Source of the DNA: Flavobacteriales bacterium
Lineage (GTDB): Bacteria; Bacteroidota; Bacteroidia; Flavobacteriales_D; Sanyastnellaceae
Direction: 5' to 3'
Assembly: GCA_947442505.1 (NCBI GenBank)
Contig: CANEVR010000020.1
Span: 1-38,377 of the forward strand
Length of the DNA: 38,377 nt
Shown one piece after another: positions 1 through 38,377 of this stretch. The notes under the pieces are model-generated. The model did no database searches. It was not told the DNA's origin and saw only the letters and a list, made by a program, of their open reading frames with translations. The translations under genes were made by a program, and so were the position numbers. How positions within the stretch are numbered: the stretch's first letter is position 1; each line of letters opens with the position of its first letter.

Positions 1-986
1 ACGCGAACATTGGTCGCCTTCACAGCATTGGTGGGTAAATCCCATGTCAACTTAGCGCCAACAAAACTGCTGTAAATCCACCTGTTCGCGGGATCCATCC
101 ACTGAGCATTGCTGTTGTTTTGATACGCCAACGATGATTGAAAACTCAAAACCGGCAACTGCTCCAATTGCGCTGAACGGTACATCATCTTAGCATAATC
201 AACCTTAAACATGGCCAAATTCAAAGCTGTTTTATTCTGCACCGTACTCTTGGTTTCTAATTCCTCTGCACCCTCTGTTACATCAATTTCTACAGTAATT
301 CCAGCCAATGAAGACAATAGCGCCTCTTGATAGGTCAATTGATGCACTATATTCCGTAAGACACCCTTTTGCTGTATGACATTCACTTGAGCGTCATTTC
401 TGTCTTGCAATCGTATCAAACCCGCATCATACTTACGCCCAACAATTTGAGACAAACTATCCGACAAGCCCACAAATCGCTCCAACATCTTTTGCTGTTT
501 CTTCAGTTGTACTATACCACAATACAAAAAATTGACTTGCTCCAACAACTTTGTCCTATTCATGATTCCTTCCGCAGCAACTACCTTGGTATTGGCTTTG
601 GCTGCCCTAACATCTTGCCATTTTGCAATATTCACAAGGTCCAATTGCGGCGCTGCGGTAAATGAACTAATGTATTGCTGACCAAATGTTATTTCCCTGA
701 AACTACCTTCCGGTCCACCAAAAACCTGACCCGGTATAAAATTGACAGGCAAATCAGTGTTGTTGATCCAACTTCCCGTTGTTGGAATGCGTGGATTGAG
801 CGTATTCAGCCATGAGGCCTGCTCTGTCAACTCCGCCATTCGCAACTGCTCTTGATTCAATTGAATCACAGTGGCATTCTTAAGCACCCAATCCTCAAGC
901 GCTTTCCACGTGGAAAAGCGCTGAACCGATTGTCCAAATGCCGTTGTTCCAAAAAACAAAAGCAGTAAGTACAAATATCTTCTCAT
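1..986 (-). CDS. TolC-family outer-membrane efflux protein (partial, C-terminus outside window)
   Basis: The reverse strand is open from an ATG at 986 to the window edge, about 328 codons without a stop. It starts with a signal peptide (MRRYLYLLLLFFGTTAFGQS). Long amphipathic helical stretches follow (residues about 35-75 and 130-215), then a second half beginning near residue 255 with aromatic barrel-like segments (PVLSFQSSLAYQNN, SSFVGAKLTWDLP). This is the usual TolC/OEP duplicate layout. Such proteins form the outer-membrane exit channel of tripartite efflux or type I secretion systems. The inner-membrane partners are not visible and probably lie beyond the left edge. The start overlaps the stop of a small upstream ORF (ATGA), suggesting coupled translation. 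Two palindromes lie inside the early coding region. The family call rests on fold pattern and is fairly secure; the substrate is unknown. Confidence 0.8.
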   Translation of the reverse strand, partial: MRRYLYLLLLFFGTTAFGQSVQRFSTWKALEDWVLKNATVIQLNQEQLRMAELTEQASWLNTLNPRIPTTGSWINNTDLPVNFIPGQVFGGPEGSFREITFGQQYISSFTAAPQLDLVNIAKWQDVRAAKANTKVVAAEGIMNRTKLLEQVNFLYCGIVQLKKQQKMLERFVGLSDSLSQIVGRKYDAGLIRLQDRNDAQVNVIQQKGVLRNIVHQLTYQEALLSSLAGITVEIDVTEGAEELETKSTVQNKTALNLAMFKVDYAKMMYRSAQLEQLPVLSFQSSLAYQNNSNAQWMDPANRWIYSSFVGAKLTWDLPTNAVKATNVR

Positions 987-1099
987 GCTTTCAAAGTTTT
1001 CATCACCCATTTTACTATACTATCCTTTCTGCTCTTAAGCATCTTGTCATATTGCTTTTGATCCATATCACCCACAATTTGCAGCATGGGCGGCGCCAT
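983..1099 (-). CDS. Small 38-residue ORF overlapping the tolC-like start
   Basis: An ATG at 1099 opens a 38-codon frame (begins MAPPMLQIVGDMDQKQYDK, ends KWVMKTLKA) whose TGA overlaps the ATG of the TolC-like gene as ATGA. It is charged and probably helical, with no signal peptide. The frame is blocked by TAA nine codons upstream of the ATG, so it is not the visible tail of the membrane protein gene ending at 1175. It could be a genuine small protein, a leader ORF coupling translation to the efflux gene, or a remnant of a longer regulator. The overlap is the main reason to take it seriously. No family recognised. Confidence 0.35.
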   Translation of the reverse strand: MAPPMLQIVGDMDQKQYDKMLKSRKDSIVKWVMKTLKA

Positions 1100-1113
1100 A
1101 ATCAGATTTAAAC

Positions 1114-1137
1114 AATGATTTTAATCAAATGATTAAA
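1114..1137. promoter_or_regulatory. Palindromic operator-like site upstream of the efflux gene
   Basis: TTAATCAAATGATTAA at 1121-1136 is a 7-bp inverted repeat with a 2-bp centre. AATGATT also occurs as a direct repeat at 1114-1120 and 1129-1135. It lies between the membrane protein stop and the small ORF/tolC-like pair, where a regulator of an efflux operon could bind. No regulator gene is in the window. AT-rich palindromes arise easily by chance. Confidence 0.3.
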
Positions 1138-1174
1138 TACTACCCAAGGTACTGATCTACTATTCCTGGGTGTA

Positions 1175-2788
1175 TCAAATAGAATTCTTTTTGTATATCT
1201 TAAAATTCGGTCCTGCTGATATGAGATTATACTGTTTATCCAGCTCTTTTTGCAGATCTTGAAATGATTGGCTCACAGAAAACTTATTGATGTCTCTGAA
1301 GTATCGTCTACCCGAACCAACTAATTCAATAAAATATTCCGGCCTATCACTCTGAATAGTCTTTAAATAATGCTCTCTTACCAACTTTAAATTTTGATAT
1401 TCGCCGTATGCAAACTGAGGGTATAGAAATCCAGTTGTGCGATTAAAATCAAACAATATGGGAGTAACTGTATCCCAACCCCACAACACTACATCCTTCT
1501 TTGAAATTTTATTCTCGATCAATGAAAGAATAAAGGGATCTTCTCTCCATTCATCAGACTTTTTCTGATAAGATTCAAACGCCCGCCATGGTCGAGTATT
1601 TCCAACCCTAATATCATTAATCATGATGAGAAACACCAACCCAAAAATGAAATGAATTGATCGACGTTGCAGTTGTTGAAGGTGTCTTATCAAAACGCTC
1701 ATGAAAAAAAGCAATCCGGGCCATAAAAGTAAATTGTAATGCATACATCGATTGCCTGGAGCAAAAACACTATAAATAGCTATTAAAAAGCCCAAGACGT
1801 AGTATCCAAAGATTGTCTCATGATTACCCCTCGGATTCTTGCTAAATTTTATTACGCCAAGTATTAAACCAAAAACGGCCATTGGAAAAATCAATAGCAT
1901 TTCTTTATTGAGCCACCTGAAATGCAAAAAAACAAGTAGCTTGTGGCTTTCGTCCACCACTTCCCCAATGAGGCCAACCTCCTTATAATCCAAAGAAATT
2001 GAAAAAATCCATAACACATTGTCTAAACCGTGTATCATCAATACCATAAAAAATAATAGTCCCCCGCCTAAACACGCGCCCAAAACGAGCTTGATACAAT
2101 CTTTGTAACTCTTGCGCATTATTTGATAAACCACTATATACTGAAATGAAACAATCGCAATAAAAGCGGATTGCTCTTTGGCAAAGGGCATTATACTCAA
2201 TAAAAAACCAATAAAAAACCAACCCCTATTGGTCTCGAGGGCCTTCACAAAAAACAAAGTTGATAAACTGTAAAGCAAAATAACAGGCACTTCACTATTG
2301 TATAATCTATAATCATAGTGATTGGACATTGTAAAATACACAGCAAACAATGCCAATACTATTATGACTGTATCCTTGTGAAACAACTTTTTCAAAATAA
2401 TAAGTTGAATTAATAGAAAACCAAGAATAGAAATTAAAAAAGTTAAATGTGCATCAAAATATGTAACACTCCCTTTTAATAAAAACAGAACTGCCAATGG
2501 TAAAATGGTCAGCATCCTAGTAAAATCAAACAAAGAATAATTCAAAATCCACTCCTTAGGATTATCAACCATGCTCTTTGCGCAAATTATCCATTGTCCC
2601 AAATCTGGATTTGACCACCAGTACTCAAAATCAAAAAACCTCACCGTTATTATGAATGCTATCGTCACTATAACGACTTTTTTCGTAGAAAGCGTCTTTG
2701 AATAATAGAGAGAGTAAAAAATAAAAAGCAAATAAGCAAATGAAAGGATTTGGCTTAACTGACTATTAAGTAAATTAATGAGATTCAT
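1175..2788 (-). CDS. Polytopic membrane protein, GT-C glycosyltransferase-like
   Basis: 537 residues with about twelve hydrophobic segments spread over residues 8-395, followed by a soluble C-terminal region of about 130 residues. An acidic loop after the second hydrophobic segment (WWSNPDLGQWI, residues 57-67) sits where GT-C enzymes (ArnT, PMT and related) carry a catalytic aspartate in the first large periplasmic loop. The C-terminal region (VVLWGWDTVTPI, PEYFIELVG) resembles the tails of Bacteroidota proteins annotated as glycosyltransferase family 39 or hypothetical membrane proteins. A role in transferring sugars from a lipid-linked donor onto an envelope polymer is inference. It is a single-gene unit. 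A 12-bp palindrome (ATTTACGTAAAT, 2811-2822) lies just upstream of the start. Confidence 0.55.
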   Translation of the reverse strand: MNLINLLNSQLSQILSFAYLLFIFYSLYYSKTLSTKKVVIVTIAFIITVRFFDFEYWWSNPDLGQWIICAKSMVDNPKEWILNYSLFDFTRMLTILPLAVLFLLKGSVTYFDAHLTFLISILGFLLIQLIILKKLFHKDTVIIVLALFAVYFTMSNHYDYRLYNSEVPVILLYSLSTLFFVKALETNRGWFFIGFLLSIMPFAKEQSAFIAIVSFQYIVVYQIMRKSYKDCIKLVLGACLGGGLLFFMVLMIHGLDNVLWIFSISLDYKEVGLIGEVVDESHKLLVFLHFRWLNKEMLLIFPMAVFGLILGVIKFSKNPRGNHETIFGYYVLGFLIAIYSVFAPGNRCMHYNLLLWPGLLFFMSVLIRHLQQLQRRSIHFIFGLVFLIMINDIRVGNTRPWRAFESYQKKSDEWREDPFILSLIENKISKKDVVLWGWDTVTPILFDFNRTTGFLYPQFAYGEYQNLKLVREHYLKTIQSDRPEYFIELVGSGRRYFRDINKFSVSQSFQDLQKELDKQYNLISAGPNFKIYKKNSI

Positions 2789-3084
2789 TATCGAGCGCTA
2801 CTGTTTTTGTATTTACGTAAATTTCTAAAACTACTGATTCTCTATGATTTGCCGCAGCTTTGAACCATTGATATAAACAAATATAGAAAGCTTGATTCAC
2901 TTTTAACTTTCAATCCATTAACTTTAGTTCAGATTCTGAACAATACAAAAAGAAGAAATGCATTTTTAACCACCTATCAATCAAAAAACTGAAAAAACCC
3001 TATCGCTCCAAAATATGAAAATACCAATTTGCATTTTAATCCAAATCACCTATTTTCCGGGCTAAATTCCATAATAATAGCTCC
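2789..3084. other. Divergent intergenic region with two palindromes
   Basis: 296 AT-rich bases separate divergent genes. Two perfect inverted repeats are visible: ATTTACGTAAAT (2811-2822) close to the membrane protein start, and GTTCAGATTCTGAAC (2927-2941, 6-bp arms, 3-bp centre). CTACTG occurs on both sides of the first palindrome (2798-2803 and 2831-2836). I found no full TAnnTTTG element for either gene, so the promoters cannot be placed. Confidence 0.3.
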
Positions 3085-3555
3085 GTGATTAGATTAGCGA
3101 TAATTACATTTTTCATAATATCTCCTCTATTTGTTAATGCCCAACGCTGCGGTGGTGGAGTATTTACCTTTCATATTGAAAATCCTGAATATGAAGACAT
3201 CACTGTAACCGTCTACCCCCTTGAAGGTGATTATTACAATGAATTTAAAAGTCAATACTGTTCAGGAGGATGTGAACTCACTGAAGAAATTGCCCAAAAG
3301 TGGCGACTTATCCAGCACACACAGCGAAGCAAATCCGACGACTTCTTCCCCCTTTATGAAGAAACCAAAATCAGAAAAAACAAAGTAGATTTCATCACAC
3401 ATGAATTGGCTTTTGTACCACGTGTCCTACTTTTTGAAAGTGAAAAAACAAATAAAAGACTATTCATCACTGCCAACATACACGGAGGATGCGACTACCA
3501 AAGAACCATTAAATGGAATGTAGAAAAACCGTTTTTGATGCCTTATGGTCTGTGA
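3085..3555 (+). CDS. Small secreted protein of unknown function
   Basis: 156 residues from a GTG start at 3085. A hydrophobic signal peptide (MIRLAIITFFIISPLFVNA) precedes a cysteine-containing mature N-terminus (QRCGGGVF). Four further cysteines follow (SQYCSGGCEL and GGCDYQ), so disulphides are likely in the periplasm or outside. The mature part looks like a beta-rich domain of about 135 residues. The last 13 bases overlap the convergent thioredoxin-like gene. No family recognised. The GTG start is chosen because it gives a clean signal peptide. Confidence 0.6.
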   Translation: MIRLAIITFFIISPLFVNAQRCGGGVFTFHIENPEYEDITVTVYPLEGDYYNEFKSQYCSGGCELTEEIAQKWRLIQHTQRSKSDDFFPLYEETKIRKNKVDFITHELAFVPRVLLFESEKTNKRLFITANIHGGCDYQRTIKWNVEKPFLMPYGL

Positions 3556-4793
3556 ATATCCTTCAACCCCTCCTCAATCATCTTCTCCAACTGCATCACC
3601 TCCTTGGTGTAGTACTTTCCCGTTGCAGGGCCATTGAATCCTGTATGCACATGGATCACCTTCCCTTCTGAATTCACCACAATCATCGTAGGAAAGGCCA
3701 TCACCTTTTCCAACTGCGGAAACACATTCTGCGCACGCTCCTTGCCCTTTCCCTCTGCTCTTCCCACATAGGCCTCATAGCCACAATTCAATTGCGCCAT
3801 TTGCTTTTGTATGACCTTTTTATTTTCGGCAATATCATCAGATCTTTCAAACGCCACCGGTATAATCTGCAATCCCTTTGCGTTGTATTTCTTGTGCATC
3901 GCCGCCATCAACTTGCCTTCGTCCGTGCAATTGGGACACCAGGTGCCCATCAATTGAATGATGCTCAATTTACCCTTCCAATCCTCAGCACCAAATGTTT
4001 TCATATTGCCCTGCAAATCCATAGCCTGAAAAGAAAACACTTCATTCTCTCTTCCCTTCTTCAAATGAACCAAATGTTCCGGATCACGCAATTCAAAATC
4101 CATATCATCTTCACCCTCCCATTTCTCAGAGTAAGTATTACTACTGTAAAATCTTCCGTTGTAAAAGCTACCCTCCTCATGCGCCACCTCGGCTGTAAAA
4201 CAGAACAAATGCGCACCATCCAAACATTGCATTTGAATGTTGTAAAAATCCCATGTCCCTTTTAAAAATCGATAGTCACCCGTTTCTGTTAAAAAAGTTC
4301 CTGTGCACATTCCATTGGAATACAAATGAAATAAACCTATGGAATTGTATTCATCGGGTGTTCCTGGCTCAAACACCACTTTCTGTCGCTTTTCAATGAC
4401 CAAATCTTGCTTCAATTGATTAGGCATGGGTTCTTCCTCTGCACTCACATAGGGTTGTCTTTGTGCATCAAAATAAATCGGCTTACCTCCCTTCTTGATG
4501 AACCAACCCTTCCAGGCCATGTCTCCCTTATCTGAAGGATTCCACTCAATTTTAGTATCAAAATAAGGAAAAAGAAAGCCAGGAAATTCCTGGCCTTCTA
4601 TGCTATGCAAATAAATCGATTCTCCGCCGTTTTCAATGGTCATGCCCATGGTGCTTTCACCGTGCTCCAATATCACATCAAAAACCGCGTCAACCGTATC
4701 GTTCAAATGAAATTTCATTTTCCATGATTCTGTCTGTGCTTGTCCCATGATGGTGATGAATAAAGAAAGAAAAAGGAAAATCTTTGGTTTCAT
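3543..4793 (-). CDS. Secreted thioredoxin-like (TlpA/AhpC-TSA) protein
   Basis: 416 residues: signal peptide ([20 protein letters not shown]), an N-terminal beta-rich region (about 20-255) resembling the DUF4369-type domains often attached to Bacteroidota thioredoxins, then a thioredoxin fold. The active site is W285-C286-P287-N288-C289, followed by the cis-proline region FPTMIVV. TlpA-like proteins act as periplasmic disulphide reductases; the substrate is unknown. The ATG at 4793 shares a base with the TAA of the upstream ALDH gene (TAATG), implying coupled translation as the last gene of the rpiB-M28-ALDH chain. The 3' end overlaps the opposing secreted-protein gene by 13 bp. Confidence 0.82.
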   Translation of the reverse strand: MKPKIFLFLSLFITIMGQAQTESWKMKFHLNDTVDAVFDVILEHGESTMGMTIENGGESIYLHSIEGQEFPGFLFPYFDTKIEWNPSDKGDMAWKGWFIKKGGKPIYFDAQRQPYVSAEEEPMPNQLKQDLVIEKRQKVVFEPGTPDEYNSIGLFHLYSNGMCTGTFLTETGDYRFLKGTWDFYNIQMQCLDGAHLFCFTAEVAHEEGSFYNGRFYSSNTYSEKWEGEDDMDFELRDPEHLVHLKKGRENEVFSFQAMDLQGNMKTFGAEDWKGKLSIIQLMGTWCPNCTDEGKLMAAMHKKYNAKGLQIIPVAFERSDDIAENKKVIQKQMAQLNCGYEAYVGRAEGKGKERAQNVFPQLEKVMAFPTMIVVNSEGKVIHVHTGFNGPATGKYYTKEVMQLEKMIEEGLKDIHRP

Positions 4794-6316
4794 TATATAT
4801 CAAATTTAATTCCTTGCGCCAATGGCAATGAGGTTGAATAATTGATGGTATTGGTCTGTCGGCGCATGTAATTTCTCCAAGCATCTGATCCGCTTTCACG
4901 TCCACCACCGGTCTCCTTCTCTCCTCCAAAAGCTCCGCCAATCTCCGCTCCGCTCGTTCCGATATTGACGTTGGCAATTCCACAATCCGATCCTTCGCAA
5001 CTCAAGAAACGCTCTGCCTCTCTCATGTTCAATGTCATGATCGATGAGCTCAATCCTTGAACCACACCGTTCTGCATCGCCATGGCCTCATCCAATGTCT
5101 TATAAGACATCACATACAAAATGGGGGCAAAGGTCTCGTGCTGAACAATGGCCATATCGTTGCTCGCCTCAATGATACAAGGCTTCACATAACATCCAGA
5201 AGTGTATTGCTCTCCGGTCAATACTCCACCTTCTACCAATACTTTTCCACCTTGTGCCTTGGCTTGCTCAATGGCGTTCAAATAATTGTTTACTGCATCT
5301 GTATCGATAAGCGGACCCACGTGATTGTTGGCATCCAATGGATCACCAATGCGCAATTGTCCGTATGCCTTGACCAAACTTTCTTTGGTCGCTTCATACA
5401 AACTCTCGTGAATGATCAAACGACGGGTAGTTGTGCAGCGTTGTCCTGCTGTTCCTACTGCACCAAAGACCATCGCGGGAATGCACATCTTCAAATCTGC
5501 ACTGTCCGTAACAATGATGGCATTGTTTCCTCCCAATTCCAACAAGCTCTTTCCAAAACGCTCAGCTACTTTAGCACCAACAATTCTTCCCATGCGGGTT
5601 GATCCTGTTGCAGAAATCAAGGGAACGCGTGTATCGTTCACCAACCACTCTCCTTCCTGAACTTTTCCAGTAATGATGCAAGAAATTCCTTCAGGCAAGT
5701 TGTTTTCTTTGGCAACTTCATTCCAAATGTTCTGGCAAGCCACTGCACACAATGGTGCTTTCTCTGAAGCCTTCCAAACACAAGTATCTCCACAAATCCA
5801 AGCCAATGCTGAGTTCCAACTCCAAACAGCAACAGGGAAGTTGAATGCTGAAATAATTCCTACAACTCCCAGTGGATGCCATTGCTCATACATTCTATGT
5901 CCTGGACGCTCACTATGCATGGTCAATCCATACAACTGACGACTTAAACCCACTGCAAAATCACAGATGTCGATCATCTCTTGAACCTCTCCCCATCCTT
6001 CTTGCAAGGATTTTCCCATTTCATAACTGACCAATCTGCCCAAAGCATCCTTCTTTGCACGTAGTTTTTCTCCAAATTGACGAACGATCTCTCCTCGCTT
6101 GGGCGCTGGCATCAAACGCCACTCTTGATACGCTTTTTGAGCTGTTAAAATCACTTGCTCATACTCTTCTTTGGTTGTGGATTTCACATCTGCGATGTGC
6201 TTTCCATCCACTGGTGAATAGGATGAAATAACTTCACCTGATCCCATAAACTTCAATCCTGTTGAAGTTCCATCATTCACCGCTGATAACCCTAAGGTCT
6301 TTAAAATGTCTTGCAT
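4793..6316 (-). CDS. Aldehyde dehydrogenase, ALDH7 (alpha-aminoadipic semialdehyde dehydrogenase) type
   Basis: 507 residues, full length for the family. Key residues are visible: N159 in SAFNFP, E260 in LLELGGNN, and catalytic C294 in [12 protein letters not shown]. The GQRCTTTRR signature and overall length fit ALDH7 (antiquitin, AmaB, Pcd), NAD-dependent enzymes that oxidise alpha-aminoadipic semialdehyde in lysine breakdown. Substrate assignment is from the family; no other lysine-degradation gene is nearby. It lies 30 bp downstream of the M28 peptidase and is translationally coupled (TAATG) to the thioredoxin-like gene. Peptidase plus lysine-aldehyde oxidation could be a peptide-use unit, but that is inference. 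Confidence 0.85.
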
Positions 6317-6346
6317 GTTATTGTATTAAATTTTTGTTTGCTTGAA

Positions 6347-7924
6347 TTATTTCTGTTTAAAATCATTGGTCACATCCACTTTCAATTTCTCTGGTCGATT
6401 GGCCACTTCCCAGGCAGTATGGAAAACCAACTTGCCTATTTCCGCCATTTTATCGTACATGATTTTCTCAGGATCATCTCCTGGCTTGTGGTAATCCTCG
6501 TGCACACCACTGAAGTAAAATATCACAGGTATATTGTGCTTCGCGAAATTGTAATGGTCAGAACGGTAATAAAATTGATTGGGATCGTTGGGGTCATTGT
6601 ACGTATAGTCCAACTGCAACTGCGTGTATTTCTTGTTGGCCTCCTCTGAAATCTGGTGCAACTCAGTGCTCAATTTATCGGAACCGATCAAATAGACATA
6701 ACGTCCATCTTGGTGATCCGCATCTTTTCTTCCCACCATGTCCACATTCAAATCACAAACCGTATTGGCCAATGGATAAACAGGATGATCCGAATACCAT
6801 TCACTACCCAACAATCCTTTCTCCTCTCCACTCACATGCAAAAACAAAATGCTGCGCTTGCTCCCATGTCCTTCCTTCTTGGCCTGAACAAAGGCACGCG
6901 CCATTTCCATCACACTCACTGTTCCTGATCCATCATCATCTGCTCCATTGTGAATTTCACCATTGATAATTCCGACGTGATCATAATGCGCACTAATGAC
7001 CACAATCTCCGATTTCAATTCTGGATCTTCTCCTTCCAAAAATGCCAATACATTATCAGAAACCAAATCCTCTCTTTTCACGTGGAAGTTGACATTAAAT
7101 GTTGCTTTGTGTGCATTAGACAATACCTTTTTTCTCTTCATTGCTTTCTTCACCAACGTTTCATGTTGGGATAATCCCATAAATGCCAATAAATCCTGAG
7201 CCATCTCTACAGAACAATGCAAATAAGGAATCCTCAAATCCTCTTCATCTTCTGAACCCTTTTTATCCAACGTCATTCTTGGCGTCTGCAAATAGTACTT
7301 GACACGACTCATGTATTGGTCAAAATTCTGATCAATCTGAATAAACATCTTAGCCCCTTTTTCAATCGCTGCTTTTCTTTTTGCTTCGCGATCCAAAGTC
7401 CATTGAGAAAATTCCTTTTTACCTGTGATCAAACTTTTACCCTTTTTCACTGGCTCTCCTGATAAACAGATGATGGTTTTTCCTTTTACATCCAACCCTT
7501 TGTAATCATCCCATCCTTCCTCAGATATTCCATAACCCACAAAAACCAATTCATTTACCTCTACTGTTTGGGTCCTGTCCGCACTGAAAAAATAAAAATC
7601 TTTAATGAAAGAATACGTCTTTTGTACATCATACTTGGTATCCAACAAAACAGTAGACTCCAAAAAACTCAATCGCTTCAGCGGAAAAATTTGTCTTTGT
7701 GTTTTGATTCCAATACCCGCGTAATACTCATCTAAATACTGCGCAGCCTTACGCTGTCCCTCCATGCCTGTTTCACGTCCCTCATAGGCATCAGAAGCGA
7801 TGACATACAAGTGCTTTTTCAACTCTTCTTGGGAAATAACTTGGCCATATTGCTGCGACCAATCTTTCTGCGCTCCAGCACAGAATGCCAGTAAAACAAA
7901 TAAAAAAGAAAATATTGATTTCAT
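6347..7924 (-). CDS. Secreted M28-family zinc aminopeptidase with PA-like insert
   Basis: 525 residues from the ATG at 7924, which overlaps the rpiB stop as TAATG; an ATG nine bases upstream is also in frame but is less likely. Signal peptide MKSIFSFLFVLLAFCAGAQ. A PA-like region spans about residues 110-240. The M28 catalytic domain has its zinc ligands and catalytic residues in order: H313 and D315 (HYDHVG), D330 area (GADDDGSGT), E367/E368 (GEEKGLLGS), D395 (NVDMVGR) and H457 (RSDHYNF). M28 enzymes release N-terminal amino acids from peptides, probably here in the periplasm or outside. No T9SS sorting domain is visible at the C-terminus. Confidence 0.9.
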   Translation of the reverse strand: MKSIFSFLFVLLAFCAGAQKDWSQQYGQVISQEELKKHLYVIASDAYEGRETGMEGQRKAAQYLDEYYAGIGIKTQRQIFPLKRLSFLESTVLLDTKYDVQKTYSFIKDFYFFSADRTQTVEVNELVFVGYGISEEGWDDYKGLDVKGKTIICLSGEPVKKGKSLITGKKEFSQWTLDREAKRKAAIEKGAKMFIQIDQNFDQYMSRVKYYLQTPRMTLDKKGSEDEEDLRIPYLHCSVEMAQDLLAFMGLSQHETLVKKAMKRKKVLSNAHKATFNVNFHVKREDLVSDNVLAFLEGEDPELKSEIVVISAHYDHVGIINGEIHNGADDDGSGTVSVMEMARAFVQAKKEGHGSKRSILFLHVSGEEKGLLGSEWYSDHPVYPLANTVCDLNVDMVGRKDADHQDGRYVYLIGSDKLSTELHQISEEANKKYTQLQLDYTYNDPNDPNQFYYRSDHYNFAKHNIPVIFYFSGVHEDYHKPGDDPEKIMYDKMAEIGKLVFHTAWEVANRPEKLKVDVTNDFKQK

Positions 7925-8349
7925 TACATGCAAATTTTATTAACCCTATTCTGATGTCTACCGCCTTCAAATTCAGTCTCTATAAAAGCAGTAACAATCT
8001 CTTTTGCTTCATCTAATGAAATGAAGCGAGCGGGAATACACACCACATTAGCATCGTTGTGCTGTCTGGCCAATGAAGAAATCTCTTTGGTCCAACACAA
8101 TGCTGCTCTAATTCCCGCATGTTTATTGGCTGTGATACAAACCCCATTGGCTGAACCGCACAATAAGATTCCTGGCGTATTTTCGCTCTCTACATCTCGA
8201 GCTACCGCATGCGCATAATCAGGATAATCCACGCTTTGATCAGAGAAACATCCTTTGTCTTCACAAGTATGTCCTTGTGCATTCAACCATGTCTTCAATT
8301 CTTCTTTCATGGAAAAACCAGCATGATCACTTCCGATAATAATTTTCAT
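7924..8349 (-). CDS. rpiB: Ribose-5-phosphate isomerase B
   Basis: 141 residues from ATG at 8349 (MKIIIGSDHAGF), matching the usual RpiB length; an upstream in-frame ATG would add five atypical residues. Active-site elements: H9 (SDHAG), C64 with the GSANG anion hole (65-69), and H97 (RQHNDAN). RpiB interconverts ribose-5-phosphate and ribulose-5-phosphate in the cytosolic pentose phosphate pathway. It heads the chain to the M28, ALDH7 and thioredoxin-like genes, sharing TAATG with the peptidase. A TATTTTTG element at 8354-8361 lies so close to the ATG that the transcript would be nearly leaderless. Confidence 0.93.
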   Translation of the reverse strand: MKIIIGSDHAGFSMKEELKTWLNAQGHTCEDKGCFSDQSVDYPDYAHAVARDVESENTPGILLCGSANGVCITANKHAGIRAALCWTKEISSLARQHNDANVVCIPARFISLDEAKEIVTAFIETEFEGGRHQNRVNKICM

Positions 8350-8353
8350 TTCA

Positions 8354-8361
8354 CAAAAATA
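8354..8361 (-). promoter_or_regulatory. Bacteroidota -7 element for the rpiB chain
   Basis: TATTTTTG on the reverse strand matches TAnnTTTG and ends 5 bases before the rpiB ATG. No TTTG is seen at the -33 spacing. It supports the start at 8349. Confidence 0.45.
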
Positions 8362-8444
8362 CAATTTCTTTTATCTACATTTTGGATTTGGAACTTGTTA
8401 ATTGATGTTCATAACCAAGTACAACTATTGTTGACTTTGATTTT

Positions 8445-8579
8445 TCACGCTGTCCTTAGTTCTTCATATTCCCCTAACCAAAATTTGTTTTGTATTTTTC
8501 TAAACAACAATATCAAATTGCCATCACCAATATCAACAGATGCAAAGTCCTCCTTTTTATGCACACCTCCCAATGTCAT
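8445..8579 (-). pseudogene. Possible 44-residue ORF or gene remnant
   Basis: The reverse strand has a frame of 44 codons (starts MTLGGVHKKEDF, ends GEYEELRTA) with a protein-like composition. The same frame is open for another 14 codons upstream to a TAA. Its ATG overlaps the TGA of a 22-codon ORF from 8644 as ATGA. No ribosome-binding site or family is recognisable. Exact 12-bp direct repeats (ATGTTCATAACC) stand on each side at 8405-8416 and 8637-8648. It could be a decayed gene, a tiny real gene, or chance. Confidence 0.25.
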
Positions 8580-8652
8580 TTCATTTTTGATAACTCCATT
8601 CGATTTCTCAAAACCAGTATTTTACAATAAAATAACATGTTCATAACCTACA

Positions 8653-8660
8653 TAATTTTG
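8653..8660 (+). promoter_or_regulatory. Candidate -7 element for the MORN-repeat gene
   Basis: TAATTTTG matches TAnnTTTG, but no TTTG lies at the expected upstream distance and the start codon is about 105 bases away. Weak support. Confidence 0.25.
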
Positions 8661-8765
8661 TGAATTACAAGAAAAACAAATGTTTTGGACGAATTTTACC
8701 AACGGTACTAACAGCTTAATAAGGACACCATCTCTTTTATTTCAAAAAAAATTTTTAGTTTTATA

Positions 8766-10310
8766 ATGAATACCAATGGGGAAAAAATAAAATCATTTTT
8801 CTTTTTGATGTTTTTCATTGTTTGGTCAAACTTGGTTTTCAGTCAACTGGAATACAAGAAGTTTTATCACCCGAATGGGAATGTATCGAGTGAAGGGTTT
8901 TGGTCAAAGGATCAACCAGAAGGATTCTGGAAGACGTACAACACGTCTGGTGTGCTGATAGCAAGCGGCAATCGCAAAGGCGGTCTCTTGGATTCCACGT
9001 GGAAGTTTTTTGACAGTAAAGGTCGCATCGAAAAAGAGATAGGGTACAGAGAAGGTAAGAAGAACGGGTGGGAAGTGCAGTATGACACTTTAGGAGTGAA
9101 AGTTTGGTCCATGCAGTATTTGGATAATGTGAAGCAGGGCCTGAGAGAAGAATATTATGCCAGCGGAAAGCTACATTGGCGCATACCTTTTGATGGCAAC
9201 AAGGAACAAGGAAAGGCCAAGGAGTATGGTGAAGATGGTACATTGATCGGTATTACCAAGTATACGTTGGGTTTTGTGAATAGTGTTGAGCGTTTCAATC
9301 GTTACAATAAAAATGGTCAAAGAGAAGGTTTATGGAAAGAGTTTTTCCCAGAGTCGGAATTTGTTCTGAAGGATGGTATATGGTCCAATGGCAAGAGAAA
9401 TGGACTGTTTCAGTTCTATGATAAAAAAGGAATCGTGATCAGAACTGAGTTGTATGAGAATGACATCTTGGTAACAGACAACGGTGGAGTAGGCAATTTG
9501 ACCTTCAAAGTGGATACATTGCCTGATGGATTATTATCTAGGGGTGGTTATTCAGGAAGTCAGAAACAGGGCATTTTTCATGTGGAACGTCCTTCTGGTG
9601 AGCGAATCACCAATCAAGTTTTTCAGCAAGGTATAAAGGTGGCTGAGGGATTGTTGGATCTTGATGGTATGCGCCAAGGAATTTGGAAAGAGTTTTTCCT
9701 TTCAGGTGAATTGAAAGCACAAGGCGAATACAAAGACAATGAGCGTATTGGTACTTGGGTGTATTTTGACAAGGAAGGTTTGACAGAATTGAAAGGAAAC
9801 TATTGGAAAGGTAAGCCGGATGGGGAGTGGTTGTGGTATTATGAAAAGGATAAACTGCACAGAAGAGAGCATTTTTCACGTGGAAAGTTGGATGGGGAAT
9901 ATGTCGAATGGGATACTTCGGGTGTGGTAATTATTGAAGGTGTGTACAGTGATGATGTAAAAAATGGTCCATGGAAGTTTCAAATGAATGATCATTTGGA
10001 GACGGGCGAGTATCTAGATGGCGAGAAGAATGGCATTTGGAAATGGTATTATTACAGTACAGATCAACCCGCTTTTGAGGGGGAATTTAATTTGGGTTCA
10101 CCTGTGGGTAAACATAAAATGTGGTATGCCAATGGGATGGTGATGGAGAAAGGTCAGTACGAAGGTGGTTTGCGTTCAGGCGATTGGACTTATTTTTCTG
10201 AGGCTGGTCTTTTGAAAATGACAGTGACTTACAAGGATGGAGAAATATATAAAATCGATGGGGTGAGAATCTTACCCAAAGGAACAGCTGATGCTGAAGG
10301 AGCGAATTGA
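8766..10310 (+). CDS. Secreted MORN-variant repeat protein
   Basis: 514 residues. An N-terminal hydrophobic segment (KSFFFLMFFIVWSNLVFSQ) serves as a signal peptide. From about residue 28 to 500 there are roughly fifteen repeats of about 22-24 residues with the pattern (Y/W)-x-N/D-G-x(n)-G-x-(Y/W) and K-(N/D/E)-G-x-W-x-x-(Y/F), for example YANGMVMEKGQYEGGLRSGD. These are MORN_2-type repeats, common in Bacteroidota and sometimes labelled YwqK-family antitoxin by automated pipelines; nothing here supports an antitoxin role. It is probably a periplasmic or surface beta-sheet scaffold. It is followed by ybeY and mnmG on the same strand, with a gap of about 350 bases. Confidence 0.8.
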   Translation: MNTNGEKIKSFFFLMFFIVWSNLVFSQLEYKKFYHPNGNVSSEGFWSKDQPEGFWKTYNTSGVLIASGNRKGGLLDSTWKFFDSKGRIEKEIGYREGKKNGWEVQYDTLGVKVWSMQYLDNVKQGLREEYYASGKLHWRIPFDGNKEQGKAKEYGEDGTLIGITKYTLGFVNSVERFNRYNKNGQREGLWKEFFPESEFVLKDGIWSNGKRNGLFQFYDKKGIVIRTELYENDILVTDNGGVGNLTFKVDTLPDGLLSRGGYSGSQKQGIFHVERPSGERITNQVFQQGIKVAEGLLDLDGMRQGIWKEFFLSGELKAQGEYKDNERIGTWVYFDKEGLTELKGNYWKGKPDGEWLWYYEKDKLHRREHFSRGKLDGEYVEWDTSGVVIIEGVYSDDVKNGPWKFQMNDHLETGEYLDGEKNGIWKWYYYSTDQPAFEGEFNLGSPVGKHKMWYANGMVMEKGQYEGGLRSGDWTYFSEAGLLKMTVTYKDGEIYKIDGVRILPKGTADAEGAN

Positions 10311-10662
10311 TTTCATGTGAAACATACTCCTTTATCGTTCATCTTGTTTGAATGCCCTTAATTTTTTCTTTTTACTTCTTGTGTTTTCTCTGGATGTAAA
10401 GGAATTTCAATCTTCCTTTTTCTTCAATGCTTTGAAGGGTTTGATTAACTGTGTTCATATAGAAACGGGCAATCTACCACTGCCATTTATTGGTTGATTT
10501 ATCTGAATGATTCTTTCTTTTTCAAATCAAACCTCTACGGAGTAAATACATTTCGTCGCATTCTGTTGTTCTAATGGGCTGTCCATGATAGCTTCTATAT
10601 TCTCTGAGAACGATTAGTTCACATCGTGCTGTTTATCATATTTCCTTTTTCCTGATTTGTAG
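10311..10662 (+). other. 352-bp gap between the MORN gene and ybeY
   Basis: A probable divergent copy of the GCTCC-N3-GGAGC intergenic repeat lies at 10531-10553 (CTCTACGGAG followed by TAAATACATTT). The reverse strand has a 28-codon ORF (starts MNTVNQTLQS), judged insignificant. A partial CACGTG-like palindrome (CATGTGAAACA) sits at the MORN stop. No clear terminator or promoter. Confidence 0.35.
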
Positions 10663-11145
10663 ATGGCCCAAAAATCGACTTTTGTTGATATGGCGGTATC
10701 TATTTATTTCCAAGACGTAAAGAGGCCTTATTTCGTCTCTAATCAACGTATTTCTTCCTGGTTGGATGCTTTGGCACGCCAATATGGGCGTTCTGTAGAG
10801 GAATTGAACATTGTTTTCATGTCCGATGACAAATTGCTCAAAATCAACCAGCAATTCCTCCAGCACGATTACTACACCGATATCATCACTTTCGATAACG
10901 GCACAACGGATAAAATGATCCTGGGTGAGCTGTACATCAGTCTGGATCGGGTGAGAGATAACGCCAAGACCATCGGTGAAAAATATCAATTAGAATTGCT
11001 TCGTGTTATAGCACACGGAATTCTTCATCTTATTGGTTATCAAGATAAAAAGAGTGAACAAATTGTTGAAATGAGAGCTTGCGAAAGCAGCGCAATTTCA
11101 CTATATTTGTCAATGAATATACCATTCAAAGTAAAGAAAAGTTGA
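10663..11145 (+). CDS. ybeY: Endoribonuclease YbeY (rRNA maturation factor)
   Basis: 160 residues from 10663; an internal ATG at 10690 (MAVSIYFQDVKRP) would give a length closer to Bacteroidota YbeY and may be the true start. The family metal site appears at residues about 117-127 as HGILHLIGYQD. The first two histidines are present, but the third histidine of the classic HxxxHxxxxxH pattern is replaced (GYQDK), a variation I associate with this phylum, possibly with the aspartate as ligand. YbeY acts in 16S rRNA 3' end processing and ribosome quality control. It is followed after 35 bp by mnmG. Confidence 0.88.
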   Translation: MAQKSTFVDMAVSIYFQDVKRPYFVSNQRISSWLDALARQYGRSVEELNIVFMSDDKLLKINQQFLQHDYYTDIITFDNGTTDKMILGELYISLDRVRDNAKTIGEKYQLELLRVIAHGILHLIGYQDKKSEQIVEMRACESSAISLYLSMNIPFKVKKS

Positions 11146-11180
11146 GAAAGAATGAATGAGATGATGAGAACAATGAATAA

Positions 11181-13073
11181 ATGTTTCACGTGGAACAAAT
11201 GAAAGAAAATACCTTTGAAGTCATAGTAATTGGTGCAGGTCATGCCGGAAATGAAGCTGCATCTGCATCAGGTAATTTGGGTGTAAAAACACTTTTAATT
11301 ACCATGGATATGAATAAGATAGGACAAATGAGTTGTAACCCAGCGATGGGCGGGATTGCAAAAGGTCAAATCGTGAGAGAGATAGATGCGTTGGGTGGAT
11401 TGAGTGGAATTGTTTCGGATAAAAGTGCGATCCAATTTCGGATGCTCAATGTATCCAAAGGACCTGCGATGTGGAGCCCTAGATGTCAGAGTGATCGTAT
11501 GATGTTTGCTGAGGAATGGCGCCTTCAATTAGAGTCCATTCCCAACGTCTTTTTTTGGCAAGATTCTGTGAAAGAAATTTTGTTCGAAAATGGAAAAGTT
11601 GCTGGTGTAAAAACTTCTATCGGTGTTGTGTTTTACGCCAAAAAAGTAATTGTTACCAGTGGAACTTTTTTGAATGGTGTGATTCATATTGGAGAGCAAC
11701 AATTGGCCGGTGGAAGGATGGGTGAAAAAAGATCAGAAGGAATCACGGAACAATTGGTTTCGCTGGGCTTTCAAGCAGGCCGAATGAAAACCGGAACCCC
11801 TCCAAGAGTAGATGGAAGAAGTTTAAATTACGATAAAATGGTGGAGCAGGAAGGAGATAAAAATCCTTCTAAATTTTCCTATTTATCCTCAACTGCACCA
11901 TTGCAAAAACAACGCTCTTGTTGGATCACCAATACCAATCAAACGGTGCATGATATTTTAGCGGAAGGCTTTGAAAAATCTCCCATGTTCACTGGTAGAA
12001 TCATTGGTTCGGGTCCGCGGTATTGTCCTTCGATTGAAGATAAAATCACACGATTCGCAGATAAGGATCATCACCAATTGTTTGTAGAGCCTGAGGGTTG
12101 GCGCACGGTTGAAATATATGTGAACGGATTTTCCACTAGCTTGCCAGAAGAAGTTCAGGTGAAAGCACTGCGACAAATTGAGGGTTTTGAAAATGCCCGA
12201 ATTTTTCGTCCCGGTTATGCTATCGAATACGATTATTTTCCACCTAATCAATTGCTGCATACCCTCGAATCCAAAGATGTTCCCGGACTTTATTTCGCGG
12301 GACAAATCAATGGAACAACAGGTTATGAAGAGGCCGCTTGTCAAGGATTGATGGCGGGCATCAACGCGGCATTGTCGGTGAAGGAAAAAGATCCTTTGAT
12401 CTTGAACCGCAATGAAGCTTACATCGGAGTTTTGATTGATGACTTAATCACCAAAAGCACCGACGAACCGTATCGCATGTTCACCAGTCGTGCTGAATAC
12501 AGAACCTTGTTGCGACAGGACAACGCCGACGAGCGCTTGACTCCGATGAGTCATGCCATTGGTTTGGCGGATGACGATCGCATGCGTGAATTGGAGTTGA
12601 AGCGCAATGAGACACAAGAGATCATGGATTTGTTAAAAGACACATCTGTGAAACCCGATGAAGTCAATCCATACCTGACCGAAATGGGGTCGAGTGAGAT
12701 ACCCAACAAAACATCGGTTTTAAGCCTTTTATCTCGTCCACAAACGACTTTAAATGGTTTAGCGACGACTTGTAAGGAAATCAATGAGAAAATCGTTTTA
12801 AAAGGTTATAAACAAGAATCTCTGGAGCAAGCTGAGATATTGGTCAAATATTCCGGGTACATCGAGAAGGAAAAATTATTGGCGGACAAGTTGACCCGAT
12901 TGGACTACGTCAAGATACCCGTTGATTTTGATTACCACCAGATGCAAAGTTTGAGCATCGAGGCCAGGCAGAAGTTGAGCGCAGTTCGTCCAGAAACCAT
13001 CGGCCAGGCGAGTCGGATTTCAGGTGTCAATCCATCAGATATTGCTGTGTTGTTGGTGAAGTTTGGAAGGTGA
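11181..13073 (+). CDS. mnmG: tRNA uridine-5-carboxymethylaminomethyl modification enzyme MnmG (GidA)
   Basis: 630 residues if started at 11181, 624 from the ATG at 11199 (MKENTFEVIVIGAGHAGNEAA). The FAD-binding GxGxxG motif (VIGAGHAG) is at the N-terminus. Family signatures SCNPAMGGIAKGQ, MKTGTPPR, GLYFAGQINGTTGYEEAACQG and FTSRAEYR all appear in order, and the helical C-terminal domain ends normally. MnmG works with MnmE to modify the wobble uridine of several tRNAs. The first codons of the longer form (MFHVEQ) are encoded by a parS-like sequence, so the first ATG may reflect a DNA site rather than the true start. Confidence 0.95.
   Translation: MFHVEQMKENTFEVIVIGAGHAGNEAASASGNLGVKTLLITMDMNKIGQMSCNPAMGGIAKGQIVREIDALGGLSGIVSDKSAIQFRMLNVSKGPAMWSPRCQSDRMMFAEEWRLQLESIPNVFFWQDSVKEILFENGKVAGVKTSIGVVFYAKKVIVTSGTFLNGVIHIGEQQLAGGRMGEKRSEGITEQLVSLGFQAGRMKTGTPPRVDGRSLNYDKMVEQEGDKNPSKFSYLSSTAPLQKQRSCWITNTNQTVHDILAEGFEKSPMFTGRIIGSGPRYCPSIEDKITRFADKDHHQLFVEPEGWRTVEIYVNGFSTSLPEEVQVKALRQIEGFENARIFRPGYAIEYDYFPPNQLLHTLESKDVPGLYFAGQINGTTGYEEAACQGLMAGINAALSVKEKDPLILNRNEAYIGVLIDDLITKSTDEPYRMFTSRAEYRTLLRQDNADERLTPMSHAIGLADDDRMRELELKRNETQEIMDLLKDTSVKPDEVNPYLTEMGSSEIPNKTSVLSLLSRPQTTLNGLATTCKEINEKIVLKGYKQESLEQAEILVKYSGYIEKEKLLADKLTRLDYVKIPVDFDYHQMQSLSIEARQKLSAVRPETIGQASRISGVNPSDIAVLLVKFGR
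11182..11197. promoter_or_regulatory. parS-like ParB-binding site on the mnmG start
   Basis: TGTTTCACGTGGAACA. Its reverse complement TGTTCCACGTGAAACA fits the widely conserved parS consensus TGTTnCACGTGAAACA at every fixed position. It directly follows the first A of the mnmG ATG at 11181 and ends just before the second ATG at 11199. parS sites nucleate ParB for chromosome segregation and cluster near the replication origin, which would place this window near the origin. No parA or parB is in the window. Confidence 0.75.
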
Positions 13074-13087
13074 GAAGGGGATGAAGG

Positions 13088-13107
13088 AATGAGGAGATGA
13101 AGGGATA
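13088..13107 (+). repeat. Purine-rich 20-mer shared with position 17247-17266
   Basis: AATGAGGAGATGAAGGGATA occurs here, just after the mnmG stop, and again in the same orientation at 17247-17266 inside the signal-peptide coding region of the upstream LamG gene. It is low-complexity purine-rich sequence but the identity is exact over 20 bases. Confidence 0.4.
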
Positions 13108-13157
13108 AGTTTTGAAGTATTCATTTTGTTTCTGTTTTTCTTTCTGAAAATTCCGCT

Positions 13158-13177
13158 AGCTCCGGAGGAGCGATACA
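13158..13177 (+). repeat. Short palindromic intergenic repeat, copy 1
   Basis: AGCTCCGGAGGAGCGATACA: GCTCC-GGA-GGAGC stem followed by GATACA. It shares its pattern and orientation with copy 2, starting 52 bp downstream. Elements of this shape are scattered between genes in many Bacteroidota genomes, from memory. Confidence 0.55.
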
Positions 13178-13209
13178 GTAATAGAAGTGTATGCGGCAGA
13201 TTGAATTTG

Positions 13210-13229
13210 AGCTCCAGCGGAGCGACACA
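13210..13229 (+). repeat. Short palindromic intergenic repeat, copy 2
   Basis: AGCTCCAGCGGAGCGACACA: GCTCC-AGC-GGAGC stem followed by GACACA. The stem is conserved while the 3-bp centre differs from copy 1. Confidence 0.55.
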
Positions 13230-13342
13230 TTTAGTATGGAAATGGAAGTCTAAGTGCTGTGTTAATGAAGTCTTTTCAAAACATCCTCAATAAAGTCATC
13301 CATCTTATAGAGATAAGCCTAGCATAGTTTTCTCACTCCTCT

Positions 13343-13371
13343 TTTTTAAGTCACGGCTTGTGACTTAAAAA
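13343..13371. repeat. Perfect 12-bp inverted repeat (hairpin)
   Basis: Left arm TTTTTAAGTCAC, loop GGCTT, right arm GTGACTTAAAAA. The T-run is on the left and the A-run on the right on both strands, so neither transcript ends in a U-tract. It is therefore not a standard intrinsic terminator; a REP-like element or protein site is possible. Confidence 0.5.
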
Positions 13372-13518
13372 GATCGAACTCATGATGAATCAGTTGAAAA
13401 CGAAATGAATTACGAAACCGTTTGATATTTATTCTTGCGGCTTGATTGACATTGAAAATTTTGTTGTTTTAAAATGCAATATCAATGAGTACACAAAAGG
13501 GTAATGTGAGCATGAACT

Positions 13519-15312
13519 TTAAAATGCTCTTACAGCGCGAATTCTGTAGGCATAAAATTTACCAATTTGGTCATTGTTTATTGCTCCGTTAGAAAAATTG
13601 TACATCCAGGCTTGGCCTTGATTGATTTCAGTAGAGGACCAATAATAGTTGTACAACGTATAAAACTCAAAAGTATGGGCATCTAAGACTTGAGATAGAG
13701 TTTTGTTCAATTGGTATTTTGAATTATAAATTAAAATGAGCTCATCAATTGCGGGTAAATACCAATCCGTAAAACCATCTTTTTCATAATTGCTACAAAC
13801 TACAGCTGCTGTTGCAGAAGTACCACTGGTTAATATCATCGCTTCCGTATTGGCTGCTCCGTTCCAAAAGCTCTCGCAATTAGGGACATCTAAGAACGAT
13901 GTGCTCCAAGGGATATCATCACCTTCGACGGGATCTTGTAGGTTTTTTAATGAGCAAATCAAACCATGCTCATCACCTATGGAATCCATATAAACATAGA
14001 AAACAACTCCCCCGTCATATAGCTCACCAACCCAATGATTGAACCCTGAACCATTGCTACTACCCGCCGGCCCTTGCGGCCCCTGTTCCCCTTGAATTCC
14101 CTGAGGCCCTTGTGAGCCGTCAGCACCATTTGCGCCTGCAGGTCCTTGCGGTCCGGCTGGACCTTGTGGGCCATTGGCGGCGTAAAGGGCAAAAGGAACG
14201 CTCATCAATTGTTGCGTACCCAAATCTACATAGCCGTTGCCGAGATCAACTTCCACTTGCAAGAACTTGGTCGTATTGGCCCAGTTGATGGCGGCAAAGG
14301 TGTTTTGTACCGCAGTGCCTTGTCCCAAGACGGTTGACATCAAACCCTGTGCATTGGTAGTAAGAGCATGGGTTTCTTGGTACTCCACGGCTCCATCCGC
14401 TGTGGTTTGGCGCAAGGTGAAACGGGTGGTTACCGCAGTGTTGGCAGCGACTTGTCCGTTGGCATTGCGTACAACGGCTTGATAAGGAATCCCGGGAGGA
14501 ACGGCGTTGGCATTGGTGTTTCCACCGCCTCCATTGACGGGTGTTGCGGTGTATAATGCTGTTATTTCTTCTTGGGTTAAGGCGCGGTTGTAGATGGCGA
14601 TGTCGTCGAGATAACCCATCCATGGAGTATTATTTGGATCAGTTATCAATGCCCCTATTCCATTTACAAACGTATATGTTCCTACACAAAAATTCTTTCC
14701 TGCTACAATGGTATTATTGATATATACCATTTCGTCATGGACTAAAGAACCGTCAATGAAAAATGAAGTTCCTGACGGTTTTGTGATTACTATCCAGTTA
14801 TGCCAAGAACCATTGGGTACATTGGTACCGTATGAGCTAGTAACACTAAATAAATTGCAATGGGAATTTACCTCATAAGCATTAGCACCGTTAAGTGATC
14901 CCTGATTATCTAATGTCATATTCCATGATTGTCCACATGATTGTCCACCATATCCAAGAATAGCTCTTCCTGATGGGCCATTACCGATATCATTTGAGTA
15001 AAACCAGACAGATATTGTCCTTTCACCAGAAGGTAAATTATCAGATGAAAACAAAATGTGATCGCTAACTCCATTAAAGTTATATGCCGCACTTGAATCC
15101 CCATTTCTATCATTTGCCAAAGTCGCCCCATTCACAGTCCCATGATTCCCATTCCCGCTCTCATCATTGGCGTTGCCGTTGAAGGGGTACCATGCTACCA
15201 AGCCGTTTGCAGGGAGATAAGCGGGGAGGGTTTGGGACTTCGCAACTTTTATTGAGAGCATCCCAATAATCAAGAGACTGAGATAAAAGCATTTTTTTTT
15301 CATAGGTTTCAT
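13519..15312 (-). CDS. Secreted LamG / collagen-like / DUF1566 surface protein (downstream copy)
   Basis: 597 residues from ATG at 15312, six bases after the upstream paralogue's stop; ATG at 15303 (MKKKCFYLSLL) is an alternative. Order: signal peptide; LamG-like jelly-roll domain (about 25-245, opening LPAYLPANGLVAWYPFNGN and closing DDIAIYNRALTQEEI); a 100-residue beta domain (GIPYQAVVRNANGQ to MSVPFALYA); collagen-like Gly-x-y repeats (GPQGPAGPQGPAG onward); a C-terminal DUF1566-type domain (DGFTDWYLPAIDEL, YYWSSTE, YRIRAVRAF). The layout fits a surface-displayed binding protein or adhesin; the ligand is unknown. No T9SS sorting domain is visible. The ATG at 15303 is followed by nine A's. 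Confidence 0.8.
   Translation of the reverse strand: MKPMKKKCFYLSLLIIGMLSIKVAKSQTLPAYLPANGLVAWYPFNGNANDESGNGNHGTVNGATLANDRNGDSSAAYNFNGVSDHILFSSDNLPSGERTISVWFYSNDIGNGPSGRAILGYGGQSCGQSWNMTLDNQGSLNGANAYEVNSHCNLFSVTSSYGTNVPNGSWHNWIVITKPSGTSFFIDGSLVHDEMVYINNTIVAGKNFCVGTYTFVNGIGALITDPNNTPWMGYLDDIAIYNRALTQEEITALYTATPVNGGGGNTNANAVPPGIPYQAVVRNANGQVAANTAVTTRFTLRQTTADGAVEYQETHALTTNAQGLMSTVLGQGTAVQNTFAAINWANTTKFLQVEVDLGNGYVDLGTQQLMSVPFALYAANGPQGPAGPQGPAGANGADGSQGPQGIQGEQGPQGPAGSSNGSGFNHWVGELYDGGVVFYVYMDSIGDEHGLICSLKNLQDPVEGDDIPWSTSFLDVPNCESFWNGAANTEAMILTSGTSATAAVVCSNYEKDGFTDWYLPAIDELILIYNSKYQLNKTLSQVLDAHTFEFYTLYNYYWSSTEINQGQAWMYNFSNGAINNDQIGKFYAYRIRAVRAF
14070..14610 (-). repeat. Conserved cassette shared with 16070-16610
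   Basis: This 541-bp stretch aligns without gaps to 16070-16610 at an offset of exactly 2000 bp. It encodes the end of the LamG domain, the GIPYQAVV domain and the collagen-like repeats. Sequence on both sides in the two genes is far more divergent. It looks like a duplicated or gene-converted scaffold. Confidence 0.8.
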
Positions 15313-15317
15313 CTTTC

Positions 15318-17285
15318 TCAAAAGTATCTAATCGCACGAACATACATGGGTGTTTCTCGATTTGCTCCGTATATATAATTTGAACCGAAATTAATATAAG
15401 CAGCTCCCCAATGATCGTCAGGATTTGTCTCAGAAGATGACCAATATCCATATGATTGAAAAGCTCCGAATAATGCTTGATTATTATAAATCTGAGTCAA
15501 TTCAGAAAGTGACGGTAAATACCAATCGTCATAATTATTTAAGACCAACTCAAAACACAATCTTGCTGCTATTCCCGCAGTTAAGCAATGATTAACTAAG
15601 ATATTTGTATTAGAAGATCCGTTGCCTGTAACTAAATTATTGCCCACAAAGAGATTAATACCATTACAACCCCAAATAGTATATCCGACGTCTTCAGGAC
15701 TGACTACATAACCATGATTTTCACCTGATATATATCCAGAATCTCCAGGTTGAAAAACATACGCTACTTTGCCTCCTTGAAAATCTTGACCAATTGAGAG
15801 AATAATATTTCCCGTGCATTGACAGTTAACATCAATAACATCATTTGTCGTGTTTGCATTTCCATCATCACAAGTTGACCCTTGTATTAAACAACTCCCA
15901 TCATCCAGTGAGGCTGCGGAATTGTAATTACAAGCGAGTGCATTTGTACAACCTGAAATTTGTGTTGGATAATTGGCCGCGCTAATCCCCGGAACAATAA
16001 TAAATCCCGTCCCGGTGTACAAAGTATCACCTGTTGTACTAACGGACAACACGGCATTTTGCCCCGCTGGCCCTTGTGGTCCCTGCTCTCCTTGAATTCC
16101 CTGCGGCCCTTGCGCACCATCAGCCCCATCCACGCCTGCAGGTCCTTGCGGTCCGGCTGGACCTTGTGGGCCATTGGCGGCATACAAAGCAAAAGGCGCG
16201 CTCATCAATTGTTGCGTACCAAGATCCACAAAGCCATTGCCCAAGTCCACCTCTACTTGCAAGAACTTGGTCGTATTGGCCCAGTTGATGTTGGCAAAGG
16301 TGTTTTGTACCGCAGTGCCTTGTCCCAAGACGGTTGACATCAGTCCTTGGGCATTGGTGGTAAGAGCGTGGGTTTCTTGGTATTCCACCGCTCCATCTGT
16401 TGTATTTTGATGCAAAGTGAAACGTGTGGTCACAGCAGTATTGGCAGCGACTTGTCCGTTGGCATTTCGTACAACGGCTTGGTAGGGAATCCCGGGAGGA
16501 ACGGCATTGGCACTGGTGTTTCCACCGCCACCATTGACGGGTGTTCCGGTGTACAAGGCGGTGATTTCTTCTTGGGTAAGGGCGCGGTTGTAGATGGCGA
16601 TGTCGTCGAGTTTACCATGAAAAAAATTCTGAATATTACCATTAGGACTCTCGTGAGAACCGCCAATAAATAAACCTTCTTGAGAAAATGCAATTGGACT
16701 TGTTCTCGAACCGATTAGATTCCCATCAATATAAAATTTTTGAATTGAAGTTCCAATGTCATAAGTAGCAATCAAGTGATACCAAGTATTAATTTGAATG
16801 GTATTTACTTGAGTATTTATATCTAACCAAGATGTTTGGGGAGTCCACATTCGAAAAGCCGCTACTGAATTGTTATCAATAGGTAACCACAATTTATATG
16901 CAGGCCCAGAAAACCAATTGGTCGGAGTATATCCAATAATACATTGCTCTTCAATACCACCTAAGCTACCACTTTGAATAATATTGGTATTTATCCAGAT
17001 GCTCAAAGTAAATGAATTCAATTCAAATAAATTGGATGAGGTATAATTCAAATAAGAAGAAGCTCCATCAAAGAATCCTGACTTTCCAGCTATGCCTGAT
17101 CGATCATTTGAATAGGAAAGATTATTGGTATTGAGAACAACATTATTCCCACTCTCATCATTGGCATTGCCGTTGAATGGCCACCAGCCAACCAATCCAT
17201 CCACAGGGAGATAGGCGGGGAGGGATTGAGCAAAAAGGAATGAGGAAATGAGGAGATGAAGGGATAGGGCTAGGTACTTTTTCAT
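15318..17285 (-). CDS. Secreted LamG / collagen-like / DUF1566 surface protein (upstream copy)
   Basis: 655 residues from ATG at 17285 (signal peptide MKKYLALSLHLLISSFLFAQ); a TATTTTTG promoter element 16 bases upstream of that ATG rules against the longer open frame. Order: LamG-like domain (about 25-245), GIPYQAVV domain, collagen-like repeats (GPQGPAG), a short cysteine-rich linker of the Bacteroidota GCTNALACNYN...DDGSC type, and a C-terminal DUF1566-type domain (DDWYLPSLSEL, GYWSSSE, MYVRAIRYF). It is the first gene of a two-gene operon with its paralogue. The linker is absent from the second copy, a modular difference. Likely a surface adhesin; no sorting domain is visible. Confidence 0.8.
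   Translation of the reverse strand: MKKYLALSLHLLISSFLFAQSLPAYLPVDGLVGWWPFNGNANDESGNNVVLNTNNLSYSNDRSGIAGKSGFFDGASSYLNYTSSNLFELNSFTLSIWINTNIIQSGSLGGIEEQCIIGYTPTNWFSGPAYKLWLPIDNNSVAAFRMWTPQTSWLDINTQVNTIQINTWYHLIATYDIGTSIQKFYIDGNLIGSRTSPIAFSQEGLFIGGSHESPNGNIQNFFHGKLDDIAIYNRALTQEEITALYTGTPVNGGGGNTSANAVPPGIPYQAVVRNANGQVAANTAVTTRFTLHQNTTDGAVEYQETHALTTNAQGLMSTVLGQGTAVQNTFANINWANTTKFLQVEVDLGNGFVDLGTQQLMSAPFALYAANGPQGPAGPQGPAGVDGADGAQGPQGIQGEQGPQGPAGQNAVLSVSTTGDTLYTGTGFIIVPGISAANYPTQISGCTNALACNYNSAASLDDGSCLIQGSTCDDGNANTTNDVIDVNCQCTGNIILSIGQDFQGGKVAYVFQPGDSGYISGENHGYVVSPEDVGYTIWGCNGINLFVGNNLVTGNGSSNTNILVNHCLTAGIAARLCFELVLNNYDDWYLPSLSELTQIYNNQALFGAFQSYGYWSSSETNPDDHWGAAYINFGSNYIYGANRETPMYVRAIRYF
16070..16610 (-). 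repeat. Conserved cassette shared with 14070-14610
   Basis: Second member of the ungapped pair described at 14070-14610. Differences are mostly synonymous or conservative, while the LamG body and the C-terminal domain of the two genes have diverged strongly. Confidence 0.8.
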
Positions 17286-17300
17286 TTTTTGAATTTGTAT

Positions 17301-17308
17301 CAAAAATA
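17301..17308 (-). promoter_or_regulatory. -7 element of the LamG operon
   Basis: TATTTTTG on the reverse strand, 16 bases upstream of the ATG at 17285, giving a leader of about 8-10 nt. No TTTG at the usual -33 spacing. It helps choose the start codon. Confidence 0.5.
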
Positions 17309-17422
17309 GTGAAAAATGTATCGCCTCCTTTGTTACCCAATTTTTAAATGAGTCACAATGGTGCATTGAACTCGTGTGTAACGGTTAACTTTGGGAAAAG
17401 GTCAGGGGTTCACTGCAAAAGA

Positions 17423-17845
17423 CTAAGCCTCCACTTCACGACCGATGACATCAAAAGACAACTTCACGATGCGTCCGCCATCTTCAAATGAACAAGTGTC
17501 TGCCAATTGGCGCATCAAGAAAACGCCACGTCCGTGGGGTTTTTCAATGTTCTCAGGAGCTGTAGGATCGGGGAGATTGTCGTAATCAAAGCCGGGTCCC
17601 TCATCCTCAATTTGAAAATACATGTGACGACCATCCTCATTGAACTTTACCGATACTTGCTTGTCAACATCCAAACGGTTTCCGTGCACAATGGCATTGT
17701 TTACCGCCTCTGTCAGCGAAATCAGAATCTCTCCAAAGAAATCCTCCTTGACATTGTGGTTGGTACACACATCATCAATCATCTGCTCTACCAAATGTAT
17801 ATTCTCAATTTCTGAGGCAAACGTGAGGACTTGTTCTGAGGCCAT
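17423..17845 (-). CDS. RsbW-like anti-sigma / serine kinase ATPase
   Basis: 140 residues, a single HATPase_c_2 domain. The Bergerat-fold boxes are present: N-box EAVNNAIVHGN (about 48-58), G1 box DEGPGFD (about 82-88) and G2 box HGRGVFLM (about 104-111). Such stand-alone ATPases regulate an anti-sigma-factor antagonist or sigma factor by phosphorylation or binding. No STAS partner or sigma gene is in view, so the target is unknown. It lies 82 bp downstream of the DUF4175-like gene, separated by a possible weak terminator. A CATATTTG (one mismatch to TAnnTTTG) at 17863-17870 could be its own promoter. Confidence 0.85.
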   Translation of the reverse strand: MASEQVLTFASEIENIHLVEQMIDDVCTNHNVKEDFFGEILISLTEAVNNAIVHGNRLDVDKQVSVKFNEDGRHMYFQIEDEGPGFDYDNLPDPTAPENIEKPHGRGVFLMRQLADTCSFEDGGRIVKLSFDVIGREVEA

Positions 17846-17913
17846 GTTTTTCTTTTGTTATTCAAATATGAAACGAAAAAAGTTTATTCGGGTTGCAATT
17901 CATCACTTTTTTC

Positions 17914-17937
17914 AAAAAATTATCCAACTACGGTTGG
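17914..17937 (-). terminator. Possible weak intrinsic terminator of the DUF4175-like gene
   Basis: On the reverse strand CCAAC-CGTA-GTTGG encloses the stop codon and is followed by ATAATTTTTTG. The stem is only 5 bp, so termination may be inefficient. Confidence 0.35.
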
Positions 17938-20900
17938 GGGCTTAATAAATATTGGTTGGCCTTGTCCCGGTAATAGGGCTTGAGCTGCGGAGGCAAGGTT
18001 TGCAACAACTCCGCCTCGCGCGTTTTCTTCTTCATGTATTCCTCTATTCCTGGAGGGGGCGTGTTGTTCAATAATTTCCCTTCTTTGCTTTCTCTTTCTT
18101 CTTGCTCTCCTTGCGTTCTCTCCGCATTCTCCGCACGCAGCAATCGCGTCAATATGTCTCTTTGTCTGCGCAAGGTCTCTTCCGTGATGTTGTTGTTGAC
18201 GATGTCCTTTTGGATTTGCTCCATCTCCTTGGCAATCTGTTTCATTTCATTGCCTTTCCCACTGCCATCTTTGTTGAGCTCTCCTGCTTTGTCCTCCATC
18301 ATCTTGCGCAAGGCCGCTTGTTTGGCCGCTGCGCCAGCCAACTCTTTGCTGAGTTGGGGATTGTTGCCGGATTGACTTTTTCCTTGGTTCTGCCCTTGTT
18401 TTTTGAGGTCTTCCAATTGTTTGGATAGTGCCTCTTGCATCTTTTTGATTTGTCCCGCAGATGGTTTGGGCTTGCCCTTGCCTTTGCCACTGGATCCAGG
18501 CTTGCTGCATTTTCCCTTGCCCGATTTTTGTTGCTGTTGCTGCTGTTGTTGTTGCTGCATTTGTTGCAACGATTCATTGAGCATCAAGGCCAAGTTGTTG
18601 AGTCCTGTCATCACAAACTGTTGCTCAGCGCGGGCTGCAGGGATTTGTCTTTCGGGAATCCACTCCAATGCCGCATCCATGTGGTCTTGCACATCATCCA
18701 CCTCTTTGTTGATGAAAGCCGACAATTGCGTCACGCGCTTGCTGAGCGCAAACAGCGAATCTTTGACCATCTCCATGTCATCATTGATCTTGCGCTGACG
18801 CTGTCCGTAGCGGTCATAATTGGGATCGTTGACATTGAGCTTGGAGAAATCTCCCATGAGTTTTTCTTGGTCAAAACTGAGATGGACCAAGTTCTCCAAC
18901 AATTGTCTCAGCGCCGCTGCATCCTCTTCTTGTTGCTCTTCTTCTTCTTTTTCAGCAGACTGTTCCATTTGCTCTGCCATTTCTTTCATCTTCTGTGCAG
19001 CATTCTTCTGGCTCTTGCCGGCGTTGGATTTTTTTCCTTTGTTCAATTCCTCGGAGCTTTTTTGTTGCTCTTCAGAAATGTTTTTTTGCATCTCTTCCGT
19101 ATTGGGCAAGTCTTTGGGCTCTTCCAATTGCTGGTTGAGCTCCTCTAATTTTTTCAAATCGTCTTTGACATCTTTGAATTGCTCGTTCAATTCATTTTGC
19201 TCTTTCTTCAACTGTTCCAAATCCTTTTTGCCTTCTTCTGCTTCTTTGGACAATTGCTCTTGTTTTTCGGACAATTCTTTGAGCTCTTGGATGGTTTTTT
19301 CCATCTTCTGCTCTACTTCTAATTCTTTGAATTGTTCCAATGCGCGATCCAATTCTTTTCCCAAATCCTCTTCGTTTTCACGAAGTTTTTCCATCTCTTT
19401 TTGCAACTCATTTTTGTCCAATTGCTCCATCATTTTCTTCAGCTCTTCCATCATTTTTTTGGTCTCTGGATCGATGAGCTGCTCCATGAGTTGTTCCAAT
19501 TTTTCTTGCTTCTCCAAGAGCTCTTCATTGAGCTCCATTTGTTTTTCCTGGTTTTCTTGGTGCTCTTTGTTTTCTTCTTTGAGCTCCTCCAATTTCTTTT
19601 GAAGATTTTCTTGGCGCTTCAACAGCTCTTCCAATTTCTTTTTGTCTTGCCAGTCGGCTTCTTTTTTCTCCAAGAGTTTTTTCTCGAGGTCTTTTAATGC
19701 CTGTTGAATTTTTTCTGCCTCTTTTTGGGCTTGACTCAAGTCTTGAATGAGCTCAGTTCGCTCTTCATCTGATTTTGCTTCAAGCGCCTCCAATGAAGGC
19801 ATGACAAACTTTTGAATTTGTGTTTTGGAAGACTTGGCTCCGTGCACGCCGTCGTTGTCCCAAACTTCAAAATAATATTGAATGGTATCACCAGGGCTGA
19901 GTGAGTAGGGACTCAAATCCAATGGGTGGTAGTAAATGTCAGAAACCGCACCAATGTTGACATTCATCGGGGTCGAAGCCCACTTGCTTCCAGGTGTTTT
20001 TAGATTGAAATTCAATTTAGAAATCCCATAGTCGTCTTGGATTTCTCCGGTTAAGATGTGAAGGGTTTGACTATTGGAATCAATTTTATCGATGAAAGAA
20101 ATGCGAGGGTATTGGTCAGGAACCACATTGACGAAATACGTCAATGAGTCTAGGCTTTTGGCCAATGCTGATGCTGGGAAAATTTGATAGGGAAAGGATT
20201 GCATGGCGGTCCAACCGAGTTGTGCTTGGTTGTCTTCAATGGCAACTTGTTGTTTTTGTCCATTGATGACGGCGTGAATGTAATCAGCATGAAGACAATT
20301 GAAAGTCCAAGTGATTTGTGTGCCTTCAGGAAGTGTAAGGTCACCCGCCTGTGTCAGGTTTTCTGGTGCGCGTTTCAGATAAGCGGGAAATTGAAGAACG
20401 GCGGCGATGCCGGTCATTTTGGGTTGGGGGATCACCGTTAAACTGAAGGGTTGGCTGGAGTAATCAGAAGCGGAGAAATAAAAATCAAATGATTCGTTGA
20501 CATGCGGAATGACGATGGTGTGGTGCAGGAGATCTTTTTTCTCCAACAATAATTTTTGACCATCCTTGATGAGGTAAACCCTTTCTGGAATTTCATTTCC
20601 GGTGAGTCGCAAGGCGAGTGTGGCGTCTTGGTTTTCCAAAATTTGCGTGGGTGATTCCAGTACAAATTGAAAGGGGGCATCTTCTTCCGCTTTGTCATAT
20701 TGTACAATTCTTTTGGTAGGCCTTGTGATGGTGGAGGGGGTGGCAAAAAGCAGAACGCTCAGCAAAACCAAAGGAGGCAAGGCGTATTTGAGGTACTTGA
20801 CATTGTCCCGATAATTGACCGCGTTTTGAAAAGGAACGGGTTGCAATTCCCTTTGTTTCTGCTCAATGGCCGCATAAAGCAGTTCTTGGTTTTCGCGTTT

Positions 20901-21260
20901 GGCTGCTTGTTGCAATTGCAAGGTGTTGAGCAGTTTGTCTTGTATGCCGCTGAAGTGTTTTCCGATAATCAATGCAGCTTCCTCACTGGAAATGGTTTTT
21001 CCCAATTTGAAAAACTTGAGCAGTGGAAAGATGACATAAAAACCAAGGATGGCAAGCAAAGAAGCAGAGAAACCAAAAAACAAGAACGCACGAACCCCAG
21101 AGCTAAATCGTCCGAGGTATTCTAAAAAAATAATCAATAAAAAAAGGGAAACACCAAGGGCCATGCTGTACAGCAACCCTTTGATTATTCGGTTTTTGTA
21201 GTATTTCCGAATGAAAAGGTCTAACTTTTCTACCAATATTTTACTTTCTGCACTGGCCAT
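17928..21260 (-). CDS. Large DUF4175-like membrane protein with coiled coil
   Basis: 1110 residues. Three hydrophobic segments lie near the N-terminus (about 25-46, 55-80 and 155-172), followed by a beta-rich region to about residue 475. Then comes a very long Glu/Lys/Gln-rich coiled coil (about 480-770) built of QEKLEEL-like heptads, a poly-Q run of ten (about residues 900-912) and a basic Gly/Lys/Ser-rich tail. This is the layout of the DUF4175-type proteins of Bacteroidota, of unknown function. The predicted topology is membrane anchor, soluble domain, and a long rod. It is alone in its unit upstream of the RsbW-like gene. The poly-Q tract is a CAA/CAG run at about 18530-18560. Confidence 0.7.
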   Translation of the reverse strand: MASAESKILVEKLDLFIRKYYKNRIIKGLLYSMALGVSLFLLIIFLEYLGRFSSGVRAFLFFGFSASLLAILGFYVIFPLLKFFKLGKTISSEEAALIIGKHFSGIQDKLLNTLQLQQAAKRENQELLYAAIEQKQRELQPVPFQNAVNYRDNVKYLKYALPPLVLLSVLLFATPSTITRPTKRIVQYDKAEEDAPFQFVLESPTQILENQDATLALRLTGNEIPERVYLIKDGQKLLLEKKDLLHHTIVIPHVNESFDFYFSASDYSSQPFSLTVIPQPKMTGIAAVLQFPAYLKRAPENLTQAGDLTLPEGTQITWTFNCLHADYIHAVINGQKQQVAIEDNQAQLGWTAMQSFPYQIFPASALAKSLDSLTYFVNVVPDQYPRISFIDKIDSNSQTLHILTGEIQDDYGISKLNFNLKTPGSKWASTPMNVNIGAVSDIYYHPLDLSPYSLSPGDTIQYYFEVWDNDGVHGAKSSKTQIQKFVMPSLEALEAKSDEERTELIQDLSQAQKEAEKIQQALKDLEKKLLEKKEADWQDKKKLEELLKRQENLQKKLEELKEENKEHQENQEKQMELNEELLEKQEKLEQLMEQLIDPETKKMMEELKKMMEQLDKNELQKEMEKLRENEEDLGKELDRALEQFKELEVEQKMEKTIQELKELSEKQEQLSKEAEEGKKDLEQLKKEQNELNEQFKDVKDDLKKLEELNQQLEEPKDLPNTEEMQKNISEEQQKSSEELNKGKKSNAGKSQKNAAQKMKEMAEQMEQSAEKEEEEQQEEDAAALRQLLENLVHLSFDQEKLMGDFSKLNVNDPNYDRYGQRQRKINDDMEMVKDSLFALSKRVTQLSAFINKEVDDVQDHMDAALEWIPERQIPAARAEQQFVMTGLNNLALMLNESLQQMQQQQQQQQQQKSGKGKCSKPGSSGKGKGKPKPSAGQIKKMQEALSKQLEDLKKQGQNQGKSQSGNNPQLSKELAGAAAKQAALRKMMEDKAGELNKDGSGKGNEMKQIAKEMEQIQKDIVNNNITEETLRRQRDILTRLLRAENAERTQGEQEERESKEGKLLNNTPPPGIEEYMKKKTREAELLQTLPPQLKPYYRDKANQYLLSPQP

Positions 21261-21319
21261 AACGTACGTGGTCTAAGGTACGAAATAGCGCCACGTCACA
21301 ACAAAATTCTAACAGAAAT

Positions 21320-21568
21320 TCACAATTTAAATTCCACCCATTGCCATTGGCCAATCATTTGTTTTTGGATAAATTGTTTGGCTTGGGAATAGCAGAGTCG
21401 TTGTGTTTTAAACCAAACGGTTTTCTCATAGTGGGAGGTGATTTGTCCATCGGTAAGGTCCACTATTTCAATTCCCCTCAAAGGAGTTTTGTTTTTTCTC
21501 AAAAGATCAACTTCGTTGAGCGCCTCGTTTTTATTGAGGAAAGTGGTGCCGTCAATTTGTTTGGCCAT
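21320..21568 (-). CDS. Small conserved-looking hypothetical protein
   Basis: 82 residues from ATG at 21568 (MAKQIDGTTFLNKNEALNE), five bases after the stop of the ALDH gene, so probably the second gene of that operon. A longer frame from 21598 would overlap the ALDH end and is less likely. It is soluble, mixed alpha/beta, with no motif I recognise and no signal peptide. A role tied to the ALDH is suggested only by position. Confidence 0.5.
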   Translation of the reverse strand: MAKQIDGTTFLNKNEALNEVDLLRKNKTPLRGIEIVDLTDGQITSHYEKTVWFKTQRLCYSQAKQFIQKQMIGQWQWVEFKL

Positions 21569-21573
21569 GACAA

Positions 21574-23025
21574 TCAGAAGGTGTTGGGATCGATGCAAAT
21601 GTTTTGGGGCTCGGTAAAGAAACGGAAAGCTTCCCAGCCACCTTCGCGGCCCATCCCGGATTGTTTTACTCCACCAAAGGGGGTTCTCAAGTCGCGCATG
21701 AGCCAGGTATTGACCCAGCTAATACCGGTTTCAAGGTTTTGTGCCACACGGTGGGCGCGGCTGAGATTCTCTGTCCAAATGGATGCGGCAAGGCCGTAAG
21801 GAGTGCAGTTGGCCCAAGTGATGGCTTCTTCTTCTGTATCAAAAGGAATGATGGTGGCCACGGGACCAAAGATTTCTTCTTGATTGGTTCGACAGTATGG
21901 ATCCAATCCTTCAATCAATGTGGGTTGTAAATAATATCCGCCTTTTAACTCGTCGGGCATTTCAGGAGAGGATCCTCCACAAAGGATTTTACCCCTTTCC
22001 TCTTGCGCCAGTTGTATGTAGGACAATACTTTTTTCAAATGACTTTCTGAGACCAATGCACCGAACTTGGATTGCGGATCCATGGGGTCGGACACCACCA
22101 TTTTGGCTACCTTTTGAACCAATGCATTTCTGAATGCCTCGTAAATGGGGCGTTGTACGAATATTCTAGAACCACATAGACAGATTTGACCTTGGTTGGC
22201 AAAAGCAGCGCGCATGACCAAACCAGCAGTTTTTTCGACATCAACATCATCAAAAACCAAGGTGGCATTTTTACCACCCAATTCCAAAGACATTTTTTTG
22301 AACTGTGGTGCAAGAATAGAAGCGATGCGTTTTCCTGTAGCTGTTCCACCGGTAAAGCTGATGGCCTTGATGGTGGGGTGATTCACGATGGCCTCTCCTA
22401 CGTTAGGACCTGTGCCATGCAGAATGTTGAGCACGCCTTTGGGCAAACCGGCATCGATGCAGATTTGAGAAAAAAGAAAGGCGGTATAGGGAGTGAGTTC
22501 AGAAGGCTTGGCCACAACACAATTTCCCGCAGCCAATGCCGGCGCTATCTTCCACGTGAAAAGATACAAGGGCAAGTTCCATGGCGAGATGCAACCGACA
22601 ACTCCCAAAGGTTTGCGGTGGGTATAATTGACAACGCCATTTTCCATAACGTGGCTTTCACTGGCAAAGTGTTGGGCCCCTGAGGCAAAGAAGCGCATGT
22701 TGCTTTCTGCGCGGGGAATATCAACATGACCGGACAAAGAAATTGGCTTTCCGTTGTCCAAAGATTCTGCTTCACTGAGCATTTTGTGGCGCTCTGCAAT
22801 TAGGTCTGCGATGCGGGTCAATATTTTACAACGGTCTTCCGCTGGGGTTGTTTTCCAAAGCGGAAAAGCGGCTTGCGCTGCAGCAACGGCCAATTCAACA
22901 TCTTCCGCGTGACTATCGGGAATGGTTGAAAAAACTTTTCCATCTCTTGGGCTGATGTTGTCGATGGTTTTCCCTGATTTAGCGGGAGTTAGCGAACCGT
23001 TGATGTAATTGAGTATCGTGATCAT
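21574..23025 (-). CDS. Aldehyde dehydrogenase, ALDH8 / 2-aminomuconic semialdehyde type
   Basis: 483 residues, full length. N150 (ISPWNLP), E248 (SLELGGKN) and catalytic C282 (NQGQICLC) are present. The stretch GQICLCGSRIFVQRPIY and the C-terminal WLMRDLRTPFGGVKQSG resemble ALDH8A1 and bacterial 2-amino/2-hydroxymuconic semialdehyde dehydrogenases, which act in tryptophan (kynurenine) or catechol meta-cleavage. No other gene of those pathways is in the window, so the substrate is provisional. Followed directly by the 82-residue protein. Confidence 0.8.
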   Translation of the reverse strand: MITILNYINGSLTPAKSGKTIDNISPRDGKVFSTIPDSHAEDVELAVAAAQAAFPLWKTTPAEDRCKILTRIADLIAERHKMLSEAESLDNGKPISLSGHVDIPRAESNMRFFASGAQHFASESHVMENGVVNYTHRKPLGVVGCISPWNLPLYLFTWKIAPALAAGNCVVAKPSELTPYTAFLFSQICIDAGLPKGVLNILHGTGPNVGEAIVNHPTIKAISFTGGTATGKRIASILAPQFKKMSLELGGKNATLVFDDVDVEKTAGLVMRAAFANQGQICLCGSRIFVQRPIYEAFRNALVQKVAKMVVSDPMDPQSKFGALVSESHLKKVLSYIQLAQEERGKILCGGSSPEMPDELKGGYYLQPTLIEGLDPYCRTNQEEIFGPVATIIPFDTEEEAITWANCTPYGLAASIWTENLSRAHRVAQNLETGISWVNTWLMRDLRTPFGGVKQSGMGREGGWEAFRFFTEPQNICIDPNTF

Positions 23026-23080
23026 AAAAAATTTATGTTAGTCCGTTGGTTTGTAACCTAAAAGGTTGTTGTTCTCAATC

Positions 23081-23263
23081 TTTTTAACGCAAAGAGCGCT
23101 AAGTAATCGCAGAGTGCGCAGAGACGTAGTGAAAAATTTATATGGTTGTCCGTTCATGGGTGTGCTACAAAGGCAGTAGTGATGTTTGGGTGTATTGCCA
23201 ATAAAAATCCTTCTCCCTCTGCGGACTTTGCGTGTCCATTGCGTTCTCTGCGTTAAATAAAAA
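23081..23263. repeat. MITE-like element with long imperfect inverted repeats
   Basis: The left arm (about 23081-23126) begins TTTTTAACGCAAAGAGCGC; the reverse complement of the right arm (about 23212-23263) reads ATTTAACGCAGAGAACGC. Both continue with CGCAGAG/CGCAAAG-type units. The 85-base centre has no ORF. AACGCAAAGAACGCAAAG-type repeats are, from memory, common between genes in Bacteroidota. No transposase is present. Confidence 0.55.
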
Positions 23264-23430
23264 TTTCATCGCAATACATTCTGTTAAAAATATTTTCAAA
23301 AGCCTCATTGTCATTGCACCATAGTATCGTAGCGTATGAATATGCTTGTGTATAGTTATAGCATCTATTAGGAGTAAACAAATGGACCACCATGAAAAAT
23401 TGACTACAAATGTATCTAATTCAGAAAATG

Positions 23431-23463
23431 TTTGCATTGTTTATGAAAATAGCATTATTTTTG
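23431..23463 (+). promoter_or_regulatory. Promoter of tRNA-Gln
   Basis: TTTG at 23431-23434, 21 bases, then TATTTTTG at 23456-23463: both elements of the Bacteroidota vegetative promoter at accepted spacing. The start of transcription would fall a few bases before the tRNA 5' end at 23473. Confidence 0.75.
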
Positions 23464-23472
23464 CCTCGCTTT

Positions 23473-23543
23473 TGCCCGATCGTCTAATGGCAGGACAGCA
23501 GATTTTGATTCTGCTTGTATAGGTTCGAATCCTGTTCGGGCAA
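23473..23543 (+). tRNA. tRNA-Gln (anticodon TTG)
   Basis: 71 nt. Acceptor TGCCCGA pairs with TCGGGCA, the anticodon stem GCAGA/TCTGC holds loop TTTTGAT (anticodon TTG), and the T-arm contains GGTTCGAATCC. The discriminator is A; CCA is not encoded. An intrinsic terminator follows. Confidence 0.95.
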
Positions 23544-23548
23544 CTTGT

Positions 23549-23576
23549 AAAAGGTCATCTTAGGATGGCCTTTTTT
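23549..23576 (+). terminator. Intrinsic terminator after tRNA-Gln (possibly bidirectional)
   Basis: AAAGGTCATC, loop TTAG, GATGGCCTTT, then a T-run: a 10-bp stem with one G-T pair. The A-run on the other side means it may also stop the opposing glucosaminidase-operon transcript ending at 23575. Confidence 0.8.
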
Positions 23577-24440
23577 ATTTTCTAAACTTGACAAAGGTTC
23601 CTTTTTCGATCTCCGAACCCATCTTCAAACCATTGATTTTAGCGAGTTTTTTGAGGTGCACGCAATGGTCTTGGGAAACGTGCCAAAGGGTGGTTTTTTT
23701 CTCTGTGGTGATTCCCTTTTCCTTCACCCATTTTCTTTTGGGTTGCAGATAAATTTTATCACCCGCCTGAAAAGATTGAACTTTTAAATCGTTGTATTTG
23801 CGCAACTGCCAAGTTCCCAGTTGGAACTCTTTGGTTAAAGATTCTTCTGTATCCCCTTTTTGAGCAATGAAGTAGCGGTTGTTACCGTGGAGAACTAGTA
23901 AAGTTCTGCTAGTTTTTTTTTTAGGTCGTCCAATTGTGAGACGGCTTCTGCTCCTTGGTCCAATTCGTGGAGTCGGTGTTTTTCTATGAGTTCAATCAAC
24001 AACTGCGGATACTTGGGATTGGTAGCGTAGCCGCATTGTTTGAGGCCGTGCGCCCAACCTTTGTAGTCTGTCAATTTAAGTTCAAAGAGAGATGCATATC
24101 GCTCTCGTTTGAGAAAAAGGCTGTGGTCTTCAAAGGAGGCTTCGGCGTGCTCATATACACGGAAGCATTCGTCTTTTTGATCGTCGTCTTTGTAGAATTT
24201 TTTACCAGTCCAATCTTTGTGACATTTAATACCAAAGTGATTGTTGGCGGCTGTGGCTAGGTCAGAAGTACCCGCCCCTGATTCTAATATTCCTTGTGCC
24301 ATAGTAATGCTGGCAGGGATTCCATATTGCTCCATTTGCTGCAAGCATTCAGCCTTCCATTTTTGAATGTAGGCATCAGTTGTCTTTTGAGACAAAAGCG
24401 AAATGGGTAAAAGGAAAAAGAAAATGATTAGACGAATCAT
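23575..24440 (-). pseudogene. Glucosaminidase-LysM protein split by a frameshift at an A10 run
   Basis: The first part (24440-23895, 181 residues) has a signal peptide (MIRLIIFFFLLPISLLSQ) and a glucosaminidase domain (ITMAQGILESGAGTSDLA, NNHFGIKC, YKGWAHGLKQCGYAT). It ends at TAG shortly after LKKKLAELY. In the next frame the same strand continues from the A-run at 23913-23922 to 23575, encoding two LysM-like units (RYFIAQKGDTEESLTKEF; TTLWHVSQDHCVHLKKLA). Bacteroidota homologues join these parts, as peptidoglycan hydrolases with LysM anchoring. One extra A (A11) would fuse them. This may be a true mutation, slippage or phase variation at the homopolymer, or a sequencing error. The first ORF overlaps the MORN lipoprotein by 4 bp. 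Confidence 0.8.
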
Positions 24441-24877
24441 GGAACAATGATACTGGAATCTTTCGAATCCATGTTTTCACTTTTGATAAGTTTACCGTCT
24501 TGCTGATAAGTTTTCCAAATGCCGGAGGGTTTGTTGTCTTTGTAAAACCCATCGATTCGGATCTGTCCATTCTCATACCAAAGCTGGTAAGGGCCATTCT
24601 TGACGCCCAATTCATAGGTGTGCAAACTGAATGGTTTTCCGTCTTTGTAGAAAGAACGGCAAGTCCCATTGCGCTTGTTGTCTTTGATTAAAACATCGGT
24701 GTGAACCTGCTTGTTGTCATAGAATGTTTTCTCGCCAATTTTCTCACCTGTTTCAGCATCTGTGTATACGACATTCATGGGGTTTCCATTGCCATAGGTG
24801 GCCATCACGTTTTCTTTCGGCCCCGATTGACAGGCAATGATAAATGCACAGCATGCGGCAAAAAATAGTTTTCTCAT
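24437..24877 (-). CDS. MORN-variant repeat lipoprotein
   Basis: 146 residues. The lipoprotein signal peptide MRKLFFAACCAFIIACQSG has a lipobox ending in the cysteine at 16. The mature part carries about four MORN_2-type repeats (TFYDNKQVHTDVLIKDNKRNG, split over two units; YENGQIRIDGFYKDNKPSG). Probably anchored in the outer or inner membrane facing the periplasm. It overlaps the polyprenyl synthase stop and the glucosaminidase start by 4 bp on each side, so the three genes are translationally coupled. Function unknown. Confidence 0.75.
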   Translation of the reverse strand: MRKLFFAACCAFIIACQSGPKENVMATYGNGNPMNVVYTDAETGEKIGEKTFYDNKQVHTDVLIKDNKRNGTCRSFYKDGKPFSLHTYELGVKNGPYQLWYENGQIRIDGFYKDNKPSGIWKTYQQDGKLIKSENMDSKDSSIIVP

Positions 24878-25857
24878 TTGTCTCGTTCTATGGTGAATTG
24901 GATGAGTCGGTTCATGGATTGGCTCACTTCTGAAGCAGGGAATTGTGCCAATACATTTTCCGCCTCTTTGGCGTAATGTTTCATGGCTAGAGAAGCATAT
25001 TCAATGGAGCCGGTGGACATCAATTGTTGTTGTAAGACCATCAACTCTTTCTGACTGACGTTTTTGTTTTTTAATAACAATTTGATGAAAGCAATGGTCT
25101 CCTTGCTCCCATGCTCCAGAGCATGTAATATGGGTAGAGTGAGCTTATTTTCCTGAATATCTCCTCCGGTTGGTTTGCCAATGTTGGCTCCAAATCCCAA
25201 ATCCAAAAGGTCATCTTTGATTTGAAAAGCAATGCCAATGTTGATGCCCATTTGGTACAGCGCTTTTTGTGTGTCTTCGTCAACATTGGCGGAAGCGCCA
25301 CCCATTTGGCAACATGCGCCTATTAACGAGGCTGTTTTTTGTCGGATGATTTGGTAATAGATTTCTTCTGTTACCTTCATCCTTCTTGATTTCTCTTGTT
25401 GCAGCAACTCCCCTTCACTTATTTCTTGCACAGCCGTGGCGACAATTTTAAGGAGGTCAAAAGCGTTGTTGTTAACGCTGATTAAAAGTCCTTTGGAAAG
25501 GAGATAATCTCCAACAAGTACTGCTATTTTGTTTTTCCAAAGGGCATTGATGGAAAAGAAACCCCTGCGGGTCATGGCCTCGTCCACCACATCATCATGC
25601 ACCAAAGTAGCGGTATGCAACAATTCAATCAACGATGCCGCGACAAATGTTTTTTCTGTTGGCTTTTGAAACAACTTGGCGCTAAGGAAAACGAGCATGG
25701 GTCGCATTTGTTTTCCCTTTCTTTTGATGATGTAGTGGGAAATTTTATCCAACAAACCATTTTCACTTTTCAAGCTATTGGCAAAAAAAGGTTCAAAATC
25801 GCGCATTTCTTGTGCGATGGGAGCCTGTATGTGTTGCAGTGCAATAGCTGAATTCAT
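24874..25857 (-). CDS. Polyprenyl diphosphate synthase (octaprenyl/heptaprenyl type)
   Basis: 327 residues. The first aspartate-rich motif is VHDDVVDEA (D88, D89, D92), and the second is FQIKDDLLD (D215, D216, D219); GKQMRPMLVFLSAK near residue 50 binds diphosphate. The enzyme condenses IPP onto allylic diphosphates to make the quinone side chain. The length and sequence are IspB-like; chain length cannot be read from sequence. First gene of a chain with the MORN lipoprotein and the glucosaminidase. TACATTTG at 25865-25872 gives an almost leaderless start. Confidence 0.9.
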   Translation of the reverse strand: MNSAIALQHIQAPIAQEMRDFEPFFANSLKSENGLLDKISHYIIKRKGKQMRPMLVFLSAKLFQKPTEKTFVAASLIELLHTATLVHDDVVDEAMTRRGFFSINALWKNKIAVLVGDYLLSKGLLISVNNNAFDLLKIVATAVQEISEGELLQQEKSRRMKVTEEIYYQIIRQKTASLIGACCQMGGASANVDEDTQKALYQMGINIGIAFQIKDDLLDLGFGANIGKPTGGDIQENKLTLPILHALEHGSKETIAFIKLLLKNKNVSQKELMVLQQQLMSTGSIEYASLAMKHYAKEAENVLAQFPASEVSQSMNRLIQFTIERDK

Positions 25858-25864
25858 GCGTCAA

Positions 25865-25872
25865 CAAATGTA
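25865..25872 (-). promoter_or_regulatory. -7 element of the polyprenyl synthase gene
   Basis: TACATTTG on the reverse strand matches TAnnTTTG and ends 7 bases before the ATG at 25857. No TTTG at the -33 spacing, where the dprA end lies. Confidence 0.45.
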
Positions 25873-25880
25873 GTAATATC

Positions 25881-26981
25881 TTATCTTGACGTTGCTACGC
25901 GAGAACCAGGAAGTTTGTGAATTATTCCACACATTTCCAATTCAAAGATGGCGCTGGCAAAATGGGAGGCGGACAAGTGTGTTTTTATCTGAAGTTCATC
26001 CAAGTGCAACTCGCGAAAGGCCCGTAGAGTCTGAAAGGTGATTTGAGCATTTTCACTCAAAGGCACTGTTTCAAAAGGAAGCTCTGGTTGTTCTTTGATG
26101 CCAAGGTCCTTGAGCAGCTGCGGTATCTCTGTGATGGTCGCGGCAATGTTTTGGTAGATCAACTGATTGCAACCTTGGCTTTTGATATCATGTATTCTTC
26201 CGGGCAAGGCAAAAATGTCTCGGTTGTATTGTTGTGCAAATTGTGCGGTGATGAGACTTCCGCCACTTTTCTCGGATTCAATCACCAGTGTGGCATCACA
26301 AAGTCCTGCGATGATTCTATTGCGCATGGGAAACCGCTCTTTTTCGGCAAAGATGCCCGGGCAATATTCGGTCACAATGCCCCCGTTGTTTTTAATCTGT
26401 TGGGCCAATGGTCGGTGACTTGCGGGATAGATGGTGTGGAGACCATGTGCCAGGCAGGCAATATTGGGCACTCCCAAAACATTGCATTGTTGATGTGCGG
26501 CTTGATCGATGCCGTACGCCAAGCCAGACACGATGGTCACGGGATGCTTGGATATGGCAGAGATGAATTGATTCACAAAGTCAATTCCGTAGGGTGTTGT
26601 GGATCTTGATCCCACAATGGCAACCATGAAAGGTGTGGTCTTTAATGCGTTTTTACCTTGGGTATACAAGACAACCGGCGCGTCATCGCAATTTTTTAAT
26701 CGATGCGGATAATGGCTGTCTTGAATGAATGTGATGTCTACGTTGAGCCGAATACAGTCTTTCACCACTTTTTCAGCGTTTTGGATGAAAGCGGCACTGT
26801 GCAAGTATTGGTACCATTCCTTGCTGAAAAACCCCAAAGCTTGAAAGTCTTTGAATGGAGCTCGGAAGATGTCCATGGGGTCTTTGAAAAGGTGCAGAAC
26901 TTCTCTGGTCCTTTTTGGTCCAAGCCCGGGAATTAGGGACAATCCAACTTGTTGTAATAAAAATTGATCATTCATCAGCAT
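25881..26981 (-). CDS. dprA: DNA-processing protein DprA
   Basis: 366 residues (ATG at 26981; a second ATG at 26975 is equally possible). The N-terminal helix-hairpin region (SLIPGLGPKRTREVL) precedes the Rossmann-like DprA core with VAIVGSRSTTPYG (about 119-131), SGLAYGIDQAAH, PMRNRIIAGL and the ALPGRIHD strand, then a C-terminal winged-helix domain (about 300-366). DprA loads RecA onto incoming single-stranded DNA during natural transformation. It lies 60 bp downstream of hemD and may be the end of that operon. Confidence 0.93.
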   Translation of the reverse strand: MLMNDQFLLQQVGLSLIPGLGPKRTREVLHLFKDPMDIFRAPFKDFQALGFFSKEWYQYLHSAAFIQNAEKVVKDCIRLNVDITFIQDSHYPHRLKNCDDAPVVLYTQGKNALKTTPFMVAIVGSRSTTPYGIDFVNQFISAISKHPVTIVSGLAYGIDQAAHQQCNVLGVPNIACLAHGLHTIYPASHRPLAQQIKNNGGIVTEYCPGIFAEKERFPMRNRIIAGLCDATLVIESEKSGGSLITAQFAQQYNRDIFALPGRIHDIKSQGCNQLIYQNIAATITEIPQLLKDLGIKEQPELPFETVPLSENAQITFQTLRAFRELHLDELQIKTHLSASHFASAIFELEMCGIIHKLPGSRVATSR

Positions 26982-27041
26982 GCAAAGTTGCTGTAGAAAA
27001 CAACCTGCTGGGCAACATAAATTATAGGAAAAACCTATATT

Positions 27042-27788
27042 TTATTTGTTCTCAATGATGTATTTTTCAATGGCCGAGCTCATGCTAGGCGACTTTGGAT
27101 TGGGCGCCATGATGTCGATGCGCAACTTGTTTTCTGCTGCGGCATCTGCAGTGGTCTTTCCAAAAACGGCAATGCGTGTGGTGTTCTGCTTGAACTTGGG
27201 AAAGTTTTTGTACAATGACTCAATGTCAGATGGAGAGAAAAACACGAGCATGTCATACTTCACGTCTGCTAAGTCAGACAGATCACTGCAAACTGTTTTG
27301 AACATGTTGGCCTTGGAATGGCTAATGCCGTTCTTTTCTAATTCTGAAGGAATGGTTTGATTGAGTAAGTCAGAGCAAGGCAACAACAATTTTTCTCCTT
27401 TTTGTTTGAGGATAACCTCAATCAAAGAAGAAAAGGTTCCACTTCCATAAAATATTTTCCGCTTTCTGAACAAGATGTATTTCTGCAAATAGAATGCGAT
27501 GGCTTCTGAGGTGCAGAAATATTTCATTTCGTTGGGGATGGTCAAACGCATTTCCTTGGCCATTCTGAAGTAATGGTCCACCGCATTTCTGCTGGTAAAA
27601 ATTACGCCGGGGTGATCCAAAATGTCTATGCGCTGTTGGCGGAAGTCAATGGCGGGGATGCCCTCTACATGAATAAAGGTGCGGTAATCAATCTTGATTT
27701 TGTACTTCTTAGCAATGTCAAAATACGGGTTCTTTTCATTCCCCGGATCTTGAATGGTAATCAGGATGGATTTTACTTTTTCTGCCAT
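27042..27788 (-). CDS. hemD: Uroporphyrinogen-III synthase
   Basis: 248 residues from ATG at 27788 (MAEKVKSILITIQDP); a longer frame from 27878 would run into the upstream DUF4271 gene. Two alternating alpha/beta domains, with VIFTSRNAVDHYF (about 82-94) and MLVFFSPSDIESL (about 182-194) matching the two places where the family has its VFTS/S-N motifs. The enzyme closes hydroxymethylbilane to uroporphyrinogen III in haem synthesis. HemD sequences diverge strongly, but the DUF4271 neighbour supports the call, as the pair is common in Bacteroidota. Confidence 0.8.
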   Translation of the reverse strand: MAEKVKSILITIQDPGNEKNPYFDIAKKYKIKIDYRTFIHVEGIPAIDFRQQRIDILDHPGVIFTSRNAVDHYFRMAKEMRLTIPNEMKYFCTSEAIAFYLQKYILFRKRKIFYGSGTFSSLIEVILKQKGEKLLLPCSDLLNQTIPSELEKNGISHSKANMFKTVCSDLSDLADVKYDMLVFFSPSDIESLYKNFPKFKQNTTRIAVFGKTTADAAAENKLRIDIMAPNPKSPSMSSAIEKYIIENK

Positions 27789-27811
27789 TTTAATCTTCCA
27801 ATGAATACAAC

Positions 27812-28495
27812 CTAAGGATTGGACAACAACTGTATCAACTTCACTCCAATCAGCACGGGCAATATTTCGAGAGTGCAAATGTAAAAAAAGATGTAGAATA
27901 ACGGAACGTTATTCGTCAAAGCCACCCACGCGCCCTTTAAAATGCGCCAAGAAATTAATAATCCAATAACAATGGCTGTGCCTCCAATGTAAATGTAGGC
28001 GTGCTGTATGCTGCTGAGCGCAGCCAAAATAATCAATGGATAAAGCAGAATGGCCAGTAGTCGATTGGTGGCAAAGGTTCGGTATTGGTATTCAGCCAAT
28101 GTATAATCGCCTTCACTGAACCATCTGACAAGTTGAAAGGAAAACCATTTTAAACCATACATCAAAAGAACACAAGCGGCACTGAATAGGGATAACCACC
28201 AAGGCAATGCTGAAGGATGAATGAAAGCTTGATAGAACAAAACCCACATCAGACCCATCAATACGGCGTGCTGGAAGGTTAAAAAGAGATAAGGCCTGGG
28301 GATATTGGTTTCTTCCCGCATGAATTGCCGCATGGCAATGTCGCTGCGAAAAGCTTTGAACACATTTTTCATTTTGGTGGGATACACCACATTGAAGTAA
28401 GCCATCAAAGAGAGCAACACCAATAGCACAATTACCATCCAATCTTCAAAGAAGTGAATAGGCGGGCGAAGCGTTGGCGTTACCAATCCAAACAT
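27812..28495 (-). CDS. DUF4271 membrane protein
   Basis: 227 residues with about six hydrophobic segments (about 19-37, 68-88, 96-116, 146-163, 167-184, 197-220). The arrangement and the place directly before hemD match the DUF4271 family of Bacteroidota. Function unknown; context suggests a link to haem or envelope, which is inference. Its start lies one base after the pseudouridine synthase stop. Confidence 0.75.
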   Translation of the reverse strand: MFGLVTPTLRPPIHFFEDWMVIVLLVLLSLMAYFNVVYPTKMKNVFKAFRSDIAMRQFMREETNIPRPYLFLTFQHAVLMGLMWVLFYQAFIHPSALPWWLSLFSAACVLLMYGLKWFSFQLVRWFSEGDYTLAEYQYRTFATNRLLAILLYPLIILAALSSIQHAYIYIGGTAIVIGLLISWRILKGAWVALTNNVPLFYIFFYICTLEILPVLIGVKLIQLLSNP

Positions 28496-28496
28496 T

Positions 28497-29726
28497 TTAT
28501 CGAATCATTTTCAAGAATCCCACTTCTGCAGGAGTCAAGTGTCTGTATCGACCTCTGGTCAAATCTTTTTTGGTTAAACCGGCATACATAACGCGGTCCA
28601 GTTTCTTAACGCGGAATCCCAATTTTTCAAACATGCGCTGAACAACACGGTTTTTGGCGCTGTTGATGCGAATACCTACTTGTTTTCTGTCAGTATCTGC
28701 ATCCACAAATGCTACTTGCTCTGCTTTTACAAAACCATCTTCCAATGAAACGCCATCCAGCAATTGCGCCAAGTCTTTTTGTGAAATCTTTTCAGTCAAT
28801 TCAACGTGGTACAGCTTGGCGTAATCATTTTTGGGAGCAGTCAAATGCTTGGCCATTTCACCATCATTGGTGAAAAGCAATAACCCTGTGGTATCCTTGT
28901 CCAGGTTTCCTACAGGATAAATGCGCTCTGCACATGCAGAATGAACCAAATCCATCACCGTTTCTCTGCCTTTGGGATCATCCATGGTGCAGATAAAACC
29001 TTTGGGTTTATTCAACAACACATATCGGTATTGCTCTGCACGAATCACGCGGTCATCGTACTTGACCACATCTTTTTGTGGATCAATTTTCAATCCCAAT
29101 TCAGTCACTACTTTTCCGTTGACCGTGATTAGACCTAGACCTATCAATTCATCTGCGTCACGTCTGGAGGCAATGCCAGCCATGGAAAGGTATTTGTTCA
29201 ATCGAATCTGCCCATCGCGCTCAGCTCTTGAAATAAAAGCTTTTTTGGGTGTGAAGTCAGTATCTAAATCTTTGCTGCTTTTTCTAAAGCGGGGCTTTTG
29301 TTCAACTTCTTCTTGTTTGTCAAAACGCTTTCTGCGGGTTGGCCCATTGGACTCAAATTTTTTGAAAGGGCGATCCGATCCCGAACGTTCACCACGGGGT
29401 GTGAACGCCGCACCACCTCTTTTTGGTCGGTCAGTTTTTGGACGATCACCAACAGGTCGGTCTCCCGCTTCACGTCTGCGCGGCGCATCGCCATCTCGGG
29501 TGGGTCGGCCTGGGCCAGCCGTTTTTTTAAAGCCACCGCCTTTGATGGGGCGTTCCCCTGCAGGACGTTTTCTTTCACGCGGGCCGTCAGCAGATTTTCT
29601 GTTGTCTTTTTTTACAAAGTCTTTTTCAGGCTTATCTGAGCTAAACTTGGGTTTATTGTCTCCGCGACCTCGGCGTCCTTTTGGGGCCGAACCTCCGCTG
29701 GATGTTCTAGATGTAATTCTTGCCAT
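28497..29726 (-). CDS. rRNA pseudouridine synthase, RluB/RsuA family, with long basic N-terminal extension
   Basis: 409 residues from ATG at 29726 (MARITSRTSSGG); a TAATTTTG element 16 bases upstream fits this start rather than the longer frame. Residues 1-165 are a low-complexity Arg/Lys/Gly/Pro-rich tail. An S4 domain follows (about 175-220, RLNKYLSMAGIASRRDADELI), then the catalytic domain with KPKGFICT and the catalytic aspartate D276 in GNLDKDTTGLLLF. The enzyme isomerises a uridine in 23S or 16S rRNA. It leads the unit rluB-like > DUF4271 > hemD > dprA. Confidence 0.88.
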   Translation of the reverse strand: MARITSRTSSGGSAPKGRRGRGDNKPKFSSDKPEKDFVKKDNRKSADGPRERKRPAGERPIKGGGFKKTAGPGRPTRDGDAPRRREAGDRPVGDRPKTDRPKRGGAAFTPRGERSGSDRPFKKFESNGPTRRKRFDKQEEVEQKPRFRKSSKDLDTDFTPKKAFISRAERDGQIRLNKYLSMAGIASRRDADELIGLGLITVNGKVVTELGLKIDPQKDVVKYDDRVIRAEQYRYVLLNKPKGFICTMDDPKGRETVMDLVHSACAERIYPVGNLDKDTTGLLLFTNDGEMAKHLTAPKNDYAKLYHVELTEKISQKDLAQLLDGVSLEDGFVKAEQVAFVDADTDRKQVGIRINSAKNRVVQRMFEKLGFRVKKLDRVMYAGLTKKDLTRGRYRHLTPAEVGFLKMIR

Positions 29727-29741
29727 GAAAAATGATTTTGG

Positions 29742-29749
29742 CAAAATTA
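29742..29749 (-). promoter_or_regulatory. -7 element of the rluB-like operon
   Basis: TAATTTTG on the reverse strand, 15 bases before the ATG at 29726, for a leader of about 8-10 nt. No TTTG at the proper upstream distance. Confidence 0.5.
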
Positions 29750-29755
29750 GGCAAT

Positions 29756-30136
29756 CTAGAGCGAGCGAGCGGAAATCAATAGCGGATAAAAGTAAGATTC
29801 AATGTGTGAGATGCGCATTTTGGGTCCGCTTCCAAAGATGGTGATGAGGTCAAAACGAGGCTCTTTGACAATTTTATACCGCTGAATGTAGGCATGCGCA
29901 CTCTTCATGATGCGGGTTTTTTGTTGCCCTTGAACGATGCGATCTGCAGGAATATCAAACCCATTGCGTGTCTTCACCTCAAAGAAAACAATGTCGTTTT
30001 CTCTTTCCGCAATGATGTCTATTTCAAATTTTCCCAATCGCCAGTTTTGCTCCCGGATGCGGTAGCCATTTTCTCTGAGGAATTCTACAGCCTGATATTC
30101 GCCGTTTTTTCCGATTTCTACAGTATTCAGTTCCAT
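29756..30136 (-). CDS. YraN/UPF0102 family endonuclease-like protein
   Basis: 126 residues from ATG at 30136 (MELNTVEIGKNGE), with in-frame ATGs further upstream. The restriction-endonuclease-like core has G-x-E (GKNGE), D40 (FEIDIIA) and E53-V-K55 (FFEVKTR), the PD-(D/E)xK site of the UPF0102 family. Members are Holliday-junction-resolvase-like, but their cellular role is unproved. It ends 7 bp before the rluB-like -7 element and diverges from the outer-membrane protein gene. Confidence 0.85.
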   Translation of the reverse strand: MELNTVEIGKNGEYQAVEFLRENGYRIREQNWRLGKFEIDIIAERENDIVFFEVKTRNGFDIPADRIVQGQQKTRIMKSAHAYIQRYKIVKEPRFDLITIFGSGPKMRISHIESYFYPLLISARSL

Positions 30137-30171
30137 GGTTGTTTTAATTTGCATAAAACTATTTTTCACCC

Positions 30172-31098
30172 ATGCAAAAGCTTATTCCATATTTGTTGTT
30201 TTTTATGCCCATTTATGCATTGGCTCAATCGCCTGAAAAGTCTGAGAAGAAAGGGAAGGAGTCCTATATTTATTGGGGATACCATAGGAATTTTTACGCG
30301 CCATCGGATATTCACTTTCAGAGCAGCCGTTATGATTTTACCCTGTATGGTGTCAAAGCCAACGATATGCCGGCCAAAAGTGAGCAGTATTTTAAACTCA
30401 ATGAATTCTCGGTTCCGCAGTTCAATTTCAGAATGGGCCAGGAGTTGAAGAACAATTGGTTTTTGTCTTTGGGATATGACCACCACAAGTACCGATTTAC
30501 GGGGACACAGAACGTAACCATTACCGGAAATATTGACCCATCTTCTGCTGCAGATTATTACCGCATGACGGACCCAGAGGAAATAGCACAATACACGGGA
30601 AGCTTCAATGGCGATTCATTGTTGTACAAGCGACAATTCATGGATTTTCACCACAGCAATGGCATGAATTACATTCGTGTTCAGTTGGAGAAGAGGGGAA
30701 CAATTTTTCAATTTCCCAAGCTTAAATCACGGATTGATTTGTACGGCGGAGTAGGCGCAGGAGCAGTGATTTGTTGGACGGATTTTACGTTTTTGCGTCA
30801 GCGTTATTTGAACAATCTACATTTCAGCGGCATTGGTATCAGTGCCGTTTATGGAGTGCGTTGGGTATTCAATGATCGTTTTTTTATCCAGCATGGTTTT
30901 CAAAACGGCATCAACTTTTTGTTTGACATCCAATTGGAGAAGAACGAAGAATCTGGCAAAGCCCCCGATGACCTGAATGCCAAGGCATCTCAAAACATCC
31001 ACTACTTTGAACGCGGCGTTCAAGTGGGATATGTTTTTCACATCGGGAATAAAAAATCAAACAAAAAATTTGTTGGAGTAGGAACTCCAGCGTTTTAG
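30172..31098 (+). CDS. Outer-membrane beta-barrel-like protein, unknown role
   Basis: 308 residues with signal peptide MQKLIPYLLFFMPIYALAQ. The mature part alternates aromatic and polar residues in likely barrel strands (YIYWGYHRNFYAP, NWFLSLGYDHHKYRF, RIDLYGGVGAGAVICW, GVQVGYVFHIG). No specific family recognised. It may be transcribed with the short DUF1653 gene five bases downstream. Confidence 0.6.
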   Translation: MQKLIPYLLFFMPIYALAQSPEKSEKKGKESYIYWGYHRNFYAPSDIHFQSSRYDFTLYGVKANDMPAKSEQYFKLNEFSVPQFNFRMGQELKNNWFLSLGYDHHKYRFTGTQNVTITGNIDPSSAADYYRMTDPEEIAQYTGSFNGDSLLYKRQFMDFHHSNGMNYIRVQLEKRGTIFQFPKLKSRIDLYGGVGAGAVICWTDFTFLRQRYLNNLHFSGIGISAVYGVRWVFNDRFFIQHGFQNGINFLFDIQLEKNEESGKAPDDLNAKASQNIHYFERGVQVGYVFHIGNKKSNKKFVGVGTPAF

Positions 31099-31103
31099 AA
31101 TAA

Positions 31104-31328
31104 ATGAACTACCCCATTCAATACCCCATGCCTGGTGAGCGCTGGAAGCACTACAAAGGCGGCGTCTATGAAGTCATCACCTTGGCCAATCACAGTGAGA
31201 CCAAAGAGCCCCTGGTCATTTACAAAAGTATACCTTTTGGCAGTGTATACGCTAGACCTTTGGCCATGTGGCACGAGCCCTGCATGCTGAATGGAGCAAC
31301 AGCCAATAGGTTTACTTTGATGCCATAA
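31104..31328 (+). CDS. DUF1653 domain protein
   Basis: 74 residues, all one domain: [30 protein letters not shown], in pieces [12 protein letters not shown] (13-24) and [11 protein letters not shown] (29-39), followed by ARPLAMW (48-56 area). This matches the DUF1653 pattern (HYKGxxYEV, HSETxExLVxY, RPxxMF). Function unknown. It lies five bases after the outer-membrane protein gene and ends at a bidirectional terminator. Confidence 0.85.
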
Positions 31329-31330
31329 AA

Positions 31331-31352
31331 AAAGAAGGCCGGAGCCTTCTTT
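31331..31352. terminator. Bidirectional terminator between the DUF1653 gene and lpd
   Basis: AAAGAAGGC-CGGA-GCCTTCTTT: a perfect 9-bp stem with A-run before and T-run after, between convergent genes. Confidence 0.85.
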
Positions 31353-31375
31353 AATTTTACAGTTCTTATTTCCGA

Positions 31376-32779
31376 TTACATGTGCAAAGCACGATTGGCC
31401 GTTGCAGCCAACGCCGCCTCTTTCAAACTTTCTGTGAAAGTGGGGTGCGCGTGACAAATGCGGGCAATGTCTTCAGCGGTTGCTTTGAACTCCATGGCCA
31501 TCACAGCTTCTGCAATCAAATCCGCACATCGTGGTCCAATCATGTGAACGCCCAAAACTTCATCTGTTGTGGTATCCGCCAACACTTTGATGAATCCATC
31601 CGTATCCATGCTGGCGCGTGCGCGACCACTGGCTTTGAATGGAAAATTACCCACCTTGTAGGCGATGCCTTTGGCTTTTAACTCTTCTTCGGTATGCCCA
31701 ACAGCCGCCACTTCTGGCCAGGTGTACACCACGCCTGGAATCAACAAGTGATTGATGTGAGGCTTTTGTCCTGCTATGACTTCCGCTACAAAAACACCCT
31801 CTTCTTCCGCTTTGTGGGCCAACATTGCTCCTTTGACCACGTCGCCAATGGCGTAGATGTGGGGTTGTGAGGTTTGCAAATGCTCGTTGGTGATGACACG
31901 ACCTCTTTCATCCATTGCCACTCCTGCTTTGTCAACGTTTAAGCCTTCTGTGTAGGCTTTTCTACCTACGGAAACCAATGTGTAATCTCCTTCCAAAACC
32001 AATTCTTCCCCTTTGGTGTTGTCTGCTTTGACAACAACTTTTTTACCGGTGTTCTCCACTGATTTTACTTTGTGAGACAAGTAAAACTCGAAGCCCAATT
32101 TGGTCAATGACTTTTGCAATTCCTTGCCCAAAGACTTGTCCATGGTGGGAATGATGCCTTCCATGTATTCTACAACGCTGACTTTGGCACCCAAGCGTCC
32201 ATACACACTACCCAATTCCAAGCCAATTACACCACCACCAATGATGATCAAATGCTTAGGAATCTCTTTCATTTCAAGTGCCTCGGTACTGGTAATGACT
32301 CTTTTTTTGTCAATGTTAATGAAAGGCAATGAGGCAGGCTTTGAACCTGTAGCAATGATGATATTTTTTCCAGTAATGTTTTGCGTTTCTTTTTCTCCAG
32401 CAACGGCAACAGTATGTGCATCAACAAAACTCCCCATTCCATGAAGAACGGTGATCTTGTTTTTCTTCATCAAAAACTGAATTCCCTTAACTGTATCTGA
32501 AACAACACCCGCCTTGCGGTCGATCATTTGTTTGAGATTAATTGTTGGAGCGGCGGACAGTTCAATGCCATGCTCTTTGAATTGGTGAACCGCTTGATGG
32601 TAATGCTCTGAGGAATCCAACAACGCTTTGGAAGGAATACAACCTACGTTGAGACAAGTGCCCCCTAAGCTGTTGTATTTTTCAACCAAGGCCACAGACA
32701 TGCCCAACTGCGCGCAACGAATGGCACTTACATAACCACCAGGACCTGAACCGATCACAATCACATCAAACTGACTCAT
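31376..32779 (-). CDS. lpd: Dihydrolipoyl dehydrogenase (E3)
   Basis: 467 residues from ATG at 32779 (MSQFDVIVIGSGPGG); an ATG at 32788 adds three residues and would be at the very start of the predicted transcript. FAD-binding GSGPGG, redox disulphide GGTCLNVGC (cysteines at about 42 and 47), NAD-binding GGGVIGLELGSVYGRLG (about 180-196), and the C-terminal HAHPTFTE His-Glu pair. E3 reoxidises lipoamide in the 2-oxoacid dehydrogenase and glycine cleavage complexes. Single gene with a clear promoter and terminator. Confidence 0.95.
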   Translation of the reverse strand: MSQFDVIVIGSGPGGYVSAIRCAQLGMSVALVEKYNSLGGTCLNVGCIPSKALLDSSEHYHQAVHQFKEHGIELSAAPTINLKQMIDRKAGVVSDTVKGIQFLMKKNKITVLHGMGSFVDAHTVAVAGEKETQNITGKNIIIATGSKPASLPFINIDKKRVITSTEALEMKEIPKHLIIIGGGVIGLELGSVYGRLGAKVSVVEYMEGIIPTMDKSLGKELQKSLTKLGFEFYLSHKVKSVENTGKKVVVKADNTKGEELVLEGDYTLVSVGRKAYTEGLNVDKAGVAMDERGRVITNEHLQTSQPHIYAIGDVVKGAMLAHKAEEEGVFVAEVIAGQKPHINHLLIPGVVYTWPEVAAVGHTEEELKAKGIAYKVGNFPFKASGRARASMDTDGFIKVLADTTTDEVLGVHMIGPRCADLIAEAVMAMEFKATAEDIARICHAHPTFTESLKEAALAATANRALHM

Positions 32780-32794
32780 GCTATTCATTTTTTA

Positions 32795-32827
32795 CAAAAG
32801 TAGGAATATCATCAAGTAATTAACAAA
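32795..32827 (-). promoter_or_regulatory. Promoter of lpd
   Basis: On the reverse strand TTTG (32827-32824), 21 bases, TACTTTTG (32802-32795). Both Bacteroidota elements are present at the same spacing as the tRNA-Gln promoter. Transcription would begin near 32788. Confidence 0.7.
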
Positions 32828-32891
32828 GGAGATTGGAGAAACAAGTCGCTATTGATGATAGTTTTTCGGAAAAAAGGAGTAATTTTCATTT

Positions 32892-33443
32892 ATGATTATG
32901 ATTTTTGACATCGCCATATTTGTCATGTTGGGATACGCAGCATGGAAGGGTTGGCGCAATGGATTCATCATGGAGATATTTTATCTCCTTTTTATTTTTG
33001 TAGCCATTTATTTGTCACTGCATTTCTCTGATTGGTTTGCAAGTAAATGGGGCGGTCCTCAGCCCAATGGTTCCGGCCTGAAGGCTTTTTTGATTTGCGG
33101 ATTGTTGTTTGCAGTGCTGTTGTTTTTTATTGCAAAATTGGTGAGCGTTGCCATTAAGTCCGGAGGCGGTAGCAATGTGAATGCTTTTGCAGGAGCTTTT
33201 TTTGCAGTATTCAAAACGTTGTTGGTGTTGAGTGTCTTATTGGTGGCGGGAGAGAAGATCAATGGAAAGGTCAAATGGATGCCGAGGGAGCAAAGAGAAA
33301 TGTCATGGACCTATGATCCTTTGTATCGCTTTTCATTTATGTTGTTGCCCGCCATAGAGGAGAGTGCCTTGTATCACAATGGCATGCGCAAAGCCAAGGA
33401 GGAGTGGGATGAGGGGACCAATAAAATCAAAGAGAAGTATTAA
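32892..33443 (+). CDS. CvpA-family membrane protein
   Basis: 183 residues with four hydrophobic segments (about 2-20, 27-47, 64-85, 92-112) and a soluble tail of about 60 residues. The pattern DIAIFVMLGYAAWKGWRNGFIMEIFYL is that of CvpA/colicin V production proteins, seen in two pieces as DIAIFVMLGYAAWKG and WRNGFIMEIFYL. Function poorly known. ATG at 32892, with a second at 32898. A terminator follows immediately. Confidence 0.8.
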   Translation: MIMIFDIAIFVMLGYAAWKGWRNGFIMEIFYLLFIFVAIYLSLHFSDWFASKWGGPQPNGSGLKAFLICGLLFAVLLFFIAKLVSVAIKSGGGSNVNAFAGAFFAVFKTLLVLSVLLVAGEKINGKVKWMPREQREMSWTYDPLYRFSFMLLPAIEESALYHNGMRKAKEEWDEGTNKIKEKY

Positions 33444-33444
33444 A

Positions 33445-33470
33445 AAAAATCCTCCCGAAGGAGGATTTTT
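33445..33470. terminator. Bidirectional terminator between cvpA-like gene and tRNA-Cys
   Basis: ATCCTCC-CGAA-GGAGGAT, flanked by an A-run and a T-run. It abuts the encoded CCA end of the tRNA-Cys gene. Confidence 0.85.
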
Positions 33471-33543
33471 GGAGGTCCCGAGCGGATTCGAACCGCTGTA
33501 CGAGCTTTTGCAGAGCTCTGCCTAGCCGCTCGGCCACAGGACC
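33470..33543 (-). tRNA. tRNA-Cys (anticodon GCA)
   Basis: 71 nt plus an encoded CCA (33472-33470). Acceptor GGTCCTG/CGGGACC, anticodon stem GAGCT/AGCTC with loop CTGCAAA (anticodon GCA), T-arm GCGGTTCGAATCCGC, discriminator U. The 3' CCA touches the shared terminator. Confidence 0.95.
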
Positions 33544-33552
33544 ATTGAGCGG

Positions 33553-33583
33553 CAAATATACAAAGTATCATCTTTGGAACAAA
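33553..33583 (-). promoter_or_regulatory. Promoter of tRNA-Cys
   Basis: On the reverse strand TTTG (33583-33580), 19 bases, TATATTTG (33560-33553), ending about 10 bases before the tRNA 5' end. Confidence 0.75.
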
Positions 33584-33588
33584 CAACT

Positions 33589-33596
33589 TAATTTTG
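33589..33596 (+). promoter_or_regulatory. -7 element for the coiled-coil protein gene
   Basis: TAATTTTG, 16 bases before the ATG at 33612. No TTTG at the proper upstream distance; it overlaps the divergent tRNA-Cys promoter region. Confidence 0.45.
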
Positions 33597-33611
33597 TAAA
33601 AAATAAATTAT

Positions 33612-34490
33612 ATGACCAACAGGGTTTACATCATCTTGATTTCCGTATTGTCAGTTCTATCTCTCTTCTTGGGCTATATGCTCTATTCAACAAAGAAGGA
33701 GTTAACGGAGAGAATTATTTACGTTGACAAAGCGAATGGAACCTTGATTGATGAGCGGGATGGTTTGCAAATGGAATTGGAGCAAATGCAGGGAACTTTT
33801 TCTGAGATGGAGACGGACAACAAGCAGATGCAAGACAGCATTCAATGGCAGACCAATCGAATTGCAAAATTGTTGGCCTCTGCACGCAACAAGGATTTTG
33901 ACATCAAGCAATTGCGTGACGAAACCGCTACATTGCGCCGTATCATGAAGGGATACATCCATGACATTGATTCACTGCAAAGGATGAATGATCGATTGAT
34001 TGTGGAGAAACAAAATGAGAGCGATCGTGCCAATCGTGCGGAGACACAATCCAAGCAGTTGGCCAATGAGCTGAGTACTACCCAGGATGTGGTTACAAAA
34101 GGTTCGGTGCTTTCAGCCGCAGGATTTAGCAACAAAGGAATCAAAGAAAAAACACGGGGAGGAGAAAAGGATGTAGAGCGCGCTTCCCAAGCATCACAGA
34201 TTAAATCATGCTTTACCATTCGTCAAAACAACATTGTAAAATCTGGAACCAAAAAGATTTACATGCGGGTGGAATCTCCCTCCGGACAGTTGATAGGAAG
34301 TGCGGGCAATGCCAATTTGGATGGCCAGAGCGTGGCTTACAGTGCCATGCGTGAAATAGATTATCAGAATCAGGATACCGATGTTTGTATGTATTGCATG
34401 GCTGCTGGATTGTCCAAGGGAACGTACAAAATCTCCATCTATGAAGGGGGCAAGAAAATCGGGCAATCGGATTTGGTTTTTTCAAGATAG
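33612..34490 (+). CDS. Membrane-anchored coiled-coil protein, unknown role
   Basis: 292 residues. A single membrane segment (about 6-25, VYIILISVLSVLSLFLGYML) is followed by a coiled coil (about 28-165), a short linker, and a C-terminal beta-rich domain of about 100 residues (about 195-292, IYMRVESPSGQLIGSAGN). The pattern is common in Bacteroidota hypothetical proteins. Likely inner-membrane with a periplasmic rod and head. It is separated from tatA by a promoter. Confidence 0.6.
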   Translation: MTNRVYIILISVLSVLSLFLGYMLYSTKKELTERIIYVDKANGTLIDERDGLQMELEQMQGTFSEMETDNKQMQDSIQWQTNRIAKLLASARNKDFDIKQLRDETATLRRIMKGYIHDIDSLQRMNDRLIVEKQNESDRANRAETQSKQLANELSTTQDVVTKGSVLSAAGFSNKGIKEKTRGGEKDVERASQASQIKSCFTIRQNNIVKSGTKKIYMRVESPSGQLIGSAGNANLDGQSVAYSAMREIDYQNQDTDVCMYCMAAGLSKGTYKISIYEGGKKIGQSDLVFSR

Positions 34491-34518
34491 AAGGGAAATA
34501 AACAAGAAGGGATTGCCC

Positions 34519-34526
34519 TATCTTTG
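34519..34526 (+). promoter_or_regulatory. -7 element of the tatA-gatA unit
   Basis: TATCTTTG matches TAnnTTTG, 28 bases before the tatA ATG. No TTTG at the -33 spacing. Confidence 0.5.
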
Positions 34527-34554
34527 CAAACAGTTAACGCGTAAACATTAAGAA

Positions 34555-34728
34555 ATGGGCAAATTAGGACCTACAGAGATTATTCTCATCATTGCAGTAT
34601 TGTTGTTGTTTTTTGGAGGTAAGAAAATTCCAGAATTGATGCGTGGTTTGGGTAAAGGTGTCAAGGAATTTAAAGACGCCAGTAAAGGCGAAGCTTCAGA
34701 GACCGACAACAAGCCAGAGAAATTGTAA
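34555..34728 (+). CDS. tatA: Twin-arginine translocase subunit TatA/TatE
   Basis: 57 residues. The N-terminal [16 protein letters not shown] membrane helix, [16 protein letters not shown] hinge and amphipathic helix (residues about 20-40) and a short acidic tail are the TatA signature. TatA oligomers form the passage for folded proteins with twin-arginine signals; TatC is not in the window. The TAA stop and the gatA ATG share a base (TAATG), so the two are translationally coupled. Confidence 0.92.
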
Positions 34729-36155
34729 TGACTCCCCGTTATTCCTCGCTTTCCGAAGTACAAAAAGACTTGGGCAATGGTGCCATTGCACTACCTGAGT
34801 TGGTTGCGTATTATTTGAAAAACATTGAGCAGACGCATCATTTGAATGCGTTTGTTGAAGTTTTTACTGATGAGGCCAAAGCACAAGCCGAGGTGGTGCA
34901 ACAGAAAATCAAAGACGGAACAGCAGGAAAGTTAGCGGGTGCAGTGATTGGTTTAAAAGACAACCTTTGCTACAAAGGTCATGTCGTAACCGCATCATCA
35001 AAAATTTTAGAAGGTTTTGAATCGTTATACACAGCAACAGCTGTGGAGCGATTGTTATCAGAGGATGCCATTATTATTGGCAGATTGAGCTGCGATGAAT
35101 TTGCCATGGGCTCTTCCAATGAAAAGTCGGTTTATGGTCCGGTTCTCAATCCCATCAATGAAAAACATGTTCCTGGCGGATCGTCAGGCGGATCAGCAGC
35201 AGCAGTAGCTGCGGATTTGTGTTTGATGGCATTGGGAAGTGACACAGGTGGAAGTATTCGACAACCAGCTTCCTACACAGGAACAGTAGGGTTAAAGCCA
35301 ACTTATGGTCGCATTTCCCGCCACGGATTAATTGCTTATGCCAGTAGTTTTGATCAAATTGGGCCCATCACGCACAACATCGAGGATGCTTTTTTGTACC
35401 TCTCCATTATGGCCGGGCCAGATCAATATGATGGAACTCTTTTTCATCAAGGATATGCATTGCAGCATCAGGACGCGAAACCTTTGCGCATTGCCGTTCT
35501 CAAAGATTGCGTGCACCGTGAAGGATTGAATAATGAGGTGAAATCGGCATTTTTAAATCTTACAGAAAAGTTAAAAAAGGAAGGTCATCACGTTGAGGAA
35601 GTTAATTTTCCCATTGTAGATCAACTGGTGCCTACTTATTACGTATTGACTACCGCTGAAGCATCGTCCAACTTGTCCCGATTTGACGGGATTCACTTTG
35701 GATACCGCTCCAAAGAAGCCAAGGGAATTGACAATACGTATAAAAAAAGCAGATCAGAGGGATTTGGAGAAGAGGTGAAAAGAAGAATAATGTTGGGGAC
35801 GTTTGTTTTGAGTTCGGGTTATTATGACGCTTACTATAGCAGAGCGCAAAAGGTAAGAAGAGTGATTCAGAACAAAACCAATGAAATTCTTGCACAATTT
35901 GATGTCATCATTACGCCCACCACGGCGGATGCAGCATTTGAAATGGGCAAGAAGTCAGCAGATCCCATTGCTATGTACTTGGAAGATATTTTTACAGTAC
36001 AAGCCAATTTATCAGGACACCCGGCCATTTCAATCCCTTTGGGAAAAAAACAAAATGGAATGCCCTTTGGGGTTCAAATTTTGTCTCGCGCTTTTGAGGA
36101 GAATCAGTTGTTATGCGCCGCGCAACAATTGAATGCTTGCCTCAAAGAATCTTAA
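34728..36155 (+). CDS. gatA: Asp-tRNA(Asn)/Glu-tRNA(Gln) amidotransferase subunit A
   Basis: 475 residues. The amidase-signature triad is complete: K77 (IGLKDN), S152 (GGSSGGSAAAV) and nucleophile S176 (SDTGGSIRQPAS). GatA releases ammonia from glutamine for GatB to amidate mischarged tRNA. gatB and gatC are elsewhere. It is coupled to tatA by TAATG. Its last codons contain the first copy of the ATTGAATGCTT repeat shared with the start of the next gene. Confidence 0.95.
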   Translation: MTPRYSSLSEVQKDLGNGAIALPELVAYYLKNIEQTHHLNAFVEVFTDEAKAQAEVVQQKIKDGTAGKLAGAVIGLKDNLCYKGHVVTASSKILEGFESLYTATAVERLLSEDAIIIGRLSCDEFAMGSSNEKSVYGPVLNPINEKHVPGGSSGGSAAAVAADLCLMALGSDTGGSIRQPASYTGTVGLKPTYGRISRHGLIAYASSFDQIGPITHNIEDAFLYLSIMAGPDQYDGTLFHQGYALQHQDAKPLRIAVLKDCVHREGLNNEVKSAFLNLTEKLKKEGHHVEEVNFPIVDQLVPTYYVLTTAEASSNLSRFDGIHFGYRSKEAKGIDNTYKKSRSEGFGEEVKRRIMLGTFVLSSGYYDAYYSRAQKVRRVIQNKTNEILAQFDVIITPTTADAAFEMGKKSADPIAMYLEDIFTVQANLSGHPAISIPLGKKQNGMPFGVQILSRAFEENQLLCAAQQLNACLKES

Positions 36156-36240
36156 TAAATCTGTTGACAAAAGCATTCAATCTTTTCTGAACCCCTCGAA
36201 AAGTGTTCGGAAATTGTGCCTTGTTTAGGATTGAATGCTT
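36128..36240 (+). promoter_or_regulatory. Triple-repeat RNA-switch candidate at the gatA/transglycosylase junction
   Basis: ATTGAATGCTT occurs at 36128-36138 (end of gatA) and 36230-36240, with its reverse complement at 36171-36181. The inverted copy can pair with either: copies 1 and 2 over 11 bp with a 32-nt loop, or copies 2 and 3 over 12 bp (36171-36182 with 36229-36240) with a 46-nt loop. The second pairing hides the ATG at 36235. This suggests alternative structures controlling the transglycosylase; it is a structural hypothesis only. Confidence 0.45.
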
Positions 36241-37812
36241 ACCGTAAAAAAAATATTTGTGAGACAGATTTTTCTATTTATCATTTTTGCTACCACCCTT
36301 GCTGCTTCAGCTCAACCAGGAAGCAATGCCTCTTTTTCTGTTCAAAAGGACAATCCTGAAGTGCAGTCCATTGATCAAGTTTTGGTGTCCAATTATTTGA
36401 ATCATTATTGTTACTCAACAGACTCTTTGTTGCTCAATCCTTTTGGGTATGATAAAAATCAATTGCCTTCTTTCACGGCAGAGATCATTGAAGAGCGAAT
36501 GAAAAACTTGGATGCAGACACACCATTTGATTTGGTTTATAATTCAACCGTTCAAGGATTTATTGATTTGTATGCAGTGCGCAGAAAGGACGTTACCAGT
36601 AAGGTGATGGGCATGGCGCAATTGTATTTCCCTATGATTGAGGAGAAATTGACCAAGTTCAATATTCCCATTGAGCTCAAGTATTTGGCCATCGTGGAAT
36701 CAGCCTTGAATCCAACGGCGATTTCACGCGTGGGTGCAGGCGGATTGTGGCAATTTATGCCTGGAACGGCCAAGCTATATGGTTTGGAAATTACCAGTTA
36801 TCAAGATGATCGCTTTGACCCATATAAGTCAACAGAGGCGGCATGTAAATATTTGAAGTTCTTGTACGATACATTTGACGATTGGCAATTGGCATTGGCG
36901 GCCTACAACAGTGGCCCAGGTAACGTCAACAAGGCCATCAGAAGATCCGGTGGAAAGAAAGATTTTTGGAGTATCAAGCCCTATTTGCCCAAGGAAACGC
37001 AAGGTTATGTTCCCGCATTTATCGCGGTGAATTACATCATGAACCACACGTCAGAGTACAATTTGTATCCCAAGAAACCACTGATTTCGTGCTATGAAGT
37101 GGACACGGTTCATGTAAAAAGCCGTTTGGATTTTGATGCCATGTCCAAGGTTTTGGGAATGAATGTGCAGGATGTTTCTTATTTGAACGGCACCTATAAG
37201 TTGAGGGAGATTCCGAACAATGGACAAAGACACTACATCACCCTTCCGGTGAGTAAAGTGGGATTGTTTATTGCCAACGAGGCTTTGATTTATGCGCAAA
37301 GTGCCATCGTTGAAAAACCCAAGGAGACGGTGATGGCCAATAACAGCGATGCCATAGGTGGAGCCAAGAAGGTTACGGAAAAAGTAGTTTGGGAAGATTC
37401 TTGGAAGAAGCACAAAGTCACCAAAGGACAAACATTGGCGGTGGTTGCTAAAAAATACAACGTCACAACGAGCCAAATAAAGCAGTGGAATGGTCTTAAA
37501 TCCAATAGCCTCAAGGCTGGTCAAGTATTGAAGATTAAAACAAGGGTAAAAAAGACCATCAGCATTACGGAAAGTGATCCGGTTGCTACAGCTCAAAAGG
37601 CAATGGGAGAAGAAACTGCTGCGTCTGATTCAACAGCCGTCAAGCCAGCGCCCAAACCAGCACCCAAGTCACAGGTTTATACAGTGAAAAAAGGAGACAC
37701 GCTCAATCTAATCGCGCGCAAATATGGAGTGACCATAGCCGAGATGAAGAAATGGAATCCAAAGCTGACCGACCGTCTCCAAGTAGGACAAAAAATAACG
37801 ATAAAAAAATAA
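36235..37812 (+). CDS. MltD-like lytic transglycosylase with two LysM domains
   Basis: 525 residues: signal peptide (to about residue 26, AASAQ), an N-terminal region, a family 1 transglycosylase (SLT) domain (about 125-290) with catalytic E155 in AIVESALNP and the motifs GAGGLWQFMPGTA and LALAAYNSGPGNV, then LysM units at about 396-440 (HKVTKGQTLAVVAKKY) and 480-525 (YTVKKGDTLNLIARKY). It cleaves peptidoglycan glycan strands in the periplasm. The ATG lies inside the third repeat copy described above; no good -7 element fits this start. Confidence 0.9.
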   Translation: MLTVKKIFVRQIFLFIIFATTLAASAQPGSNASFSVQKDNPEVQSIDQVLVSNYLNHYCYSTDSLLLNPFGYDKNQLPSFTAEIIEERMKNLDADTPFDLVYNSTVQGFIDLYAVRRKDVTSKVMGMAQLYFPMIEEKLTKFNIPIELKYLAIVESALNPTAISRVGAGGLWQFMPGTAKLYGLEITSYQDDRFDPYKSTEAACKYLKFLYDTFDDWQLALAAYNSGPGNVNKAIRRSGGKKDFWSIKPYLPKETQGYVPAFIAVNYIMNHTSEYNLYPKKPLISCYEVDTVHVKSRLDFDAMSKVLGMNVQDVSYLNGTYKLREIPNNGQRHYITLPVSKVGLFIANEALIYAQSAIVEKPKETVMANNSDAIGGAKKVTEKVVWEDSWKKHKVTKGQTLAVVAKKYNVTTSQIKQWNGLKSNSLKAGQVLKIKTRVKKTISITESDPVATAQKAMGEETAASDSTAVKPAPKPAPKSQVYTVKKGDTLNLIARKYGVTIAEMKKWNPKLTDRLQVGQKITIKK

Positions 37813-37816
37813 AAAA

Positions 37817-38266
37817 ATGAAAGTAGAAAACGGAAAAGAAGTAAGCGTATCGTATCGCTTGTATTTGGATAGCTTTGATGGGGAGCTGTTTGAAGAGACG
37901 CATGAAGAGGACCCCATGACATTCATGATTGGTTCTGGTGAAATGCTACCCGCATTTGAAGCGGCCATCATGGGCAAAGAAGCTGGTGATGAGTTTGAGT
38001 TGCATATCCCATGTGACCAGGCTTATGGAACAGAGAAAGAAGAGTTCTATATGGAGTTTCCAAAGAGTGATTTCATTGGAGATGACGGTGAAATGGACGA
38101 TGAATTGTTTGAGGTGGGTGAAGTTGTGCCCATGACAACAGATGAAGGTGAGGAGGTTTATGGAGTAGTTGTTGAAGTACAGCTCAATAGCTTAATCATC
38201 GACTTTAATCATCCATTGGCCGACGAAGATTTGTATTTCAAAGGAAAGATTGAAAAGATTGCTTAA
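37817..38266 (+). CDS. SlyD-like FKBP-type peptidyl-prolyl isomerase
   Basis: 149 residues. The FKBP domain is interrupted by an insert-in-flap region as in SlyD: VSYRLYLDSFDGELFEET, GSGEMLPAFEAAIMG, IPCDQAYGTEKEE, then a C-terminal return EVVEVQLNSLIIDFNHPLA-type strand (VVEVQLNSLIIDFNHPLA). It lacks the His-rich metal-binding tail of E. coli SlyD. It catalyses proline isomerisation and chaperones folding in the cytoplasm. It starts 4 bases after the transglycosylase stop, so the two are likely co-transcribed. Confidence 0.9.
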   Translation: MKVENGKEVSVSYRLYLDSFDGELFEETHEEDPMTFMIGSGEMLPAFEAAIMGKEAGDEFELHIPCDQAYGTEKEEFYMEFPKSDFIGDDGEMDDELFEVGEVVPMTTDEGEEVYGVVVEVQLNSLIIDFNHPLADEDLYFKGKIEKIA

Positions 38267-38284
38267 TCGATTCAAGAAATAATC

Positions 38285-38377
38285 ATGCGCAGTATTCTCA
38301 AAACATCAGCCAGTAAGTCAGCATCCATTTCCACGTTCATTGGAACAACCATGGTTTTGGTTTTGGTGGCTTTATTG
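38285..38377 (+). CDS. Probable FtsX-like protein, N-terminus only
   Basis: 31 codons from ATG at 38285 run to the window end: a short basic cytoplasmic segment (MRSILKTSASKSASIST) and the start of a membrane helix (FIGTTMVLVLVALL). This matches how Bacteroidota FtsX permeases begin. Too short for a firm call; it could be another membrane protein. Confidence 0.35.
   Translation, partial: MRSILKTSASKSASISTFIGTTMVLVLVALL

Follow-up and report, generated by a model that had tools for sequence, protein, structure and literature searches.

Three copies of one 11-mer and a lineage-limited hairpin predicted over a candidate mltD start codon at a flavobacterial gatA-mltD junction

What are three copies of one 11-mer doing at the junction between a tRNA amidotransferase gene and a gene for a peptidoglycan-cutting enzyme? 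The window, by which we mean the whole 38,377-nt stretch of DNA analysed here, carries the word near the end of gatA, in inverted form in the gap that follows, and again over the candidate start codon of an mltD-like gene. An earlier note proposed a switch in which the inverted copy pairs with one of its two partners at a time, pairing with the third copy buries the start codon, and ribosomes finishing gatA decide which hairpin forms. Overall, we find that the repeats are real, that the computed hairpin is real and limited to one lineage, and that a switch is possible and unproven. The genes and the copies are the following.

34555 to 34728, forward strand: tatA-like gene, 57 aa, recognised by eye from the sequence (below the 60-aa cut-off).
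34728 to 36155, forward strand: gatA, Asp-tRNA(Asn)/Glu-tRNA(Gln) amidotransferase subunit A (TIGR00132, 565.1 bits, cut-off 481.1).
36128 to 36138, forward strand: copy 1 of ATTGAATGCTT, within gatA codons 467-471.
36171 to 36182, reverse strand: copy 2, inverted, 12 nt including a flanking C; 5' arm of the predicted start-masking hairpin.
36229 to 36240, forward strand: copy 3, 12 nt including a flanking G; covers ATG 36235 and is the 3' arm of the predicted hairpin.
36235 to 37812, forward strand: mltD-like lytic transglycosylase with SLT and LysM domains (PF01464, PF01476), read from ATG 36235.

The best NCBIfam model for the mltD-like gene, PRK10783 MltD, scores 216.8 of 508 bits, which is below its cut-off. 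The tatA stop codon and the gatA ATG overlap by one base, and a scan finds no terminator-like site between gatA and mltD; given both observations, RNA from tatA-gatA is likely to read through into mltD. A hairpin of copies 1 and 2 followed by CTTTTCT was considered as a terminator after gatA and is too AT-rich to press. Two tRNAs are the only Rfam matches in the window at gathering score; the five matches near the junction all fall below that score, so that no known RNA family is identified there. A search for relatives of the junction on plasmids gave no match.

The repeats themselves are confirmed. ATTGAATGCTT matches exactly at 36128-36138 and 36230-36240 on the forward strand and at 36171-36181 on the reverse strand, all within 113 bp, and allowing up to one mismatch adds a single site in the window, at 33836. 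Copies 2 and 3 form a perfect 12-nt inverted repeat (36171-36182 and 36229-36240) with 46 nt separating the arms. The resemblance of copy 1 to its partners extends further at lower identity, as an 18-nt inverted repeat with copy 2 (83%) and a 22-nt direct repeat with copy 3 (82%). For a chance model we generated 150 second-order Markov sequences of window length and counted triples of one word within 113 bp. The mean per sequence is 0.99 for 8-mers and 0.067 for 9-mers, and no triple of a 10-mer or an 11-mer occurs in any of the 150. The real window holds one 11-mer triple, that of ATTGAATGCTT at the gatA-mltD junction, so the earlier view that such a triple is beyond chance expectation is borne out.

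Six genomes of the same genus, including that of the window, have a readable gatA-mltD junction (G000, which is the window's, G001, G002, G003, G005 and G006); a seventh, G004, gives no junction match. All three copies are unchanged in four of the six (G000, G002, G003, G005) and absent in the other two. One could take the 11-mer to be the DNA binding site of a regulator, with three sites at this promoter region, and the preservation of two direct and one inverted exact copies in four species fits that idea. So does the abundance of the word outside the junction, with 26 copies in the six genomes against one for its reversal, used as a control (none in the window's genome); perhaps, though, ATTGAATGCTT is the commoner of the two through reading as common codons. 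The window's genome has eight exact copies, and the five away from the junction all lie within long open frames, so that no regulon is seen, and a dispersed repeat or regulon was set aside on the same count. Five is also about the number expected genome-wide when window shuffles are scaled up by rough arithmetic, and G001 and G006 carry five and seven copies, respectively, with none at the junction. We consider a binding site improbable.

Computed folding gives the copies a clear structural consequence. The best fold of 36156-36262 pairs copy 2 with copy 3 (hairpin 2:3) at -23.8 kcal/mol, with a z-score of -3.4 and none of 200 shuffles as stable; it continues above the arms into one further feature.

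36183 to 36214 (approximate bounds), forward strand: upper 9-bp stem and apical loop of hairpin 2:3, from folding.

The longer stretch 36100-36260 folds with a weaker z-score of -2.6, again with ATG 36235 buried by hairpin 2:3, and in G002 (z -2.9), G005 (z -3.8) and G003 (z -3.0) nearly the same stretch likewise folds best into this hairpin. For RNAs that start between 36000 and 36100 and end at or beyond 36280, the probability that ATG 36235 is unpaired is 0.001-0.003; for starts between 36110 and 36128 and the same ends it is 0.002-0.10. Among the 28 ATG-first frames scored in the window (from -80 to +45), this start is the most buried. That pairing with the third copy would bury the start codon is therefore upheld by the computed folding.

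The inverted copy can indeed pair with only one partner at a time, the two hairpins being mutually exclusive by sequence, and hairpin 1:2 is a respectable structure by itself (36120-36190, -15.5 kcal/mol, z -2.9). What the folding does not give is a balance between them. Across 55 combinations of RNA start and end, 45 of which include copy 1, hairpin 1:2 leads in 10 of the 45, all with ends at 36245 or 36262, and it is only in contexts ending by 36262 that the two forms can be close in stability. With ends at or beyond 36280, hairpin 2:3 leads in every context folded, and forcing hairpin 1:2 within 36080-36300 costs about 8 kcal/mol. The exclusive pairings of the proposed alternative-hairpin switch thus stand, and its balance is not supported: as modelled, the competition is real on paper, yet it does not look like a balanced switch. 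When copy 1 or the gatA stop region is blocked, as it would be by a ribosome, hairpin 2:3 still forms, so that gatA translation would favour masking and thereby repress mltD, not help it.

How well is the hairpin kept among relatives? At the site homologous to copy 1, five of 11 letters match in G001 and four in G006; at that of copy 3 the counts are six and three. For copy 2, G006 matches at five letters, and G001 at 10 of 11 with one inserted base whose gap column is uncounted. In G001 and G006, the z-scores of the leaders (-0.88 and 0.04) show no notable gain in stability over shuffles. Within the four species that have the copies, none of the 33 arm positions varies, and the five variable sites of 36156-36234 (36188, 36193, 36194, 36196 and 36197) all fall in the upper stem or loop, a distribution that fits an RNA stem and equally a DNA element. 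The change in G003 at 36188 disrupts a predicted pair. We see no compensatory change in the stem across the six same-genus junctions, the arms being invariant in four and missing in two, and the covariation that would have spoken for the pairing is therefore absent. Conservation of the pairing in relatives, whose lack would by the earlier note refute the switch, holds in four of the six, with unvaried arms, and fails in two.

The arms are held above neutral expectation, since pairwise divergence at 4-fold sites inside the four-species clade is 24-41% and only 88 of 180 gatA 4-fold sites are invariant in all four. As proof of function this is weakened by the surroundings: the junction has 74 of 79 columns invariant and other noncoding stretches nearby have 149 of 161 (27/29, 61/68 and 61/64 pooled), so that the junction is not conserved beyond the level of neighbouring noncoding DNA. 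The final 11 codons of gatA, which run over copy 1, are invariant in the four species; three further runs of 10 invariant codons occur in gatA, which makes the run over copy 1 nothing special, and of the four 4-fold sites counted in the last 18 codons two are invariant. These too weaken the argument from arm conservation. Since they are present only in four closely related species, the triple copies look like a young local add-on and not like a proven genetic switch.

Two other conserved stretches were met in the same four species. The 4-fold sites of tatA are unusually conserved (18 of 21 invariant, against the 88 of 180 in gatA), and the noncoding gap before tatA holds a 61-nt invariant run, 34492-34552, about as long as the runs of the gatA-mltD junction (65 and 56).

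A three-way switch, in which copy 2 pairs with copy 1 and leaves the ATG open or with copy 3 and closes it, with gatA ribosomes deciding, has in its favour the mutually exclusive pairings, the stability of hairpin 1:2 alone, the near-balance with ends at 36245 or 36262 and the unvarying last codons of gatA. It is nevertheless unlikely, given the lead of hairpin 2:3 in longer RNAs, the other invariant codon runs, the absence of the copies in G001 and G006, and its sign, with gatA translation expected to repress mltD. The design recalls ermC-type translational attenuators and the trp attenuator, where several segments have alternative pairings and the first lies under a translating ribosome. Here, by contrast, the part of the "leader" would fall to the end of gatA, which encodes a full enzyme, with stalling not indicated, and hairpin 2:3 is the computed ground state and not one side of a balanced choice; nor do relatives show the compensatory pairing expected of an attenuator, with four invariant and two lacking the arms. 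Translational coupling, in which the second gene is promoted (PMC12548453), shares with this junction two genes on the same strand that little DNA separates, with structure at the start of the second; it differs in that a gatA ribosome here would favour the masked form. Turning that sign to use, one could picture the last codons of gatA, a housekeeping gene for translation quality, as the sensing arm of a three-segment RNA switch that template switching created in a single flavobacterial lineage, active gatA translation leaving the hydrolase start masked. We give this little credence; if it were true, wall cutting would respond to the state of translation.

Whether the hairpin matters depends on which codon starts mltD. 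ATG 36235 is a candidate start and not a certain one, and there is an alternative just downstream.

36259 to 36261, forward strand: alternative start GTG (GTG AGA), aligned with GTG AGA in G001 and ATG AGA in G006.

A start codon precedes the AGA at the 36259 position in six of six same-genus junctions, and ATG 36235 is present in four of six. G001 has no in-frame ATG available and would start at TTG or at the GTG AGA aligned with 36259, and G006 has ATG ATG AGA at that position. Many MltD N-termini in the family are short, with MKK or similar and then a hydrophobic stretch, which suits a start at 36259. Judging from these alignments, GTG 36259 may be the true mltD start, and we lean to it as the ancestral one; either codon may be used in the four-species clade. 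GTG 36259 falls outside hairpin 2:3, and were mltD to start there, the masked codon would be the wrong one. If a helix does cover the codon in use, that should count: Flavobacterium johnsoniae is reported to do without Shine-Dalgarno sequences, and structure around its start codons is linked to lower initiation (PMC6847099).

The start codon evidence feeds a reading in which the copies have no regulatory role. An older copy 2 would have been copied to both sides by short inverted template switches in the ancestor of the four species, mltD would start at GTG 36259, and the hairpin would matter little. Compared with copy 2, the other two copies are both in inverted orientation, and it is for copy 2 alone that G001 has a near match; the codon before AGA is the one common to all six junctions; and the junction is no more conserved than noncoding DNA around it. 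Mutation patterns consistent with template switching that creates RNA hairpins have been published (PMC8794818). Two observations pull the other way, namely that the arms are held against the neutral rate and that the masking of ATG 36235 is the extreme of the 28 frames. We regard such a relic as a serious contender, if one that we would not bet on outright.

Beyond the copies, the junction contains a second pattern, absent from the earlier note, that is more solid than the hairpin.

36162 to 36170, forward strand: block A (TGTTGACAA) of an element of two blocks that several genera in the family share.
36206 to 36217, forward strand: block B (TTCGGAAATTGT) of the two-block element, holding the candidate -7 region GAAATTGT.
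36223 to 36230, forward strand: GTTTAGGA, identical in six of six same-genus junctions.

All six same-genus junctions have TGTTRACAA shortly behind the stop codon of gatA, and also TTCGGAAnTTGT with GTTTAGGA after it; the latter pattern occurs once per genome in all four genomes searched, each time at this junction. For the family we collected 29 mltD loci: of 114 family genomes, 28 have an mltD match with E of at most 1e-150, and to their loci we added that of G005. Leaving out L078 and L087, which have too little upstream sequence, gives 27 loci for the shuffle and masking tests, and dropping a further three (L021 and L086, with poor element scores, and the near-duplicate L082) gives the 24 rows of alignment A2. 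In these rows the element reads TGTTnAnAA, then 38-40 nt, then [CG]AAnTTG (within 36155-36221 in the window), with the last G replaced by A in three of the 24; its distance to the start codon ranges from 16 to 108 nt. It is found in genera both with and without gatA preceding mltD. At 23 of the 27 loci, at most two of 100 shuffles reach the score of the element, and at L016, L021, L079 and L086 the score is indistinguishable from shuffles; all 11 invariant columns of A2 fall inside the two blocks. Both results are partly circular, because the consensus was read from, and the rows placed by, the same sequences. Consensus RNA pairing was sought as well and yielded no pairs in the 24 rows of the alignment, which ends before copy 3, so a consensus RNA structure was set aside and we treat the element as acting at the level of DNA.

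A model of the element, R1, was run on eight genomes, with 150 candidates scored in each. Its best site is at mltD in all eight, a result that holds by construction since all eight genomes supplied training rows. The best second sites have E 0.0017 (20.2 bits, G025) and E 0.03 (G000), and that of G025 approaches the weakest true mltD site, at 22.8 bits in G016; in no genome does a second site among the 150 candidates score close to the mltD site of the same genome. From its recurrence upstream of mltD we infer that the two-block pattern is a regulatory DNA element tied to this gene, and perhaps its promoter.

In one genus of the family (g20; L019 and L080-L085), block B lies within the inverted repeat TTTCGGAAATTGTATCCGAAA at seven of seven loci, and block A continues into the palindrome CACAATTGTG at six of the seven, with GACAATTGTG in L080. 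These symmetries could be those of a dimer binding site.

Could block B be the promoter? The flavobacterial sigma-A pattern that we tested is TTG and TAnnTTTG with 16-24 nt spacing, upstream of the start. No exact -7 box is found in any of the six same-genus junctions, which leaves them without a recognisable sigma-A promoter. Boxes with five of six letters and a TTG at 16-24 nt occur in the window's junction at 36156, 36252 and 36254, the last two too close to GTG 36259 to serve that start. The first, TAAATCTG, is a weak rival to block B (five of six letters, TTG at 16 and 24 nt) and lies upstream of copy 2; RNA started from it would carry copy 2 and hence be masked. Block B resembles instead the flavobacterial SM5 box, described as TAnnTTGY at -12 to -5 (PMC9723704). 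Its GAAATTGT or GAACTTGT is a weak match of five of six letters, present in six of six junctions; the window reaches this level 1.1 times per 100 nt, and in none of the six does a TTG stand 16-24 nt upstream of it. The conserved block at 36206-36217 makes it plausible that transcription starts downstream of 36171, the second finding by which, according to the earlier note, the switch would be refuted.

Next to the older element, the masking looks young. We took the first in-frame ATG as the start in the family loci, except in L043, set by hand to GTG, and called a start masked when its probability of being unpaired was below 0.05; for L021 and L074 this choice seems to place the start too far upstream. 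Four of the 27 loci have a masked start, exactly those of the clade G000, G002, G003 and G005. In these four, the longest upstream stretch complementary to the start region measures 14 nt; in the other 23 it measures 5-10 nt, and two of 281 shuffles have a complement of at least 12 nt. One locus, L045 (CAMCTV010000084.1), is titled Chryseobacterium gleum and has an mltD 97% identical to that of the window; the next closest matches are Flavobacteriales bacterium MAGs, and the label looks doubtful.

These pieces suggest a function for the hairpin that does not involve a switch. At a junction with an older, mltD-tied element, one subclade bears three copies of the 11-mer around blocks A and B, and block B sits between copy 2 and copy 3. 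If block B belongs to a promoter of mltD's own, with a start near 36222, RNA from it would lack copy 2 and its ATG would be free. Any RNA beginning upstream of 36171, such as read-through from tatA-gatA, would carry copy 2, which by computed folding pairs with copy 3 and buries ATG 36235. The hairpin would then be a shield, through which a peptidoglycan-cutting enzyme is not made from a housekeeping transcript. Copy 1 would be a weak competitor in hairpin formation, or a by-product of template switching; copy 2 may have been the template from which such events made the other two copies, both of them inverted relative to that older copy. That a lineage-specific hairpin stops translation of read-through RNA at ATG 36235 in this way is our first choice, held tentatively; the template-switch relic is a close rival, with the shield slightly ahead.

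Hairpins against read-through have precedents. In the transposase genes of IS10 and IS50, a stem-loop hides the ribosome binding site from read-through transcripts. A stem-loop hiding the ribosome binding site is likewise described for IS200 (PMC3196728). The likeness is in a stem-loop at the start; the difference is that no sign of a mobile element was met at the gatA-mltD junction. Nearer still is gene e of phage T4, the lysozyme gene, for which a roughly 100-fold masking of long early transcripts is reported, with no masking of those that begin at late promoters near the start (PMC3014915). In both cases the gene encodes a peptidoglycan-cutting enzyme, and the long RNA would bear a helix that covers its start codon, with the 5' arm upstream of the proximal promoter or promoters (a candidate here) and the 3' arm over the start. 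That paper documents promoters, structure and effect for T4, whereas the case made here is one of computed folding and conservation; a further difference is the third copy inside the upstream gene, gatA. Sequestration of the T4 type is found in the computed folding for ATG 36235, and falls away if the start is GTG 36259.

The two-block element is directly testable and is the part most worth following. Should both it and the shield fail, the junction would still illustrate that three repeats as conspicuous as these can come about locally and form no switch. A working shield would give the T4 lysozyme hairpin a counterpart in cells, one that guards a cell against making its own wall hydrolase at the wrong time, and would offer a regulatory hairpin datable within one genus.
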